From an uncultured Nitrosospira sp. (GTDB lineage: Bacteria > Nitrospirota > Nitrospiria > Nitrospirales > Nitrospiraceae), in contig CAADGK010000079.1 in NCBI GenBank assembly GCA_900696515.1, positions 1 through 64,000 of the forward strand: a stretch of DNA of 64,000 bases, given 5' to 3'. The translations under genes and the position numbers were made by a program. Shown here piece by piece: positions 1 to 64,000 of the stretch (position 1 is its first letter; every line of letters starts with the position of its first letter). The notes beneath the pieces were generated by a model that did not search any database, had not been told where the DNA came from, and saw only the letters and a program-made list of their open reading frames with translations.

Positions 1-62
1 AGGTTGAGATCATCGATATGGAATTTAAGGCCGGCACGAAGTCACAAATTCGGATTGTGTGA
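1..62 (+). CDS. C-terminal end of an upstream gene (possibly Rieske protein)
   Basis: An open frame runs in from the left edge and ends at the TGA at 60-62, encoding about 19 residues ending KSQIRIV. It is too short to identify by sequence. It stops 12 bp before the cytochrome b start, so it is probably the preceding cistron of the same operon. A Rieske iron-sulfur protein usually sits there in bc-type operons, but that is context only. Confidence 0.4.
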   Translation, partial: VEIIDMEFKAGTKSQIRIV

Positions 63-74
63 GCGCGTAGCATC

Positions 75-1202
75 ATGGATATGAAACACTCATCGCCTGC
101 CGTGATCCCTGATCATCAGCCCAGCACGAGTGAAAAGGTTCTCGCCTTTCTCGACGAACGGCTCGGACTCAAGGAAATGCAGGCGAAGATGCTCAATGAG
201 CCGATTCCGGGAGGCTCGCGTTGGGCCTATGTGTTCGGTTCGATCTTGTTGTTCATCTTTGCCATGCAAGCGGTCACTGGCACCATGCTCATGTTCTACT
301 ATGTGCCGACTGCGGACCACGCGTACGATAGCACGCAGTATATTATCCACGACGTCGACTACGGCTGGTTTTTGCTCAGCTACCATTTCTGGGGCTCCAG
401 TGCGATGGTCGTCTGTGTGTTTGCCCATATGTCCCAGGTTTTCCTCTGGGGGGCGTACAAAAAACCTCGGGAACTGCTCTGGCTGGTCGGGCTCGCTCTC
501 TTCGGAATCGTCATTACATTCGGCTTTACCGGATATCTTCTTCCTTGGGATCAACGCGCATTCTGGGCCACGCTCGTGGGCGTTGAAATTTTGGACAAGA
601 CGCCGATCGTCGGGGATTTTATCGCGAGGTTTTTGAAGGGCGGGGCAAGTCCTGGACAGATGACGTTGAGCCGCTTTTTTGTTCTTCATGTGATGATCCT
701 CCCTGCGGCATTGATGGCGTTGGCAGGGCTCCACATCTTCCTGTTTCGTGTGGCGGCTCCAGCCGGCCCCTTTAAAGGGACCACGGAAGAGATCAAGGCG
801 AAAACCGACTACTTCTTCCCTCGTCAAATCTGGAAAGACATTGTCGGGATGGCCTTTGTCTTTGTCGGCCTTTGTGCCCTGGCCCTCTGGGAACCGGTCG
901 TATTGCTCGATAAGGCGACACCGGATCCTGGGGAGTATCACCCGGAGCCGGAGTGGTACTTTCTCTTTTACTTCCAGCTGTTACGGCTGAAGCTTTTTGC
1001 GGGACAGTTTGGCCAGTTTATGGGGGCCGTTGCACTGCCGGTTCTATTTATGGGGCTGATGGTCGCGCTTCCATTTTTCGATAAGGATCCTGAGCGGAAT
1101 ATTTTCAAGCGACCGATTGCGCTGATTGTCTGGATTGTGATTATGGTTGTGATTGCACTCTTTACAGTGGCGGCCGTGATTAATCGAGAGTTCCTAGACT
1201 AA
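75..1202 (+). CDS. Cytochrome b/b6-type subunit of a quinol:cytochrome c oxidoreductase
   Basis: Diheme membrane subunit of a complex III-type enzyme, 375 aa. The N-terminal half is cytochrome b6-like, with heme ligand pairs His104/His118 and His205/His220 (spacings 14 and 15). LPWDQ lies at about 156-160. The C-terminal part resembles subunit IV and carries the quinol-site motif PEWY at 292-295. Length and hydrophobic segments suggest a b6 domain fused to a shortened subunit IV with about seven to eight helices. The start ATG follows the upstream stop by 12 bp, so the gene is part of the respiratory operon. Family assignment is firm. Whether the complex runs forward (quinol oxidation) or in reverse cannot be told from sequence. 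Confidence 0.93.
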   Translation: MDMKHSSPAVIPDHQPSTSEKVLAFLDERLGLKEMQAKMLNEPIPGGSRWAYVFGSILLFIFAMQAVTGTMLMFYYVPTADHAYDSTQYIIHDVDYGWFLLSYHFWGSSAMVVCVFAHMSQVFLWGAYKKPRELLWLVGLALFGIVITFGFTGYLLPWDQRAFWATLVGVEILDKTPIVGDFIARFLKGGASPGQMTLSRFFVLHVMILPAALMALAGLHIFLFRVAAPAGPFKGTTEEIKAKTDYFFPRQIWKDIVGMAFVFVGLCALALWEPVVLLDKATPDPGEYHPEPEWYFLFYFQLLRLKLFAGQFGQFMGAVALPVLFMGLMVALPFFDKDPERNIFKRPIALIVWIVIMVVIALFTVAAVINREFLD

Positions 1203-1226
1203 CGACCATTCATACGAACTGAGCAT

Positions 1227-2222
1227 ATGGCTGAAGAACGCGAATCAATGTCCCCTACGAAGATTGGATTCGGCATCCTCTGGTCCGCCTGCTGGACCGG
1301 CATCCCGATCAAAGCCGTGTTTGCCGTGATGGCGATGACCATGGGGCTCGTCCATTTCGAGGGAAGATTCGGGCTTGCCTTCCTTATGTTGCTTGCCAGT
1401 CCGGTGACTGTGTTTGCAGCTCCGGCGATCATGGCGATCTATGACACTCATTTTGGCGAGGGGATCGGTCTTCCGCTTATCTTCGGAGCCTCCATTCCTA
1501 TCGATATCTGGGCGCTCGGTCTCGTCGGTCGAACCTTCTTTCTGGAGCGCCTGAAGAAGGAGCCCCCGCATGACGGGCTCGGATTTGCCATTTGGTGGAG
1601 GACGGCCCTTATCGGCACATTGATCATGCCCATTCTGTGGGGAATCGTCAGTAAAGTGACAGAGACGGCCATCAGCGCCTCCCATTCACTCGCGGATATG
1701 GAAGCCTTACGGCACATCTATGATACGGGGTTGCCGGTCGCGGAGCGCATTGGGCTAGAGCTGACGGTATGGGGATCGATTTCTTCTGCGGTGCTTTTCA
1801 TCCTGGCGGTGATCGGCGTGTCTGTGCTTGGACAGGCCATTCGGCGTATTGCGGAGGATTGTCGCCAGGCACCTGAAAACTATCAGGGCCTTGTGACCCG
1901 ATGGGACTTGATGCGTGTGCCGAACGACCAAGGCCTGCTCCTGGCCTCACTGGCCGGAGCCGGGGTGGTGTTCTCGCTTGTATTCTGGACCATCCTTCCT
2001 GTGACAACCCCTCACCCTCATGAGTGTTGTGCGAAGCCGGAGGTTCAAGCAGAACCGGTCTATAAACCAGTCGAAGCATTAAATAAGAACACCCAACGGC
2101 TAGCTGCGGTCGCCGCACAAGTTGAGGCGATGGAAAAGCAGAAATCTGAAACCAAAGGGCAAAAAGAGAAGGGCAAGGGGAAGCCGGCAGGCGCAGCCCC
2201 CTCTGACAATTCGAAACCGTAA
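1227..2222 (+). CDS. Polytopic membrane protein of unknown function in the respiratory operon
   Basis: A 331-aa protein with about six hydrophobic segments (roughly residues 15-40, 45-75, 80-105, 125-150, 180-205 and 235-265) and a hydrophilic tail rich in Lys, Glu, Gly and Pro. A His-Pro-His-Glu-Cys-Cys cluster sits just after the last helix and could bind metal, which is inference. I do not recognise the family. It lies 24 bp after cytochrome b and 16 bp before the CydA-like gene on the same strand, so a structural or assembly role in that complex is likely. Confidence 0.75.
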   Translation: MAEERESMSPTKIGFGILWSACWTGIPIKAVFAVMAMTMGLVHFEGRFGLAFLMLLASPVTVFAAPAIMAIYDTHFGEGIGLPLIFGASIPIDIWALGLVGRTFFLERLKKEPPHDGLGFAIWWRTALIGTLIMPILWGIVSKVTETAISASHSLADMEALRHIYDTGLPVAERIGLELTVWGSISSAVLFILAVIGVSVLGQAIRRIAEDCRQAPENYQGLVTRWDLMRVPNDQGLLLASLAGAGVVFSLVFWTILPVTTPHPHECCAKPEVQAEPVYKPVEALNKNTQRLAAVAAQVEAMEKQKSETKGQKEKGKGKPAGAAPSDNSKP

Positions 2223-2238
2223 CTTGCGAGGTGATGTG

Positions 2239-4092
2239 GTGAGTGCCATACAGGAGGTCGAAACAGTTCAACGGGCTCTCCGGGCCATTCGTGGTCAAGA
2301 GCGATGGCTTCTCGGTCTCTTGTTCACGGCGGGTTGGTTTCTCCTCCCTTCCATGGGTCTTGCCGCCGAGGGGACCGCTGCCGGGCCGACTGAGTACAGA
2401 GACATTCCCTATATCGGCAGCCGAAATCTTGTCTGGATTGTTGCCCAGCTCCACCTCCTGCTCGCCGGTTTCGTGCTGGGTGTGCCAATTTTTGCCTGGC
2501 TGTGCGAAGTGATTGCTTGGAGGGGAGGCGAGAAGCGGTACGACAAACTGGCCAAGGAGTTTACAAAACTTCTGACGTCGGCCTATGCCACGACCGCATT
2601 ATTCGGCGGAATTCTGCTGTTCCTCTTGGTCGCATTCTATCCAAAGCTCATGAACTACCTGACGGATGTCTTTTTCCCGTCTTTCCTCCTGTACTGCCTG
2701 CTCTTTCTCCTGGAAACCGCGACGCTCTACCTGTACTGGTACGGCTGGGATGCGATGCAATATGGCAGAAAGAAAACCTTGCACGTGTTTCTCGGGTTCC
2801 TTCTGAATTTCTTCGCTTTATTCATCATGATCGTCCCCAATGCATGGGCGACATTTCAATCAAGCCCGGTCGTGATCGCCGATGGGACGGCGTTCGAGCG
2901 TGCATGGGCTGCGACGTGGAACCCAACCTGGTGGCCGATCAATATTCACCGATTGATCGCCAACGTCGTGTTGGGCGGTTATATCTGCGGGGCCTATGCC
3001 GGAGTTCGATACTTGTCGGTGAAGAGCACCGAGGATCGGGAACATTACGATTGGATGGGTTACGTTGGCAATTTCATTGGAGTGTTCGGGCTCCTGGCTC
3101 TGCCGTTCGCCGGCTATTGGCTCATGCGAGAAATCTATCAGTACAACCAGCAGATGGGAATCACGCTGATGGGTGGATTTTTGTCCTGGCTCTTTATCAT
3201 TCAAGCCATGCTGATCGGCGTCCTATTCCTTGGATCCAACTATTACTTCTGGCTCGGAATTACCTACCGTATCCCAGGGTCTGAGGCGAAGTACCGACGC
3301 GCGATGCTGATGATGCTCATCAGTTTACTGCTTTGCCTTGCCGTTTGGATGACGCCGCATTCTCTTGTCGCCAGTATCGAAGAAGCGCAAAAAATGGGTG
3401 GGGCACACCATCCGCTGCTCGGCGTACTGGGGGTCATGTCGGCCAAAATGACGGTGTCCAACCTCATGATTCTTATTACCTTCATGAGTTTCGTGATGTA
3501 CTGGCGGGCAGGAAAACAGGATACGGCAGGGTGGGCGAAGCTGGGAAAGGCGGTGATGGGTGCCGTCCTGGTTGTGGCCAGTCTGGCCGTCATCGTTCTC
3601 GGCGTATGGGGTTATTTTGTACCGGCAATCGTCCGTATCAACTATTTCTCAACCTCGCAGGTGGCGATCGTCGGCTTTGTCATTCTGACGATCACGCCGT
3701 TGACGGCGCTCCTGCTCAAGAGCGCCAAGACGACAACGGAAATGGTATGGGGCAGCATGCCCCCTCGCGCCGGATATGCGCTGGTGCTCAATGCCGTTAT
3801 GGTGATTTTATTGATGACGTTGATGGGTTATGCACGGTCTTCTTCCCGGGTTCATTGGCATGTGTATGGAGTCATGCGTGATACGTCGCCCTATGCCTAT
3901 TCGCCGGCTCTCGGCAGCGCATCATTGATTATGGCATTCTGCACGTTCTTCTTCTGTATCCTCGTGGCGTTTATCTTCTGGGTGGCGACCATGGGCGATA
4001 AATACAAGGCGGCAGCCGGATCCGGCGGAAAAGGAGAGCTGCCACATGGTATTCCGGCCATGGCCGGGGGCGCACCGGAGGAGCGGCAATAG
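2239..4092 (+). CDS. Cytochrome bd-like (CydA-related) membrane protein
   Basis: A large polytopic protein (617 aa from the GTG at 2239) with about 13-14 hydrophobic segments, longer than classical CydA (about 520 aa). CydA-like features are a His in the first helix (AQLHLLLAGF), a Glu in the helix reading LLETATLYLYWYGWD, the PNAWATFQ segment matching the NGWMQ region of CydA, and a His in IHRLIANVVLGGY that would match the b558 ligand. The frame is open further upstream, but GTG 2239 has a good Shine-Dalgarno (GAGGTG, 2228-2233) and avoids overlapping the previous gene. No CydB partner is adjacent. I infer a heme-bearing quinol- or oxygen-interacting subunit; true oxidase activity is uncertain. 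Confidence 0.85.
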   Translation: MSAIQEVETVQRALRAIRGQERWLLGLLFTAGWFLLPSMGLAAEGTAAGPTEYRDIPYIGSRNLVWIVAQLHLLLAGFVLGVPIFAWLCEVIAWRGGEKRYDKLAKEFTKLLTSAYATTALFGGILLFLLVAFYPKLMNYLTDVFFPSFLLYCLLFLLETATLYLYWYGWDAMQYGRKKTLHVFLGFLLNFFALFIMIVPNAWATFQSSPVVIADGTAFERAWAATWNPTWWPINIHRLIANVVLGGYICGAYAGVRYLSVKSTEDREHYDWMGYVGNFIGVFGLLALPFAGYWLMREIYQYNQQMGITLMGGFLSWLFIIQAMLIGVLFLGSNYYFWLGITYRIPGSEAKYRRAMLMMLISLLLCLAVWMTPHSLVASIEEAQKMGGAHHPLLGVLGVMSAKMTVSNLMILITFMSFVMYWRAGKQDTAGWAKLGKAVMGAVLVVASLAVIVLGVWGYFVPAIVRINYFSTSQVAIVGFVILTITPLTALLLKSAKTTTEMVWGSMPPRAGYALVLNAVMVILLMTLMGYARSSSRVHWHVYGVMRDTSPYAYSPALGSASLIMAFCTFFFCILVAFIFWVATMGDKYKAAAGSGGKGELPHGIPAMAGGAPEERQ

Positions 4093-4123
4093 AGGGAAGA
4101 GAGTTGTGAGTTTTGAATTGTAA

Positions 4124-4153
4124 GTGTTGAGTGAATGAAACAGAGCTCAACAC
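4124..4153 (+). repeat. Intercistronic stem-loop
   Basis: GTGTTGAG (4124-4131) and CTCAACAC (4146-4153) form a perfect 8-bp stem with a 14-nt loop. It lies in the roughly 90-bp gap between the CydA-like gene and the first cytochrome c. It has no U-tract, so it is more likely an RNA-processing or stability element or a small intergenic repeat than a terminator. Confidence 0.4.
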
Positions 4154-4184
4154 AGGTGATTCAGTACTACAAATTAGAGGGTAT

Positions 4185-4808
4185 ATGAGTGAAGTCGCGC
4201 AATTACAGCTGATCGCACTGTCGATTGTCGGGGTTGGAATTCTCATCCTCCTCTTCATCAAGGCCGTTTTTATTCGGGTGACGGGGTTTGTCTTCATCGT
4301 CCTGGGACTGTTTTCATTGATGTCCCTGGCGGTGCCTCAGTTGGCCTCACTCCCCCCGGCGGAAGAGAAAATAGATATTGCCAGTATCAAAACCCCAACC
4401 GACATTGCCACAATCGGGCAGACAGTGTTTTTCAGCAAAGGTCAATGTGCGTTGTGCCATTCGATCGGACCCAGCGAGTCCGCTCGATGCCCGGATCTGA
4501 AGGGTATTGGCGCCAAGCTCAGCAAAGATTTTCTCTATGAAAGCCTGACGGATCCACAGGCGTTTGTGTATCAGGATTACCGGCATGGTGGTGTGCCGAA
4601 GGAATACCCAGCCACTATGCCCGCGATTAATAAGGATCCAATCGGACTCTCGAAGAATGAAATTTTAGCGGTCATCGCGTTTCTGCAGCAAATGAGCGGC
4701 GAACCGATCTCCGTCAGCGTCTCAGAGCTTGAAATTCCCGGTAAAGCGCCGTCTGCTCCCGTGAAATCAGCGGAAGCGGCACTCGTGGCGGACGCACACA
4801 CGAATTAG
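4185..4808 (+). CDS. Membrane-anchored monoheme cytochrome c
   Basis: A 208-aa protein with two hydrophobic N-terminal segments (about 5-28 and 30-55) followed by a periplasmic cytochrome c domain. One CXXCH heme site is visible, CALCH (Cys88, Cys91, His92), with a likely distal Met in the PATMP segment. The frame is open from 4131, but ATG 4185 (SD AGAGG at 4176-4180) puts the first helix at the N-terminus. It should shuttle electrons from the bc/bd-like complex. A second, similar membrane cytochrome c follows 9 bp later. Confidence 0.88.
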   Translation: MSEVAQLQLIALSIVGVGILILLFIKAVFIRVTGFVFIVLGLFSLMSLAVPQLASLPPAEEKIDIASIKTPTDIATIGQTVFFSKGQCALCHSIGPSESARCPDLKGIGAKLSKDFLYESLTDPQAFVYQDYRHGGVPKEYPATMPAINKDPIGLSKNEILAVIAFLQQMSGEPISVSVSELEIPGKAPSAPVKSAEAALVADAHTN

Positions 4809-4817
4809 GAGGAATGT

Positions 4818-5534
4818 ATGGGGGCGTTAGGGAAGCCGATCATTCTCATGGTAGGCATGTATGCGTTTCTGAAGTTTGTATTGCCAAATATACCAGGCTC
4901 CGCTCCGCTGCCCTCCAGCTTGATTTTCCTCTACCTTCTGCTGACGGCATCCGGGATCGTGATTTTTGAAACATTGAGTGGGGAGTCGAAGGATGCCTTC
5001 TGGGGGCCTATCCAACGATTTCTGACCGGTGAAAACATCGGCGGTCTCCAAGCGCTGCGCTACGGTGTCTTCATCCTGTTTCCGCTGCTGGTGGGATGGC
5101 AAACGTATGGGAGTACGGCGGTGAGCGATCTTCCTCCGACGGAAAGCCGAACGATTCATCCGGCGCCGCCAGGAGAATATACGGGACTCTCGAATCCTGT
5201 TCCCAAGACTCCCGAAAATATCATGCAGGGCAAGGGGTTTTACGCCGCCTATTGCTCTCCTTGTCACGGAGGAAACTTCGATGGCAAGGGACCAGCCGCT
5301 CGAGGATATATTCCTGCACCTGCTAATTTTGCGGACCCCACGACAATCGCCATGCTGCAAGAGAGTTATCTTTTCTGGCGGATTAAAAAGGGTGGCGTCG
5401 GCCTTCCGATCGAAGGGGCGCCATGGAAGTCGGCGATGCCCCGTTGGGAAGTTGAGCTACCCGATGAATGGATTTGGAAGATTATCATGGGAGAGTACGA
5501 CGGAGCCCACCAGTCCCCACGAACCTGGGAATAG
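4818..5534 (+). CDS. Membrane-anchored monoheme cytochrome c
   Basis: A 238-aa protein with three N-terminal hydrophobic segments (about 5-22, 30-50 and 78-95) and a C-terminal class I-like cytochrome c domain with the heme site CSPCH (Cys146, Cys149, His150). A Met in SAMPRW is a candidate axial ligand. A strong SD (AGGAGG, 4808-4813) precedes ATG 4818. It is the second c-type cytochrome of the operon, and its membrane anchoring suggests it is a fixed subunit of the complex and not a soluble carrier. Confidence 0.88.
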   Translation: MGALGKPIILMVGMYAFLKFVLPNIPGSAPLPSSLIFLYLLLTASGIVIFETLSGESKDAFWGPIQRFLTGENIGGLQALRYGVFILFPLLVGWQTYGSTAVSDLPPTESRTIHPAPPGEYTGLSNPVPKTPENIMQGKGFYAAYCSPCHGGNFDGKGPAARGYIPAPANFADPTTIAMLQESYLFWRIKKGGVGLPIEGAPWKSAMPRWEVELPDEWIWKIIMGEYDGAHQSPRTWE

Positions 5535-5586
5535 GGCAGCCATAGACCGTGGATGGACGTAGGTGTGTAGGGAGAATGAGGGCAGC

Positions 5587-6423
5587 ATGAAACCGGCGAA
5601 TCAGATCATGAAGCAGGTTCTGCGTAGTGGAATCGGCGTGCTTACGGCCATTGTTGTGGTCGGAGGGGCAACCATCAGTTTTGCCCAGGAGAGCGTTTCG
5701 GTTCGCGCCACGCTGATGACAGGGGGGGTTCCCGTTGACGATCCAAGCGCGGCAGTCTGGACCAGTGCGCCGCCTGCTACGTTCCCCATGTCCCCACAGG
5801 TACATTGGCAGAATCGTATCCAGGAAGTGACGGTCAAGGATGTCATCGTGCGGGCTCTTCATGACGGGAAGCAGATGGCGGTGCTTGTCGAATATGCCGA
5901 TCCAACCCAGGATCCTGACGATGCCGCAGCGCTTGAGTTCATGGTAGGCGACAAGAAGGCGCACTTTGCTCATGGTCAGCCGATGCTGCAAGTTGAGGGA
6001 GGGCCGGTCAATATCTGGTTCTGGAAGAACAAGACGGGCAAGGCCGTCGATATGAACGCGAAGGGTTTCGGCACCTTGAAGGCGCAAGAACATCAGGATG
6101 TGAAAGCAAAAGGTATCTATTCGAACGGAACGTGGAAGGTCGTGTTCTCGCGTGATTTGTCGACGGGGCACGCTGAAGAGGACGTGCAAATTGCACCGGG
6201 GCAATTCATCAGCATCGCCTTCGCGGTCTGGGATGGGCGAAAAGACGGCGCCGGAGATCTTGTCGAGAAGGGGTCACAAAAGGCCGTCTCGTCCTGGTGG
6301 TATTTTCGAGCCGATGCTCCGCCGGATTATTCCGGTTATATGTACGCAGCGATTGCTGCGGCATTGGCCTTGGGGTTTCAGTTTGTTCTGATCAGAAAAC
6401 TCAAGAAAGGGCAGTCAGCATGA
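5587..6423 (+). CDS. Ethylbenzene dehydrogenase gamma-type heme b-binding protein (NxrC-like)
   Basis: A 278-aa exported protein with a signal peptide (residues 1 to about 34, ending SFAQ), a beta-rich domain of the DMSO-reductase-family gamma subunit type (EB_dh), and a single C-terminal transmembrane helix (about 250-270) followed by a Lys-rich tail. Supporting segments are VWTSAPPATFPM near the start, the FWKNK region, and the WDGRKDGAGD segment near the end. This family binds one heme b and carries electrons between a molybdenum enzyme and the membrane. The start ATG 5587 is preferred over upstream in-frame codons because it gives a clean signal peptide. It overlaps the next gene by 4 bp (ATGA). 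Confidence 0.8.
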   Translation: MKPANQIMKQVLRSGIGVLTAIVVVGGATISFAQESVSVRATLMTGGVPVDDPSAAVWTSAPPATFPMSPQVHWQNRIQEVTVKDVIVRALHDGKQMAVLVEYADPTQDPDDAAALEFMVGDKKAHFAHGQPMLQVEGGPVNIWFWKNKTGKAVDMNAKGFGTLKAQEHQDVKAKGIYSNGTWKVVFSRDLSTGHAEEDVQIAPGQFISIAFAVWDGRKDGAGDLVEKGSQKAVSSWWYFRADAPPDYSGYMYAAIAAALALGFQFVLIRKLKKGQSA

Positions 6424-7445
6424 AGGCGGCACGGCTGGGTGTCATTGGATTAGCGGCAGGGATCATCAGCGGCGCAGCGTTGCTCGCCGGAGGGTGTGCC
6501 AACGAGCAAGAGAAGCGTGGACATGAGCTCTATACCCACTACTGCAGCGATTGTCACGGTGAAAGCGGCAAGCAGAACGAAGGTTTTAATTGGTCATCGA
6601 TGCCGGATCCGAAACCGAAAGATTTGTCGAACAAGTCCGAGATGAGCACATTCAAGGATGAGGATCTCTTCGCGACCATTTCCCGCGACATGTTGGACAC
6701 GACCGAAGAAGGCGGGGACACAATCGGTGACGACGATTTTGCCGTTCCGACCATGCCGACGTTCAAGTATACCCTGTCCGAGGATGAGGTGTGGGCGATC
6801 GTCGGGCATGTCCGCACGCTGCATGGGATGAAGATGGAGTTTAATGTCGCGGCACGCAAGACCTCGCTTGAAGAAGGGTTGAAAAACGCCCAGACGAAGT
6901 TCGAACAAACGAAGCAGGCCTATGAGGCGGCGGAAAAGAAAGCCAGTGACGAAGCTGAGCGCAAGAGCGAGCAGTTGAAGAAGGATGTGGATGTGGATGA
7001 GTCTGCCTATGCGGCTGAACAGGCCGCGATGGTCCAGGCTAAAAAGGAGATGGATGTTGCACAGGTTGCACTGACTAATTTCTCGACCAGACCCGGCAAA
7101 GGAGTGAGTGTTCCCAGACCGGATTTGACGGTCAAACCTGCGGAAGCGGCGAAATTGATTGATCGTGGGAAACAACTCTACGAAAACAAGTACGGATGTA
7201 ACGGTTGTCACAATCTGGCAGGGGAAGGCGGGAAAATCGGTCCTGCGCTTGATCGGGCAGGGTTTCGGTTGAATGCTACCTGGATCTACCGCTGGCTGAA
7301 GAATCCTCAGGCGATGGATTCTCATACGCGTATGCCGGCTTTGGGCCTCAATGATGCGGATGCAAAGGCTGTCACTATCTATGTATCCACGCTCAGAGCC
7401 CCGAAGGAGGAACCATCCACGGTGAAACCGGTCGAGAAGCCTTAG
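6420..7445 (+). CDS. Diheme cytochrome c lipoprotein with coiled-coil linker
   Basis: A 341-aa protein with a lipoprotein signal (LLAGGC, lipidated Cys26) and two cytochrome c domains. The first heme site is CSDCH (Cys42, Cys45, His46) and the second is CNGCH (Cys260, Cys263, His264). Between them, residues about 140-220 are Ala/Glu/Lys-rich and predicted to form a coiled coil, which would act as a spacer between the hemes. Translation is coupled to the preceding gene by an ATGA overlap. It closes the respiratory operon and is a good candidate for the electron exit toward a terminal oxidase or nitrite oxidoreductase. Confidence 0.87.
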   Translation: MKAARLGVIGLAAGIISGAALLAGGCANEQEKRGHELYTHYCSDCHGESGKQNEGFNWSSMPDPKPKDLSNKSEMSTFKDEDLFATISRDMLDTTEEGGDTIGDDDFAVPTMPTFKYTLSEDEVWAIVGHVRTLHGMKMEFNVAARKTSLEEGLKNAQTKFEQTKQAYEAAEKKASDEAERKSEQLKKDVDVDESAYAAEQAAMVQAKKEMDVAQVALTNFSTRPGKGVSVPRPDLTVKPAEAAKLIDRGKQLYENKYGCNGCHNLAGEGGKIGPALDRAGFRLNATWIYRWLKNPQAMDSHTRMPALGLNDADAKAVTIYVSTLRAPKEEPSTVKPVEKP

Positions 7446-7561
7446 CAGGTTGTGGGCATTAGCCGGGTCGTCAAGGATGATACGAGGCTTGGGCTACGGG
7501 TGCACATCGGCCATGGCGGAATCCTAACCGTGGGCATCACGATCCGAAGACCGTTGTTCTG

Positions 7562-8455
7562 TTAAGCGGATACTCCCCCCAGCAGTCCCAAAAGGAGCGC
7601 AACGCCTACCCAAATGTGACTACGGAACATGGCGAATGCGCGTGAGGGAGAGACCGGTTCCTGCAGGTCGCTCACCTGTTTGATAAAAAATAAGCCCACA
7701 CCAAACAGCGTACAATAAAAAGGCCATTGCAGCTGGTTGAGCCATCCGGCAATGGTGAACAAGACGAGCATGGCCGCGAGTGCAAGACCTACCCCGCGGT
7801 GGAGTGATGAGCCGAAATAGAGTGCGGCGGATTTCACTCCCACTCGCCGATCATCTTCCAGGTCTTGCAGGGCATAGATCGTGTCGTAGGCTATGGCCCA
7901 CATGGCGGTTGCGCCAAAGAGCAACCAAGCGGAAGCGTCCAACTGCTCTCTGACTGCAGCCCAGCCCATAATTGTTCCCCAGCCAAAGGCAATTCCAAGC
8001 ATGGCCTGAGGAATGTGGATCCATCGTTTAGAGAAAGGATACAATGCCGCTAATCCGACAGCCATGGGGGAGAGCCAGGCGACGAGCGGGGGAAGCGCGA
8101 GCAGCAAGCCGGCCGCAACCAGCAGCAACAAGCCGAGCAGCGTATAGGCTTGACGGCGGGACAACTCTCCTGATGCCAGCGGGCGAGTCTTGGTGCGGCT
8201 CACTTGTCGATCAAAGGCCTGATCGGCCAGATCGTTCATAATGACGCCGGCACTGCGCATGACAAATGCGCCTCCGGTAAACACCACGAGTAGCTTCAGG
8301 GGCGGGATCCCTCGAGCTGCGAGGACCAGCGCCCACAGAGTGGGCAAGAGTAACAAATAGGTGCCTGTCTGGTTCGGCAAACGGATTAACCGGGCAAGGG
8401 CAGACCAAGGAAGGATAGAAGAAGCCGCCGATGAGAAAGCTGCCGGAGCGGACAT
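7562..8455 (-). CDS. UbiA-family polyprenyltransferase
   Basis: Integral membrane aromatic prenyltransferase, 297 aa, with about eight to nine helices. The first Asp-rich motif is NDLADQAFD (Asn74, Asp75, Asp78, Asp82) and the second is YDTIYALQDLEDD (about 194-206); both bind the Mg-diphosphate of the prenyl donor. The sequence looks like 4-hydroxybenzoate polyprenyltransferase (UbiA). Nitrospira is generally thought to use menaquinone, so MqnP of the futalosine pathway, a close relative, is an equally good assignment. The gene is convergent with the respiratory operon and diverges from the caspase-like gene. Confidence 0.88.
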   Translation of the reverse strand: MSAPAAFSSAASSILPWSALARLIRLPNQTGTYLLLLPTLWALVLAARGIPPLKLLVVFTGGAFVMRSAGVIMNDLADQAFDRQVSRTKTRPLASGELSRRQAYTLLGLLLLVAAGLLLALPPLVAWLSPMAVGLAALYPFSKRWIHIPQAMLGIAFGWGTIMGWAAVREQLDASAWLLFGATAMWAIAYDTIYALQDLEDDRRVGVKSAALYFGSSLHRGVGLALAAMLVLFTIAGWLNQLQWPFYCTLFGVGLFFIKQVSDLQEPVSPSRAFAMFRSHIWVGVALLLGLLGGVSA

Positions 8456-8506
8456 GCTGCGACCTTAGCCCAGCGAAAATGGGCTGTCAACGGGCCTGGA
8501 CCGGTT

Positions 8507-10579
8507 GTGGCGCCATGGCGAATTCTGTATAACGACTCTGTGAAGAACCTTCAGACCCTTTTTGTCCATTGTGTGAAGCCCAGCGGTAGGCTTGTTCGTC
8601 ACTGTAGCGCCATCGCGTGCATCCTGTTCGTTGTCGGCTGCTCCCTTTTCAATCGGACGACGCCGACTGTGAGCCCGCAAACGATTCCTCTCTCTCCGGC
8701 GATCTGGTTCTCTCCCAGTGTCACGGCCGCTGAAGTGTCGTATGACGCCCCCTGTGGTGAAAAGAGAACCCTGGCTCTTGCCGATCGTTTGGTCATCACC
8801 GTTCCGAAAAGGCTCAATGGGGTCTTCAGCCAGGTCGCTACGCATAATCAAGCGGAGGAGCTCCTTGCGTCGGATGGGGCCATTGAAGTTGGTGTCGGCG
8901 TCAGGCGGATCAACCTTACTATTCCACGCCAAAGCCATGGGACCTATCCGGCGACGGCAACGCTGGGAATGGAAATGGTCTTTCTGGCTCGGGATGGGAC
9001 GGTGCTTTTCAGTAAGAAGCTGGAAGGGGTTGGGCGTGGGACGGTGACGGTTGCCGAACAGTCTTGCGTCGTTGAGGGACTGGATGGAATTTTGCAGGAA
9101 GCCATTGACTCGGTGGCTGACGGGTTGGCGAAGCAGATGGCGCAGTCGTCCCAGATCCAAGCGTATGCTGCAGCGAAAGACACGTGGAAACCGATCGCCG
9201 GCCAGTCCAGATCTGAACCGGTGGTCCCGATTGCGGGTGCCATCGTAATACCCCCGCCCGTGGCATCGGAAATGGGTCAAGCCGTTCAGGCAACTGCTCC
9301 AGAAACAGTTCAGCCTGCACAACTCAGTTTTCGGGCAATTATTCGGGATGAAAACCGCGATCACCTTCTAGAGCCAGACGAGGCCGTGACCATTGAAGTC
9401 GAGGTGAAGAATGAAGGTGCCGCGGAGGCCGAAGACGTTCTGGTACTGGTCCAAGGACGAGCCAAATTAGAAGGCTTATTTCCCTCGGATGTCGCAGTCG
9501 GGACACTTCAGCCGGGAGAGGTCAAGCGGGTTTCGATCACGAAGCGAACAACGGCATCAGAAGAAGCTCTTCACGGTGAATTGACGCTGATTCTTCGGGC
9601 AGCCACTCCGTTGGCGTTCATCCCACCCCCCAAAACCTTTGCCATTGGGAGCAAGCCGAAGCACTCTGACGGAGTGATCGATCCGGATGTCGATCAGCTG
9701 CCAAGCGCCCTTTCGGCATTTAAGGAGCCGAAGGCCCTTATCGTCACGATCGGCGTCGGACGGTTTCGCGACGAGCAGGTGCCGCTGGTCAGCCATGCCG
9801 GCCGCGATGCGGCGGTCATGGCGGAATATTTGCACACGATTGGGAATGTGCCGCGTGAACGGATGCGCGTCCTGCTCGATCGGCAAGCCCAACTGGCGGA
9901 CCTGGAGGAGACGTTTGAACGGTGGTTGCGTAAAAAGGCGGATCCGGCCACCGACCTCTATGTGTTTTTTTCCGGTCGTGCCGTGGTTGACGGCGCGAGT
10001 GGGGCCGTGTCGCTGATGGCCTATGATGGGGTGCCTGCCGGTCCGACCGGGGTGTATCCCCTTCGTCAGCTGCAGGAAGTGATCCAGCGTCTTCCAATTC
10101 GCCGTGCCGTGCTCTTCTTCGATGTCTCGTTGGATCCCGCTCCCGGGGCCGATCTTGCCACGATTCGCCGACCGGACTGGGAGTCCGGCCTCAGTGACAC
10201 GAGGAAGGATGTCGAAATGTGGATGGTGGGCAATCGGAATCTGCAGGAAGCCCAGGCGCATGACCAGGGCAAACACGGGTTGTTCACCTACTATCTCCTG
10301 AGGGGCCTGCAAGGGGTGGCCGATCTCAACCGGGATAGTACCGTCACGGCAGGAGAACTCTGTACCTATGCGAGGAACCAGGTCATTCAGATCACTCGCG
10401 AGCAAGTGAGAAGTAAACAGGAACCTCTCTGCTTGCCGCAGGTTGGCCGCAGCGGCATGGCCCGGATTTATCCCATAGCCAGGGGGAATAATCCAAAGCC
10501 CGTGTTGCTCCAGAAAGCGCCGGAGGCACCCGCTGGTATCTCGACGCCATCTCCCACCATCATGCAGGTTGGGCCGTGA
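8507..10579 (+). CDS. Lipoprotein with a degenerate caspase-like (peptidase C14) domain
   Basis: About 690 aa. A lipobox (LFVVGCSLF) lies near residue 45. A DUF-like region follows, then an immunoglobulin/CARDB-like stretch (about 285-385), then a caspase fold (about 410-660) recognisable from ALIVTIGVGRF, GRDAAVMAEYL, the HGLFTYYLLRGLQG segment and a final DLNRDSTVTAGEL segment. The catalytic His position reads SGR (Arg491) where active homologues have SGHG, and the catalytic Cys position reads DVSLDP (Ser541) where they have DACxS. The protein should therefore be proteolytically dead. GTG 8507 and GTG 8540 are both possible starts. A role as a surface-tethered binding or scaffold protein is inference. 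Confidence 0.82.
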   Translation: MAPWRILYNDSVKNLQTLFVHCVKPSGRLVRHCSAIACILFVVGCSLFNRTTPTVSPQTIPLSPAIWFSPSVTAAEVSYDAPCGEKRTLALADRLVITVPKRLNGVFSQVATHNQAEELLASDGAIEVGVGVRRINLTIPRQSHGTYPATATLGMEMVFLARDGTVLFSKKLEGVGRGTVTVAEQSCVVEGLDGILQEAIDSVADGLAKQMAQSSQIQAYAAAKDTWKPIAGQSRSEPVVPIAGAIVIPPPVASEMGQAVQATAPETVQPAQLSFRAIIRDENRDHLLEPDEAVTIEVEVKNEGAAEAEDVLVLVQGRAKLEGLFPSDVAVGTLQPGEVKRVSITKRTTASEEALHGELTLILRAATPLAFIPPPKTFAIGSKPKHSDGVIDPDVDQLPSALSAFKEPKALIVTIGVGRFRDEQVPLVSHAGRDAAVMAEYLHTIGNVPRERMRVLLDRQAQLADLEETFERWLRKKADPATDLYVFFSGRAVVDGASGAVSLMAYDGVPAGPTGVYPLRQLQEVIQRLPIRRAVLFFDVSLDPAPGADLATIRRPDWESGLSDTRKDVEMWMVGNRNLQEAQAHDQGKHGLFTYYLLRGLQGVADLNRDSTVTAGELCTYARNQVIQITREQVRSKQEPLCLPQVGRSGMARIYPIARGNNPKPVLLQKAPEAPAGISTPSPTIMQVGP

Positions 10580-10607
10580 TGGGCCGCGTCGACAGGGCAG
10601 ACTGCAA

Positions 10608-10636
10608 TTGACAGCCACGTTGGTGGCCGTTATCAT
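10608..10636 (+). promoter_or_regulatory. Sigma70-type promoter of tRNA-Thr
   Basis: TTGACA (10608-10613), a 17-bp spacer, then TATCAT (10631-10636). The predicted transcription start lies about 38 bp upstream of the tRNA 5' end. No other gene on this strand could use it. Confidence 0.75.
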
Positions 10637-10680
10637 GCCAAATACTAACCTGTCAGGTCGTCCTCCAGTCTTACCAAGGT

Positions 10681-10756
10681 GCCGGCGTAGCTCAGTTGGT
10701 AGAGCAGCGGTTTCGTAAACCGCAGGTCGCCCGTTCAATCCGGGTCGCCGGCTCCA
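10681..10756 (+). tRNA. tRNA-Thr(CGT), CCA encoded
   Basis: The cloverleaf folds completely. The acceptor stem is GCCGGCG/CGCCGGC, the D arm is GCTC...GAGC, the anticodon stem is GCGGT/ACCGC with loop TTCGTAA (anticodon CGT), and the T arm is GCCCG/CGGGT. CCA is encoded. Its 3' 45 bp are repeated at 17985-18029, marking it as the attachment site of an integrated element. Confidence 0.97.
10712..10756. repeat. attL (45-bp direct repeat)
   Basis: Identical to 17985-18029, beginning TTCGTAAACCGCAGG and ending GGCTCCA. It covers the tRNA from the anticodon loop to the CCA end. The base after the repeat differs between copies (c at 10757, t at 18030), which fixes the right boundary. Confidence 0.95.
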
Positions 10757-12000
10757 CTCGATTCCCCTTGATTCATGCGGACTTCCGCCGTATTCGGCGA
10801 CCCGTTCCTCTCTTCACCCGATCCCCGCGTTTCCGGTTTCTTTCCGGTTTCACCCTGCTTACCCCCTTGGCCCTGATCCCGCCCAAAGTTGGAGACCAAT
10901 TCCGCCGCCGCCTTCAGATGCGATTCGCCGAGATGCGCGTAGCGCCGGACCAACGACAAGCCCGAATGCCGCAGAAAGTCCGCAATCGTCGAGGCGTTCG
11001 CGCCGCTTTCGGCCAAGCGACTGGCGCCGGTATGCCGCAAATCATGCCAGCGGGCGTGGTCGATCCCGGCCCGCCGAATCGCCGGGAGCCAAACGCGATG
11101 ATAGAAGTTGGCGGTGTCCACGGGGGCCGCTGGATTCTCGGAGGGAAAGACCCACTTCGACCGCTGCCAGGAGTCGAAGCTCCGCAAGATCGCCGCTGCT
11201 TCTTGACTCAAATGGATGAATTGCACGGGGCCCGATTTGGTTTGGGGGAGGGTCAGGAGATGCCGGTCCAGATCCACATCCCGCCATTCCATCCTGAATT
11301 GTTCGGTCTGCCTCAAACCCGTCAAGACGGACAGCCGCGCCCACGGTCCATAGGTCGGCCCCAGGGCTGCGAGCAACGCCGTTTCTTCCTGAGGGCTCAG
11401 GTGGCGTGTCCGTCCTTGGCTTTCGAGTTCCCACATCCAGTTATCGAACAACTGCCGTTGCGTCTGCTTGACCGTCCCCAGCGCCGCACACAGCCATCGA
11501 AAATAGCGGTTGAGCGTCGCGCCTTCCCGATACTTACCGACGGCCTCCGCCAGCTTCCCCACCGACGGCTTGCGGCCCCGGTGCGTCTTCGTCCGTGGCG
11601 TCGGCCCAATCTTGATTCGTTCGCGCCGCAGCTCGTCGCGCACCTCTTCAAGAAAGCGGACGGTCAGATCCTTGATCCGCGTGAGGCCCGCCGACTGACA
11701 TCTCAGTTTCCACCAGGCGCAGAACCGACGTTGAGAGGCCTGATCTTTCTTCTTGTCCCGCGCGGCGACATGGCGATCCAATACGTCGTCGATTCGCTGC
11801 CAGCCGCCCTCTGGATCGACTTTTCCGCGTCGATGGTCGGTCGCCAAAGCGTTGCGTGCCTCTTGGGCCTCGGTCTTCGTCGCGAACGGTCCGCCGCGTT
11901 GCTCACGTTTAGCGATGTAGATCCTGTAATACCACCAGACCATACCGCTCGCGTCTTTCCTGGTGTAGAGCCCCTTTTCTCGCTTCGGTGGTCGTGCCAT
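10735..12000 (-). CDS. Tyrosine recombinase (integrase)
   Basis: Site-specific integrase, 421 aa. The N-terminal part (about 1-70) is a basic arm-binding region, the middle is a SAM-like core-binding domain, and the C-terminal catalytic domain shows all family residues: Arg in TGLRQTE, Lys in QTKSG, HDLRH, a second His in LRHSG, and the nucleophile Tyr in RRYAHL. Start ATG at 12000 has a strong SD (GGAGG, spacing about 6); the frame is open further upstream but without a better start. The last codons and the TGA stop (10735-10737) lie inside the tRNA/attL on the opposite strand. It should catalyse integration and excision at tRNA-Thr. Confidence 0.96.
   Translation of the reverse strand: MARPPKREKGLYTRKDASGMVWWYYRIYIAKREQRGGPFATKTEAQEARNALATDHRRGKVDPEGGWQRIDDVLDRHVAARDKKKDQASQRRFCAWWKLRCQSAGLTRIKDLTVRFLEEVRDELRRERIKIGPTPRTKTHRGRKPSVGKLAEAVGKYREGATLNRYFRWLCAALGTVKQTQRQLFDNWMWELESQGRTRHLSPQEETALLAALGPTYGPWARLSVLTGLRQTEQFRMEWRDVDLDRHLLTLPQTKSGPVQFIHLSQEAAAILRSFDSWQRSKWVFPSENPAAPVDTANFYHRVWLPAIRRAGIDHARWHDLRHTGASRLAESGANASTIADFLRHSGLSLVRRYAHLGESHLKAAAELVSNFGRDQGQGGKQGETGKKPETRGSGEERNGSPNTAEVRMNQGESSGAGDPD
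10829..10850. repeat. 22-bp repeat, candidate integrase arm-type site (copy 1)
   Basis: A perfect 22-bp direct repeat of 17824-17845, itself containing two copies of TTTCCGGTTT. Here it lies inside the integrase 3' coding region, 73 bp inside attL. In the excised circle the two copies would flank attP in the same orientation, as arm-type sites of lambda-family integrases do. Confidence 0.6.
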
Positions 12001-12282
12001 GGCACTCCTCCTTTCACGTCGTATGAGGTCGTATAGCAAAGTCGAGTTACGACACACAAGATAATTCGTAGTTGATTTACCTTAGTTGTGGTGTGGGCCG
12101 TGGTCTGTCTGCTGCGGTCAGCAAGATCCGAGTCGAAGAGAACGGAATGGGGGATGGTGTGGCGTCGTCAGCAGGTGGCGGATGGATCGGCGGATGGGGA
12201 TCGGGTCAGGCTGGGGGATGTCTGGGAGGGCGCAGTCTGCGGAGTGTGTCCCGCTACCTTCGCCCCCCCGCTCTCGCTCCTA

Positions 12283-12804
12283 CTAATGCCCCATCGACTG
12301 CTGATACGGGGTATACCCGGTCTTTACGAACATCGCCCTCTCTGCTGCCTTCTCTGCCGCCTTGCGTCGCTCTTCGAGGACGGCGACCGACTCCTGACAA
12401 ACAGGCTTTGGCGTCGTCTGGTTGATCGGTATCGGGAAGTAGGCATGGACTCGACTCGGTGAATGCTCATAGCCTGCCCCGGTCCCGCTATCGACCGCCA
12501 TCCCAATCAATCCCCCGACCATCAAGTTGCCCCATACCATGCCATTCATGACTGGTACGACGGTCATCTGATACGGTTGGTAGCCGTCAAGATGCACTTG
12601 CACCACGTACGTCTTTTCTCTGGGAAGCGACACCACTGCCGGGGTTGCCCCATGAGGCTCCCCGTTGATCGTGACGCAGAGCGCCTCCGGCTGACTCGTC
12701 ACGGTCAAGTCCTGATGCGTCCCGTTCACCACACTAGCGCAACCCGTCATCATCCAGCCTACGACGATGATTCCAACTGCCAACACACATTGTCGTCCGT
12801 TCAT
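12283..12804 (-). CDS. PEGA-domain lipoprotein
   Basis: A 173-aa protein with a lipoprotein signal (lipobox MTGC, Cys about 22) and a PEGA-type beta domain (about 30-85) recognisable from the ING-PHGATPAVVSLPREKTYVVQV pattern. A glycine-rich hydrophobic segment (about 85-110) and an Ala/Glu-rich tail follow. It is cargo of the integrative element. PEGA domains occur in surface lipoproteins and bind cell-envelope polymers or partners; the ligand here is unknown. It may alter the host cell surface, which is inference. Confidence 0.78.
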   Translation of the reverse strand: MNGRQCVLAVGIIVVGWMMTGCASVVNGTHQDLTVTSQPEALCVTINGEPHGATPAVVSLPREKTYVVQVHLDGYQPYQMTVVPVMNGMVWGNLMVGGLIGMAVDSGTGAGYEHSPSRVHAYFPIPINQTTPKPVCQESVAVLEERRKAAEKAAERAMFVKTGYTPYQQSMGH

Positions 12805-12939
12805 GAGGCCCTCCTGTGTTCCTGCTCACAGCATGGTGCACTGAGCCGGGCCAGTTGGGTATTCCCCTATAAGAGGGGCCTGCTAACGGAATAGTACTGT
12901 TTGGGCCACGTCACCACGATCTCGACCGCCCCAGTTCGT

Positions 12940-13161
12940 TCAGGACCGACGATCACCACCTCGTCTGATGTCGTGGTCAGGCCGTCGGGCTCGCGTGCAG
13001 GGGATCTGTCGGGCCGGTTCTGGCCTCGTCCGTTTGTGCTGTTCCATCAACGGATCGGCGATGAAGCCGCAGTTGAGACAGGCCACTCCGTCCCAGTCCC
13101 CTTCAGGAGTCACGTCCTCTCTTCTCCTCAAGAATCCACGACATCGAGGACACCTCATCAT
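12940..13161 (-). CDS. Small zinc-ribbon protein
   Basis: A 73-aa protein starting MMRCPRC, with CPRC at the N-terminus and CLNC about 25 residues later, a typical four-Cys zinc ribbon. The C-terminal half is rich in Arg. The chosen start (13161) has an SD-like GAAGGA seven bases upstream; the frame is open further upstream but that stretch is unlike a protein N-terminus. It is element-borne. A nucleic-acid-binding or regulatory role is inferred from the fold only. Confidence 0.6.
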   Translation of the reverse strand: MMRCPRCRGFLRRREDVTPEGDWDGVACLNCGFIADPLMEQHKRTRPEPARQIPCTRARRPDHDIRRGGDRRS

Positions 13162-13264
13162 TCCGGTCCTTCGCGCATGGGGTAAGCCGACGACGGGCGG
13201 GCCGGATTCGCCGCCACCTGAAACGACGAATCCAACCCACTGCCGGGGAAGGTGCGCACCTGCC

Positions 13265-14047
13265 CTACTGAAACTGCGGCGTCCCTGATGGTGGTGCATC
13301 TGCCGGGCCTTTGTCGGGTGGCGTATGTGGATTCTGTTGCTTCAAGTCGACATGGCGAACGGTCTTCCCTTCCAATACTGGTAATAGTCCATAGTTCTTC
13401 AAAGACAGGTCCAGCGCCGTGGCCAGCGTCGCCAAGCGATCGGCGATAAACTGAAGGGTTTCCATCCGTCGCCATTGCGTGCCTTCTGTTTGTTGGGCAT
13501 GTTCTTGCAGCAATCGTCGGAGGAACTCCGCCGGGACGATCTCTTCATCAAGTGGATCTGCCTGGATCGCCCGAACGACCTGCATTCTCCCGGTCGTCAT
13601 CGCCTGCACGACATTTTTCATCCGCTCACTCTGTGGCAACTTGGCCAGTCGCTGCCGAATCTCACTGTTGATGAGCGCATCCGTGACCGGATCGGTTGCG
13701 ACTTTCGGCACGGCAGTGAGGCGGGCTCTTGCCTCATCGGCAGCATCCCGCTTCGTCACCGCGTCCTTCCGCACGAACTGGAGATGCCCATAGCCTTTGC
13801 CCACGATCTCGACCGCCCGCTTCGTCTTCCCCGCATCGCTCAAATCCGAGTCCACGGCTAGGGCATTGATCGCACGATCTACCAACGTGAGTTCCGCCTC
13901 AGCCTGACCAAGGATTTCCAAGAATGACCCGATCACAGCCCGATCCGCGCCTTCATACTCTATGTGGATCACGGCCTCCTCCCGGCTGCGCTGGATCAGC
14001 GCGAGGACCGGGGCGGTTCCGATGTTGAGTGAATTTTGAGTTGGCAT
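13265..14047 (-). CDS. Hypothetical protein of the integrative element
   Basis: A 260-aa soluble protein, mostly alpha-helical by composition, with charged Ala/Glu/Arg-rich segments and a Pro-rich C-terminus (about 235-260). No signal peptide or membrane segment is visible and I do not recognise a family. A strong SD (AGGAGGG) eight bases before ATG 14047 supports the start. It is the last gene of the run 14884-13265, whose members overlap or nearly abut, so it is probably co-transcribed with the terminase-like gene upstream. Confidence 0.65.
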   Translation of the reverse strand: MPTQNSLNIGTAPVLALIQRSREEAVIHIEYEGADRAVIGSFLEILGQAEAELTLVDRAINALAVDSDLSDAGKTKRAVEIVGKGYGHLQFVRKDAVTKRDAADEARARLTAVPKVATDPVTDALINSEIRQRLAKLPQSERMKNVVQAMTTGRMQVVRAIQADPLDEEIVPAEFLRRLLQEHAQQTEGTQWRRMETLQFIADRLATLATALDLSLKNYGLLPVLEGKTVRHVDLKQQNPHTPPDKGPADAPPSGTPQFQ

Positions 14048-14076
14048 GATACAGACCCTCCTATGGTGGTGATTGC

Positions 14077-14409
14077 CTATGCTGTACTAAGTGCCTGCCC
14101 GCCGCCGTCCTGATCGTGTTTCAATATCGCTAGCCGCTGCGCGTGCTTCATCATGGCCTCCTGCACCGCCGGGGAGATCTCGATACAGCTCGAACAGGCT
14201 CCGTACCCCTGGCCTCGGTGACGACACGCACTGTCCGACACCTGAGTGAGAAACTGTGTGTAGAGTTCCATGGCGAGCGGATCGGTGGCCGTGAGCGCCA
14301 TCACTTCAAGTCGCTGGATCCGTGCCGTCTCATCATCCGGTGCGGACAGGCCCTTCAGGGCCTCCAGCCGTCTCAGTCGATGTACGAACCGATATCGATC
14401 AAAGTTCAT
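14077..14409 (-). CDS. Hypothetical protein with four clustered cysteines
   Basis: A 110-aa protein. The N-terminal half is helical and charged, and a central segment contains Cys-x-His and CSSC (around residues 61-73), suggesting a possible metal site. Its start overlaps the stop of the upstream terminase-like gene by 4 bp, so translation is probably coupled. I do not recognise a family. The pairing with a terminase-small-subunit-like gene hints at a phage or satellite origin. Confidence 0.6.
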   Translation of the reverse strand: MNFDRYRFVHRLRRLEALKGLSAPDDETARIQRLEVMALTATDPLAMELYTQFLTQVSDSACRHRGQGYGACSSCIEISPAVQEAMMKHAQRLAILKHDQDGGGQALSTA

Positions 14410-14789
14410 CCCGCCTCCGTTTGCGCTTCGAGCGCCGACAGCCGAGCCTCCAGGTCTTCGAGTTCGACCGCCCTCAACGCGGTATCGAGTATCACCTTCG
14501 CCGCCGTCACCTTCACGGCTCCCTTCGCCACCGGATCACCGAGCAGCGTGTCCAACGTCGTCGCCGCCTTCGTCGCCATCCGCTGCACCTGGCAGACCGC
14601 CTGCCGGACTTGTTCGGTTCTCGCCCGTCGGTATGCGTCAGCAAAGTGTGGGGTCCGCAGATAGCGATAGAGCGACCGCTCCGGGATACCGGACAGCTTC
14701 GCCGCCGCCACCAACGTCGGGGAACAGAGCAATGCCGACAGGGCCTTCATCTGTTTCCCATTGAGCGGTTTTGCCGTCGGTCCGGTCAT
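14406..14789 (-). CDS. Terminase small-subunit-like helix-turn-helix protein
   Basis: A 127-aa protein from ATG 14789. The N-terminal half (about 8-55) reads as a resolvase-like helix-turn-helix: QMKALSALL, VAAAKLSGIPERSLYRYL and HFADAYRRAR. The C-terminal half is a long helix with ALRAVELEDLEARLSALE (leucine-rich, probably oligomerising). This arrangement is typical of phage terminase small subunits and related phage HTH proteins. No large terminase is present, so it could instead be a satellite packaging-diversion factor or a simple DNA-binding protein. The frame is open upstream to 14930 but no good start lies there. Confidence 0.6.
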   Translation of the reverse strand: MTGPTAKPLNGKQMKALSALLCSPTLVAAAKLSGIPERSLYRYLRTPHFADAYRRARTEQVRQAVCQVQRMATKAATTLDTLLGDPVAKGAVKVTAAKVILDTALRAVELEDLEARLSALEAQTEAG

Positions 14790-14809
14790 AATCAGCCACT
14801 TCCCGCCAG

Positions 14810-14884
14810 TCAGCCCTTCACCCGGCGCACATGGGGGGAGTGTGCGATCCGAATGCTCAAGGGCTTGGTGGTTTTGATCTGCAT
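14810..14884 (-). CDS. Putative 24-aa peptide ahead of the terminase-like gene
   Basis: ATG 14884 is preceded by a perfect SD (AAGGAGG, about 6 nt away) and opens a 24-codon frame, rich in Lys, Arg and Ile, that ends at TGA 14810-14812, 20 bp before the next start. Either this is a genuine basic micropeptide or it is a leader whose translation sets up the downstream genes. Evidence is the ribosome site and spacing only. Confidence 0.4.
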   Translation of the reverse strand: MQIKTTKPLSIRIAHSPHVRRVKG

Positions 14885-14904
14885 GATGAGCCTCCTTTCG
14901 ACTG

Positions 14905-15150
14905 CTAGCCGGTGATAACCACATTCTCATGGGATGGGAAGGGGTGAGAGGTGTTCGTCGTTCTGAAACCTGACAAGGCGCATTTCTCGTCTCCTGGGCT
15001 CAATGCGTCCGCTTCTGGCCGACAGTGAATGCAGAACGGCTGGATCTCAGGCGCGAGTTCGAGTTGCCCTTCGTCATCACCGTACTGAACCCAGTACTCG
15101 TGTACGACCTCTCTCAAGACTAATTCTCCGCCGCAGGTTGGACAGATCAT
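14905..15150 (-). CDS. Small zinc-ribbon protein
   Basis: An 81-aa protein starting MICPTCGGELVLREV, with CPTC at the N-terminus and CIHC about 40 residues later. The acidic segment between them (YGDDEGQLELAPE) separates the two knuckles. SD GGAGG is located about 8 nt before ATG 15150; the longer upstream frame lacks a convincing start. It is the second zinc-ribbon protein of the element. Phage and satellite genomes often carry such small ribbons; function unknown. Confidence 0.6.
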   Translation of the reverse strand: MICPTCGGELVLREVVHEYWVQYGDDEGQLELAPEIQPFCIHCRPEADALSPGDEKCALSGFRTTNTSHPFPSHENVVITG

Positions 15151-15356
15151 GATGGGTGCCTCCGTTGTGGTTGCCTCAAACTGCCTGACTGGCGCCGTCC
15201 GAGCCTCACGGCTCGGACGGGGGAGGGTTCGGTCGCCAGCGGGTTGTACTCCAAGCTCCCGGTCTTGGAGGTCGGCAAGGCTCTGATAGTGCCTTGCGTA
15301 TCTTGCCAAACGGACGTGCAAACGCCGCCGTAGGCGTGGGGAACTGCGATGACGGA

Positions 15357-15432
15357 GGGGGTACGGGTACGGGTACAGGTAGGGGTATGGCTAAGAGTAC
15401 TGGTAAGAGTAAGAGTAGAACTAAGAGTAGTG
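15357..15432. repeat. Degenerate hexanucleotide tandem repeat
   Basis: About 75 bp of purine-rich hexamer-like units, starting as GGGTAC repeats and drifting into AAGAGT/ACTGGT/AAGAGT units. It sits directly downstream of the 15433-15870 gene and upstream of 14905-15150, outside the likely coding sequences. It may be slippage-generated. Confidence 0.7.
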
Positions 15433-15870
15433 TCAGCCTCCAGCCTCGATGGCGAGCAGTTCATCCACGATGCTGTATTTGGCGCCCAATGCTCTTTTCG
15501 TGTTCTTTGAGGAAACCTCGATGGTCTTAACTCGTGCCCGGAAGTACTTCCCCCGAAAGATCGACGTGCTAAGCCGATCTTTCCGTTTCGGACGACAGCC
15601 AGCAGCCAGCGCCCACAAGCGATAAAACTTGAACCCAATCCCCCACTTCCCGTTCGGGGCCACATTGGCTCCCAGAAACAACGACAGCCCGGCATACTCA
15701 GCCGGACTGACGATCTTGAAATGCATGAACAGTTTGAGTCGTTTTGCCCAAAGCCATTTCTGTTCAGCACGGACAAAGGCCACCACGTAGTGGTCGCCGG
15801 GTGGCACCAACGGGGGGAGTTCGGTATCAAACTCAAACTCGATGTCCTCCGGGGAGCCTTCATCAGTCAT
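15433..15870 (-). CDS. Hypothetical element protein (possible ssDNA-binding type)
   Basis: A 145-aa protein with an acidic N-terminus and a mixed beta-rich body (segments HYVVAFVRAEQKWLWAKRLKLFMHF and AGLSLFLGAN). This pattern, a beta-strand domain with a conserved FRGKYFRARV segment, recalls phage single-strand-binding or DUF669-like proteins, but the match is by eye only. It overlaps the upstream AlpA-like gene by 8 bp (15863-15870), so the two are probably one transcription unit. Confidence 0.55.
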   Translation of the reverse strand: MTDEGSPEDIEFEFDTELPPLVPPGDHYVVAFVRAEQKWLWAKRLKLFMHFKIVSPAEYAGLSLFLGANVAPNGKWGIGFKFYRLWALAAGCRPKRKDRLSTSIFRGKYFRARVKTIEVSSKNTKRALGAKYSIVDELLAIEAGG

Positions 15871-16207
15871 GGCTCCCGCCGCCCGTCGGCATCGTCGGTT
15901 CGACCATCGCCGGTTGCTTGAGCGCCTGCAAGACTTCTTCAACGATGAAGCGTAAGGCGTACCGATTCGCGCCTGTCTTGTAACAGGGGATCATCTGCCG
16001 TCGTGCCATCACGTATATCGTCCCTCTCGGAATGCCGGTGAACCGGCTGACGATATCCGCCGTGACCAACGGTTTGGTCGTTTCCACGACTACTGGCGTG
16101 GCCTGGACAACACGGGGAGCGGATGTTCGCTTTCGTTGTGGTCGGGTCTTCGTTGCTTGTTGCCGCTTCGTGTGTTTGCGGTTGGCTAGTTTGGTCTTCG
16201 TGTACAT
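15863..16207 (-). CDS. AlpA/excisionase-like helix-turn-helix protein
   Basis: A 114-aa protein with a very basic N-terminus (about 1-35, many Lys/Arg/Gln) followed by a MerR-type winged HTH (about 45-95): TADIVSRFTGIPRGTIYVMARRQMIPCYKTGANRYALRF. That is the form used by AlpA and by excisionases of tyrosine-integrase elements. SD GGAGGAGC precedes ATG 16207. In this element it is the best candidate for the recombination directionality factor or integrase activator. Confidence 0.72.
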   Translation of the reverse strand: MYTKTKLANRKHTKRQQATKTRPQRKRTSAPRVVQATPVVVETTKPLVTADIVSRFTGIPRGTIYVMARRQMIPCYKTGANRYALRFIVEEVLQALKQPAMVEPTMPTGGGSHD

Positions 16208-16426
16208 AAAAAGCTCCTCCGGTGTGTGCGATGGTTGGGCGGATTGTAGCCTGCCCAACTGACCGCAACACGGACAGTTCCGGATCAAGGTTTCCCTTGA
16301 CCAGTGAGCTGGAGCGTTGAGAACAAGAATAAGTGTGCCGAAATACTACCGGGACAAGGTGACAAGGGCGATTGTTCCAAACTGAGCAGGCATCAGGCGG
16401 GGCAGTTACGGAGTGTCCGGCAGGCG

Positions 16427-17335
16427 CTATGTTGCATCCCAATATTGCGGGCCATGGAATGGAACAAAACTTTCACTGAATCGGTCAAACCTCCAGGTTG
16501 CTACAGTTACATGAGATTGTGTGAATATCCCGCGATATTCAATCCGAACCTGAAAGAACCGTTCTCTCTCACTGTTCGAGAGGCCTAGAGGATACTCCTC
16601 CCGCAACTCACGCCTCACTTGAGGAATAAGAATAGGATCTTTAGCCATCTCATGGGCATGGTCGATTCGTATGGGGGGATTGTCCGGCTCGGCACGCGTA
16701 CTTTCCTGAATGCCAACGTACAGGTGTTCGACAATAGCCGGTACTCCGCCATAGTTGATTATGGTGTAATTGACATAGCTATCGAGGATCGTCGATTCGT
16801 GATTAACTACGGCTATCACAAAAATGTATGGGCGTTGAACGGCGAGAAGTGCTTTAGTCGCTTCCGTAAAAGCATAGGCCGACATTTGAGCAGCCTCAGC
16901 GGACTGCCGGGCGATAGTCAGCGAGGATCGCATGTCCTCACCCTGCTTAATTGAAGAGTCACTCGTAGTCTTCCACAATCTGTAGGTATATAGAGCCAGA
17001 AAGCCAGTTATTCCAGCCAGAACCGCAGTTACTCCTACAAGAAGGGCTGTCCAAAAAAGGAGCCACCATTGGCTCGACGCGTCGCCATTGCCTTTCTCTC
17101 TGTCGTCGTTACGGTCACGCGCACTTTTTTCTATCGTGACTGGACCATTGAGGGTCACGGACAAAGGCGAATCAACGGTATTGCTGCTCTTGGATTTGGC
17201 CCTTTCCATGGATTGCGGGGAATGAGCATTTTGTTCATGACCGGCATTTGCTGGAAGTGGGGACGGTGGCTCTGAATAGGCAGGGCCAGCGCCCAAACAA
17301 AGAAGTACCAGGACTATACGCCACACCATCAGCAT
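16427..17335 (-). CDS. Exported or membrane protein of unknown function
   Basis: A 302-aa protein with a signal peptide (about 1-21, cleavage near AYS), a polar Ser/Asn/Lys-rich region, one strong transmembrane helix (about 93-118, WWLLFWTALLVGVTAVLAGITGFLAL) and a C-terminal soluble domain with an aromatic-rich core (RPYIFVIAVVNHE, WRFDRFSE). I do not recognise a family. ATG 17335 has a GGGGGA SD; ATG 17329 is an alternative start. Base composition here is more AT-rich than the flanking element genes. Surface or envelope cargo is likely. Confidence 0.6.
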   Translation of the reverse strand: MLMVWRIVLVLLCLGAGPAYSEPPSPLPANAGHEQNAHSPQSMERAKSKSSNTVDSPLSVTLNGPVTIEKSARDRNDDREKGNGDASSQWWLLFWTALLVGVTAVLAGITGFLALYTYRLWKTTSDSSIKQGEDMRSSLTIARQSAEAAQMSAYAFTEATKALLAVQRPYIFVIAVVNHESTILDSYVNYTIINYGGVPAIVEHLYVGIQESTRAEPDNPPIRIDHAHEMAKDPILIPQVRRELREEYPLGLSNSERERFFQVRIEYRGIFTQSHVTVATWRFDRFSESFVPFHGPQYWDAT

Positions 17336-17342
17336 TCCCCCA

Positions 17343-17813
17343 TCACATTTGTCCCCATGATGCCGCGCCTCCTGTCTTGCGCCAGGTATAGTACCACCTC
17401 TCCGCACTGCCATGAGCGCATCTCATCCGAGGATCAGGATGAGTACAAACCTTCCAGGCTGCCGCCGTCACCGTCAGCCCTTTCTTCACGACCAAGGTAT
17501 GCATGTATTGGAGGATTGCTGTACGGTCAAACCGGCGGACGGACCCAGGTCGCTTCTGGAACGTCCGACCCAGGAGCACCCGATCCCGTAGATCCAGGAT
17601 GACTTGGGGCAGGTGATACGCCTCCGGGAGCTGCCGGTCCCATCGTCGCAGAAGCGTGCCCAAGAGCGGGGCCATCCCCGCCAAGGTGTGCGAGTTCTCA
17701 CCGTAGCGGGTACGGATCGATTGAATACGCTTCCACTCGTAACTTGTGAGCAAATCCGCGTGGGAGAGGGGAGAGGACTTGTTGGTCTTGTTGACCTTGG
17801 ACTTGTCGGCCAT
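17343..17813 (-). CDS. Hypothetical basic protein at the attR end
   Basis: A 156-aa basic protein with a low-complexity N-terminus (Lys/Asn/Ser), a helical middle (LLTSYEWKRIQSIRTRYG, LGTLLRRWDRQLPEAYHLPQVILDLRDRVLLG) and a C-terminal stretch with VTAAAWKV, HPDPRMRC and WYYTWRK. I do not recognise a family. The frame continues upstream to 17900, and those extra codons include the 22-bp arm-type repeat, but ATG 17813 is the likelier start. Being the first gene inside attR, it may be an early or regulatory function. Confidence 0.5.
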   Translation of the reverse strand: MADKSKVNKTNKSSPLSHADLLTSYEWKRIQSIRTRYGENSHTLAGMAPLLGTLLRRWDRQLPEAYHLPQVILDLRDRVLLGRTFQKRPGSVRRFDRTAILQYMHTLVVKKGLTVTAAAWKVCTHPDPRMRCAHGSAERWYYTWRKTGGAASWGQM

Positions 17814-17823
17814 GGTGCCGCCC

Positions 17824-17845
17824 GTTTCCGGTTTCTTTCCGGTTT
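17824..17845. repeat. 22-bp repeat, candidate integrase arm-type site (copy 2)
   Basis: A perfect copy of 10829-10850 in the same orientation, 139 bp inside attR. A partial inverted copy (AAACCGG core) follows at about 17866-17874. The position fits an integrase arm-binding site. Confidence 0.6.
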
Positions 17846-17984
17846 GACAGGAAAACACGCCTGAAACCGGGAGGCGACACCATACCACAGCCGACCCCAC
17901 GAATTCCCGCCAACCGTTGCCCCGCTTTGGTCTGCCGTGGTATGGTGTGTCTTGCTATGGCTCAGGGTTTTTACCAAGAAGGTC

Positions 17985-18029
17985 TTCGTAAACCGCAGGT
18001 CGCCCGTTCAATCCGGGTCGCCGGCTCCA
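17985..18029. repeat. attR (45-bp direct repeat)
   Basis: A perfect copy of the tRNA-Thr 3' end (10712-10756), left at the distal end of the element. It lacks the 5' half of the tRNA and is not a functional tRNA gene. Confidence 0.95.
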
Positions 18030-18631
18030 TATGCGTACAGACACATCCATAATCCAAGCAGCTGGATCTATAGATACAGGTATCGTTCCGTTGAACGGGC
18101 GAAGTGGGGGGCTCAAGGGGGGATCGTAGAAGGGGGCTGGTCCTCCTGATAGGAATCAGTGAGGCATTCTTCAAAACCGAGCCAATGACTGATTACCCGT
18201 TCTGCCTGATCGACCAGCCACTCTATTCAAAATAGACGACTAGCAGAAGACCAACGAGAACTACCATTCTCCTTCCCACGCGACCTTCAACCGTTTTCTC
18301 ACGAGAGGCGATGCATCAGGTAGCCAGGACGCCAGGCCTTTGAATAGACCCGCAATGACACCCACGGTCCCCACCGCTACATGATGAAGGTCAATCCTGG
18401 TTGCGCCAGGATGACTTGAGAAATAAGGGGTCGGATACAGATTGCGAGAGAAGCTCTCCAAGTGGAGTGCCGTGCGTTGCTCCGACCGCACGCGCTTCAT
18501 AGAAGGATGTGGATTAATGCCTACGGATAAAGAACTCCGGTGGAGGAGATCTCGCTAATCAAGATAGGCATGTCCGTTCCCAATCTGCCTGTTCGATCAA
18601 ACCCACCAAGTATGCGAATCGTACTACTCGG
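18030..18631. other. Gene-poor stretch after attR
   Basis: No convincing gene. A 79-codon frame on the minus strand (18261-18500) lacks a Shine-Dalgarno and has no recognisable features. I see no repeats or strong hairpins here. Confidence 0.5.
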
Positions 18632-18715
18632 CTATCTCCCCTTGAGATACACCATCACTGCGCCGATTCCAAGTGCCACGATGACGAATGCAAAAGTCAG
18701 TGTATTGACGTCCAT
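18632..18715 (-). CDS. 27-aa single-pass membrane micropeptide
   Basis: ATG 18715 is preceded by AAAAGGAGT at ideal distance. The frame encodes 27 residues: a short polar start (MDVNT), about 18 consecutive hydrophobic residues (LTFAFVIVALGIGAVMVYL) and a basic end (KGR) before TAG 18632-18634. Topology and size match small bacterial membrane peptides such as KdpF or cytochrome-oxidase accessory subunits. No kdp or oxidase genes are adjacent, so the partner is unknown. Confidence 0.65.
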   Translation of the reverse strand: MDVNTLTFAFVIVALGIGAVMVYLKGR

Positions 18716-19199
18716 GGGTACTCCTTTTGTTGTGTGCGACGGTGATTCTCGTTGGCTGTTCGGATTGCGAGGGCACAGAAACACTGACTACAGGCATGTA
18801 TGCCGCATTACCTTCATAACTCAGCAAGGGATGCGGCACCTTTCCAGGAAAGCCTCCGACGTCCACAAGAACGGCTGCGACACGGAGGCACTCGGTATCA
18901 GGCTGACTACGGACTGATCAGTGTAACCGCGCAGGAGCCAGAGAGGGAGGGAAGAGCGCGAGGATCAGAAGTAACGCATCGCCACTCTACCACATCGAAC
19001 AAGAGATAGCGAATCATGGGAGGCGCGGCGGTTGGATGCCGCGCAACGAGCTTCGCATGAGGCCAGGGTGAAATAAAATGGTTTACCACCAGGACAACGA
19101 ACGGGGTCACTGAGCCTGAGGTGTCCTTTTAGGTTGAAATACTGTTATTGGCTTCAGGTGAAATCAATTGTGGGGGGCAATAGGAATTCCACGGCAGAC
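18716..19199. other. Intergenic stretch upstream of the membrane micropeptide
   Basis: This holds the 5' region of the micropeptide gene, and probably its promoter. Short open frames on both strands have no ribosome site or family resemblance, and I assign no gene. Confidence 0.4.
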
Positions 19200-19229
19200 G
19201 AGGAGGCGCTTCAGGTAAGGCGCCTCCTC
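19200..19229 (-). terminator. Stem-loop downstream of the RNA-binding protein gene
   Basis: GAGGAGGCGC (19200-19209) pairs perfectly with GCGCCTCCTC (19220-19229) across a 10-nt loop, 27 bp past the stop of the RRM gene. There is no clear U-run, so it may end transcription weakly or protect the 3' end. Confidence 0.6.
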
Positions 19230-19256
19230 GGTGACTGATCTCGAACGGGCGACGTA

Positions 19257-19562
19257 TCAGAAACGGCTGCGTTTCGGACCACTGCCAAAACGACCGCCGC
19301 CGCCAGACCGAGGTTCCATCGGTTTGGCTTCATTGACGGTGAGGGATCGGCCATCCATTTGTGACCCGTTCAAGGCGGTGATGGCGGCCTGAGCTTCCTC
19401 GGAGGTCGACATTTCCACAAAGCCAAAGCCTCGGGATTGGCCGGTGAACTTGTCTGCGACGATGCGGGCCGATTCCACGGTTCCGTGCTCGGCAAACAGG
19501 CTGGTCAGTTGTGATTCGGTGGCTGCGTAGGGCAATCCGCCGACATACAGTTTTGAAGCCAT
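19257..19562 (-). CDS. RRM-type RNA-binding protein
   Basis: A 101-aa single RNA-recognition-motif protein. RNP2 is KLYVGGLP (residues 3-10) and RNP1 is RGFGFVEM (about 43-50); the C-terminus is Gly/Arg-rich (RSGGGGRFGSGPKRSRF). Such proteins in cyanobacteria and many environmental bacteria bind RNA and are often cold-induced. ATG 19562 with SD AAGGAGAT is the clear start; an upstream extension in frame is unlikely. The gene is monocistronic, with a hairpin downstream. Confidence 0.92.
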   Translation of the reverse strand: MASKLYVGGLPYAATESQLTSLFAEHGTVESARIVADKFTGQSRGFGFVEMSTSEEAQAAITALNGSQMDGRSLTVNEAKPMEPRSGGGGRFGSGPKRSRF

Positions 19563-20085
19563 GAGCGTATCTCCTTCACGATATGACATTGAGTGAGACG
19601 CGAGAAATAGTATGTGAGGGGAAGGAGAGGGCCGAAGACGCAACCAGGGAGGCGGCTTGGGTCAGGCTTCCGATCAGGTTTCTCGGTAACAACAACATCG
19701 GTGGTGGGCCATTGTCATCTTGTTTCATGCGAGGCCCTGCGCGATGAAGTGGCGGCATCCTAACAGGTGCGGGGGGGAAATAGCTATCAGGCTGTTGCCA
19801 GAAGCCGCCAGCGGCGTTTGCCGCCTTACCGAAGAGGCTTCACCGGGTCGGTTGCGTTACGCACCTCACAACGTCGGCGAAGAGGGCTCAGAGTCGCACC
19901 GTACAGAGCTGGGCACGGTTCACCTCTTCGTTCGCGTCGGCCTTGCAGGATGGTTTTTCTGAGCCACCTGCAGGATATCCGGATCCGGCCTCCCGGTCTC
20001 TGCCCTGATCTCGCTCGAAGGCGGCGGAGAGTTTCTCAACATACTGTTGTCCGCTGTCTCACGTGAACGGATTCCGTTCCCGTCA
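19563..20085. other. Intergenic stretch upstream of the RRM gene
   Basis: About 520 bp with no convincing gene on either strand. It should contain the RRM gene's promoter and 5' leader, which for cold-shock-type RRM genes is often long. I see no strong consensus promoter or large hairpin. Confidence 0.4.
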
Positions 20086-20394
20086 TCATCTGATGGATGA
20101 CTGGTTGCCTGACGATTGCGGTCCGTGCCAGATCAGGTACGGCGGTTTCTTCATCGCTTGTCCTGCGTTGGGGTAGAGGCGCAGGGTATAGCTGTACGCC
20201 TGTTCTTGGGCGGTCAAGCATGTGGATGCAGAGACGAAATGACTCGCGATGTTGCGGAAGTCCGTGCGATCATCGGTCTCGACGACTGTATAGACCGAGC
20301 AGGAAAAGTCGCCGTCCTTCGAGCATTCCGTGCTGATCGCCAGATAGGATCCATCCGAAAACGTCATGAGTGGTTCTAGATTCATGCGGCTCAT
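20086..20394 (-). CDS. Hypothetical protein
   Basis: A 102-aa soluble protein with four Cys, a beta-like N-terminal half (PLMTFSDGSYLAISTEC, FSCSVYTVVETDD) and a Pro/Gly-rich end. SD AAGGAG six bases before ATG 20394 supports it as a real gene. I do not recognise a family. It lies in a run of small minus-strand genes (21484-20086) that look like lineage-specific accessory proteins. Confidence 0.62.
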   Translation of the reverse strand: MSRMNLEPLMTFSDGSYLAISTECSKDGDFSCSVYTVVETDDRTDFRNIASHFVSASTCLTAQEQAYSYTLRLYPNAGQAMKKPPYLIWHGPQSSGNQSSIR

Positions 20395-20560
20395 TACGAC
20401 TCCTTTTGTCTCAACCGATTGTGCGCGCAGGAAAATTCGTGGCGAGAAGCGCGATGGGATGGCCGATGGCTGTCAAACCGACCGTTCCTTAGGAGAGTCT
20501 GTGAAGGTACTGCGCCGTCCCTGGTCCTCCTAAGCCGAGAAGCGGAGAGAGTCCATGTGG

Positions 20561-20749
20561 TCAATAGAGTGGCGCTTGCGGCCCCCAGTGTAGCCCAGCG
20601 AGATCCGGGTCTTCGCCTTCCTGGGCCGGGCGATCCGGCTTGTTCGCTTTGCGCTCCACGCGGCGGGCTTCTTTGTCACGCTGTTTCTGCTGACGTGATT
20701 TTTCGCGATCTCTCTTTGCGGCTGTGGTTTTCCCTGGTCCTCCGATGAT
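20561..20749 (-). CDS. Small basic protein with apparent ATC start
   Basis: A frame of about 62 codons ends at TGA 20561-20563. It is Lys/Arg/Gln-rich in the middle (TAAKRDREKSRQQKQRDKEA, RRVERK) and ends EGEDPDLAGLHWGP, a pattern seen in small, widely distributed basic proteins. AAGGAGG lies just upstream, but the only start at the right distance is ATC (20749 or 20746). No in-frame ATG, GTG or TTG is available before the neighbouring gene. Either a rare non-AUG start is used or a sequence error hides the true one. Confidence 0.5.
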   Translation of the reverse strand: MIGGPGKTTAAKRDREKSRQQKQRDKEARRVERKANKPDRPAQEGEDPDLAGLHWGPQAPLY

Positions 20750-20784
20750 GCCCTCCTTTCGGACGCGATGCGCCGATGCTTGGT

Positions 20785-21054
20785 CTACGACGAAGTCGGA
20801 TTGCGTTTGCGGCCGGACAGAGATCGCTTGGCGCTTGCGCCTTGGCGTCCAGCCTGCTGTTGAGAACGGGACACCGTATCGGGACTCAACCCCTGACTGG
20901 CGGCTGATGTAATTTGACGACGCAGGTCTTCAATCGACGGTGCCGAAGACAATCCTGCCGGATCTTGCAGCCCCAGCTTCTCCCAGCGCACCTTGGTTCG
21001 AAGAACGACTCGTTTCCGTTTATTCGGGGATTTCGTTCCCCATGATGTTTTCAT
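20785..21054 (-). CDS. Hypothetical basic protein
   Basis: An 89-aa, strongly basic and Ser/Gln-rich protein (MKTSWGTKSPNKRKRVVLRT at the start, AKRSLSGRKRNPTSS at the end). GGAG lies six bases before ATG 21054. The middle segment has the form of a short amphipathic helix (SIEDLRRQITSAASQ). No family recognised. It lies between two other small minus-strand genes and may be co-transcribed with them. Confidence 0.55.
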   Translation of the reverse strand: MKTSWGTKSPNKRKRVVLRTKVRWEKLGLQDPAGLSSAPSIEDLRRQITSAASQGLSPDTVSRSQQQAGRQGASAKRSLSGRKRNPTSS

Positions 21055-21112
21055 GGCATCTCCATTTCAAACGGTCGTGCGCGAATCGTTGGCTCGATAT
21101 CGGTTTGAGCCA

Positions 21113-21484
21113 TCACCGGGCCTTCGCACGGGACACGGGCGCCTTGTCAGTCATGGCCACAAACCGATCTTCCGGTAGGACTGCTCGGAGCCGGTCGGTA
21201 AGAGAACGACGATACAGTTCAGATTCACGACCGATCAGGACTAACTGGTTGGCGTCGGTCAGAATATTCAGATGTTGTTCCGGAACCAGCAACCTCGTCC
21301 CTTCTTCGACCTTGACCCGATACTGCGTTTTTCCGTCGGGGTTCCGTTCTGATCCGGAGACGATCTCCGTGAGGCCGTCGATGATTCCTTCGTAGGCTTC
21401 GGATCGATGGCGCACCCTTGTGCCGTTTGGAATGCGGACCCAATGCTCTGCAGGTGCTGGTCGGATATTACTTGCTGTGGTCAT
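21113..21484 (-). CDS. Hypothetical protein
   Basis: A 123-aa protein from ATG 21484 (GAGAGG upstream). The middle has an SH3-like beta pattern: WVRIPNGTRVRHRSEAYEGIIDGLTEIV, then KTQYRVKVEEGTRLLVPEQHLNIL. It resembles small SH3-barrel domains that bind nucleic acid or protein, but this is by appearance only. The C-terminus is basic. An in-frame upstream extension exists to 21604 but lacks a good start. Confidence 0.6.
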   Translation of the reverse strand: MTTASNIRPAPAEHWVRIPNGTRVRHRSEAYEGIIDGLTEIVSGSERNPDGKTQYRVKVEEGTRLLVPEQHLNILTDANQLVLIGRESELYRRSLTDRLRAVLPEDRFVAMTDKAPVSRAKAR

Positions 21485-21943
21485 AAGACGTCCTCTCCGA
21501 GTGTGGGAAGCCAGTGCGGGTTGAAACGCTGACACCGAACACTGTGTCCTTGGCGATGTACATATCGTTACAATTCTGTCCCGCGCAGCCAGTGGTATCC
21601 TCACACGGACCGCGATGGCTCACAAGAAAATCTTGCCCGGGAAATTCACCGCCGACGATCGCGCAGGCACAGTTGTCGGGAGGGATGGCGCGAGGAGCAA
21701 AATTCGTATCAATGAGTGTAGCATACGACGGCCGGAATTGCGAATGTGCAGCGATGTCAGTGATGAGCGTGATTCAATGGAGGCACGCTGTCAGCCTCAG
21801 CCTATCGGTAGTGTTAGGAATGCTTCAGGATACGGCTTGGATGGACAAGCACAGGGAAAAGGATCTTTCCGACGTGGGTGAAGAACCTTATTCACTCACA
21901 TTCTGAGAAATGCATCGTCCGTGCTCTCTCTCGGGGGATGGAA
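21485..21943. other. Intergenic stretch
   Basis: About 460 bp between two minus-strand genes. The plus-strand frames here (for example 21615-21881) lack ribosome sites and are compositionally odd. I see no gene or strong structure. Confidence 0.4.
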
Positions 21944-22777
21944 CTACGGTGCACATCGATCAGGTGACGACGGACCTGTCGGAGACGGCGGTCGCTGAGC
22001 ATGAAGAAAGGTGATGACGGCTTCAACTCGTCCGGCGACCGATAGCTTCTGGTAGATGTGATGTAGGTGTGTCTTCACGGTGTCGACAGAGACGCACAAG
22101 CGATCGGCAATTTCCTTATTGCTTCGACCGTCAGCCGCACAGGTCAGTATCTCACGTTCACGGTCGCTCAGGGTGGACAGCCGTATGGCCTCGCTTTCAT
22201 GGGGCTGATCTAACGAGTCGGGGCCATGATGCAGAAGGCGCTCCGGCATGATCGATGACAGGACCGGTTGTCCATGTGCGGCTGATCTGAGCATACGCAG
22301 GAAGTCCGTCCAATCGGTGTCTTTGAGGATGCATCCAACGGCACCGGCTCTCATCGCGGCCACGATTCTCGCGTCTTCATCGTATCGGGCTAAGAGGACG
22401 ACTCGTGTCTTGGGGTGGTGCTTGTGAAGGAAGTGTGTGACTAAGGCAGGATCAAGTTCCGGCATATCCACGTCGAGCAACACAATGTCGGGATGCTGTT
22501 CCATCGCGAGACGACAGATCCGGTGTGGATCTGACGCTTCAACAACAGCAGCGACATCATGTTCTCGCTCCAGCAGAAGGTGCAGGCTTTGCCTGAACAG
22601 GCGCTGTGTCTCGGCGAGCAGCACCCGAAAGGAGCCGGACGGTACTCCATGATCGGAACGATCACTTGCAGTTCTCGTACGACGGTTCACGTAGAATCTT
22701 TCTCCCGTTATGGTGGACCATACGTGCGCAAAGGTGGAACGAGCGGTATCGGGCATACCAGTACAACCTGACCCCAA
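21944..22777 (-). CDS. LuxR/NarL-family response regulator
   Basis: A receiver domain (about residues 50-165) is followed by a LuxR-type HTH (about 205-262: LSDREREILTCAADGRSNKEIADRLCVSVDTVKTHLHHIYQKL). The phosphoacceptor Asp lies in VLLDVDMPELDP, and the conserved Lys in GCILKD. Two receiver positions are atypical: the acidic pair reads AE, and the Ser/Thr position reads Ala (VVLLARYDED). The start is unclear. GTG 22690 or the upstream ATG region give 248-278 aa; the receiver begins at SFRVLLAE either way. No histidine kinase is adjacent, so it is an orphan regulator. Confidence 0.88.
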   Translation of the reverse strand: MGSGCTGMPDTARSTFAHVWSTITGERFYVNRRTRTASDRSDHGVPSGSFRVLLAETQRLFRQSLHLLLEREHDVAAVVEASDPHRICRLAMEQHPDIVLLDVDMPELDPALVTHFLHKHHPKTRVVLLARYDEDARIVAAMRAGAVGCILKDTDWTDFLRMLRSAAHGQPVLSSIMPERLLHHGPDSLDQPHESEAIRLSTLSDREREILTCAADGRSNKEIADRLCVSVDTVKTHLHHIYQKLSVAGRVEAVITFLHAQRPPSPTGPSSPDRCAP

Positions 22778-23034
22778 GGTGACAATATATTGAGAAGATG
22801 GAGGAGAGGGACAAGCAGGGGAGATCGGCCGCTATGAGGTTTATGCAAGCGGCCTGCTGTTCTCAAGATACCCATGAAGACCACCTCCTATTTGCCGAGG
22901 CGGCATCAGATTACACTCTACGCTCGGGATTGAATCATGGTCAAGGCTTGGGCATGGCGTACGATGGACTGGAATGTGTGATTGCTGCATGAAATTGGGA
23001 AAAGGTTGGCCGAATCAGCTGAGCTCGGTAGCAT

Positions 23035-23529
23035 ATGACTGTCATGAGGCTCACGTCCGTCATCGCGGGGATCTTGTTGGCCGTACCTGTCCAGGCTATG
23101 GCTGGGGCAGAGGTTGTTGCACGGGTGTTGACCGTGCATGAAGGAGACCGTGTGACGATTCACTATCAAGAGAGAAATGAGATGGTGACCCTTCGAGATG
23201 TGGACTGTCCCGAATTGAAACAACCCTATGGGAAACAAGCAAAACATGCGACGGCGGCCTACCTCGCCAATCGCGATGTCGTAGTGCGAGCAATGAAGAA
23301 GGATCAGCGGGGCCGCATGACGGCCGACATCTTGCTGATAGATGGGCGAAATATCGCCCATGAATTGGTGAAAGAGGGGCTTGCCTGGGTCCGCCCAGGT
23401 GAAGTCCATGATCCTGCCCTCAAAGACATGGAAGAACTCGCGCGAGCCTCTAAGCATGGCCTGTGGTCTGAACCGGATCCTGTCCCACCCTGGAAGTGGA
23501 CATCCACGAAGCCAACCCATCGCAATTAG
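23035..23529 (+). CDS. Secreted thermonuclease (SNase-like)
   Basis: A 164-aa protein with a signal peptide (1 to about 23, VQAMAGAE) and a staphylococcal-nuclease OB-fold. Diagnostic segments are VTLRDVDCPELKQPYGKQA (corresponding to the Arg35/Asp40 region) and DQRGRMTADILL (the Arg87 region), then NIAHELVKEGLAWV. It should cleave nucleic acids in the periplasm or outside. It is divergent from the LuxR regulator, separated by about 260 bp. A large noncoding repeat follows its stop codon. Confidence 0.88.
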   Translation: MTVMRLTSVIAGILLAVPVQAMAGAEVVARVLTVHEGDRVTIHYQERNEMVTLRDVDCPELKQPYGKQAKHATAAYLANRDVVVRAMKKDQRGRMTADILLIDGRNIAHELVKEGLAWVRPGEVHDPALKDMEELARASKHGLWSEPDPVPPWKWTSTKPTHRN

Positions 23530-23575
23530 CGACTCGAAGCCACACTCCAGAGAAACGGTTAAGGGAGAGTAGAGG

Positions 23576-23915
23576 TACTCCCCATCTTCTGTGGATAACC
23601 ATGTGGGAAAGCTCCGCTTGCATGGCAAGATGCAAGGTATGACGCGAGAATTTATCAAAGTGCCTACTAAATAGGCATATGCTCTTTCATATATAGACCA
23701 CAAGATATAGCGGTCAAGTAACACGTTTATGATTTTATTGCATATTCCTAGGAAATATAGATGATGTTATCCACCAGCTCATCGTGAGGCTCATGTTATT
23801 CCCAGTCTGCTGACTGGCTATCCACAGGTTGCAAAGTGTTCTGGGGATGACGTTCTCTGCAGCAGGAGCGTGGATTCGTTTCTGTCAAGAGATTATCCTC
23901 GGAAAGACGGCTCTA
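23576..23915. repeat. ~340-bp noncoding repeat with DnaA-box-like 9-mers (copy 1)
   Basis: Block-wise similar to 33941-34282. It carries TGTGGATAA (23590-23598, a perfect DnaA box on the minus strand), the palindrome TGCCTA-N5-TAGGCA (23661-23677), TTATCCACC (23767-23775) and CTATCCACA (23818-23826), and ends near GAAAGACGGCTCTA. No open frame of note is present. The centre is AT-rich. The surrounding gap, 23530-24159, holds nothing else I can identify. Confidence 0.8.
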
Positions 23916-24159
23916 TCGGATTGGGGAAATTGTCTTTGGACTGGGCCTCCTGTCCATGTCCTACTGGCTGAAATCAGAGCAGGTTGGATACATTGCGATA
24001 CGACGAGGAGGGGGAAGTCTCAGCGGTTTCCTATCTTTTTAGAGATAGCTCATGCCATCATATTGGACGAGTCGATACAACCCACCCGTTTCTCATTGCC
24101 GAATCAGGCCGGCGTTTCGGCTCGATTCTTTGCCAGGAATGACGTAAGGTACTGAGGCG

Positions 24160-24660
24160 ATGGCTATTCCACGGTTCATCAAGTCCCTCCGTGAAAAAAT
24201 TGGGACCGACTTGTTGCAAGTGCCAACCGCAACGGTGATGGCCTATGATGAACAAGGACGACTACTGCTCGTGAAGGATATCGCTTCCGGTTTGTGGGGG
24301 CCGCCGAGCGGGATTGTCGATCCTCATGAGCTGCCGTCAGATACGGCGGTACGAGAAGTCTGGGAGGAAGCCGGGGTATTTGTCGAACTGACACATCTGC
24401 TCGGCGTCTTTGCAGGAAAGCATTTCTCCGGTGTATATCCGAATGGGGATCAGCTATCGGTAGTAGCCACTGTTTTTGCGGGAAAGCCGATCAGGGGAGT
24501 GCCGCGCGCCGACCATGAGGAAACATCCGATGCAAGGTTCTTCCACAAGAGCGAAATAGAGAACTTGTCCCGTTATCCCCATTTTTATGAGATCTGTCAG
24601 GCGATGAGCCAAGCCCAACCGTACTTCAAGCCGGCGACCTGGCATCCTCAAAATTCATAA
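24160..24660 (+). CDS. Nudix hydrolase
   Basis: A 166-aa protein with a perfect Nudix box: Gly (GIVDPHE), then x7, then REVWEEAGV (about residues 50-72). N-terminal segment: MAIPRFIKSLREKIGTDLLQ. The protein should hydrolyse a nucleoside diphosphate linked to some moiety; the substrate cannot be predicted. A close paralogue, frameshifted, lies 1.3 kb downstream (25941-26446). The two share about the same length and C-terminal sequence (YFKPATW). Confidence 0.9.
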   Translation: MAIPRFIKSLREKIGTDLLQVPTATVMAYDEQGRLLLVKDIASGLWGPPSGIVDPHELPSDTAVREVWEEAGVFVELTHLLGVFAGKHFSGVYPNGDQLSVVATVFAGKPIRGVPRADHEETSDARFFHKSEIENLSRYPHFYEICQAMSQAQPYFKPATWHPQNS

Positions 24661-24775
24661 GCCGCCTTGTGATCCCGCCGTGCCTATTCAGAGAGTTTGT
24701 GAACTGGGTTCAGAGGAGAAAATGATGAAGAACGGACCTGGCAGCGAAGTGCAGTGAGTGGAGACTTTGCCTGGT

Positions 24776-25078
24776 CTATGGTTCGTCTTTGGGGGATTCT
24801 TCGCTCTGTTTGAGCCAAAGTTCAAGCAGTCTGGTTTCGCGTTCGGACTGAGAAATGTGCTCCAGTGCGAATGCACCGGTCAGGCGGTCCTCATAAAACG
24901 CTCGCTGCTTCGCATACGCCTTCTTAAAGGCCTCTGTTTTTAAGGTCTTCCAGTTCGCATCGGAGATTCCGGCCTGAGACCTCAAGAGGTTGATCTCGAT
25001 GGCTTGAAACGCGAAGACTTTAGCTAATACCTTGATGACCGTGGCATTCGTCAAGAATCTGGGATTCTTTTCAGACAT
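24776..25078 (-). CDS. Hypothetical helical protein
   Basis: A 100-aa, highly charged and mostly helical protein. Segments NATVIKVLAKVFAFQAIEINLLRSQ and WKTLKTEAFKKAYAKQRAFYEDRLTG read as amphipathic helices; the end is acidic (EESPKDEP). ATG 25078 has no strong ribosome site. No family recognised. It sits between the Nudix gene (convergent) and the ferredoxin gene. Confidence 0.55.
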   Translation of the reverse strand: MSEKNPRFLTNATVIKVLAKVFAFQAIEINLLRSQAGISDANWKTLKTEAFKKAYAKQRAFYEDRLTGAFALEHISQSERETRLLELWLKQSEESPKDEP

Positions 25079-25162
25079 AACTGAATGCTGCAGTTCTGGC
25101 GGGGCACACAAGCCTGGACCGATGCTGTCTCTGCATCCTGCGATGCGATCTTGACTCACTCT

Positions 25163-25196
25163 GTGCCCGCGATAGGTCGAGACCTATCGCGGGCAC
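25163..25196 (-). terminator. Long perfect palindrome after the ferredoxin gene
   Basis: GTGCCCGCGATAGGTC (25163-25178) pairs perfectly with 25181-25196, a 16-bp stem with a 2-nt centre. It lies 50 bp beyond the ferredoxin stop. A U-run occurs on the plus-strand side (ACTTTT just past 25196). It probably acts as a transcription terminator or bidirectional insulator. Confidence 0.65.
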
Positions 25197-25246
25197 GAAG
25201 AACTTTTAAACAGCCTGCTCCAATCGGAACAGTGAAGTGGAACCGT

Positions 25247-25940
<694 letters not shown>

Positions 25941-26446
25941 ATGGCGATTCCTGAGTTCATCAAAGCCCTTCGGGCAAAAGTCGGGACCACGTTGTTGCAC
26001 GTTCCATGGTGGCGGTCCTGGCCTATGATGATCTGGGACGGGTGGTGCTCGTCAAGGATAAGCCTTCCGGCTTGTGGGGGGCGCCGAGCGGGATTGTCGA
26101 TCCTCATGAACTGCCATCAGATGCAGCGGTCCGGGAAGTGTGGGAGGAGGCGGGGGTCTACGTCGAACTCACAGAGGTTCTCGGCGTCTTTGCAGGGGAA
26201 CGATTTTCTGTGGTGTATCCGAACGGCGACCAATTGTCAGGGGTGGAGACCGTGTTTGCGGCGCGGGTAATCACGGGAGTGCCGAGAGCCGATCAGGAGG
26301 AAACCTCCGACGCCGGGTTCTTTGATCCGGGCGAGATCGAGCGGCTGGCTTGCTATCCCCATTTCCTGGAGATTCACCAGGCTGTGAGCCAACAGCCACG
26401 TTGCTCCTACTTCAAGCCGGCCACCTGGCGTCCTCCACATGTCTAA
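25941..26446 (+). pseudogene. Frameshifted Nudix hydrolase paralogue
   Basis: The N-terminal frame (25941 to about 26005: MAIPEFIKALRAKVGTTLLHVP) matches the start of the intact Nudix gene. The frame then shifts near 26005-26015, and the rest of the protein, including a complete Nudix box (GIVDPHELPSDAAVREVWEEAGV), continues in another frame to 26446. Alignment with the intact copy puts a 1-bp deletion in the CCA-TGG-TGG-CG segment. An ATG at 26006 could still give a 146-aa truncated Nudix protein, so it may retain function. Confidence 0.82.
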
Positions 26447-26853
26447 ACTATCTTGAGTTGGACCGCTGCATCGTCGAGAAGACCGTAATACCGGCCAGGC
26501 GTTAGCCTCGATCGTGCCGTTTCCCCCTCATGGTTGGATGTCGGCGCATTGCATCCTTCTCTTTGTACCCATACCGACCACTGATAGCGAGGGGTTGTTT
26601 GATATCGAGCCGGTTGTGGGCTTGAACTCCAGGCCTAGCGGTTGTATGGTGCGTCCAGATGGTCAAGTCTGGCCGTACTACGATAATGTAGGTGATTCCC
26701 AAAAGGATGAGTTTTTGGTCGGCCAAGCAGTCCAATCTGATGTCCGGATCATGGTTGACCGCCGATGCTGTTCACGCGCTGGGATGTCTAACGCTCACGG
26801 TGAACAAGCATGTCCACGCTATCTGGTGACCTTTTCAACAAGGAGGGTGTCCT
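26447..26853. other. Intergenic stretch
   Basis: About 400 bp between the Nudix remnant and the coiled-coil gene. No convincing gene on either strand. It should contain the promoter of 26854-27117. Confidence 0.4.
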
Positions 26854-27117
26854 ATGTCAGAGGTTACGGAGCAGATTACTAAGGCCTTAGAACATTTCAA
26901 GCAGCAGCGCGATGAGCTCCAGGTACAGTTACATCTTGCGAAGGCGGAGGCCAAGGACGAATGGGCTCGCCTGGAGAGCCAGTGGGATGATATCAAGCCC
27001 AAGCTGGAGGCCGCACGGGAAGAAGTCGGGAAAACCGCCGTGTCCGTCGGTGATGCGCTGACCCAGGCGATTGACGAGCTTAAGAAGGGGTACGATCGGC
27101 TGCGGAGCCGGCTCTAG
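26854..27117 (+). CDS. Small coiled-coil protein
   Basis: An 87-aa, highly charged, helical protein (LEHFKQQRDELQVQLHLAKAEAK, ESQWDDIKPKLEAAREEV, ALTQAIDELKKGYDRLRSRL). It is predicted to be coiled coil throughout, with no signal or membrane segment. AAGGAGG precedes ATG 26854 at optimal distance. Similar small proteins in other bacteria accompany stress responses, but I cannot assign a family. Confidence 0.75.
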   Translation: MSEVTEQITKALEHFKQQRDELQVQLHLAKAEAKDEWARLESQWDDIKPKLEAAREEVGKTAVSVGDALTQAIDELKKGYDRLRSRL

Positions 27118-27541
27118 CAGGAGGGGGAAACAGTCGATGTTCGTGCTTAGGCAAGCCTGTCCTGAGCTGGCCCAAGGGCGCTGCACGAGCGAAAATCGAC
27201 TGAGTATTCCGTGACCTCTCCGTTCGTCCTTGAGCCTTCCGAAGGATGAATGGAGAAGTCTCCCTGAAGCCTGCGAAGGCAGATTTTTCACGATGGTGCA
27301 GCCACGGGATCCGGTGTTATCTCTACGACCTCTCTTATCCTGACAGATGATGGTATCGAGATGAGTCGTATGGCAGTCCAGGGTTGCGCGCAATTCTCAT
27401 GTGGTCAAAATCTCTTTGGGCGGAGTTTGCCGAAGGAGGCATTGGAAATATCGTTCGAGTGAGATGTTGAACACTCCAGAGGGACTTGGTCCGCTCAGAG
27501 ACGGGATGAGTTTCTGAGCCTGCGGTTCGATCGACGATAAG
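27118..27541. other. Intergenic stretch with REP-like palindrome
   Basis: The 424 bp between two convergent genes hold only the palindrome at 27215-27258. No gene is apparent. Confidence 0.5.
27215..27258. repeat. REP-like imperfect palindrome
   Basis: The arm CCTCTCCGTTCGTCCTT (27215-27231) pairs with 27242-27258 across a 10-nt loop; the mismatches are mostly wobble-compatible. The core TTCGTCC-TGAGCC-TTCCGAAGGA resembles the REP family found in many bacterial genomes, which may be mobilised by RAYT transposases. It could also act as a terminator between the convergent genes. Confidence 0.6.
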
Positions 27542-29338
27542 TCACCGCTTGTGTGGCCCGTCTTGTGGTTTCTTGCCGACATGGGTTTTCCCCTCGCCCA
27601 GGGCAATCCCTGATTCCGCTGTCTGGGTAATCACGATTTCCAATCGTCGGTTCCTGCTGCGGCCCTTGTCCGTATCATTCGTCGTGATCGGCTTACTGTC
27701 CCCATAGCCCATCACTTTGACTCGGTCACTCTGCAATCCTCCGTTGATCAATATCTGTGCAGCATAGTCAGCCCTGGCGCGGGAGAGTTCCTGATTATCG
27801 CGAAAACCCTTTCGAGAGTCGGATCGGAACGGGATATTGTCGGTATGTCCTGCCACCTCGATTCCCTGGTATCGGGATCCGTGCAAGACGGCGCCGATCC
27901 GTTCGAGCAAGGAGGTGCCTCCGAGGGTTACCGTTGCGTCACCGGTGGAGAAGAGGTCGCCATTGGCGAGCGCCAGGGTTAATTTATTACCGCGCTGTCG
28001 CACGGTGACCGTTCCCTTCTTCATCTCTGGTTGGAGCAGGCTTGTGAGGCTCTCATTCATCTTGCGGAGGTCGTTGTTCCCGATGAGCGTGAGGGTTTCT
28101 TCCTCATCGGCGGCGTCCGGGTTAGGTCCGAGCAGGGTGGATGCGGAGAGCGTCTGATCGATCGACTGCAGCGACAGGGCGGGAGGGGGCTCGTCCTGTG
28201 TGGCCGCTGCGTCGTTTTGTTTTGACGAGTTGCTGTTGGTATTGGCGTTCAACTCAACATCCACCAGCATTTGCTTGGTGCGAGCGAGTTCCGCCTCTTT
28301 TGCCACGAGTTGCGGATTCACGTCGGCGAACTTTTGACTGACTTGTTTCAACTCGTCCTTCACCAGCGTCAACTCTTGCTCTTTTTTCACGATCAGTTGT
28401 TCTGCGTCCGTGGCCCGGCGCTTCGCCTGGGCCAGCTCCTGTTCACGCCCCGATGATGTCAGTTGTTGCTCCACCTCGGTCACACGGCGCTTCGCTTGTG
28501 CCAATTCCTGCTCCTTTCCGGCCAGCAGCTGTTCGACTTCCGTGACGCGGCGCTTGGCTTGGACCACGTCCTGGTCTTTTTTCACCACCTGCTGTTCAGC
28601 GTCGCTGACGCGGCGTCTGATCTGGATCAGCTCCTGCTCTTTCCCCGCCGTTTGTTGCTCGGCCTCGTTGATGCGGCGCTTCGCCTGGTTCAGTTCCAGT
28701 TCTTTGTTGGCCGTCAGTTGCTCCGCTTCGGCGATGCGGCGCTTGGCTTGCGTGAGGTCCTGATCCTTCTTGACGGTCAGTTGTTCCGCTTCGGCGATGC
28801 GGTGCTTGGCTTGAACCAGTTCCTGTCCTTTTGCCGTCGCCGCCATTTGTTGTTCCACTTCGCTTACTCGGCGTTTGGCTTGGTTCAGTTCCTCGCTTTG
28901 TGCGGCGAGATCGTCCCGAAACTTCTTGGAGTTGTCGATCGCATTTGACCGCAAGGCGGCGATTTCCGTGTCCTTGGCATGGAGCTGCAGCACGAGCTCG
29001 CCGATGCGTTGCTTGAGCTCCTCGATTTTCTGCTTGGATGCCTGGAGATTGCTTCTGGCCATACCCAATTCGTCCGCGGCCTGGTTGTCCGGTGCACTTC
29101 GGAGTGACTCGTCGTCGACTCGATAGACCCGAGGGGCGGCGCTGTCCGATGGAGCACGTCGGGGACCTTGCCAGGTTTCGTAGGATGATGCTAGACGAGG
29201 AGAGGATGTCGCTCGGAAACGGTCGCTGGCTGTGTCTGAGAATATGGGCATCGGCATGGGAGCGGCATTCGAAACGGCAACCGTTGCGTAAAGCAAGGCG
29301 ATGGTGACGAGAGCCCACGTAGAGAGTTTCACAAGCAT
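27542..29338 (-). CDS. OmpA-family protein with long heptad-repeat stalk
   Basis: A 598-aa exported protein: signal peptide (1 to about 25, ending SNA), a disordered segment, then a long coiled coil made of about eight 21-residue repeats of the form L-x-QAKRR-(I/V)-x-E-(A/V)-EQ (about residues 160-330), a linker, and a C-terminal OmpA peptidoglycan-binding domain (about 480-590) with the motif VAGHTDNIPF and RSRNRRLEI. The start is ATG 29338. The architecture is that of a peptidoglycan-anchored spacer protein. Each repeat is three heptads, so it likely spans tens of nanometres. Confidence 0.85.
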   Translation of the reverse strand: MLVKLSTWALVTIALLYATVAVSNAAPMPMPIFSDTASDRFRATSSPRLASSYETWQGPRRAPSDSAAPRVYRVDDESLRSAPDNQAADELGMARSNLQASKQKIEELKQRIGELVLQLHAKDTEIAALRSNAIDNSKKFRDDLAAQSEELNQAKRRVSEVEQQMAATAKGQELVQAKHRIAEAEQLTVKKDQDLTQAKRRIAEAEQLTANKELELNQAKRRINEAEQQTAGKEQELIQIRRRVSDAEQQVVKKDQDVVQAKRRVTEVEQLLAGKEQELAQAKRRVTEVEQQLTSSGREQELAQAKRRATDAEQLIVKKEQELTLVKDELKQVSQKFADVNPQLVAKEAELARTKQMLVDVELNANTNSNSSKQNDAAATQDEPPPALSLQSIDQTLSASTLLGPNPDAADEEETLTLIGNNDLRKMNESLTSLLQPEMKKGTVTVRQRGNKLTLALANGDLFSTGDATVTLGGTSLLERIGAVLHGSRYQGIEVAGHTDNIPFRSDSRKGFRDNQELSRARADYAAQILINGGLQSDRVKVMGYGDSKPITTNDTDKGRSRNRRLEIVITQTAESGIALGEGKTHVGKKPQDGPHKR

Positions 29339-29908
29339 GGTTAACCTACCAATCGGGATGACACAGTGCGGTGACGGCGCATGGATTGGCACCCTACTCA
29401 CGGGCGTCACGGCACGGAAGTGGTTATGGACTCCGCTCAGAAATCTCGGACGGCAGGACAGGATGTACCCTTGCCGATATGGCGGCGCCGTTCCCTCCGA
29501 CATGAATGGATCGTGCAAGAGGGAAACGGATCCTATCGCCTTCGAGATTCACTTTGCAACGGGTGCGCACAGCGGAATGGTCGGAGTCATCGTTGCAGAG
29601 TCGGCTGATTGTCACAGCGGAGGGCGATGAGGTTCGGGTGGACCGGGGTGCATCGTTTGTGAGAGGTGTCTCCGACATTAGACGATGTGGAATACGAATA
29701 GCGGAGGCGGTGTGTCGCACGAAGCGGCATGCGCCTGTTTCGCCGGTTTTGCCACATATAGTCTTCATGGGTAGGACCGCGTGGCTGCAATGGAGTCTTC
29801 GCACGATGTTGCTGTGCATCGATGTTCTCGCTCCCGCCTTGAATCTGGACGGTGAATCTCGCTAGACTGCGCCCGCTCGCCTTGTTCTGTGTCTTCGGAG
29901 GATCTGCT
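29339..29908. other. Divergent intergenic region
   Basis: About 570 bp between the divergent OmpA and Sel1 genes, which should hold both promoters. A plus-strand frame (29381-29608, 75 codons) has no ribosome site or recognisable feature. I assign no gene. Confidence 0.4.
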
Positions 29909-30943
29909 ATGGCGGTTCGTGCGTTTCTTTCCATCTGTTTTATGGTCGGCGCGCTGGTCTTGGTCGGGATGTGTCCCGCAGCGGCAGCGGACCAACCACA
30001 GCAGCTCAAAGCTGCCTGTGAAAGGGGGACACCCACTGCCTGTAACGTGCTCGGACTGTTACATATGAAGGGCGAAGGGGTGAAGCAAGACGAGGTGCGG
30101 GCCGCAGCGATGTTCAGAAAAGCCTGTGATATCGGTGATCCGAGTAGTTGTTCCAATCTCGGGGTGTTGCATGCGGAGGGGGTCGGGGTTCAACAAGACG
30201 ATGTGCAGGCCGCGGTCTTTGCAAGAAGAGCCTGTGATGGGGGAGAGGCGAGGGGCTGCTACAATCTTGGCGTGATGTATGCCGAGGGGACTGGGGTCCA
30301 ACAAGACGAGGTGCAAGCGGCTGACTTCACTCGGAAGGCCTGCGATATAGGTAATATGAAGGGCTGCTACAATTTGGCCGTCATGTATGCTTCCGGATTC
30401 GGGGGACAACAGGATGAGGTGCAGGCGGCCGATCTCTACAAGGCGGTCTGTGAGAGCGGGAATGCGAGAGGGTGCTACAATCTGGCTGCCATGTACGCGA
30501 CCGGAACAGGGATTCAACAGGACGACATTCGAGCCGCCGATTTCTACCGGAAGGCCTGTGACGGGGGTAACGCGAGAGGTTGTTACAATCTTGGCGTGAT
30601 GTATGCCGAGGGGACAGGGGTCCCACAGGATGAGTTTCAAGCCGCCGATTTCTACCGGAAGGCCTGTGACGGCGGGAGTGCCAGGGGCTGTTCCAACCTT
30701 GGTTCGATGTACGCGGCGGGCAATGGAATTAAGCAGGACGATGTTCGTGCAGCGACCCTCTACCGAAAGGCTTGCGACGATGGCGATGCCAAGGGTTGCA
30801 TCAACCTTGGCGTCATCTATCAGGTCGGGCGGGGCGTCAAGTCCGACGACACGGAAGCCCTCAAACATTATGGCAAAGCATGCGATCTCAGAGAGCAGAA
30901 GGGCTGCTCACTCTATGCCAAGTTAAAGACAGGGAGACGGTGA
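29909..30943 (+). CDS. Exported Sel1-repeat protein with paired cysteines (Hcp-like)
   Basis: A 344-aa protein with a signal peptide (1 to about 27, PAAAAD) and eight full 36-residue Sel1 repeats plus a partial ninth. Each repeat has the form ACD-G-xx-GCYNLGVMYAEGTGVxQDxxxAAxFYRK, with Cys at repeat positions 2 and 10, as in Helicobacter cysteine-rich proteins, where the pair forms a disulfide. ATG 29909 is chosen for its SD (CGGAGGA) and signal peptide; the frame is open further upstream. Probably a periplasmic or secreted scaffold. Any enzymatic activity is speculative. Confidence 0.9.
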   Translation: MAVRAFLSICFMVGALVLVGMCPAAAADQPQQLKAACERGTPTACNVLGLLHMKGEGVKQDEVRAAAMFRKACDIGDPSSCSNLGVLHAEGVGVQQDDVQAAVFARRACDGGEARGCYNLGVMYAEGTGVQQDEVQAADFTRKACDIGNMKGCYNLAVMYASGFGGQQDEVQAADLYKAVCESGNARGCYNLAAMYATGTGIQQDDIRAADFYRKACDGGNARGCYNLGVMYAEGTGVPQDEFQAADFYRKACDGGSARGCSNLGSMYAAGNGIKQDDVRAATLYRKACDDGDAKGCINLGVIYQVGRGVKSDDTEALKHYGKACDLREQKGCSLYAKLKTGRR

Positions 30944-31188
30944 GATCCTAAGCGTTGAAGGTCATTCTGTTTTCGGGCAGACCCATCGAGAAACAGATGT
31001 CGCCATGATTGGGCGCGCCGTCTGATCATACTCATCCAGACGTTCCCCTTTGTCTGCGGCATGAGCTCCTGTGCGCTGCTCTCGCTCTCCTTGTTCCAGC
31101 ACAGCTCTTGATCTGGCTGGGCACGCTCCGTATGATCGCGTCCATCGTACGTTCTCAGCTGCTCTTTTCGTCTAACCGTGAGGTACTG

Positions 31189-31728
31189 ATGCGACGACTT
31201 TTTCTTGCTCTCTTACCACTGCTTCTAACTGGATGTCCGACCACAACGGCGCTGGTCGTTGGAGCGCCGGCGCTTCTCTCCAAGTCCGAGTTCGATGAAC
31301 GGCGGACGGAAACCAAGCAGCAGATTGAGAAAGGGTTGATTTCAAAAGAGGCCGGCGAGACCAGCTGTCGCCAGATGCTGAACACGGTCGATCGGAATCA
31401 CGCCGCTCCGCCGCCCGTAGATCCAGCCGTCTGTGAATTTGGATCGTTTGCTGACAAGCGCTACGAGTTGACCAGGTCGGTGGAGAGCGGTGCGCTGACG
31501 CCGGAGCTCTGGGTGACGAAATGCAACCAGCTGACCGGACAGTCCTCAAACCACGAGCGCTGTGTGTACGACCCCTTTGCTGATCGGCTTGTCCAGTGGC
31601 GTCGATTGATCACCGAAGGGAAGACGTCACAGGAAGGGGCTCAGATGGACTGCCATAACTATGTGAAGCAGCTTCGCGAACATCCGATCCCGGGGCCGGA
31701 GATTCGTGAAGAGGCCTGTAAGCTTTGA
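31189..31728 (+). CDS. Lipoprotein of unknown function
   Basis: A 179-aa protein with an N-terminal lipobox (LLLTGC, Cys16). The mature part has two related segments of about 55 residues, each with a helical start (FDERRTETKQQIEKGLISKEAG; FADRLVQWRRLITEGKTSQEGA) and spaced Cys residues, suggesting an internal duplication stabilised by disulfides. ATG 31189 (GAGGT upstream) is the start; the frame is open from 31009. No family recognised. It lies after the Sel1 gene on the same strand, in a run of exported proteins. Confidence 0.7.
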   Translation: MRRLFLALLPLLLTGCPTTTALVVGAPALLSKSEFDERRTETKQQIEKGLISKEAGETSCRQMLNTVDRNHAAPPPVDPAVCEFGSFADKRYELTRSVESGALTPELWVTKCNQLTGQSSNHERCVYDPFADRLVQWRRLITEGKTSQEGAQMDCHNYVKQLREHPIPGPEIREEACKL

Positions 31729-31811
31729 CGAGTTGCTGATCTCCCCACATCACTGTTGTTCTCATGACGCGGGAAGACTTCTCAATGCACGTTTCAGGCA
31801 GGAGGCGCAGG

Positions 31812-32684
31812 ATGGTGTTACAGAGACGCTTCATAACCTGGTGTCTGAGTGTGTTGGCATACGGATGCGGCGGCGACGCCGTTTTCGCGCACGAACCCAA
31901 GCCCGCGGATCCGCCAGGAACTACGGAGCTCCGTGCCGCAGTTGAGCAGGATGTTGCTTGGGACATGATTGAGTGGACGGAGCGCCGCTACAAGATTGAG
32001 GCGGTACGATTCAAGGCGCGGGACGAATCCGGCTGGGATTGGTGGGGCAGCGACGAGGTGATGGTCGAGACTATGGATGTGAAAGGGTGGACCGTCTCCG
32101 ATGAGATCGGCGGTATTGACTCGGGCGACACCCACCATTTCGATCCCCTGAGGAGCTGCGTGGTCTCCGTCCGTCCGGGAATTGTCGTGCTCGGCAAGAC
32201 ATCGGTGTGCACCGACGCCGGGGAGGCTGCTCCGCTGGGTTTTGACGTCGAGTTCTGGGAGAAGGATTCAATCGGATGGTCGTTTGGTTTTTGCGCGGCC
32301 GCATCGCCGGAGGCGGGTTTTCACGCCGGGCCACACTGTGCGAATGATCGAAACGGTGACGATTTCATCGGTCGTGCCCGGATCGATTGGCCCGCAGCGG
32401 ACCTTGAGGCCATGCTGCCCAATGTCGGCGACGAACATGTCGAAACTGTTGTCCTCAACCCTTGTAGTAAAGGGGAGAGCGTGTGCGATGTGACGTACGG
32501 TCCGGATTATAGTGTTACCTATCGGATCACACGTCTTCGTGACGCCCGAGTTGATCTGCGCTCACTGCTTAACGACGCCATGCGCAGAACAGGCGCCCGT
32601 TCTGAACTGGAAGCCATTGTAACCGGTCTGCGCTCCTTGCGCGCACCGACTCCTCGCCAGGTGGAACCGAATTTGCCCAAGTAG
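31812..32684 (+). CDS. Exported protein of unknown function
   Basis: A 290-aa protein from ATG 31812 (SD GGAGG). It has a signal peptide (about 1-27, ending VFA) and an acidic mature part with six to eight Cys, rich in Trp and Asp (SGWDWWGSDEVMVETMDVKGW; GPHCANDRNGDD). The C-terminal 50 residues form a helical, basic segment. I do not recognise a family. It is probably envelope-associated or secreted, part of the cluster of exported unknowns at 29.9-33.9 kb. Confidence 0.68.
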   Translation: MVLQRRFITWCLSVLAYGCGGDAVFAHEPKPADPPGTTELRAAVEQDVAWDMIEWTERRYKIEAVRFKARDESGWDWWGSDEVMVETMDVKGWTVSDEIGGIDSGDTHHFDPLRSCVVSVRPGIVVLGKTSVCTDAGEAAPLGFDVEFWEKDSIGWSFGFCAAASPEAGFHAGPHCANDRNGDDFIGRARIDWPAADLEAMLPNVGDEHVETVVLNPCSKGESVCDVTYGPDYSVTYRITRLRDARVDLRSLLNDAMRRTGARSELEAIVTGLRSLRAPTPRQVEPNLPK

Positions 32685-32999
32685 ATCTCGATTGATGGCT
32701 TTGGCGTGTAGATAATACAGCCAATATAGCTCTGGGGCATCGCGTGTGGTTTCCATGGCGAGGAGTGACGAACTATCCTGGAGTGCACGTCTCTGTGGGG
32801 AGTAATGCGCCTTGGCCTACGGTTTCAAGTTTCATGTTGCAGGCTTGAGAGTATCGGCGTCTGCATGACTTGAAATTTTCAATGTGAAACCTGGAACTCG
32901 AGATCGAAGGAGCGAACGCCGAATATTGTCACCGTGATGTATCGCGTTGGCAGGAGAAGTGCGCATAAACACCGAGCCGAATCGTGTGGGAGAACCATC
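32685..32999. other. Intergenic stretch with an imperfect inverted repeat
   Basis: About 315 bp. At 32824-32895 a low-complexity segment (GTTTCAAGTTTCA and its near-complement TGAAA-x-TTTCA-x-GTGAAACC) forms a long imperfect hairpin of a kind repeated elsewhere between genes of this window. No gene seen. Confidence 0.5.
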
Positions 33000-33299
33000 A
33001 TGATATTTCGACGACCAGAGCTTGAAAAAGATAATCCGATCGCTCCAGAGCCCTATATCGGACCACGTCGTCGCCTGGCCATGGCCCGTGCCGTCGCAGC
33101 AGGGAAATCCCCTGCGCCTGGAGACGTGGTGGAGACGTTACAGGTCTTGACGGAGGCAGCGGCTCGGGTAGTGAAGCGTCTCGCTAATAGGCGAAAAACC
33201 GACAGAGATTTGGAGACTCTCCGAGAAGCCGTTGCGCAAGCGGAGCGAATCCTCTCGGTTCAAGAATGCCATCTGTCGCCGAGTAAGTTGAAGGCGTGA
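33000..33299 (+). CDS. Hypothetical helical protein
   Basis: A 99-aa basic protein. The N-terminal part contains Pro-rich and Arg-rich segments (PEPYIGPRRRLAMARAV), and the C-terminal two thirds are helical (ETLQVLTEAAARVVKRLANRRK, DLETLREAVAQAERIL). ATG 33000 is preceded by GGGAGAA. The frame is open upstream to 32934. No family recognised. Confidence 0.55.
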   Translation: MIFRRPELEKDNPIAPEPYIGPRRRLAMARAVAAGKSPAPGDVVETLQVLTEAAARVVKRLANRRKTDRDLETLREAVAQAERILSVQECHLSPSKLKA

Positions 33300-33397
33300 G
33301 GATCTCCCTTGGGCTCAGCAGAAGCGCCATTGTTTTGGCGGTCGTATCCGTGCGCGGGGTATCACTCAGTCATCGGCCATCATGAGAGCCGACAGGA

Positions 33398-33886
33398 GTG
33401 AGGTCTCGGTGTTCAACCGGAGTGGCTGTGCTGCCAGATCAAGAGGACAGGTGGTTTGAGAGGAAGCCGGTTGTTTCCTGGAGCGTCGGTGGGGGGCTCG
33501 GTCTTTTCCTCTGCCTTGTACTCTTGAGTTGCGGGACGCTGAGTGGGTTTGCCTGTGGCAATAGCGGACAACGCGCTATCCAAGAGTTGGTGTATTTCGG
33601 AACCAATACACCGTCGGGCTTGGTCACGCCGGCAGATTGGACACAGTTTCTTCGCGAGGTGGTAACACCGAGGTTTCCTGAAGGACTTTCAGTCTGGCAG
33701 GCGTCAGGCCAATGGCGAGCGACCTCAGGCGTGATGGTGAACGAAATGACCTATGTCCTCAGTCTAGTCCATCCAGACGATGCCGCGACGAATAAGGCGA
33801 TGCAGGACATCCTCGCGTCTTACAAAACCCGTTTTGAGCAAGAAGCGGTACTCCGTGTAACCACTGCTGTGTGTACCTCACTCTAG
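33398..33886 (+). CDS. DUF3574-type exported protein
   Basis: A 162-aa protein. After a basic N-terminus comes a hydrophobic signal or lipoprotein segment (about 28-45, LGLFLCLVLLSCGTLSG), then a DUF3574 domain (about 60-155) with the diagnostic core GLVTPADWTQFLREVVTPRFPEGLSVW followed by GQWRATSG. DUF3574 proteins are small exported proteins of unknown function. The start is uncertain: GTG 33398 or in-frame GTG codons at 33422 and 33428. The LLSC segment would make it a lipoprotein if a later start is used. Confidence 0.75.
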   Translation: MRSRCSTGVAVLPDQEDRWFERKPVVSWSVGGGLGLFLCLVLLSCGTLSGFACGNSGQRAIQELVYFGTNTPSGLVTPADWTQFLREVVTPRFPEGLSVWQASGQWRATSGVMVNEMTYVLSLVHPDDAATNKAMQDILASYKTRFEQEAVLRVTTAVCTSL

Positions 33887-33940
33887 CCTCTTCAAGCTTC
33901 GCAATGGTGGCTTCATTTCGAAATGATGGGATGAACATCG

Positions 33941-34282
33941 ATACTCCCCATCTTCTGTGGATAACCATGTGCGCAAGTCTGCTAATCCCACCAAAATTGT
34001 GCAAATAACGCCGGAATTTATCAAAGTGCCTACTATTTAGGCATCCGCTACTCTGTACCGCTACCACTACTAATAGTAGTGGTAGTAGATGTTTCTGTCA
34101 TTCTTGCGTATTTGTAGAAAAACTGTCGCGAGTTATCCACTTAATATTGCTAATGCCCATGCTATTCCCAATCTGTTGACCTGTTATCCACAGGTTGCAA
34201 GGTTTTCTGGGGATGGCGTTCTCTTTTGCAGGAGCGGTGTTCTGTATCTGTCAAGGGGTGAAGAAAAGAAAGACGGCTCTAC
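33941..34282. repeat. ~340-bp noncoding repeat with DnaA-box-like 9-mers (copy 2)
   Basis: Diverged copy of 23576-23915 in the same orientation. Conserved blocks are the ACTCCCCATCTTCTGTGG start, TGTGGATAA (33956-33964), TGCCTA-N5-TAGGCA (34027-34043), TTATCCACT (34133-34141), TTATCCACA (34184-34192, a perfect DnaA box), the CTGGGGATG segment and a GAAAGACGGCTCTA end. A perfect hairpin unique to this copy lies at 34061-34085. Confidence 0.8.
34061..34085. repeat. Perfect 11-bp inverted repeat inside repeat copy 2
   Basis: CTACCACTACT (34061-34071), loop AAT, AGTAGTGGTAG (34075-34085). It occurs in copy 2 only, in the variable AT-rich middle of the element. Confidence 0.85.
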
Positions 34283-34690
34283 CAGGGAACACAAATGGCC
34301 TTGAGGTATGTTCGACTGTCTGGATCCCAATGGGTGGGATCAGGCTCGATTGTATACCGTTTATTGTTCTCAATGCATGTGGGGTGTATCGAGCGGCCAT
34401 GCCGTTAGATATGTGGGAGAGATGAGGTCTGGTCGGCAGAGTGAAGGATTTTGTCTTGTTCGTTGAGACATGAGAGGACTGCTGCTCAAATTGTACTGGC
34501 TTATCGGCTGGTCGGGCTGTCGTGCATCACATGCAGATGAAGTACTCTGTTTCGAGATATCTCCAAGGTAGCGATATGAAGGGTGTGGATGTCGTCCTTC
34601 GGCAAGATGTCGGTATGCTCAGGTGTTTCACGGATGATTCAACTTGGGAATGCGAACCCCATCGGCAGGAGTATCACCGAAGAATTGGTC

Positions 34691-35119
34691 TTAGGCCTGT
34701 TTCTGAAGCGTGGATCGTACGCGGTCGATCGTGTGTTGAAGCGTGGAACCAGTAAGAAGGACGGGTGTATGCGGGATGCGCCACACCGGTTCCAGCGGGG
34801 CCGGATCATTGGGCAGCCGTGGAATGATGTGCCAATGGATGTGGGGGAGCTGATTCCCTAAGAGTTCATAGTTGATCTTTTTCGCATGGTAGATCTCGGA
34901 TAAGGCGGTGGCGACTCGACTAACTTCTTCGATCAACTGACTACGCTCGGGCGGGCTCAGGTGGAACAGTTCGGTGACATGCCGATGAAAGACCAGTACC
35001 GTCCACCCGGGGAAGAACTGATCATCGTGCAAATAGGCTTTGGACATTCCAAGGTCTTCAAGAAAATGATCTGGGCGAGGCCAGGTTCCCGTACAGGCTT
35101 GGCAGGTTGAGTCACTCAT
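34691..35119 (-). CDS. HIT-family nucleotide hydrolase
   Basis: A 142-aa histidine-triad protein. The signature HIHWHII (His93, His95, His97) is preceded by the conserved hydrophobic core (FPGWTVLVFHRHVTELFHL) and helix (NYELLGNQLPHIHW). Members hydrolyse nucleoside phosphoramidates or dinucleotide polyphosphates. Cys6 and Cys9 near the N-terminus may bind zinc. ATG 35119 overlaps the stop of the upstream gene by 4 bp, indicating translational coupling to the exported protein 35116-35751. Confidence 0.9.
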   Translation of the reverse strand: MSDSTCQACTGTWPRPDHFLEDLGMSKAYLHDDQFFPGWTVLVFHRHVTELFHLSPPERSQLIEEVSRVATALSEIYHAKKINYELLGNQLPHIHWHIIPRLPNDPAPLEPVWRIPHTPVLLTGSTLQHTIDRVRSTLQKQA

Positions 35120-35751
35120 GGTTTGGTAGCTTTCTTCCACTCTTCTTCCGTCACGATCCCTTTCTTGATGAGCAGTTGCACCAGACTGTCAATGGTCTTG
35201 CGATTCGCCGCAGCAGGGTCCGGAGCCGCAGCGGCGGAGGGCGGACTTCCTTGGCGCTTTGGTTCGGGCAGTACCCGCTTTTGTCCGAAGACTTTAAACG
35301 AGGGGGTAAACACGGCGACGTAGTCTTTGTTTCTAATTCGTATGATGGCCGGAAGACTGTCTGATTGTGGTGTGAGGTCTGGTGCAGAGCCCGACGGGAT
35401 ATGAAAGTAGGGCCTCCCATCGCTGGTCTGGCCGTCTTGATCCAGCACATCGAATCGCTTCAGGAAGGATTCACCTGTGAGCGCTTCATGATCTTCGCCT
35501 GCAAGGTTGGTGATCTTATCGAGGACGATGACCAAAGAATCGCCGGTGATCGTATCCGGCGACAGGTTTCTGACGCTGACATCGTAGCGATATTCACTGG
35601 TGAAGTTATCGCGACTTTTTAGCGTCACGAGTACGTGGACTCGTCCGGTGAGATCAGTCAACTGGTCGAGGGAGGCGGAAAAGGCGTCGAGTGGGGCCAG
35701 TGCTGTGAGAATAACCCCGATCAGTCCGCAGCGCTGGATCCGACTCATCAT
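35116..35751 (-). CDS. Exported protein of unknown function with SHOCT-like tail
   Basis: A 211-aa protein from ATG 35751 (35748 also possible), with a signal peptide (1 to about 26, DAFSA). The mature part is beta-rich (GRVHVLVTLKSRDNFTSEYRYDVSVRNLSPDTI) and Ig-like in look. A Pro/Ala-rich linker leads to a C-terminal helix pair (IDSLVQLLIKKGIVTEEEWKK), similar to SHOCT oligomerisation motifs. No family recognised. It is coupled to the HIT gene downstream, a pairing I cannot explain. Confidence 0.65.
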   Translation of the reverse strand: MMSRIQRCGLIGVILTALAPLDAFSASLDQLTDLTGRVHVLVTLKSRDNFTSEYRYDVSVRNLSPDTITGDSLVIVLDKITNLAGEDHEALTGESFLKRFDVLDQDGQTSDGRPYFHIPSGSAPDLTPQSDSLPAIIRIRNKDYVAVFTPSFKVFGQKRVLPEPKRQGSPPSAAAAPDPAAANRKTIDSLVQLLIKKGIVTEEEWKKATKP

Positions 35752-35905
35752 TCCGGTACTGGTCCTGTCTTGCGTCTGGTGCGAGCATAGCAGACCCGGG
35801 AGGATTGAGCGAGCCGATTTCTCTTCGACGTCGCCTTGACAGGTTCTTCCTCTCGAAGATATTCTCGTCCGCATCCGCATCATCCTGTGGGTTCATCGAA
35901 CACGC

Positions 35906-36778
35906 ATGGCACAGTCTGCCTCTTCTCGATTACAGACGCCGGAGATTTCTCGATCGCTGGTGCGTGCCTTGATGGGTCTGTACGACTATCCTCATCCCGT
36001 TGATCGTACTCGAATGATCCGCGGTTACGATTGTCCGCATGCCGTGCGGACGGCCAAGATGTGTGTCGCTGTGGCAGCACGCTTGGGGCATCCTGACGAC
36101 AGGGTCCGGTATTACCATGTCGCCTGTCTGTTGCACGATCTTGGTCGTGCAGGCTTGGACCGACGACTCTTTGGTACGATCTGGTCGTGGGCCAAGCAGC
36201 GGGGCATTCCCACAAGGCCGCGTGAATGGCGAGCCGTTCACCAGCGTACACAGTATGGTCGAGAGACGGAGGCCTTCGTGTCGCTCTATCGAAAGGACCT
36301 TGCTGCTGCCGGTGTGCCGCTGGACCGCTGGGCAATCGAACAAGTTGAGATGCGGTTGGGGTATGCCAGGCGTTTGGCGAGACGGCTCCGGGTGGTGAAG
36401 CCGACGTTGATGAAGTTGGGAGTGGACTGGCAGCCTTGGATGCAACAGGTGATGCTGTACTACTATTACCCGGAACGGTTAGCCAAGGCCAAACCCTGGG
36501 TGAGACAATTAGGTGAAATCCTCGTCGCCTGTGAGCAATTTGAGGCCTACAGTAACCAGCGACGAGGGCGTGATTATTACGCCAGGAACAACGAGAGCTT
36601 GCTCGAGGCGTTTGCGTATCTGGGGAAGCTCAAGCACGAGGGGATCCTCAGTAGTGAGGTCGTCGGTACCGTCCGAACGTTGACGGCCGAAGGAGCCTTT
36701 GACTCAATCCTTGAGGCGGCGCGAGGGAAACCGCTGACTCAAGCCGACCGGCGGTATCTCCGCAATCTTACGATCTAG
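35906..36778 (+). CDS. HD-domain metal-dependent phosphohydrolase
   Basis: A 290-aa protein. The HD signature is visible in order: His in DCPHAVRTAKM, the HD pair in ACLLHDLGRAGLD, and a later His in RAVHQRTQYGRE. The spacing resembles HD-GYP and related phosphodiesterase domains, but the GYP motif is not obvious. A helical C-terminal region follows. The substrate is unknown; cyclic nucleotides or (p)ppGpp are possibilities for the family. Start ATG 35906 lacks a clear SD. The YjbQ gene follows 9 bp downstream, so they are co-transcribed. Confidence 0.8.
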   Translation: MAQSASSRLQTPEISRSLVRALMGLYDYPHPVDRTRMIRGYDCPHAVRTAKMCVAVAARLGHPDDRVRYYHVACLLHDLGRAGLDRRLFGTIWSWAKQRGIPTRPREWRAVHQRTQYGRETEAFVSLYRKDLAAAGVPLDRWAIEQVEMRLGYARRLARRLRVVKPTLMKLGVDWQPWMQQVMLYYYYPERLAKAKPWVRQLGEILVACEQFEAYSNQRRGRDYYARNNESLLEAFAYLGKLKHEGILSSEVVGTVRTLTAEGAFDSILEAARGKPLTQADRRYLRNLTI

Positions 36779-36787
36779 GAGCGTCTG

Positions 36788-37210
36788 ATGGCTGTCCACA
36801 CTGCAACGGTGACTGTTCAAATGGCAGGGAGTACGCAGATCGAAAACATCACGAAGTCTGTGGCCACCGCCGTGACAAACTCACAACTTGAGGCGGGAAT
36901 TGTGACAGTCTTTGTCAAGCACACCACCGCGTCTGTGATGATCATTGAGGATGAACCAGGAATCCGTTCCGACACGCAGGCATTTTGGGATCGTCTGATT
37001 CCGGCTGATCCACGGTGGCGACATAATACCGTCAATCCCGGCGAGGACAACGGGCACAGTCATCTTCGCGGGCAGCTCCAAGGGACGTCCGTCACGATCC
37101 CATTCGCTGCCGGTGCGCTCCTATTGGGAACGTGGCAGCAGGTCGTGCTCGTAGATTTTGATACTCGTGCACGAGCGCGTGAGTTGGTTCTGCAGGTGTT
37201 GGGTGAATAA
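36788..37210 (+). CDS. yjbQ: YjbQ/UPF0047 family protein
   Basis: A 140-aa protein of the UPF0047 family (secondary thiamine-phosphate synthase enzyme family). Diagnostic segments are FVKHTTASVMIIEDEPGIRSD, the metal-binding HNTVNPGEDNGHSHLRGQLQGTS region, and GTWQQVVLVDFD. Members are compact beta-sandwich trimers with a His-rich zinc site. The true physiological role remains unclear. SD AGGAG is visible. The start of the next gene overlaps its stop codon by 8 bp. Confidence 0.93.
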   Translation: MAVHTATVTVQMAGSTQIENITKSVATAVTNSQLEAGIVTVFVKHTTASVMIIEDEPGIRSDTQAFWDRLIPADPRWRHNTVNPGEDNGHSHLRGQLQGTSVTIPFAAGALLLGTWQQVVLVDFDTRARARELVLQVLGE

Positions 37211-38321
37211 CTCGCTCCGATCTCTCCGGCTGTCTCTCGTTACTCTCCTATTGAGTTCAACGGTACATGCGGCGGATTGGGGGAAGCCACTGGGAGCCGT
37301 CTATGACGGCCCTGAAGGAAGACCGCGCGCTGTGACGCCTTCGCCCCTGGAGCTTGGTGCCGATGAGCGAACGACGATCACGGTCTTTGAGCGAGCGACG
37401 AAGTCCGTGGTGTTCATTGCCAATACCGCCATCCAGCAGGACATTTGGTCCCTCAATGTCATGGAAGTGCCGCAGGGATCAGGATCCGGGTTTATTTGGA
37501 GCAAGCAAGGGCACATTGTCACGAACTTTCACGTCATCTATGGAGCTGATGCGATCAAGGTGACATTGGCCGATCGGAGCGAACATCAGGCGAAGTTGGT
37601 TGGGGCCGATCCCGATCACGATCTGGCGGTGCTTCAGATACAAGTTTCGGACGGCCAGTTGGAGCCGATGGTGATCGGTTCCTCTCATGATTTGCGGGTT
37701 GGGCAAAAAGTGCTGGCGATCGGCAATCCGTTTGGGCTCGATCACACTCTGACTACGGGCGTCGTCAGTGCTTTGGGCCGGACCATCAAATCAATGTCCA
37801 ATCGAACGATCGAAGGGGTGGTTCAGACGGATGCCGCGATCAATCCGGGCAACTCCGGTGGACCCTTGCTCGACAGTGCCGGGCGGCTGATTGGTGTCAA
37901 TACGCAGATTGTGAGTCCAAGTGGGGCCTATGCGGGTATTGGGTTTGCGGTTCCGGTCGATACCGTCAATCGTATCGTTCCTGAACTCATCAAGCACGGG
38001 AAACTTATCCGTCCTGGACTGGGGGTCTCGCTGGTCCCGGATGCGATGGCGAAGCGATGGGGAATCAAAGGGGTGATCATCGGCAAGGTGACGCGCGGGG
38101 GTGCTGCGGACCGCGCCGGTCTCAAGGGGGCCCGTGAAACAATGACGGGACAAATTCAACTGGGTGATATCCTTGTCGCCGTCTCCGGAAAAACTGTGAC
38201 CACCATTGACGACCTTATGGATGCCATGGAAGAGCATAAGGTTGGTGATCAGGTTACCGTGGAAATCCTCCGTGGCAACCGGCGCGAAAAGGTGCCGGTC
38301 ACGCTACAGGCCGTCAACTAG
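37203..38321 (+). CDS. HtrA/DegP-type periplasmic serine protease
   Basis: A 372-aa trypsin-fold protease with a signal peptide (ending STVHA) and a single PDZ domain (about 275-370). The catalytic triad is His110 (TNFHVIY), Asp140 (DHDLAVL) and Ser218 (NPGNSGGPL). GTG 37203, inside the YjbQ stop region, gives the best signal peptide; the frame is open from 37158. It should degrade or refold damaged envelope proteins. A single PDZ makes it DegS/HhoA-like in domain count. Confidence 0.92.
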   Translation: MNNSLRSLRLSLVTLLLSSTVHAADWGKPLGAVYDGPEGRPRAVTPSPLELGADERTTITVFERATKSVVFIANTAIQQDIWSLNVMEVPQGSGSGFIWSKQGHIVTNFHVIYGADAIKVTLADRSEHQAKLVGADPDHDLAVLQIQVSDGQLEPMVIGSSHDLRVGQKVLAIGNPFGLDHTLTTGVVSALGRTIKSMSNRTIEGVVQTDAAINPGNSGGPLLDSAGRLIGVNTQIVSPSGAYAGIGFAVPVDTVNRIVPELIKHGKLIRPGLGVSLVPDAMAKRWGIKGVIIGKVTRGGAADRAGLKGARETMTGQIQLGDILVAVSGKTVTTIDDLMDAMEEHKVGDQVTVEILRGNRREKVPVTLQAVN

Positions 38322-38386
38322 CGTGGCGGTAATTCACGACATGCATATGGTAGGATCACTCAATTCTGTTTAGTAAAGGACTGTCT

Positions 38387-40123
38387 ATGAGTGATCGCAG
38401 CTCTTTTGATCAGGGGATACAGCATGACAGGAGTGATGACCCGCCGCCGAAGACCGGGACGGATCCGCTTGAGTTGCTTGAACAGTGCCTGGCTTCTTTT
38501 GCAGACGGTGACCCCAGGCAAAAGTTGTTGTACAAGCTGCGGCATGCCGTAATACTGTCTCAAGCCGCTTCTCAGCAACGCGAGTTGGAGTTCAAGAAGG
38601 TGAGCGAGGTCGTGGCCAAGCTCACGGCTCCAGCCAATCGGATCGGCACCTTGCTGGAGATTCCGGCTGCGGGGCTCGCCCGTATCATCGTTGGTGGGGC
38701 GGAGTATTATGCCAATGTGGATCCTCGTGTGAGCGATGCCGACCTGCGGATCGGCACTCAGATCCTGGTTAATGAAGCCTATGCGGTCATTCGGACGCTG
38801 GGGTACGATCGGAACGGACCCATTTTGAAGCTGGCTGAAACATTACCGGACGGACGGTTGCGGTTTGAGCAGGACATGGGCCGCCAGTCCTTGATGTTGC
38901 AGCGTTCGACGGATTTGCTCGGTGTCGAACTCAGCGCGGGCGATCACATTCGAATCGATCCCAGTCTCCGTATAGCCCTTGAGAAACTTGTGGATCGGAA
39001 GGCCAGCCGCCATGTTCTGGATGAAACGCCCAAGGTCACGTGGGAACAGATCGGAGGGCAGAGCGAGGCGATCACTGCGATCCGCAAGGCGATTGAATAT
39101 CCTCTCGTGCATGCGGAGACGTTCGAACGATTCAAGTTTTCTCAACCAAAGGGGTTTTTGCTCTACGGGCCACCCGGGTGTGGAAAGACTTTGATTGGGC
39201 AAGCCGCTGCCGGTAGCCTAGCCAAGCGGCTCAGCGAATCGCAGCAGGGACGCGAACCTGATCAAGGCAATAGCCCGCCAGTGACGAGCGGGGCATTCCT
39301 TCATGTCAAAGGACCGGAAATTCTCAACATGTGGCTTGGGGAGTCAGAGCGGATGGTCCGGGATCTCTTCGCGCAGGCCCGGGCTCGGCGAAAAGAGGGA
39401 GCTCTGCCGTTCATCTTCATCGACGAGGCGGAGTCGATTGTGGGGACGCGGCGTGCCATGCGCTCTTTCAATATCTCAAACACGCTCGTCCCGATGTTTT
39501 GCAGCGAAATGGACGGGATCGAGTCGTTGCGCGATGTCGTCATCATTCTGGCCTCCAACCGGCCGGACCTGATCGATCCGGCTGTGTTGCGTCCCGGTCG
39601 AATCGATCGAAAAATTAAAGTCGGTCGGCCGAACAAGGCTGCCGCAGCCGAGATTTTGAAGGTCTATTTGACGGCGGACCTTCCGCTCGACCCCAAGTTG
39701 GTGAAGGACCGCGGGGGTGAGCCGGTGCAGGCGGTGGTGTCGCTTGTCGAAGACATTATTGAGATGATCTTCCGTCGAACGGAGGAGACTCGTCTTCTCT
39801 CGATCAGGCTGAGAAATGGTCAGAGTACGGTATTGTACCGCGGCGATCTTGTCAGCGGAGCGATCCTGGCGTCGATCGTTCAACGGGCAAAGGAGAAAGC
39901 GATCGATCGTATGATCCAGTCCGGGCAGCCGGCGGGATTGCTGGAGGAGGACCTCCGGGCAGCCGTGTCCGAGGAGTTTCGGGAAGGTGACATGTTACCG
40001 CCGGACGATGCCGCCGAGGAATGGCTCAAATTACTCGATCATCATCCGGAGCAGGTGGTCGGTATTTCGTCCTTCCGACGAGGCCGTCAGGCTGAAGAAC
40101 GGCTCACGAGCCAAATCATCTGA
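38387..40123 (+). CDS. mpa: Proteasome-associated AAA ATPase (Mpa/ARC)
   Basis: A 578-aa ring ATPase that unfolds tagged proteins and feeds them into the 20S core. A helical N-terminus (about 20-90) is followed by two OB-like segments (about 90-210) and an AAA module: Walker A GPPGCGKT (261-268), Walker B FIFIDEAES (Asp346, Glu347), and an arginine-finger region RPDLIDPAVLRPGRID. Actinobacterial Mpa ends in GQYL, which docks into the proteasome alpha ring; here the end reads LTSQII, lacking the penultimate Tyr. It is the first gene of the proteasome operon (SD AAAGGA). Confidence 0.93.
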   Translation: MSDRSSFDQGIQHDRSDDPPPKTGTDPLELLEQCLASFADGDPRQKLLYKLRHAVILSQAASQQRELEFKKVSEVVAKLTAPANRIGTLLEIPAAGLARIIVGGAEYYANVDPRVSDADLRIGTQILVNEAYAVIRTLGYDRNGPILKLAETLPDGRLRFEQDMGRQSLMLQRSTDLLGVELSAGDHIRIDPSLRIALEKLVDRKASRHVLDETPKVTWEQIGGQSEAITAIRKAIEYPLVHAETFERFKFSQPKGFLLYGPPGCGKTLIGQAAAGSLAKRLSESQQGREPDQGNSPPVTSGAFLHVKGPEILNMWLGESERMVRDLFAQARARRKEGALPFIFIDEAESIVGTRRAMRSFNISNTLVPMFCSEMDGIESLRDVVIILASNRPDLIDPAVLRPGRIDRKIKVGRPNKAAAAEILKVYLTADLPLDPKLVKDRGGEPVQAVVSLVEDIIEMIFRRTEETRLLSIRLRNGQSTVLYRGDLVSGAILASIVQRAKEKAIDRMIQSGQPAGLLEEDLRAAVSEEFREGDMLPPDDAAEEWLKLLDHHPEQVVGISSFRRGRQAEERLTSQII

Positions 40124-40124
40124 G

Positions 40125-40200
40125 AAGTAAAGGGTGAAGGGTAAGGAGTGAGGGGTTTAACCCCTGACGCGTTTTCCTTGTTACTTTTCACGTTTCACGC
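40125..40200. repeat. Palindromic intergenic repeat (mpa-dop)
   Basis: An imperfect hairpin: a GGGTGAAGGGTAAGGAGTGAG arm, GGGGTTTAACCCC near the centre, and CCTTGTTACTTTTCACG on the other side. It resembles the elements at 41935-42001 and 63786-63840 and fills the gap between mpa and dop. Confidence 0.7.
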
Positions 40201-40210
40201 CTAAATCCTT

Positions 40211-41737
40211 ATGCGTCTTTTTGGAATCGAGACTGAGTACGGTATCACCCGCGATGATGTGCCGGAGATGGATCCGGTCGTCGAGTCGATGGAACTCGTG
40301 CGGGCTCATCTGGCCGTCTCTTTCGAGCGACGGTGGGATTATGCCGGTGAGGATCCGCATGAGGATGCGCGCGGGTTTCGAGTCTCAGGCTTGCAACAGG
40401 ATCGGGAGGAGGATGAGTTCGCACGGCGCGATGCCCATCGTCCCTTTTCGTTTCATGACATGAAGAGCGATCTTGTTTTGCCAAATGGGGCACGATTTTA
40501 CAACGATCATACACATCCAGAATACGCCACACCTGAATGCCGAACGCTTCGTGATCTGGTGGCGCAGGATCGGGCAGGCGAACGGATCGTACACCGCGCG
40601 GCCCAGCGGCGTAACGAAGGACTTGGTGGCGCGCATGTTCGGCTTTACAAGAACAACACGGATTTCCATGGCCACAGTTACGGATGCCACGACAATTATC
40701 TTGTGTCCAGGGTTGTTCCCTTTTCGGACTTGGTGGCCGGCATGGTGCCGTTTCTCGTGAGTCGGCAGGTCGTGGCCGGTGCAGGGAAGGTCGGGACTGA
40801 GGCACAAGAATCGCCCTATGTTCCGGGGCCTTACCAAATTTCTCAGCGTGCCGACTTTATGGAGGCAGAGCTGGGCGTCGATACGATGCATAATCGCCCG
40901 ATTCTCAATACCAGGGATGAACCTCATGCGGATCGCCAGCGGTATCGTCGGCTCCATCTCATCATCGGCGATGCCAATATGTGCGAGTATGCGACGGCGC
41001 TCAAAGTGGGAACGACACGGTTGGTGCTCGACTTGATCGCACGGGAGGCCGTACCCGATCTCGAATTGGAGCATCCGGTGGCAGCCGTCAAGCAGATCTC
41101 ACGGGATCCAGACCTCAAAACGGTGGTGAGACGAAAAAACGGTCGTACGATCGCGCCGGTAGACATACAAGTACAGTATTATGAAGCCGCGAAGAAAACG
41201 CTCTCCGGTCGAGACGAGGAATCGGATTGGATCTTGCAGGAATGGAGTGAGACGTTGCAGTTGCTGGTGAAAAATCGGCAACACTTGGTCGGCAAGTTGG
41301 ATTGGGTGACGAAGCAATGGCTGCTCGAAACGTTTATGCGGGAAGAGCGGATTGATTGGGACAATCCATGGCTGGCCAGTTTGGATCTGGAATATCACAA
41401 TATTGATCCTGAGATGGGCCTCTATATGGGCTTGGAAGCGGAGGGGAAGGCATGGCGGCTGACGACTGATGAAGTGATTGAATCGGCGATCCGAAATGGT
41501 CCGGCCGACACACGCGGCGGGTTACGAGGCCTTTGCGTGCAGAGATTTCAGGACCAGATTCAGTCGATTCAGTGGGAGCAGGTCCGGTTTGCCGGCGGGC
41601 TCCGGTCCCGTACGCTCGACATGCGCGATCTCTTTGATCCGCCAGAGGTGACGCGATGTATCGGTCTCTTCAAGACGGCCCAGTCACCGGCTGATGCGCT
41701 GGCTGCATGGACCCACGGAAAGGATAGGGACGTATGA
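40211..41737 (+). CDS. dop: Deamidase/depupylase Dop (UBact/Pup system)
   Basis: A 508-aa protein of the Dop/PafA carboxylate-amine ligase fold. The start is MRLFGIETEYGITRDD; the active-site Asp lies in NGARFYNDHTHPEYATPEC. An acidic inserted loop (about 55-80) matches the Dop loop and distinguishes it from PafA. In actinobacteria Dop deamidates the C-terminal Gln of Pup and removes Pup from substrates. Gene order (mpa-dop-pup-prcB-prcA-pafA) and the Gln-ending modifier next door support Dop. The stop overlaps the UBact start (ATGA). Confidence 0.92.
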   Translation: MRLFGIETEYGITRDDVPEMDPVVESMELVRAHLAVSFERRWDYAGEDPHEDARGFRVSGLQQDREEDEFARRDAHRPFSFHDMKSDLVLPNGARFYNDHTHPEYATPECRTLRDLVAQDRAGERIVHRAAQRRNEGLGGAHVRLYKNNTDFHGHSYGCHDNYLVSRVVPFSDLVAGMVPFLVSRQVVAGAGKVGTEAQESPYVPGPYQISQRADFMEAELGVDTMHNRPILNTRDEPHADRQRYRRLHLIIGDANMCEYATALKVGTTRLVLDLIAREAVPDLELEHPVAAVKQISRDPDLKTVVRRKNGRTIAPVDIQVQYYEAAKKTLSGRDEESDWILQEWSETLQLLVKNRQHLVGKLDWVTKQWLLETFMREERIDWDNPWLASLDLEYHNIDPEMGLYMGLEAEGKAWRLTTDEVIESAIRNGPADTRGGLRGLCVQRFQDQIQSIQWEQVRFAGGLRSRTLDMRDLFDPPEVTRCIGLFKTAQSPADALAAWTHGKDRDV

Positions 41738-41928
41738 AGTACAGCTTGATGCCTGAACGACGAGAAGGGCCAGGCGATCCCATGCCAAAATCTCCCAGTC
41801 CTCTGGAAGAAGGAGGAGGGCCACGTCGTCCAGAAACCGGATCACCGGACAAAGATAGCCTTCTGAAACGGATGCGCCGAGTCGATCCGAAGCAGGCGGA
41901 GCGATATCGGCAGCGGACAGGCCAATAG
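41734..41928 (+). CDS. ubact: UBact, Pup-like protein modifier
   Basis: A 64-aa, hydrophilic and probably disordered protein ending RYRQRTGQ. Its sequence (MPERREGPGDPMP, EEGGGPRRPE, LLKRMRRVDPKQAERY) fits the modifier named UBact from Nitrospirae and other Gram-negative phyla. The C-terminal Gln must be deamidated to Glu by Dop before PafA can ligate it to lysines, by analogy with Pup. It has no Cys or Trp. ATG 41734 overlaps the dop stop by 4 bp, so the two are translationally coupled. A downstream ATG at residue 6 is an alternative start. Confidence 0.93.
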   Translation: MKYSLMPERREGPGDPMPKSPSPLEEGGGPRRPETGSPDKDSLLKRMRRVDPKQAERYRQRTGQ

Positions 41929-41934
41929 AGTGGC

Positions 41935-42001
41935 AAGGGGTAAGGCGTAAGGTGTGAGAAGAGAGAAAGGCTCTTCTTACCCTTCACCCCTAACCCCTTA
42001 C
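41935..42001. repeat. Palindromic intergenic repeat (UBact-prcB)
   Basis: Arms AAGGGGTAAGGCGTAAGG and CCCTTCACCCCTAACCCCTTA around GAGAAGAGAGAAAGGCTCTTC. Same family as 40125-40200 and 63786-63840. It fills the gap before prcB and could attenuate or process the operon transcript. Confidence 0.7.
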
Positions 42002-42017
42002 TGGAGCGAGGATAAGT

Positions 42018-42785
42018 ATGCAGGGTGACTTTTACCAGCTACTGAAGGAGCAGGGTTACGTATTGGGAATGTCCGGACAAGCCGGAGTGGGGCAGGCTCT
42101 GACCACTGCCACCACGATACTTGCCTTCAAATACCGTGATGGGGTGTTGGTGGCCGGGGATCGTCGTGCGACCGCCGGCAACATGGTGATGTACGACCGC
42201 ACCGACAAGGTCTTGGAGATTGATCGACATAGTGTCATGGCGATTGCGGGGGTTCCCGCCACCGCGTATGAAATGGTGCGCATTCTCGAACATTCCTTTA
42301 AGTACTATCGGCGGACACAACTCCAGGAGCTCAGCTTTGAGGGCAAGCTTCGAGCTCTGTCTAAGCTGCTGAAGGAAAATGTTCCGGCCGCCCTGGCGGG
42401 GACAGGGGCTGTTGTCCCAATCTTTGCCGGATATGATGCGGAGCAAGAATCCGCAAAGATTTATTTCTACGATATTCTTGGCGCGGAGTTTGAGGGAGTG
42501 GAGTATGCCGTGTCGGGCTCGGGGTCGCCCACTATTCGGGGCATTCTTCATTACGTGAATACCTGGGGCGAACAGCCCCTGAGTGCGATGTCCGAAGAGC
42601 AGGCGGCCGTTCAGGCGCTGCGGCTGCTCACGAGCGCTGCCGAATTCGACAGCGCGACGGGTGGAGTGAATCGAGAAGCCGGATTGTATCCGGTTGTCAA
42701 GCTGATCACGCCGAATGGTGTAACGGCCATGGCGGATCCACATCTCCGATCGTTGTTCGAATCAAACGTATCGAAAGGCTCGTAA
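42018..42785 (+). CDS. prcB: 20S proteasome beta subunit
   Basis: A 255-aa precursor of the N-terminal nucleophile hydrolase. A 31-residue propeptide precedes the predicted catalytic Thr32 (TTILAFKYRDGVLVAGDRRAT). Asp48 and Lys64 fall exactly at the positions of the Asp17 and Lys33 active-site partners. The residue before the Thr is Ala, whereas known precursors usually have Gly there. The rest shows the typical beta-sandwich (GTGAVVPIFAGYD, YAVSGSGSP). Two small gaps separate it from UBact (repeat) and prcA (11 bp). Assembles with PrcA into the core particle. Confidence 0.94.
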   Translation: MQGDFYQLLKEQGYVLGMSGQAGVGQALTTATTILAFKYRDGVLVAGDRRATAGNMVMYDRTDKVLEIDRHSVMAIAGVPATAYEMVRILEHSFKYYRRTQLQELSFEGKLRALSKLLKENVPAALAGTGAVVPIFAGYDAEQESAKIYFYDILGAEFEGVEYAVSGSGSPTIRGILHYVNTWGEQPLSAMSEEQAAVQALRLLTSAAEFDSATGGVNREAGLYPVVKLITPNGVTAMADPHLRSLFESNVSKGS

Positions 42786-42796
42786 GGTCGTCCTCT

Positions 42797-43606
42797 ATGT
42801 ACGAAGAACCCTATCGGTGGGTCGAAGCGGTCGGGAATCGCCGGCAGTACCTTGATGCGCAGTTTGCACAGGGGAGCCCGGTTGTCGGCGTATCATGCGA
42901 CCAGGGCATTCTCCTGATGACGATGAGCAAAGGCACTCCCAAGTTGTATGAAATCTATGATCGTCTCGCACTCGGCGGAATGGGACATCCGGCCGATCTC
43001 GAGAAGCTGCGGTTCACGCTGTTGGAAATGGCGCATGTCGAGGGATTCAATCGTTCCGCCTCCGATGTGACGGGGAGTCGTCTAATCAAGTACGGCATTG
43101 CCCCGGTCGTCAAACAGGCGTTTGAGGAGGTGTTCAAAGCTCCGTTTATTGCAAAACTCCTGCTGGGGGAGTTGGGTCAGAAGGCCGGGAAAGACGGTTT
43201 TCTCACCATTAACTATGATGGAGTGTTCGAAGAGAAGAATCGGTATGCAGTACTTGCGGCAAGTTCGTCGGTTGAGCAGCGGATGGTGGAGTATCTTCGA
43301 CCGCAGTCTTGCGTGTCGTTGAAAGACGCCGTGGATCTCGCGATTCACGCCTGGGCAATCGGTGATCGAGCGCAGCGGCACACGGATGACACCGGAGGGG
43401 ATCCGAAGGACGGGAAGGGAAGTTCCGATCAGCCGGTAGCGGACTCCCAGACCCTGATGACTCATATACGCCAATGCATGCAGGGAAAGTCCATCGAATG
43501 TGTGCTGCTGGATCGCCATGTGGCAGGAACCTCCAAGTATCGGACACTCGGGTCTGGCGAATTGGAGACGTTGCTTCCCAAGGACCTGAGTTCGGCACTC
43601 ACGTAA
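42797..43606 (+). CDS. prcA: 20S proteasome alpha subunit
   Basis: A 269-aa protein of the proteasome alpha type: MYEEPYRWVEAVGNRRQYLDAQF at the N-terminus (gate region) followed by the Ntn fold (SPVVGVSCDQGILLMTMSKG, KLYEIYDRLALGGMGHPADLEKL) without a catalytic Thr. The C-terminal part has a charged insertion (about 195-220, DDTGGDPKDGKGSSD) likely to form a loop at the outer face. It forms the ring that contacts the ATPase. pafA follows 4 bp downstream. Confidence 0.92.
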   Translation: MYEEPYRWVEAVGNRRQYLDAQFAQGSPVVGVSCDQGILLMTMSKGTPKLYEIYDRLALGGMGHPADLEKLRFTLLEMAHVEGFNRSASDVTGSRLIKYGIAPVVKQAFEEVFKAPFIAKLLLGELGQKAGKDGFLTINYDGVFEEKNRYAVLAASSSVEQRMVEYLRPQSCVSLKDAVDLAIHAWAIGDRAQRHTDDTGGDPKDGKGSSDQPVADSQTLMTHIRQCMQGKSIECVLLDRHVAGTSKYRTLGSGELETLLPKDLSSALT

Positions 43607-43610
43607 GCAT

Positions 43611-45098
43611 ATGTTGCATCGAATTTTTGGTTTGGAAACCGAGTACGGGCTCTTGATCCACGAGGACCGGCCTGACCATTCCCCAACCTGGTTTGCCCAT
43701 CACATCAGAAATCATCTGTTCCAGGTGCAGCGTCGAGGCGTGCTGGATCTCCACCATCGCGGCCATGATGAGCCGCCTGGAAATGGGGGATTTATCACGA
43801 ACGGCGGCCGGATCTACCTGGATATGGGACATTTAGAGTATGCATCTCCCGAATGTCACTCCCTCACGGATGTTGTGGCGTCTGACCGTGCCGGAGATCT
43901 CTTGCTGCAGCGGGCGATCGAAGATCTTGGTTTGTCCGGGCACGTATCGCTGATCAAGAACAACATCGACCATGAGACGGACGCGACCTTTGGCTCACAT
44001 GAAAATTATCTTGTCTCTCGTCGATTTCCGTTTTCAAGGCGTGGACTGGCACCGTTCGTGACGTTTCTGGTCACCAGGCAGATCTTTACGGGAGCCGGGC
44101 GCATCGGTGCAGCCAGTCCGCAGGATGCCTGGATCCAGGTGGATCGATTGATTGTTCCACGCGCGGCCGTCGGTGCCCGAGGTGGTTCGAACCTGCCGTT
44201 TCAAATTTCTCAACGGAGCGACTACATCGTCAATGATTTCTTCGAGTGGGTGCAGCACAATCGGGCGATTGTGAACACGAGAGATGAACCGTTGGCCGAT
44301 CCCAACGAATTTCGTCGGATTCATTTGCTCTTGGGCGATTCCAATATGGCTGAGTATGCGACGGCATTGAAACTTGGTGTGACCGGATTGGTCTTGCAGC
44401 TGATTGAAGAAGGGCATGCCCCTCAGCATTTGGAGATCGATGAACCGGTGGAGGCACTACAAGAAATCTCCCAGGACCAAGAGCGGAACTGGGTCGTTCG
44501 GCTTCAGTCTCAGCGAACAATATCGGCGATTGATATTCAGGAACAGTTTCTTGATTGTGCCATCAGGCATTGTCAGGGACAGGATCAGGAAACTGATTGG
44601 GTCATTGCGCAATGGGCTTCGGTCCTCAATGATCTGCGCGGGGATTATCAGAAGCTGATTGGCCGTGTGGATTGGGCCTCAAAGCTTTGGCTGCTGGAAT
44701 GTTTCAGAGAAGCCGAACGAGTGGACTGGAGCGATCCTCTGCTCAAGAGTTTGGATTTGGAGTATCACAACTTGAATTCGGCAAAAGGACTCTACCATGG
44801 GCTTCTGGAGGAAGGACGAGTCCCGCGCATGACGACAGATGCGTTGATTCAGATTGCGACGGATGAGGCTCCCAAGAATACACGCGCCTATGGGCGCAGT
44901 GCGTTGGTCAGGCACCTCTTGGAAGGCAGAGCTCCTGCGGATCCCGAGCGATCGGCATCCCCTGATGGGCTATTTCCTGCCTATGTGATCAATTGGTCAA
45001 TTTTCCAAATCCGAGGTCATGCCCCTTTCCCCATGCCGGATCCGTTCAAAACCTACCTGGACGATGTGCGGGCGCATCTTGAACCCAGTATTGCCTAA
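43611..45098 (+). CDS. pafA: Pup/UBact ligase PafA
   Basis: A 495-aa ligase joining the deamidated modifier to substrate lysines through a phosphorylated Glu intermediate. N-terminus RIFGLETEYGLLI contains the nucleotide-binding Glu, and GGRIYLDMGHLEYASPEC carries the catalytic Asp. It lacks the acidic Dop loop, which sets it apart from its paralogue at 40211. It closes the operon in the actinobacterial gene order. The gene starts 4 bp after prcA, so translation is probably coupled. Confidence 0.93.
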   Translation: MLHRIFGLETEYGLLIHEDRPDHSPTWFAHHIRNHLFQVQRRGVLDLHHRGHDEPPGNGGFITNGGRIYLDMGHLEYASPECHSLTDVVASDRAGDLLLQRAIEDLGLSGHVSLIKNNIDHETDATFGSHENYLVSRRFPFSRRGLAPFVTFLVTRQIFTGAGRIGAASPQDAWIQVDRLIVPRAAVGARGGSNLPFQISQRSDYIVNDFFEWVQHNRAIVNTRDEPLADPNEFRRIHLLLGDSNMAEYATALKLGVTGLVLQLIEEGHAPQHLEIDEPVEALQEISQDQERNWVVRLQSQRTISAIDIQEQFLDCAIRHCQGQDQETDWVIAQWASVLNDLRGDYQKLIGRVDWASKLWLLECFREAERVDWSDPLLKSLDLEYHNLNSAKGLYHGLLEEGRVPRMTTDALIQIATDEAPKNTRAYGRSALVRHLLEGRAPADPERSASPDGLFPAYVINWSIFQIRGHAPFPMPDPFKTYLDDVRAHLEPSIA

Positions 45099-45205
45099 AC
45101 AGTCCGGTCAAACGTTCCTTGTCATTCATGGCGTGGGGTTTTTCCTATGCGGATGAGGTTAGGAAGAGCGCAGTTCCTCCCCGCGCAACTTGCGCGAGAC
45201 GCGCC

Positions 45206-46219
45206 TCATGATCGCTTTGGCCGCATTCCATGCAAGAAATCCACGATTCGATTCTCCGCCCAATAGGGATCTTCGCCTTGGCGTCGGCCCTGGTAGAAGC
45301 CGCAATGTCCTCCATGCTGGGGCGCAACCACCGCGATCTGAGGGTGCTCCTGAATCTTCGCTTCGGTGAACATTGTGTAGGGAATGAATGGATCATCTTG
45401 TGCCGTGATGATAAGAGTCGGTACCGCGATCTTATCGAGCACGTGTCGCGATCCAGCCCGATCGTAATAGTCGGCGCCGTCTCGATAGCCGCCGTCACGG
45501 GCGGTATAGCAGTCATCAAATTCGCTGATGGTGGTGATGTGGCCAAGCATGGAGAGGTCCCATTTCCCCGGGAATAAGGAGGCCTTTCGTCGTAAGCGCG
45601 CTTTTAGTCTCGTGACAAAATGACGGTGATAAATCCAATTACGTGGTGCTTCTAGGGCACGGGCGCAGATGGTCGGGTTGATGTTCGGACATACGGCGGC
45701 CACTCCGGCCAAAGCCACTTCGGTCTGTCCTAGTTCGCCAGCCGCTTTGAGCACAAGGTTGCCACCCATAGAATAGCCGACCATCCAGATTCGATCGAGA
45801 CCATCACGGTGAACAAGCTCCTTGACGATCGCCCGGTAATCACTGCTAAGTCCACTGTTGTAGAGCGTTGGCGACAGGTGTTCGGTCCCACCACAGGTCC
45901 GCTGGTTCAGGCGGATGACGTTGAATCCAGAACGGAAGGCTTTGGCTGCGATTCCCCGCATGTATCGCGATTCGCTGGAGCCTTCTAAGCCATGGATCAG
46001 AATGACGGTCGGAAAAACCTTGCGATCATCTTGCCAATGGCAGAATCCATGAAGCTGTGATTGTGGCTCAACGGAAAAGTATCGCGACTCCTGAGGCAAG
46101 TTCGCCAGAGAGGTCTCTCGCGGCACATAGCGGGGTATGACGGTCATGAGATGAGTATTTTTGAGGGGCAGCGGAGGCTGAAAGGACAATGCCAGCTCAA
46201 GCACGGTAGGGTTCGTCAT
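45206..46219 (-). CDS. YheT-family alpha/beta hydrolase
   Basis: A 337-aa esterase or lipase-like protein. Nucleophile elbow GYSMGG (Ser about 149), oxyanion segment ILIHGLEGSSES, acid in ITAQDDPFIPY, and His in HGGHCGFYQG complete the triad. The YheT family is cytoplasmic, with unclear substrates. The gene converges on pafA with a gap of about 107 bp. An SD-like AAGGA lies rather far from ATG 46219, so the start could be slightly different. Confidence 0.9.
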   Translation of the reverse strand: MTNPTVLELALSFQPPLPLKNTHLMTVIPRYVPRETSLANLPQESRYFSVEPQSQLHGFCHWQDDRKVFPTVILIHGLEGSSESRYMRGIAAKAFRSGFNVIRLNQRTCGGTEHLSPTLYNSGLSSDYRAIVKELVHRDGLDRIWMVGYSMGGNLVLKAAGELGQTEVALAGVAAVCPNINPTICARALEAPRNWIYHRHFVTRLKARLRRKASLFPGKWDLSMLGHITTISEFDDCYTARDGGYRDGADYYDRAGSRHVLDKIAVPTLIITAQDDPFIPYTMFTEAKIQEHPQIAVVAPQHGGHCGFYQGRRQGEDPYWAENRIVDFLHGMRPKRS

Positions 46220-46618
46220 AGGATCAAGTATGGTACGCTTCCTTTCTGATGCGGATGAGGTGTGGAGAGCCTTAGTGTCAACTTATTATGGTGTCAACAA
46301 GTAAGGCATGGGTGGCCCCGCCACATATTCTAACGGAGGGATTATGCTGACGGCTACAGGGGATGTCATGAGACGTTGCTATGAGAGAGGGTAGACTCTC
46401 TCAGGAGATGGCAACATTGCATGAAAAGCGGGAATGCCGGCTTTTGTAGATCACTTCCTCCAGGTAGGTCATATTCAGGAATAGTTCGATACGGCACCTA
46501 TACTGGTCAACCAGATGGCGTTGCAGGAGAGGAGATGTAGCCTCTTGAACCGGAAAGGCACTCCAGAACGGAGTTCATTGCTAAGAATGTTGAGAAGGAT
46601 ATAGCAATGACCGTGTAA
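46220..46618. other. Intergenic stretch between YheT and tRNA-Asn
   Basis: About 400 bp. It holds the YheT promoter region, a 16-codon frame with a good SD (46344-46394, probably chance) and a hairpin AAAAGC...GCTTTT (46424-46445). No other gene seen. Confidence 0.45.
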
Positions 46619-46694
46619 TGGCTCCCCGGGCAGGACTCGAACCTGCGACCAGCCGGTTAACAGCCGGCTGCTCTACCAACTGAGCTACCGGGGA
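46619..46694 (-). tRNA. tRNA-Asn(GTT), CCA encoded
   Basis: Reading the minus strand, the acceptor TCCCCGG pairs with CCGGGGA, followed by GCTC/GAGC D arm, GCCGG/CCGGC anticodon stem with loop CTGTTAA (anticodon GTT), CAGG-type T arm and an encoded CCA. All stems close. The gene lies between YheT and the helical protein 46758-47027, with no sign of an inserted element beside it. Confidence 0.96.
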
Positions 46695-46757
46695 ACAGAA
46701 GTGCTATTCAATGAGAGGCGTATTCTAGCAAAACTTTTTGTGGAATAGGGAGATTTT

Positions 46758-47027
46758 TTAAATGTCAAAGTCCTCGGTCTCGTCTTCATCTGAGGAGGCA
46801 TCTGTATTGCCCTCTGCCAATGCAGCATAGTGTTTTGCCCACGTGAGGTAGAGATTTCCACTGTCGCGCATGGTGTCAGCTGCCTTGACTAGCTTTTCGA
46901 CGAGATCGGGGTCTTTACCTGTCGCGTCAATCACTGCTGCTCGACGCTCAATGGCTCGAGGGTACTCATTAATCAATCCGGCAATCTCTCGCAGGAGTTC
47001 GTTGATGACGTTATCTTCATGTTCCAT
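46758..47027 (-). CDS. Hypothetical acidic helical protein
   Basis: An 89-aa protein from ATG 47027 (AAGGT upstream), helical throughout (VINELLREIAGLINEYPRAIERRAAVI, DPDLVEKLVKAADTMRDSG), with an acidic tail (SSDEDETEDFDI). I do not recognise a family. It lies just beyond the terminator of the 2-oxoacid oxidoreductase operon and probably has its own promoter, although read-through is possible. Confidence 0.65.
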   Translation of the reverse strand: MEHEDNVINELLREIAGLINEYPRAIERRAAVIDATGKDPDLVEKLVKAADTMRDSGNLYLTWAKHYAALAEGNTDASSDEDETEDFDI

Positions 47028-47052
47028 GTCGGTACCTTGCGGGTCGCCAAGA

Positions 47053-47086
47053 AAAAGCCCCATAGCACTGACGCTATGGGGCTTTT
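47053..47086 (-). terminator. Rho-independent terminator of the 2-oxoacid oxidoreductase operon
   Basis: A 14-bp perfect stem (AAAAGCCCCATAGC / GCTATGGGGCTTTT) with a 6-nt loop, 20 bp past the stop of the ferredoxin-like subunit. Read on the minus strand it ends in a T-run (47056-47052), making it a classic intrinsic terminator. Confidence 0.92.
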
Positions 47087-47105
47087 GAATTCAACCCGAT
47101 ATCGT

Positions 47106-47384
47106 TCAGCCCTGGTAGGCTTGTCCTAACGCCGCTGATTCACCTTTTTTGGTCATCAGTTGGCCGGTAGCACTGACGGCTTGCATGGTGATGGCGAAAT
47201 GCTTGGCTGCATCACATACGATGACGCAGAGTTCACACCCTTTACAGCGGTCGATGACGACTTCCGCAACCATCTTGTTGGTGTTTAAGTCCAGACAGTT
47301 TGCCTCGGGACAGTACATGATACACAGCCGGCAACCCTTCTTCGCTGTGCACTTTTCATCGATGACTTGCGCGACGTTATACAT
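47106..47384 (-). CDS. 2-oxoacid:ferredoxin oxidoreductase, ferredoxin-like subunit
   Basis: A 92-aa subunit with two cysteine-rich motifs: CTAKKGCRLCIMYCPEA and CKGCELCVIVCD. These bind two [4Fe-4S] clusters that carry electrons between the catalytic subunits and external ferredoxin. It is the last gene of the operon, 18 bp after the gamma subunit and followed by a strong terminator. Whether the enzyme uses pyruvate or 2-oxoglutarate cannot be told from this subunit. Confidence 0.92.
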   Translation of the reverse strand: MYNVAQVIDEKCTAKKGCRLCIMYCPEANCLDLNTNKMVAEVVIDRCKGCELCVIVCDAAKHFAITMQAVSATGQLMTKKGESAALGQAYQG

Positions 47385-47402
47385 GCAATGTAATTCCTTC
47401 TC

Positions 47403-48110
47403 TTACGCTGCAACGGCCGGATTGCCGACGCGCAGCTCGATCTTGTTCTTGTCAGCCCATTCACCAGCGATTTCATAAGCTGCCTTCACAGTGGCCAAAT
47501 TCTTAGCTAGCAGCATTTCCTTCTTGGCAAATTTCTTTTTAATGGCTTCATCCAAGGATGCGGTTCCTCCGGAAGCCACAAATTTCTTTCCAAACCGCTC
47601 TTGAAGCGCACCGTCGAGGGCCTCCATTGAGACACATCTAGTGATGCCCGAGACAGAACCGATCATCGCCATATTCGTCGACAGCTCGGTACCAGCCACT
47701 TGGATGGCTAATTCGGTACCGGCGATGTAAAACACCGCGACATTCAAGTCCTTGAGTCGATCGACATCCTCAGCGGACAGTAACGGCTGCGCGGAATTGA
47801 TGATGACGACGCCGCCTTCCTTTACACCTGAATAAAACGGCATGGTGTAACTCTTTCCCATGGTAATCACTTGAGGATGAAAAACCTGAATGACATCGGG
47901 AAACACCAACTCGCCACGGTCATAGATTCTCTCAATGCCAATGCGGCAATAGCTCTCTGCCGGAGCCATGCGCTTCTCGGCACCGAAAAACGGGTTGGAG
48001 ATTGAGAACTTACCATCTCGGTTGGCAGCCATGGCCAAGACATGAGCTGCGGTAACCGCACCCTGTCCGCCCAATCCTGACATCCGGATATTCAATCGTC
48101 TCTTAATCAT
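47403..48110 (-). CDS. 2-oxoacid:ferredoxin oxidoreductase, gamma subunit
   Basis: A 235-aa subunit of the PFOR gamma family. N-terminal glycine motif RMSGLGGQGAVTAAHVLA, then FFGAEKRMAPAESYCRIG, both characteristic. It contacts coenzyme A and the other subunits. SD GGAGG precedes ATG 48110. It lies 18 bp after beta and 18 bp before the ferredoxin subunit. Confidence 0.93.
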   Translation of the reverse strand: MIKRRLNIRMSGLGGQGAVTAAHVLAMAANRDGKFSISNPFFGAEKRMAPAESYCRIGIERIYDRGELVFPDVIQVFHPQVITMGKSYTMPFYSGVKEGGVVIINSAQPLLSAEDVDRLKDLNVAVFYIAGTELAIQVAGTELSTNMAMIGSVSGITRCVSMEALDGALQERFGKKFVASGGTASLDEAIKKKFAKKEMLLAKNLATVKAAYEIAGEWADKNKIELRVGNPAVAA

Positions 48111-48128
48111 GTCTGCCTCCGGTATAAA

Positions 48129-49037
48129 CTATGCCGACGCTTGTCCTGCTAGCTGCTTGGCGGCTGCTTTCCGTTCTTTATCTTTAGCTGCCAACTCTGC
48201 CAACAATTGTTTGGCTGGCTCGCTGATATATTCCTTGTAGGCAAACCGTTCAGTTGGCTTTTCCGAATCGCGCATTTCCTGCAAACCCTCCATGCTGTTC
48301 TTGCCGATTTCAAGAATGCATGGCGTATAAAGCTGGAGATAGGTCGGGCCGATTTCTCGGGCAACATGCACGGCGTTGCGGATGACCTTTTCAACGAGGG
48401 ATGGCTTGCTGACTGTGCAATTGACGACATAATGGCAGCCGGACTCACGGGCGATCTCCGGCAGCCGTACCTTATCGAACAACTTGCCAACCGGTGCCAT
48501 CTTGGCCACGAACCCCTTCTGCATGAGTCCACTTTCCTGGCCACCAGTGTTAGCGTAGAGTTCGTTATCGAAGCAGATGGTGGTGAACTTTTCCTGGCGG
48601 AACCAGGCCTGTAAGGTCATATCCAATCCGATGTCGACCGTCGCTCCGTCACCAGCAAGGACCACGACATCCTTCACTCTGCCAGGGAATCGAACGCTGA
48701 GTGCTCGTTTCAGACCAGATGCGATTGCGTTTTGATTGCCGAACAGCGAATGGATATTATGGACGGCAACCATCGGGAAGACCAAGCTTGTACAGCCGGT
48801 AGACCCGACCATTACCGTATCTTCCGGGTTCGGCAAGGACGCTAAAATGTACCGGAAGGCCATTGATTCGGGACAGCCGGCACATAGTGAATGTTGTTCA
48901 ATCAGTTCCTTTGAGGTTCCGATATCTTTCCACCCGCGATCTTCTTTGCCGTAGGTTGCACTCTTCACAAGGTCTTGATAGTCCGACGGCATGATGTCAT
49001 ATAGGGCTTCGGAGATTTGTATGCGTTCTTTGCTCAT
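48129..49037 (-). CDS. 2-oxoacid:ferredoxin oxidoreductase, beta (TPP-binding) subunit
   Basis: A 302-aa subunit that binds thiamine diphosphate through GDGATVDIGLDMTLQAWFRQEKFTTICFDNELYANTGGQ (the GDG...N motif). CAGCPES and GSTGCTS supply Cys ligands for a cluster near the cofactor, with a further Cys (YVVNC) in the second half. SD GAGGAGG before ATG 49037 is strong. In the reductive TCA cycle this enzyme carboxylates acetyl-CoA or succinyl-CoA using reduced ferredoxin. Confidence 0.94.
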   Translation of the reverse strand: MSKERIQISEALYDIMPSDYQDLVKSATYGKEDRGWKDIGTSKELIEQHSLCAGCPESMAFRYILASLPNPEDTVMVGSTGCTSLVFPMVAVHNIHSLFGNQNAIASGLKRALSVRFPGRVKDVVVLAGDGATVDIGLDMTLQAWFRQEKFTTICFDNELYANTGGQESGLMQKGFVAKMAPVGKLFDKVRLPEIARESGCHYVVNCTVSKPSLVEKVIRNAVHVAREIGPTYLQLYTPCILEIGKNSMEGLQEMRDSEKPTERFAYKEYISEPAKQLLAELAAKDKERKAAAKQLAGQASA

Positions 49038-49090
49038 ATATCCTCCTCAGTATCGCTTGTTAGGGCGCACAGGTTTGAGGTCCAACAGTT

Positions 49091-50302
49091 TCAGCTTCCA
49101 CGACCAGCCATGGAGAAGGTTTTCATCCCTAGGGCGGTCTTGATTTCCGACACGATAATCTCAGGCGGCATGGTCATTCCGCCGCAGACGTGCGGGCCGG
49201 CATGGACACGCTGGGAGTTCGGGACTGTGGCTCGAATTTCTTTAGCCAGCCATCCGGTCACATTGAACTCCGGTACAAAGATATGCTTTGCGTTCTTGGT
49301 CGCCTGTCGAATCTCTTCCTCTGGCCATGGGCGGAGTGCTTTCACCTTCACAAGACCGCATCGCACGCCTTCGTCTTCCAGCATGCGGATGGCTTCACGC
49401 CCCTGTGAAACAGCCGTACCTGAAGCCACAATCACGATGTCTGCGTCCGTATTCTCCGTATCGACCAGACCATTCAGCCAATGGATCGTGTGCTTGCGTG
49501 AACGTTCAACAGCAGCCCAGATCTCCTGTTGCCAGCTAGCATGCGTTGCGTAGCTGATGTAGTTGCTCTTCATGACGAACGGATCACGCATCATGCGTAC
49601 GGGGGGACATTCCATATCCATGCATGGGACAGGCGATCGATAGGGGTCATAGGGGGGAAGGCACATGTCGGCCGGTGTGAGGTTCACCACGTCCTTTGTA
49701 TGCGTGACAAAAAAACCGTCACAACACAGTGCGAGCGGGAGGTGCACATCAGGCTCTTCAGACACGATGTACCCTTTCAGAATCCAATCAAAAAAGTCTT
49801 GAGCAGTTTCTGCATGCCACACCAACATACCGGTATTCAGAAGATACGCAATTTCGAGAGTGTCCGGTTGAATCGAAAGCGGTGAGTTGATCCCTCGACA
49901 GGTCACGATCATCTGAATCGGCAATCGGGCGCCAGCCCACATCGGAAAATTTTCCATGGCTCGCATGGTGCCAGGGCCTGCTGTTGTCGTAAACACGCGG
50001 GCTCCACCGAATGACGCCCCTGCACATTGCGACATCACGGCAAACTCGCTTTCTCCACGGAAGTAGTCACCGATATAGCCTTCGGCGAATAACTCGCCGA
50101 TTAACGCGGCGGCTTCACTCTGCGGCGTGATCGGGTAGGCGATCATGACATCGCAGCTTGCCCGGCGGATTGCTTCTTTGATGACCTCGCTGCCGGTGTA
50201 GAAGGAAGGCGTCCGCGGCGCTTCATTCATCATTTTCCAGGTATCTGTATAGGTTTGGCCTTTTTTATTCTTGGTGCCTATGATTGAGTGTGTATCCGCC
50301 AT
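49091..50302 (-). CDS. 2-oxoacid:ferredoxin oxidoreductase, alpha subunit
   Basis: A 403-aa subunit with the PFOR domain I (FYTGSEVIKEAIRRASCDVMIAYPITPQSE, FRGESEFAVMSQCAGASFGGARVFTTTAGPG) and domain II (VIVASGTAVSQGREAIRMLEDEGVRCGLVKVKALRPWPEEE). MADTHSII is the start chosen because AAGGAGG lies 8 bases before ATG 50302; the frame is open slightly upstream to 50323. Together with beta, gamma, the ferredoxin subunit and 50344-50979 it forms a five-gene enzyme. Confidence 0.94.
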   Translation of the reverse strand: MADTHSIIGTKNKKGQTYTDTWKMMNEAPRTPSFYTGSEVIKEAIRRASCDVMIAYPITPQSEAAALIGELFAEGYIGDYFRGESEFAVMSQCAGASFGGARVFTTTAGPGTMRAMENFPMWAGARLPIQMIVTCRGINSPLSIQPDTLEIAYLLNTGMLVWHAETAQDFFDWILKGYIVSEEPDVHLPLALCCDGFFVTHTKDVVNLTPADMCLPPYDPYRSPVPCMDMECPPVRMMRDPFVMKSNYISYATHASWQQEIWAAVERSRKHTIHWLNGLVDTENTDADIVIVASGTAVSQGREAIRMLEDEGVRCGLVKVKALRPWPEEEIRQATKNAKHIFVPEFNVTGWLAKEIRATVPNSQRVHAGPHVCGGMTMPPEIIVSEIKTALGMKTFSMAGRGS

Positions 50303-50343
50303 AAGTTCAGCCTCCTTATTCATGCGTTCTCAGGGGCAAGCAG

Positions 50344-50979
50344 TTAACTTGAAGCCCCATTCTTGGCTGATGTCAGCCGTGGTTGGACGGTCCCTTTCAA
50401 TCGTTTTACAGTATCGGCTAATCTCATAATCTTCTCGACCGAGGCATCGCGGAATGAGAGCATTGCGTCTTCATGACCTGCCTGAGCACACATGGCGATG
50501 GTATAGCAGGAGGTGCCTCCACGAATGATTTTCAACGATAGATTGGCCTGGTGGCAATGAACGCCGATGAACATGCAACAATCGATTTTATTATGCCAGA
50601 TCGTCAAATTCGGGTGATTCGGGTTGATCTCAACCTCGGGATTGATCTTGGGATATTTGGGACGATAGTCGGGCATAGGAATCAGCATCGGTTTTTGCCC
50701 GGGCTGAACGCATTCCTTCAGGGTATTGAAGAGATGACGAACAGCCGTGGCTTTCTTGGCCGCCTTCTCATTCCAGGCCCATAGAACGAGCGGTCCTGGG
50801 AAGATAGTTGGAACCTTGGCCATCAAAAATTGGCGAGCAGCCTCTTCATAGGCCTTATCTTCCGAAGTGATGACACCGTTAATATGAGCTTCTCCTGGAT
50901 TGGGCAAGCTAATTCCCATACTTGCAGCAGCCGGGGGAAGAAAGTGTTCGGGGCCTGGAAGCACACGATAGTCACTCAT
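50344..50979 (-). CDS. 2-oxoacid:ferredoxin oxidoreductase, accessory (epsilon-type) subunit
   Basis: A 211-aa protein heading the operon. The middle (HPNLTIWHNKIDCCMFIGVHCHQANLSLKIIRGGTSCYTIAMCAQAGHEDAMLSF) is rich in Cys and His and could hold a metal or cluster. Five-subunit oxidoreductases of this form are known from Hydrogenobacter and other aerobic reductive-TCA organisms, where extra subunits go with tolerance to oxygen. ATG 50979 follows a weak SD; an upstream GTG is alternative. It starts 41 bp before the alpha subunit. Confidence 0.8.
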   Translation of the reverse strand: MSDYRVLPGPEHFLPPAAASMGISLPNPGEAHINGVITSEDKAYEEAARQFLMAKVPTIFPGPLVLWAWNEKAAKKATAVRHLFNTLKECVQPGQKPMLIPMPDYRPKYPKINPEVEINPNHPNLTIWHNKIDCCMFIGVHCHQANLSLKIIRGGTSCYTIAMCAQAGHEDAMLSFRDASVEKIMRLADTVKRLKGTVQPRLTSAKNGASS

Positions 50980-51299
50980 CACAACCTACACTCCGAATAA
51001 AAATAAAGGTTTATGAAAAAACACCGTTTTTATGCACGTAGTTCGTTTAAGCACTTTAAGCTCTTTCTTAATCCGCTGCAAGACCACAGAAGCCCCACGC
51101 AGAGGAGATTTCGGAGCACTACAGAATTAGATAATTTAGGCCTTTTGCCCCTTATAGTCACAAATTCGGAGGGCACAATATCATTAGTGAGGGCAGTTCA
51201 TTATAGGTGTCGATCATTTAGATTGTCAACGAAGGCTCGACGAGAGCGCGAAGGGGCTGTACTCCGAGAATGAAGAATGATTCGCCCCTGGCATATCCT
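50980..51299. other. Leader region of the oxidoreductase operon
   Basis: About 320 bp with the promoter at 51200-51229 and an unusually long, AT-rich leader of about 210 nt before the first gene. An (A)-rich stretch near 50996-51020 marks the start of the leader on the coding side. No gene seen. Confidence 0.55.
51200..51229 (-). promoter_or_regulatory. Strong sigma70-type promoter of the oxidoreductase operon
   Basis: On the minus strand: TTGACA (51229-51224), 18-bp spacer, TATAAT (51205-51200). Both hexamers are perfect consensus. Transcription should begin near 51193, giving a leader of about 210 nt. Confidence 0.85.
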
Positions 51300-52571
51300 C
51301 TATGGCAGTTGAGCACAGGCCACCATCGACCCAAATTTGCAGGCCTGAGGAGAGTTGGTTTTGTCAGAATTCCCCGGCAACGCACCTTGGTAGAGTTGGG
51401 CTCTTGCCTGTAAGGCGCGTTTGTCTGATGGGTCAAGCCTTAGGATGATGTTTAGGTCCTCGATCGCAAGGGCTGGTTGTTTCAACTGCTGATAGATCGT
51501 GCTTCTGAGGAGATATGATTCCTTTTGGTGGGGAATCCAGCTCTCGTGCAGGTGGGGTGGGAGGATTTTTTGCAACATGGAAAGGGCGGGGGCCCATTGT
51601 TCAAGATCCACTAGTTTTTTTGCCTCAGCAGTATATAAGGTGATCAGCCGGAGCCGTGCGAGATCAAAGAAAGGGGCCAATTTTAAGGCTTGCTCGAACG
51701 ACAGTGCGGCCTCCTGAGGGCGATTCAGCCAAGTATCGACATCACCTTTTCCAAGTAGAGCCCAGATGTTGTGGGGGTCAATAAGGAGTGCGCGGTCAAA
51801 ATCCATTCGAGCGCTATCGATGTACTCAGAATAGTCGCTTGGCCGCTTCTTGTTCGAATAGGCAACGGATGCGAGGCTCAGGTAGGTCTGACCGCGGAGG
51901 ATAAGTGGGTCGATAAATTGGGGGGCTAGTACAGTCGCTTGAGATGTCAAATCGAGTTTCAGCGGGAGGTCTTGAGTCACAATCGCTTTTTCAAGCAAAG
52001 TGCGAGCTTGTGCTTGAGAATTATTGTTGCGGTTGACCGGTTCGATCATGAGGGTTCGCACCCCCGATGGTGGGACCCTGAGGGTTTCAAGCTGGGTCTT
52101 AAGCGACGCATTCTCTTTTTGAAGCCGACGATAGTGTTCGGCGAGTCGCTGTTCCGAGTGCCATTTTCGAACCGCTGCCTTTAAGCTATCCAGATCGACG
52201 ATTGCACGGATTCGGACATAAAAGTTAGGACGGTCATTTGCGAAGGTGCGACGAGACTCAAGAATTTCAGTCTTTGTGAGCGCTCCGGCGATAGTTCTGA
52301 CCTCCAACGAGCTTATCTGGAGGCTCGTGCCGGCCTCGGTTTTTTCCCTGTCCAGGAAAGTAGATTCAATGTACAGCCCAGCTTCCTCCACGGCCTTACG
52401 TTGGGCCCGTTGGAGTACCTGCTCCTCTGCTTCAGCAAGGGTATCGCCATCTCCCATCACATAGTGTGCTTCGGCTATGACAGCGGTTTCCAAGGCGGAT
52501 GCGGGATGGGGCCACGCCAGCAGGAAGATGGTGATGAGAAAAGGTAGGCACGGTATCCGATGGAGATTCAT
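51300..52571 (-). CDS. Exported TPR-repeat protein
   Basis: A 423-aa protein with a signal peptide (1 to about 27, ASAL). The N-terminal domain (about 30-125; GDTLAEAEEQVLQRAQRKAVEEAGLYIES) resembles the small flagellar-assembly or LPP20-like fold. A short coiled coil (about 135-165) leads into about four TPR units (about 195-410; ALLGKGDVDTWLNRPQEAALSFEQALKLAPF is one). It probably acts as a periplasmic scaffold. The start is MNLHRIPC at 52571; the frame is open to 52616. Confidence 0.8.
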   Translation of the reverse strand: MNLHRIPCLPFLITIFLLAWPHPASALETAVIAEAHYVMGDGDTLAEAEEQVLQRAQRKAVEEAGLYIESTFLDREKTEAGTSLQISSLEVRTIAGALTKTEILESRRTFANDRPNFYVRIRAIVDLDSLKAAVRKWHSEQRLAEHYRRLQKENASLKTQLETLRVPPSGVRTLMIEPVNRNNNSQAQARTLLEKAIVTQDLPLKLDLTSQATVLAPQFIDPLILRGQTYLSLASVAYSNKKRPSDYSEYIDSARMDFDRALLIDPHNIWALLGKGDVDTWLNRPQEAALSFEQALKLAPFFDLARLRLITLYTAEAKKLVDLEQWAPALSMLQKILPPHLHESWIPHQKESYLLRSTIYQQLKQPALAIEDLNIILRLDPSDKRALQARAQLYQGALPGNSDKTNSPQACKFGSMVACAQLP

Positions 52572-52662
52572 GCACAAACTATACAGCTTGACTGTGCGGC
52601 CAGACAATGCACCCAAAAGGGGAAGGCCGGGGTCAATTTTGAAAGTATTCTGCTAGGGAGGA

Positions 52663-52944
52663 TTATTCGTGAGGGGTTGGGAAAACCTGCGTAAATGGAT
52701 GAATGTCAACGCGTTCGAAGACACCGTGAATGGTATAAGGGTCCTGGCGCGTAAACTCCTCGGCATCCTCTCTTGAGTCGAATTCTAAGACGAGCAAGCT
52801 TCCCGTCTTATCGGTCAGAGGACCAGCGAGGATCACACGCCTTTGCTTATCAAGCTGTTCAAGGTTGCGGAGATGGGCGGCACGATGCACTTTCCGCCTT
52901 GCTTCTCCGTCTGGCCCATCGTGCCCAATGATGACGAATTTCAT
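52663..52944 (-). CDS. YciI-like protein
   Basis: A 93-aa protein of the YCII/dimeric alpha-beta barrel family: MKFVIIGHDGPDG at the start, RAAHLRNLEQLDKQRRVILAGPLTD, and EFDSREDAEEFTRQDPYTIHGVFERVDIHPF. His/Asp residues typical of the family are present. Function is unknown in most cases. The frame is open upstream to 53127, where it overlaps the DUF2203 gene in another frame, so MKFV at 52944 is the real start. Confidence 0.88.
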   Translation of the reverse strand: MKFVIIGHDGPDGEARRKVHRAAHLRNLEQLDKQRRVILAGPLTDKTGSLLVLEFDSREDAEEFTRQDPYTIHGVFERVDIHPFTQVFPTPHE

Positions 52945-52972
52945 AATAATGGTCAGGAGAGTGGAAACGAAT

Positions 52973-53395
52973 TCAGATTTCGGAAGGTCCTTCTTCGATG
53001 GGGCACCGATCTTTGTACCCGGTGGTAACCTCGTGCCACCAGCGGATTTCTTTTTCACCCAGCTTCCAGCACAAGTAGACAACTCGACCTTCCCGGATAT
53101 GCGGGAAGTCGCATAGTCCGAGATCAATGTCCTTTACAACGACGCCCAGCTCGTGGATAGCCTGAAGATGAGTACTGATATCCAGAAGGCTTTTTACATA
53201 GGGTTTCCCCATCGCTGTGCCGCCTCCAAAGGCGGCGTTGGCAGAGGCCCTGCTCACTTCCTCTCGGGTTCTTACGAGCACTTCTTTCCCTTCTTGAACG
53301 GTCGAGAGGTGTTTCTGAAGTTGAGGGATGAGGTGATTCGCCTCTGAGAGGGAGAAGACCCGTTCCGGAGTTATCTCGTTTTCCCCATGTGCCAT
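52973..53395 (-). CDS. DUF2203 family protein
   Basis: A protein of 140 aa (from ATG 53395) up to 152 aa (from ATG 53431). The DUF2203 core is clear: RVFSLSEANHLIPQLQKHLSTVQEG, then LGVVVKDIDLGLCDFPHIREGRVVYLCWKLGEKEIRWWHE near the end. The family is widespread in bacteria with no known function. Start codons at 53431, 53422 and 53395 are all in frame without a decisive ribosome site. It is probably co-transcribed with the YciI gene 28 bp downstream. Confidence 0.85.
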   Translation of the reverse strand: MAHGENEITPERVFSLSEANHLIPQLQKHLSTVQEGKEVLVRTREEVSRASANAAFGGGTAMGKPYVKSLLDISTHLQAIHELGVVVKDIDLGLCDFPHIREGRVVYLCWKLGEKEIRWWHEVTTGYKDRCPIEEGPSEI

Positions 53396-53431
53396 AAGGT
53401 AGTCGTATTTTCTGTGTAACATACTTCTCAT

Positions 53432-53861
53432 CTTATGAACAACCCGGGTCGGATGGCGTATCTTAATTATGCTGACGCGCGCATCCGTCCACAAAATTCC
53501 AGATGCCGGTTGACAAGTGGAGGGTGCATAGGTATCATCACACTAGCATTGGGTTGGGCTGACCCTCTCCATCGGATAATTCAATCCCGGAACCTGTCTC
53601 GATTTAAATCCTAAGCGTCATTCGGTGCAGTGGAGTTCAGGTACGCAGTTCAAAGCAATAGTGTTTAGGTTGTATTATAGAACAATAACGACGGAATTCT
53701 TCCATCGCGAGTAACGAGCCGACTTCCTCAAGTTTTTCCACCCAAAACAGACTCAAGACTCAGAGTAGATCACAAGAGACAAAAGCACGTTTGCATGGCC
53801 AAATCAGGTTGCGCGAATTCTTCTATAAACGATAACCGAGCCAAGGCTCGAGAGGAGTCGT
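53432..53861. other. Intergenic region and rho leader
   Basis: About 430 bp upstream of rho. It contains the promoter at 53510-53538 and then a leader of over 300 nt with no gene. Long rho leaders are common and in several species serve Rho autoregulation. Confidence 0.55.
53510..53538 (+). promoter_or_regulatory. Sigma70-type promoter of rho
   Basis: TTGACA (53510-53515), 17-bp spacer, TATCAT (53533-53538). The predicted start near 53545 gives a leader of about 317 nt before rho. Confidence 0.78.
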
Positions 53862-55133
53862 ATGTCAGTAGCTAGGGGGGAAGTAATGCATCTTGCCGAA
53901 CTGAAGCAGAAATCCATTGCCGATCTGAATGATGTGGCGAGAGAACTGAAGATTGAAGGAGCTGCCAATCTAAGAAAGCAGGAGCTCATTTTTGCAATCC
54001 TTCAGGCCCAAACTGAAAAAAACGGAGTGGTCTTTGGAGAGGGAGTATTAGAAACATTACCTGATGGGTTCGGTTTTCTTCGGGCGCCCGACTCTAATTA
54101 CCTGCCAGGGCCTGACGACATATACATCTCTCCGTCGCAGATTCGACGGTTTAATCTTCGCACCGGCGACATCGTTTCGGGGCAAATCCGTCCCCCTAAG
54201 GAGAGCGAGCGGTATTTTGCCTTGCTCAAGGTTGAAAAGGTCAATTATGAAGACCCGGAAGTTGCACGCGACAAGATCTTGTTCGATAACCTGACTCCGC
54301 TATACCCGGAGGAGCGGATCAATCTGGAGTTTGACCGAGAGGAATACTGCACGCGTGTAATGGATCTGACGACTCCGATCGGCAAGGGCCAACGTGGGTT
54401 GATCGTAGCCGCTCCTCGTACCGGAAAGACAATGTTGCTGCAGGCCATTGCCCGTGCGATCCTCAAGAATCACAAGGAAGTAACGCTGATTGTGCTTTTA
54501 ATCGATGAACGTCCGGAAGAAGTGACTGATTGGCAGCGCCAGGTTAAGGCTGAGGTCATCAGCTCCACGTTTGATGAGCCGGCTCAGCGGCATGCCCAGG
54601 TTGCTGAAATGGTGCTGGAGAAGGCCAAACGTCTGGTCGAACACAAGAAAGACGTCGTTATTTTGCTGGATAGCATCACACGGCTTGCTCGTGCCTACAA
54701 TACCATTGCGCCTCCCAGCGGGAAGGTGCTCTCCGGAGGGTTGGATTCCAATGCATTGCAGAGGCCGAAACGTTTTTTTGGCGCGGCTCGAAATATCGAG
54801 AATGGTGGCAGTTTGACGATCATGGCAACGGCGTTGGTCGATACGGGCAGCCGTATGGATGACGTCATTTTCGAGGAGTTTAAAGGAACCGGCAACATGG
54901 AAGTGCATTTGGATCGTCGTTTGGCTGATAAACGGCTCTTCCCGGCGATTGATATTAGTCAGTCCGGGACGAGGAAAGAAGAGTTGTTGGTGGACAAAGA
55001 TCGGCTGAACAAGATGTGGATTCTGCGCAAGGTTCTAAGTCCATTGGGAACGATGGAAGCGATGGAGTTTCTGATGGATAAGATTGGCGGAACGAAAAAC
55101 AACCAAGAGTTTCTGCAGTCCATGAATCGTTAA
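53862..55133 (+). CDS. rho: Transcription termination factor Rho
   Basis: A 423-aa RNA-dependent hexameric helicase. The N-terminal Rho-N helix bundle ([32 protein letters not shown]) leads to the cold-shock-like RNA-binding domain ([43 protein letters not shown]) and the ATPase core: Walker A APRTGKT, Walker [12 protein letters not shown]-loop and R-loop in the [21 protein letters not shown] segment. ATG 53862 (SD GAGGAG) is the longer start; MHLAEL at 53886 is a possible alternative. First gene of a long conserved housekeeping run. Confidence 0.97.
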
Positions 55134-55229
55134 GGATGCGCTTGTATCTGGTACGATCTTCAGATAAAGTGTGGCGCCTTGGCATTGGCTTAAAAGATTA
55201 GTAATTTTTTCGGTAAGGAGTCGCAGGTC

Positions 55230-55436
55230 ATGCAGAAGGGTATTCATCCAGTCTATCGAGAAGCGACCATTCACTGTGCGTGCGGTAATTCGTTCAAGAC
55301 TCGGACGACGATCGGTGACATCAGCGTCGATATTTGCTCTAATTGCCATCCGTTCTTCACCGGAACACAGAAAATCGTCGATACGGAAGGACGAGTGGAG
55401 CGATTTAAGAAGAAGTACGCGAAGAAGGGTAAGTAG
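55230..55436 (+). CDS. rpmE: Ribosomal protein L31
   Basis: A 68-aa zinc-binding L31: [22 protein letters not shown] with C-A-C at 16-18, then [25 protein letters not shown]. The four Cys (16, 18, 36, 39) show the zinc-containing (C+) form. SD (AAGGAG) is clear. A strong terminator follows directly. Confidence 0.97.
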
Positions 55437-55452
55437 CACGCCCCTTGGTTGT

Positions 55453-55494
55453 AAAAAGGACCCTGCTTCGTGTCTGAAGCAGGGTCCTTTTTTT
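55453..55494 (+). terminator. Rho-independent terminator after rpmE
   Basis: A 17-bp perfect stem (AAAAAGGACCCTGCTTC, loop GTGTCT, GAAGCAGGGTCCTTTTT) followed by more T residues. It separates rho-rpmE from prfA, so prfA-prmC-murA likely have their own promoter or rely on read-through. Confidence 0.95.
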
Positions 55495-55522
55495 GTGGTC
55501 AGCTGGGAAATAGGCTAGATAA

Positions 55523-56602
55523 ATGGAAGTCGTCTTACTCAAGAAGTGGGAGAGTCTTGCCGCTCGATTTCATGAGCTGACGGACCAGCTCATGGATCCA
55601 TCCGTCATTAGTCAACCGACACTCTTGCGTAAATTGAGCAAAGAGCGGACGGAGCTCGAACCAGTGGTCGCGCTCTTTGACGTCTATCACGAGAATGCCA
55701 AACAACTCGAGGACGCCTTGCAGATTCTCGGTGACCCATCGGCAGGGGGCGAGTTGCAAAAAATGGCATTCGAGGAGCGGACAGAGTTGGAGCGGCGGCA
55801 GAGCGAAATCGAGGGGCAGGTCCTGGAGTTTTTGATTCCGAAGGATCCACGGGATGAGAAGAGTCTGGTACTCGAGGTTCGAGCTGGGACCGGTGGTGAT
55901 GAAGCGGCGCTCTTTGCCGGCGAGCTCTTTCGGCTCTACACCAGGTTTGCGGAGAAGAAGGGGTTCAAGGTTGATACGGTTGAGGCATCCGAAACGGGTA
56001 TCGGTGGATATAAGAACATTGTTGCCCTGATTGAAGGGAAAGGGGCCTATAGCCAGTTTAAATATGAGGCTGGCGTGCATCGAGTGCAGCGAGTGCCTGT
56101 GACTGAAGCGAGTGGTCGTATCCATACATCCACGGTGACGGTGGCCGTTATGCCCGAAGTTGATGAAGTTGACGTGCAGATTGACCCAAAGGATTTGCGG
56201 ATCGACACGTTTTGCTCGTCTGGCGCTGGTGGACAGAGTGTGAATACCACATACTCGGCTGTTCGCATTACTCATCTGCCGACGGGGGTTGTGGTCTCTT
56301 GCCAAGATGAGCGATCACAGCTCAAGAATCGGACGAAGGCAATGCGGACGTTACGTGCCAGGATTGTGGAAGCCGAACGGGAAAAGCAAGAAGCAGAGAT
56401 CGCACAGAATCGGAAGTCACAGGTTGGGAGTGGAGAACGGAGCGAGAAGATTCGAACCTATAATTTTCCGCAAAATCGAGTGACGGATCATCGGGTTGGT
56501 TTGACGCTTCACAAGTTGGAATTGGTGATGGAAGGTGATCTCGAAGATATTGTGCTGGCCTTGAAGGCCCAACAGCAGCAAACTGAAACGGCGAAAGTCT
56601 AA
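55523..56602 (+). CDS. prfA: Peptide chain release factor 1
   Basis: A 359-aa RF1. The peptidyl-hydrolysis motif GGQ is at 236-238 (GAGGQSVNTTYSAVRITH). The stop-codon recognition tripeptide reads PVT (HRVQRVPVTEASGRIHTS), the RF1 form. Domains: N-terminal helical, then the decoding beta-domain, then GGQ domain. It recognises UAA and UAG. prmC, whose product methylates the GGQ glutamine, follows 18 bp downstream. Confidence 0.97.
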   Translation: MEVVLLKKWESLAARFHELTDQLMDPSVISQPTLLRKLSKERTELEPVVALFDVYHENAKQLEDALQILGDPSAGGELQKMAFEERTELERRQSEIEGQVLEFLIPKDPRDEKSLVLEVRAGTGGDEAALFAGELFRLYTRFAEKKGFKVDTVEASETGIGGYKNIVALIEGKGAYSQFKYEAGVHRVQRVPVTEASGRIHTSTVTVAVMPEVDEVDVQIDPKDLRIDTFCSSGAGGQSVNTTYSAVRITHLPTGVVVSCQDERSQLKNRTKAMRTLRARIVEAEREKQEAEIAQNRKSQVGSGERSEKIRTYNFPQNRVTDHRVGLTLHKLELVMEGDLEDIVLALKAQQQQTETAKV

Positions 56603-56620
56603 GGAGTAACAAGTCCTGCA

Positions 56621-57514
56621 ATGTCAGAGGCACAGGCTATCGGTAAGCTGCTTGCCAGCGCACAGCAAACGCTGGAATGCGCGGGGATTGCGAATGCTGC
56701 ACAGGAGGCGAGATGGTTGCTGGCCTTTGCCTTAGAGATGAAGCATCATGAGCTGGTCAGTCGGTCTGAACAGCCGGTAACAGCTGAACAACTTACGCGT
56801 GTTCTCTCGGTCCTACAGAGACGGGAAGCACGGGAACCGCTTCAGTATATTTTAGGCTCGCAAGAGTTTTGTGGGCTCGATTTTTCTGTGACTCCGGCTG
56901 TGTTGATCCCGCGTCCGGAAACGGAGCTTCTTGTTCAGGAAACGCTGAGAGAGGGGGGATTTGAGGAGGGCGCCGTGTTGGTGGATGTAGGGACAGGTTC
57001 AGGTTGTGTGGCAGTAACGCTGGCGACCATCCTCGGTGGCATGCGAATTTTTGCACTGGACTGCTCGCAAGATGCCTTGAAGGTTGCAAGGAAGAACGCG
57101 GAACGACATGGAGTCATCGATAAGATTATTTGGCTGGAAGGGGATCTCCTTTCTCCGTTGATGGAATATTCAGTCGCCGGAGCTGTGGATGCGATCATTT
57201 CTAATCCTCCATACATAGCTGAATCAGAATGGGCAGATTTGCAGCCGGAGGTGCGGGCGTATGAGCCGCGAAGCGCGTTGCTGGCAGGGCCGAAAGGGAT
57301 TGAGTTCCATGAACGGCTGATCCATGACTCTAAAGAATTCCTTGCTCCTGGCGGGTTGCTGGTGATGGAAGTTGGTCAGGGGCAATTGCCTGTTGTGCAA
57401 CGGATGGCAGTGGAGGCGGGAGGGTATACAGGGCTTCAAACCGTCACGGACGAAGCCGGTATTGAACGTGTGCTGATCGCGCGGCGGGCAGATGGGGAGC
57501 CGCGTCATGGATGA
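56621..57514 (+). CDS. prmC: Release factor glutamine methyltransferase PrmC
   Basis: A 297-aa SAM-dependent methyltransferase. The helical N-terminal domain binds release factors. The catalytic domain shows VLVDVGTGSGCVAVTLA (SAM motif I) and NPPY at 195-198, which contacts the substrate glutamine. Pairing with prfA is a conserved arrangement. The stop overlaps the murA start by 8 bp. Confidence 0.95.
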   Translation: MSEAQAIGKLLASAQQTLECAGIANAAQEARWLLAFALEMKHHELVSRSEQPVTAEQLTRVLSVLQRREAREPLQYILGSQEFCGLDFSVTPAVLIPRPETELLVQETLREGGFEEGAVLVDVGTGSGCVAVTLATILGGMRIFALDCSQDALKVARKNAERHGVIDKIIWLEGDLLSPLMEYSVAGAVDAIISNPPYIAESEWADLQPEVRAYEPRSALLAGPKGIEFHERLIHDSKEFLAPGGLLVMEVGQGQLPVVQRMAVEAGGYTGLQTVTDEAGIERVLIARRADGEPRHG

Positions 57515-58775
57515 GATCCTAATCAGTGGGGGCAATCGCCTTATTGGGGAGGTCCGTATCAGTGGGGCGAAAAATTCGGCACTCCCGATCTTAGCCTCAA
57601 CCATTCTCAGCGATGGGGAATGTGTCATCACCAACCTGCCGAGGGTTGTTGACGTACTGACGATGGGAAAGCTGCTGGGGATCCTCGGTGCGAAGGTCTC
57701 GCATGAGGGGAATCGAGCGGTGATTCAAGCCGCCATGATTGCGTCAACCGAAGCACCGTACGATCTTGTCAAGACTATGCGAGCCTCGGTACTGGTATTA
57801 GGGCCGTTGGTGGCACGGTGCGGGGAGGCAAAGGTTTCGCTGCCGGGCGGTTGCGCGATCGGCTCCAGGCCGGTGAACCTGCACTTGGCGGGATTGGCAA
57901 AGTTAGGCGCTGAGATTTCCATCGAACATGGCTATATCACGGCCAAAGCGAAACGGCTAAAAGGTGCACGTATTTACTGCGATACCCCGACGGTAACCGG
58001 AACGGAAAATCTCATGATGGCGGCGTCACTCGCTGACGGCGTCACGATGATTGAGAATGCGGCGAAGGAACCGGAGATCGTGGATCTGGCTCAATTCCTT
58101 GTCAAGCGTGGTGCGCGCATTCATGGGGCGGGAACCGACGTGATCACGATAGAAGGAGTACCGCAACTTCATGGTGGTGATCATGATGTCATTCCTGATC
58201 GTATCGAAGCGGGAACGTACCTTGCTGCAGGAGCCATGACGCGCGGGGAGGTCACGGTGACACACTGTTGCCCCAGTCACCTTGAGGCAGTCCTGATGAA
58301 GCTTCGGGAGGCGGGAGCTGATGTGCAGGAAGAAAGAGACATGGTGCATCTGGCTATACCGGGTTTCTTAAGAGGGACGGATGTGAGGACATTGCCGTTC
58401 CCGGGGTTTCCAACCGATATGCAGGCGCAGATGGTAGCGTTGATGAGTCTTGCAGAGGGAACAAGTGTCATCACGGAGACCGTGTTTGAGAGTCGATTTA
58501 TGCATGTAGAGGAGTTACGCCGGATGGGGGCTGATATTCGAGTGGAAGGCAACCGACTTGTGGTGACTGGGCGCAAGACGTTGACCGGTGCACCGGTGAT
58601 GGCATCCGATCTCCGCGCCAGTGCCGGCCTCATTGTGGCGGGGTTGGCTGCTGAGGGGCTCACGCAGGTTCAACGTGTCTATCATCTTGATCGTGGATAC
58701 GAACGGCTTGAAGAGAAATTTAGGGCCTTAGGTGCCGACATCCGGCGCCGACCGATGATGACCAAGACACATTAG
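57507..58775 (+). CDS. murA: UDP-N-acetylglucosamine 1-carboxyvinyltransferase
   Basis: A 422-aa enzyme of the first committed step of peptidoglycan synthesis (adds enolpyruvate from PEP to UDP-GlcNAc). The active-site Cys is Cys116 (LPGGCAIGSRPVNLHL), so it should be fosfomycin-sensitive. Other conserved segments: GAKNSALPILAS, RIEAGTYLAAGAMTRG, FPGFPTDMQAQMVALM. ATG 57507 overlaps the prmC stop; the frame is open to 57492. Confidence 0.97.
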   Translation: MDEILISGGNRLIGEVRISGAKNSALPILASTILSDGECVITNLPRVVDVLTMGKLLGILGAKVSHEGNRAVIQAAMIASTEAPYDLVKTMRASVLVLGPLVARCGEAKVSLPGGCAIGSRPVNLHLAGLAKLGAEISIEHGYITAKAKRLKGARIYCDTPTVTGTENLMMAASLADGVTMIENAAKEPEIVDLAQFLVKRGARIHGAGTDVITIEGVPQLHGGDHDVIPDRIEAGTYLAAGAMTRGEVTVTHCCPSHLEAVLMKLREAGADVQEERDMVHLAIPGFLRGTDVRTLPFPGFPTDMQAQMVALMSLAEGTSVITETVFESRFMHVEELRRMGADIRVEGNRLVVTGRKTLTGAPVMASDLRASAGLIVAGLAAEGLTQVQRVYHLDRGYERLEEKFRALGADIRRRPMMTKTH

Positions 58776-58784
58776 AGGTAGTCG

Positions 58785-59483
58785 ATGTTGACGATTGCGT
58801 TGTCAAAAGGAAAGCTCATCGAATCTGCGTTGGACCTCTTTCGACGTGCCGGGTACACGATTGCCGGACTTTCCGCCGAGAGCCGGCGGCTGATCTTCAT
58901 AAGTCCAGAGAACGATATGACTTTTCTGATCGTTCGTCCGAGCGACGTGCCGACCTACGTGGAGTACGGGGGGGCGGATGCCGGCATTGTCGGGAAAGAC
59001 GTGCTGATGGAGCAGGAAAGTGATGTATACGAACCATTGGATTTGGGATTCGGAGCGTGTAGAATCGCCGTCGCGGCCCTTCAGGGGGAAGGAGCTGGTG
59101 CTCGGCTGTCGTCAAAAGTTCGGATTGCGACGAAATACCCCAGGATCAGTGAACGGTATTTTAATGCGCGAGGGGTTCCTGTCGAGATCATCAAACTCTA
59201 TGGATCGATTGAACTGGCGCCGGTCGTAGGATTGGCCGATCGGATTGTTGATTTGGTTGAAACCGGCAGCACGCTCAAGGCCCATGATCTGGTGGAAGTT
59301 GAAGTGATTGCCAAATCGACTGCTCGTTTTATCGTCAATCGGGCGAGTCTGCGCCTGAAACAAGAACCCCTGATGACGTTGATTCGGAGACTTCGTGCCG
59401 TGGTCCCAAGTCAGCAACCACCGGCTGGTTCCAGTCGGCCGATGGCCCAACGGACGCACAAGAAAAAGATGGCTCGTTCATGA
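58785..59483 (+). CDS. hisG: ATP phosphoribosyltransferase, short form
   Basis: A 232-aa enzyme of the first step of histidine synthesis. Core segments: TIALSKGKLIESALDLFRRAGY, VEYGGADAGIVGKDVLMEQ, KYPRISERYF, and EVIAKSTARFIVNRASL. It lacks the C-terminal regulatory domain of long HisG (about 290-300 aa), so it is the short form that normally needs HisZ. No hisZ is visible in this window. The basic C-terminal tail (HKKKMARS) is short. Start coupling to hisD by ATGA overlap. Confidence 0.95.
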   Translation: MLTIALSKGKLIESALDLFRRAGYTIAGLSAESRRLIFISPENDMTFLIVRPSDVPTYVEYGGADAGIVGKDVLMEQESDVYEPLDLGFGACRIAVAALQGEGAGARLSSKVRIATKYPRISERYFNARGVPVEIIKLYGSIELAPVVGLADRIVDLVETGSTLKAHDLVEVEVIAKSTARFIVNRASLRLKQEPLMTLIRRLRAVVPSQQPPAGSSRPMAQRTHKKKMARS

Positions 59484-60763
59484 AAATCGTCACCCAAGCT
59501 GATCGAAACTTTCTTCCAGCCTTGAAAAAGGCTTCGCAGCGAGGAAGGACCGCCGGGGCTGCCGTTGAAAAGACCGTACGTGCCATCTTGCAAGCAGTTG
59601 AGCGAGGTGGCGATAGGGCTGTTTTCCGCTACACGGCACAATTCGATAAGGTGACACTGAAGCCCGATAGGGTGCGGGTTACATCGGAGGAGATCAAGAA
59701 CGCCTACTTCCATATCAGAAAGGATGAAGGCGATGCGCTGCGGCTGGCTGCTGAGCGGGTAACCGCTTTTCATGAGCGGCAACGGATGAAGACCTGGATG
59801 TATCAAGACGGAGATGCCACGCTAGGGCAGGTCATTGGACCGGTTGATGCGGTTGGGGTCTATGTGCCTGGTGGAAAAGCCGTCTACCCGTCTTCTGTCT
59901 TGATGTGTGCCATTCCCGCCAAAGTAGCCGGCGTCTCGCGTATCGTGATGGTCACGCCGCCACAAAAAGAGGGAATTAATCCCTACCTGCTGGTTGCGGC
60001 TGATATCGCGGGGGTCACGGAAATTTATCGTGTGGGCGGCGTTCAAGCCATTGCCGCACTTGCCTATGGAACGAAAACCATCGGGAAGGTTGATAAGATT
60101 GTTGGGCCGGGGAATATCTATGTGGCGACGGCCAAGCGGTTACTCTATGGCACGGTCGGAATCGACATGGTCGCCGGCCCCAGCGAGCTCCTCGTAGTGG
60201 CTGATAATGAGGCGAAACCGGCGCATGTTGCCGCCGATCTGCTCTGTGAAGCAGAGCATGATGAAGACGCGCAGGTGTTTCTGGTGACCACATCGGAGCG
60301 ATTGGCGAAGGATGTCTCGAGGCTGATCGAGATTCAACTAAAAGGGCTTCAGCGGGAGAAGATCGCTTCAAAGGCGATTACACAACACGCAGTGGCCTTT
60401 GTTGTTCCGACGATGGACGAGGCGATTGCGGTGGCTAATGAGATCGCGGCGGAACACCTCACGCTTTCCGTCGACAATCCATTCGATTATTTAGAGCAGA
60501 TTCGTCACGCCGGTGCGTTGTTTCTGGGGCGCTATACCCCCCCGTCGGTGGCCGATTATATCGCCGGACCGAACCATGTGTTACCGACCGGCGGAACCGC
60601 CCGGTTCTTTTCCCCGCTGTCTGTCAACGACTATGTGAAAGTCAGCAACATCGTCCACTATACGAAGCAGGCTTTGGCCAAAGTCAAAGATCCTTTGATC
60701 CGGCTCGCGCAGATCGAAGGGTTTGATGCACACGCGAAGTCGGCTCAGAGCAGGTTTTCATGA
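59480..60763 (+). CDS. hisD: Histidinol dehydrogenase
   Basis: A 427-aa zinc enzyme of the last two steps of histidine synthesis. Segments [54 protein letters not shown] and [16 protein letters not shown] are diagnostic; Zn ligands lie in EAEHDEDAQ and AEHLTL, and the end has the H in GFDAHAKS. Overlaps hisG (ATGA) and hisB (ATGA), so these three are translationally coupled. Confidence 0.97.
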
Positions 60764-61368
60764 AGAAGAACGGATCAGCACCACGACAGGCGAGTGTTCA
60801 TCGAGCGACCAAAGAAACCGATATCCGCGTCGAGTGGACCCTGGATGGGAGCGGGCAGAGCAAGATCAGTACCGGCATTCGATTTTTTGACCATATGTTG
60901 GAGCTTCTCGCCAAGCACGGTTTTTTCGATCTCACGGTGCAGGCGAAGGGGGATCTGGATATCGATGAACATCACACCGTTGAAGATGTCGGTATTGTCA
61001 TGGGGAAGGTGCTGCACCAGGCGTTAGGGGAAAAGGCGGGGATTAAGCGATTTGGATTTGCTTCCGCGCCGCTTGATGAAACCTTGGCTCAGGTGACGGT
61101 GGATCTCAGTGGGCGACCGTTCCTTGTGTACAATGTGGCCTTGCCGGACAGGAAGATCAAAGCGTTCGACCTCGGCCTGTTCGAGGACTTCTTCCAAGCC
61201 TTCGTAACCCACGGCGGGCTCAATCTCCACGTCAATCTGATGTATGGCCGTAACCCGCACCACATCATGGAAGCTATCTTCAAGGCGCTTGCCAAAGCGC
61301 TCGATCAGGCGACGATGCCTGAAGGACGGCTAGCTGGGAAGGTTCTCTCGACAAAGGGTACGTTGTAG
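60760..61368 (+). CDS. hisB: Imidazoleglycerol-phosphate dehydratase
   Basis: A 202-aa single-function IGPD. Two Mn-binding motifs: [16 protein letters not shown] and the [23 protein letters not shown] plus [19 protein letters not shown] repeat. It is not fused to a histidinol phosphatase as in enterobacteria. Overlaps hisD by 4 bp. A terminator-like hairpin follows about 90 bp later. Confidence 0.97.
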
Positions 61369-61712
61369 GGGCGCGGTGTCTCAGCATAAACAGCGTTTTA
61401 ACTCTTAGCTTTCTATTCCCTCTCTAATCCTGCGGGAGGTCCCCTCCTGTTAAGGCGGGGGAATCTATATTCCCCCTTTCCCCATTGAGCCTAATCTAGC
61501 CGACAAGTAGGTGCTGTTCGTATACCTGCTGAAAGGCCTTGGGCTTAGGGGATAGGTAAGTCTGGATGCGGAGAACCTGCTCGATCATACACCGTGGGAT
61601 GAGGAGAGCCAGCCGAACGATCTCATAGTGCATTGTATGCAGAGAAAGAATCTCAGTAGCAGGATGAACTCAGTTACGGTATTGTTACAGGTCCCGAATA
61701 TCTGGAAACGCT
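61369..61712. other. Intergenic region inside the his cluster
   Basis: About 345 bp separating hisB and hisH. It holds the hairpin at 61457-61476 and nothing else I can identify; it probably contains the promoter for hisH and the downstream genes. Confidence 0.55.
61457..61479 (+). terminator. Probable terminator of hisGDB
   Basis: GGGGGAAT (61457-61464), loop CTAT, ATTCCCCC (61469-61476), then TTT. The stem is perfect and the T-run is short, so efficiency may be partial. Confidence 0.65.
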
Positions 61713-62321
61713 ATGATTGCCATCATCGACTATGGAATGGGGAATTTGCGCAGTGTGTCCAACGCCTTTGAGGTGGTGGGACATCAGGCGATGATCACCC
61801 GCGATGCAGCCGTGATTCATAACGCCAGCCATGTTGTATTACCCGGCGTCGGGGCGTTTGGCGACTGCATGGCGAACCTCAGACAGTATCATTTAGTCGA
61901 ACCCATCAAGGGAGCGATTCAGTCGGGAAAGCCGTTTTTGGGCATCTGTCTGGGATTCCAACTCCTGTTTACCGAAAGCGAAGAGTTCGGTTGCCATGAG
62001 GGGCTGGACATTTTCCCTGGTAAAGTACGAGCCTTCATAAAGGATCAGTCACTCAAGGTGCCGCACATGGGGTGGAATCAGATCGCGATCCAAAAACCCT
62101 GTCCGCTGTTCGAGGGGATTGAGGACGGATCGAATTGGTATTTCGTTCATTCATTTTTTGTGGATCCAGCGGATCAGCAGGTCACTGCCACCATGACGAG
62201 CTATGGTATCCCTTTCACCTCCAGTATTTGGAAAGACAACGTAGTGGCCTGCCAGTTCCATCCGGAGAAGAGTCAGGCCGTTGGGTTGCAATTGATCCGG
62301 AACTTCGGGAGATGGAAGTGA
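61713..62321 (+). CDS. hisH: Imidazole glycerol phosphate synthase subunit HisH
   Basis: A 202-aa glutamine amidotransferase. Class I triad: Cys in GICLGFQLLF, His and Glu in CQFHPEKS. It supplies ammonia to HisF. The start MIAIIDYGMGNLRSV is typical. The following lipoprotein gene begins inside its stop (GTGA overlap). Confidence 0.96.
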   Translation: MIAIIDYGMGNLRSVSNAFEVVGHQAMITRDAAVIHNASHVVLPGVGAFGDCMANLRQYHLVEPIKGAIQSGKPFLGICLGFQLLFTESEEFGCHEGLDIFPGKVRAFIKDQSLKVPHMGWNQIAIQKPCPLFEGIEDGSNWYFVHSFFVDPADQQVTATMTSYGIPFTSSIWKDNVVACQFHPEKSQAVGLQLIRNFGRWK

Positions 62322-63061
62322 AAAGCACATCCTCACTGTCCAGCATGGCGCTATCGATCATCCTGATAGGATTCACTGGCCTGGGTATCGGCTGTAGCGG
62401 ATCGAAAGTTGCCACGAAATCAGCGCCTGACTTGTCTCGATACCATATTCGGTCCCTCGTCTTGGTACCGTTTACCTCGATTATGACTCCCCAGTCGCCC
62501 GGTCACGATGCCCTCTTTATTCCGGCTCCGGAGAGTATTCGTCGGTCCGATATCTCCATGGGAGTTCCCTTGGAGGGACAGCCGCTTGCGCCCAAGACCA
62601 TGCTCGTGCCGGGATACGCAGCGGAGAAGGTAACGGACCTATTCTGGACACGTCTCCGGAATTGGAAAGGCATTCAGGTGGTATCTCCAGCCGAAGCGGC
62701 GCGAGCCTCATCAGACGATGCGGATCTTGCCAGACTGGGATCAGAAAAGGCTGCCGTCGCGACCGCCAAACGGCTCAAGGCGGATGCGGCATTGATCGGC
62801 CTTGTGTCGATGTATCAAGAGCGGGTGGGTAGTCGGCTCGGTGCCAATCCGCCGGCGACTGTCGGGTTTCAGGTGAAAGTCATTGCTGTCGATGGCCAAG
62901 TGCTTTGGGCCGGCGGGTACTATGAACGGCAACGACCGATGACTGAGGATCTCCTGGGGTTTCTGCAGCGGTGGTCCTTTGTGACTGCAGCTGAATTGGC
63001 AGAGTACGGCGTCGGAGAAGTGTTGAAAGAATTTCCATTCGGTAGTGGAGAGGAACGCTAA
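62318..63061 (+). CDS. Lipoprotein embedded in the his operon
   Basis: A 247-aa protein from GTG 62318, with GGGAG at six bases and a 4-bp GTGA overlap with hisH. N-terminal lipobox GLGIGC (Cys about 26). The mature part (about 30-245) has VLVPFTSIMTP, a disordered middle, and a conserved-looking end (ADAALIGLVSMYQERVG, GFQVKVIAVDGQVLWAGGYYERQRPM). It resembles outer-membrane-type lipoproteins but I cannot name a family. It has no obvious link to histidine synthesis. ATG 62312 is an alternative start. Confidence 0.78.
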   Translation: MKSTSSLSSMALSIILIGFTGLGIGCSGSKVATKSAPDLSRYHIRSLVLVPFTSIMTPQSPGHDALFIPAPESIRRSDISMGVPLEGQPLAPKTMLVPGYAAEKVTDLFWTRLRNWKGIQVVSPAEAARASSDDADLARLGSEKAAVATAKRLKADAALIGLVSMYQERVGSRLGANPPATVGFQVKVIAVDGQVLWAGGYYERQRPMTEDLLGFLQRWSFVTAAELAEYGVGEVLKEFPFGSGEER

Positions 63062-63062
63062 C

Positions 63063-63788
63063 GTGGTAGTCATTCCTGCGATTGACCTCAAGGACGGACG
63101 GTGTGTGCGGTTGCGTCAAGGCGATCTGGCGGCGGAGACGGTGTACTCGGAGGATGTGATCGGTGTCGCCCGCAAATGGCAAGAGTGTGGAGCCGGTCTT
63201 ATTCATGTCGTTGATTTGAACGGGGCGGTCGGGGGTGAGCCTAGAAATTTGCCGCAAATTGAGGCGGTGCGCAAGGCGGTTACCGTCGATGTCCAGGTCG
63301 GCGGTGGAATCAGGACAATCGAAACCGTCCGTCAGTATCTGAACGCCGGTGTGTCGCGCGTAGTTCTTGGGACGGCGGCTCTCATGGATCGCGCCTTCCT
63401 TGAGCAGGCCTGTGCCGAATTTCCCCGACAGATTGTCCTTGGTCTGGATGCACGTGATGGCAAGGTTGCGGTGAGAGGATGGACGGCGGTATCGGACACA
63501 AGAGCGATCGATCTGCTGAATGAAGTCAGTGGGCTGGCGATCAGGGCAGTCATTTATACGGATATTGCGCGGGATGGGATGTTGAACGGGCCGAATCTTA
63601 CGGCGTTGAAGGAAGTCGCCGCGTCGTCAGCGTTCCCTGTCATTGCCTCCGGGGGGATCAGCAGGATTGAGGATCTTCTGGCGGTGCGCTCGCTTGGATC
63701 GAGGATTGAAGGAGCCATCGTGGGGAAAGCGCTATATGATGGCCACGTGGATTATCGTGCCGCACTTACGGCACTCTGTCAGGAGTAA
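63063..63788 (+). CDS. hisA: HisA isomerase (ProFAR isomerase)
   Basis: A 241-aa TIM-barrel enzyme of histidine synthesis. Active-site Asp in VIPAIDLKDGRCVRL and a second Asp in YTDIARDGMLNGPN are visible, along with VQVGGGIRTIETV and VIASGGISRIEDL phosphate-binding loops. GTG 63063 is preceded by GAGAGGAA; an upstream in-frame GTG is less likely. The previous gene ends 1 bp before. Confidence 0.96.
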   Translation: MVVIPAIDLKDGRCVRLRQGDLAAETVYSEDVIGVARKWQECGAGLIHVVDLNGAVGGEPRNLPQIEAVRKAVTVDVQVGGGIRTIETVRQYLNAGVSRVVLGTAALMDRAFLEQACAEFPRQIVLGLDARDGKVAVRGWTAVSDTRAIDLLNEVSGLAIRAVIYTDIARDGMLNGPNLTALKEVAASSAFPVIASGGISRIEDLLAVRSLGSRIEGAIVGKALYDGHVDYRAALTALCQE

Positions 63789-63840
63789 GGGGTGAAGGGG
63801 TAGGTGAGAGAGGGCTTAACGTTTACCCCTCACTTTTCAC
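63786..63840. repeat. Palindromic intergenic repeat (hisA-hisF)
   Basis: GTAAGGGGTGAAGGGGTAGGTGAG on one arm, ACGTTTACCCCTCACTTTTCAC on the other. Same family as 40125-40200 and 41935-42001. Confidence 0.65.
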
Positions 63841-63849
63841 TGATCGAAC

Positions 63850-64000
63850 ATGTTGACCAAACGCATCATTCCCTGTCTCGATGTCAAAGAGGGGCGAGTC
63901 GTGAAGGGCGTGAGTTTTGTGAATCTTCGCGATGCGGGTGATCCGGTCGAAGTCGCGGCGGGATATGATCGCGAAGGGGCGGATGAACTCTGCTTTCTCG
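63850..64000 (+). CDS. hisF: Imidazole glycerol phosphate synthase subunit HisF (partial)
   Basis: The N-terminal 50 residues are present before the window ends: [50 protein letters not shown], typical HisF, with the active-site Asp in [14 protein letters not shown]. It partners with HisH. The gene continues past the right edge. Confidence 0.95.

Follow-up and report, generated by a model that had tools for sequence, protein, structure and literature searches.

The window analysed here is a stretch of 64,000 nucleotides whose base 1 is the end of a contig (C79) from a 4.59 Mb Nitrospira genome. Its first 7445 bases carry a cluster of respiratory genes (Table 1). Pfam searches and alignments recovered all the genes named in the initial annotation: a cytochrome b with a PEWY motif, a membrane protein, a CydA-like subunit, two c cytochromes, an EbdC-type protein and a diheme lipoprotein. 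All are in one strand direction with little space between them, and no internal terminators or promoters splitting the operon were found in the window cluster beyond shuffled expectation. For the first c cytochrome, a start at 4131 was considered and rejected, since conservation points to 4185.

The final 114 bases of another contig, C86, match the first 114 bases of C79 exactly. Because of this identical overlap, and because intact genomes have the same order over the joint, the two contigs were taken as adjoining. The window cluster is then the second half of a larger conserved Nitrospira respiratory cluster, the first half being on C86. Its description as one operon fits the tight, co-directional spacing, but the unit described was cut by the contig end, which left most of the Rieske gene, and another CydA-like gene, upstream. 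True absence of these two genes was rejected, as the window begins at a contig end and both are present on C86.

Table 1. Genes of the respiratory cluster and its downstream boundary (window coordinates unless C86 is stated).
Feature	Position	Strand	Evidence and remarks
177-aa protein	C86 (L014) 4829-5362		
Monoheme c lipoprotein	C86 (L014) 5418-5900		
CydA-like bd-like_1	C86 (L014) 6239-7996		PF01654, E 3.1e-24
Monoheme c cytochrome, membrane-anchored	C86 (L014) 8036-8845		
Rieske gene	C86 (L014) 8845-9780		continues into window 1-62
3' end of Rieske gene, EIIDMEFKAGTKSQIRIV*	1..62	+	remainder on C86 (L014), ending 9780
Cytochrome b, 375 aa, unsplit	75..1202	+	PF00033, heme His, PEWY
331-aa membrane protein, no assigned family	1227..2222	+	about five TM segments plus C-terminal TM
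CydA-like oxidase subunit bd-like_2, OR-N2 type (putative)	2239..4092	+	PF01654, alignment, PMC12342949, PMC6606698
Monoheme cytochrome c, membrane-tethered	4185..4808	+	heme motif, conservation
Monoheme cytochrome c, membrane-anchored	4818..5534	+	three TM-like segments, highly conserved
NxrC/EbdC-like periplasmic heme-b protein	5587..6423	+	PF09459; alt_NxrC_1 (NITMOv2_0740) by position
Diheme c-type lipoprotein	6420..7445	+	Cys26 and two CxxCH
UbiA-family prenyltransferase, convergent	7562..8455	-	downstream cluster boundary; outside complex; kept beside cluster in relatives

Elsewhere in the window, a 690-aa protein is encoded at 8507-10579, starting beside the UbiA gene; beyond a marginal match to CARDB, no Pfam family was recognised in it. 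The tRNA-Thr (CGT) at 10681-10756 shares bases with the 3' end of a minus-strand gene for a phage-type integrase (10735-12057), an arrangement typical of integrative elements in tRNA genes.

Cytochrome b matched PF00033 with an E value of 9.7e-49. In a 62-row alignment, the heme histidines 104/118 and 205/220 are invariant and the PEWY Qo motif is present. Among solved structures, cytochrome b6 is nearest to it in sequence. The Rieske [2Fe-2S] protein of the same cluster contains CPHLGC and CPCH motifs and is colinear in relatives. Its N-terminus has a long conserved stretch before the membrane helix, seen also in sister families, for which a weak PRC-barrel match was obtained (E 0.0056, below cut-off). 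No dedicated cytochrome c1 or f was found in the cluster, only generic c-type domains, and the best Cytochrom_C1 match (E 0.013) fell below cut-off. The composition had been called unusual for a complex III. It does have tethered cytochromes and no c1 or f, but part of the oddity came from the contig break, the Rieske gene being upstream. A paper on anammox Rieske/cytochrome b complexes does not mention Nitrospira.

The match of bd-like_2 to PF01654 (E 3.1e-18) is limited to the first half of CydA. Aligned with this genome's own CydA, bd-like_2 has no counterpart of the Q-loop, which is likewise missing from published bd-like proteins of this kind (PMC3578206). Numbering from the GTG at 2239, His72, Glu159, His237 and probably Met324 are conserved at canonical CydA ligand positions. 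For some typical CydA features, namely a Glu99-type residue and the GRQPW motif, the alignment shows no counterpart in the bd-like proteins, so that O2 chemistry is not certain. The best PDB matches of the predicted structure are CydA chains, and no solved structure is nearer to bd-like_2 than canonical CydA; with a mean pLDDT of 53, the model is too poor for ligand geometry. The CydA-like subunit had been reported to lack a CydB. Indeed, no CydB gene is present in the window part of the cluster or on C86, but a second CydA-like gene lies just upstream. One cluster, here and in relatives, thus contains two different CydA-like genes, bd-like_1 and bd-like_2, both without Q-loop. In the tree, bd-like_1 forms a separate clade with support 100/100. 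Picks that proved to be bd-like_2 matches were removed from the bd-like_1 alignment rows, and a bd-like_1 conservation profile that still contained them was disregarded.

Published work places NIDE0901-like proteins in class OR-N2, paired with OR-N1, with cytochrome c as expected donor (PMC12342949, PMC10839748), and another paper calls them a likely cytochrome c-oxidising complex IV (PMC10579370). By these papers and by synteny, bd-like_2 is classed as a putative terminal oxidase of OR-N2 type; no biochemistry of OR-N enzymes was found in the parts of the literature covered. A PF00115 search detected no heme-copper oxidase in this genome, which has two canonical CydA genes elsewhere, and genomes carrying the cluster are often without heme-copper oxidase. 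As nxrAB (contig C93) and ammonia monooxygenase are both encoded, the organism is of the complete-nitrifier type and aerobic.

Among the c-type cytochromes, the diheme lipoprotein has Cys26 and both CxxCH motifs invariant, and a long charged spacer, probably helical, between its two heme domains. The first tethered cytochrome (4185-4808), monoheme in the window, is diheme in G205, G211 and G266. In other relatives, a domain homologous to this cytochrome forms the C-terminal end of the bd-like subunit. The cluster of G295 encodes a bd-like subunit with a C-terminal cytochrome c and two MrpD-like antiporter subunits. In G227, G220, G188, G319, G207 and G288 the bd-like subunit measures about 800 aa and includes such a heme domain, again accompanied by MrpD-like genes, and a bd-like-cytochrome c fusion lies on a short contig of G274. 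Identity between the fused domain and the window cytochrome 4185-4808 is 49% in G295 and 46% in G188. The fused proteins group in the tree with bd-like_2, away from bd-like_1 and from bd-like_3 and bd-like_4, the base of the group being poorly resolved. We regard the fusion in relatives as strong evidence that the cytochrome and bd-like_2 work together, and its occurrence in sister lineages supports cytochrome c as the oxidase donor. In sister-class genomes (loci L160, L176-L180 and L183) the fusion is paired with two MrpD-like antiporter subunits, an arrangement known from 'Ca. Manganitrophaceae' TO_2.

The NxrC-like protein has a signal peptide and a C-terminal TM anchor. Its matches to PF09459 (E 1.9e-23), NxrC (7b04_C, E 4.4e-16) and EbdC (2ivf_C, E 1.5e-14) show that its relationship to NxrC and EbdC is genuine. 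Orthologues exist also in genomes without detectable NxrA/NxrB. NxrA was not found in 15 class-level genomes, nor NxrB in 12 of these. False negatives do occur, since G022 gave no NxrA match but has NxrB, and G025 gave no NxrB match, so that absence of NXR from any single genome is weak evidence. Among the genomes in which neither protein was detected, four from two sister families carry the cluster (G205, G211, G266 and G295). Such presence across families is suggestive, and the cluster is probably not nitrite-specific. The idea of a nitrite-specific device is not supported.

Searches of Pfam and NCBIfam gave no match for the 331-aa membrane protein, and its predicted structure (mean pLDDT 69) had no PDB match at E ≤ 0.001. 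The family is present in 102 of 296 sampled phylum genomes, nearly all with the same gene order, and is almost restricted to Nitrospirales. Outside the order, the slot is occupied by a short protein with a single TM, whose resemblance is confined to the C-terminal part of the 331-aa protein, where RWDLxRVPxDQG and TTPHPHECC segments lie. A direct BLAST match of the short protein to the window protein was obtained from G211 only (E 1.6e-5); a profile search tied all four sister genomes to the family. From the short protein in sister families, the Nitrospirales protein is apparently composite, and appears to consist of a five-TM region joined to an older tail. The TTPHPHECC segment, near-invariant, follows the last TM helix and could bind metal.

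The gene order is colinear, as far as contigs extend, in 80 of 80 Nitrospira loci drawn from a named genome collection, including N. defluvii (FP929003) and N. moscoviensis (NZ_CP011801). Such recurrence is not due to chance. G205, G211 and G266, from other families of the same class, have the same order, with the short single-TM protein in the 331-aa slot. Complex III, bd-like and NxrC-like genes therefore form one conserved cluster, with counterparts in Nitrospira genomes, as the initial annotation held. A bd-like homologue was found in 138 of the 296 sampled phylum genomes, a count that mixes paralogues. In N. moscoviensis the region has been described as CIII_1, bd-like_1, bd-like_2 (CIV) and alt_NxrC_1 (NITMOv2_0740), with two cytochromes between CIV and alt_NxrC_1 and with high expression of CIII_1/CIV; the 2019 description put forward a III-IV supercomplex in contact with nitrite oxidoreductase (NXR) and, for a sister cluster, reverse electron flow (all in PMC6606698). 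The gene cluster and the supercomplex idea are thus already in print, and the supercomplex proposed in the initial annotation repeats a published hypothesis; to suppose such a supercomplex in Nitrospira, with reverse electron flow, is reasonable. What the present analysis adds comes from comparing sister lineages: the fusions, the presence of the cluster where NXR was not detected, and the apparently composite nature of the 331-aa protein, none of which was found stated in the limited literature covered. This genome has a second cluster on contig C77 (locus L015), which contains bd-like_3 and bd-like_4 as well as a fusion of an EB_dh protein with a diheme cytochrome c; it matches the published alt_NxrC_2 cluster.

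We read the locus, with a probability of about 0.7, as two coupled modules, a complex III and a cytochrome c-oxidising bd-like oxidase, with a periplasmic entry of NxrC type. In the first module, the Rieske protein and a b6f-like cytochrome b would operate with membrane-tethered c cytochromes replacing cytochrome c1. The second would be a terminal oxidase of OR-N kind made from bd-like_1 and bd-like_2, a stoichiometry that we infer. Electrons would pass from a c-type heme to the neighbouring cytochrome 4185-4808, then to the oxidase and O2. Electrons from the periplasm would come in by way of the NxrC-like heme-b protein, the second tethered cytochrome c and the diheme lipoprotein. In a nitrifier, electrons from nitrite would join at the level of cytochrome c and go mostly to O2, part of them being driven backwards via cytochrome b to quinone.

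Several other readings place the same genes differently. The proposal of the initial annotation can be put as one hybrid quinol-oxidising supercomplex that suits low-energy substrates, nitrite among them, and whose bd-like subunit would act on quinol as well. Complex III and the NxrC-like protein do share the locus with the bd-like subunit, and bd-like proteins have possibly evolved another quinone site (PMC3578206). Quinol oxidation is right for the cytochrome b half. For the bd-like half it is probably wrong, in view of the missing Q-loop, the OR-N2 class and the cytochrome c fused to this subunit in relatives; the cluster is moreover present in sister families without detectable NxrA/NxrB. 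We hold the full proposal to be very improbable. Another reading denies the bd-like/NxrC-like part an oxidase role and takes it for a module that reduces quinone or relays electrons in reverse electron flow. It too is unlikely, if somewhat less so. Such a role has been proposed in print for bd-like proteins of nitrite oxidisers and anammox bacteria (PMC6606698, PMC3578206), mainly, however, for bd-like_3/alt_NxrC_2. It is also at odds with the frequent lack of heme-copper oxidase in cluster genomes, which must have some O2 reductase; the canonical CydA of this genome could carry O2 reduction, which would count against the role given here to the bd-like proteins.

A more serious contender, although at less than even odds, keeps both functions of the two-module reading and differs from it in physical assembly only: two or more independent complexes, with complex III of the ordinary kind and the cytochrome c oxidase standing apart, would be co-regulated and joined by a diffusible cytochrome c. 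Gene neighbourhood alone is not proof of one complex. In G227, G220, G188, G207 and G288, the bd-like/cytochrome set is found with MrpD-like genes, and nearby Rieske/cytochrome b, where present, is of a different, more distant type, which indicates that the modules can separate. Against this, complex III genes and both bd-like genes are interleaved, in strict order, in Nitrospirales and in G205, G211 and G266. A stronger form of coupling, which we put forward tentatively and as rather doubtful, is a single 12-gene respirasome: electrons would run from Rieske/cytochrome b through permanently tethered cytochromes to a bd-like oxidase of two CydA-type subunits, with the NxrC-like heme-b protein as port for periplasmic donors. 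It would predate nitrite oxidation in the class, NXR having been added later.

Heme-copper oxidases are missing from most Nitrospira, and this cluster is the leading candidate for the means by which these abundant nitrifiers reduce O2. With the fusions and the occurrence without detectable NXR, the identity of the electron donor and the proposal of a supercomplex become easier to test directly.

Compared with known systems, the cluster shares the PEWY cytochrome b and the Rieske protein with cytochrome b6f and bc1 complexes, but it has an unsplit b6-like cytochrome b and tethered c cytochromes instead of c1 or f. What bd-like_2 shares with canonical CydAB is the initial four to six helices and a number of the heme ligand positions; it differs by the missing Q-loop, a different second half and the lack of CydB in the cluster. 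The resemblance is to OR-N-type CydAA' (NIDE0901-like; PMC12342949, PMC10839748, PMC10579370), which has two CydA-like subunits, no Q-loop and no adjoining CydB. The NxrC-like protein has, by sequence, the EB_dh heme-b domain of NxrC and of the ethylbenzene dehydrogenase gamma subunit, but with a C-terminal membrane anchor, and its gene lies apart from nxrAB. 'Ca. Manganitrophus' TO_1 and TO_2 (PMC9040806) likewise combine a bd-like subunit, cytochromes and a periplasmic cytochrome b; their MrpD-like genes resemble the G295 and G227 sets, whereas none adjoin the window cluster. The N. moscoviensis locus (L108) has the same gene set, colinear with the window and C86 but here spread over two contigs; cytochrome b and the bd-like subunit are 81-83% identical to their counterparts there, the 331-aa protein 56%.
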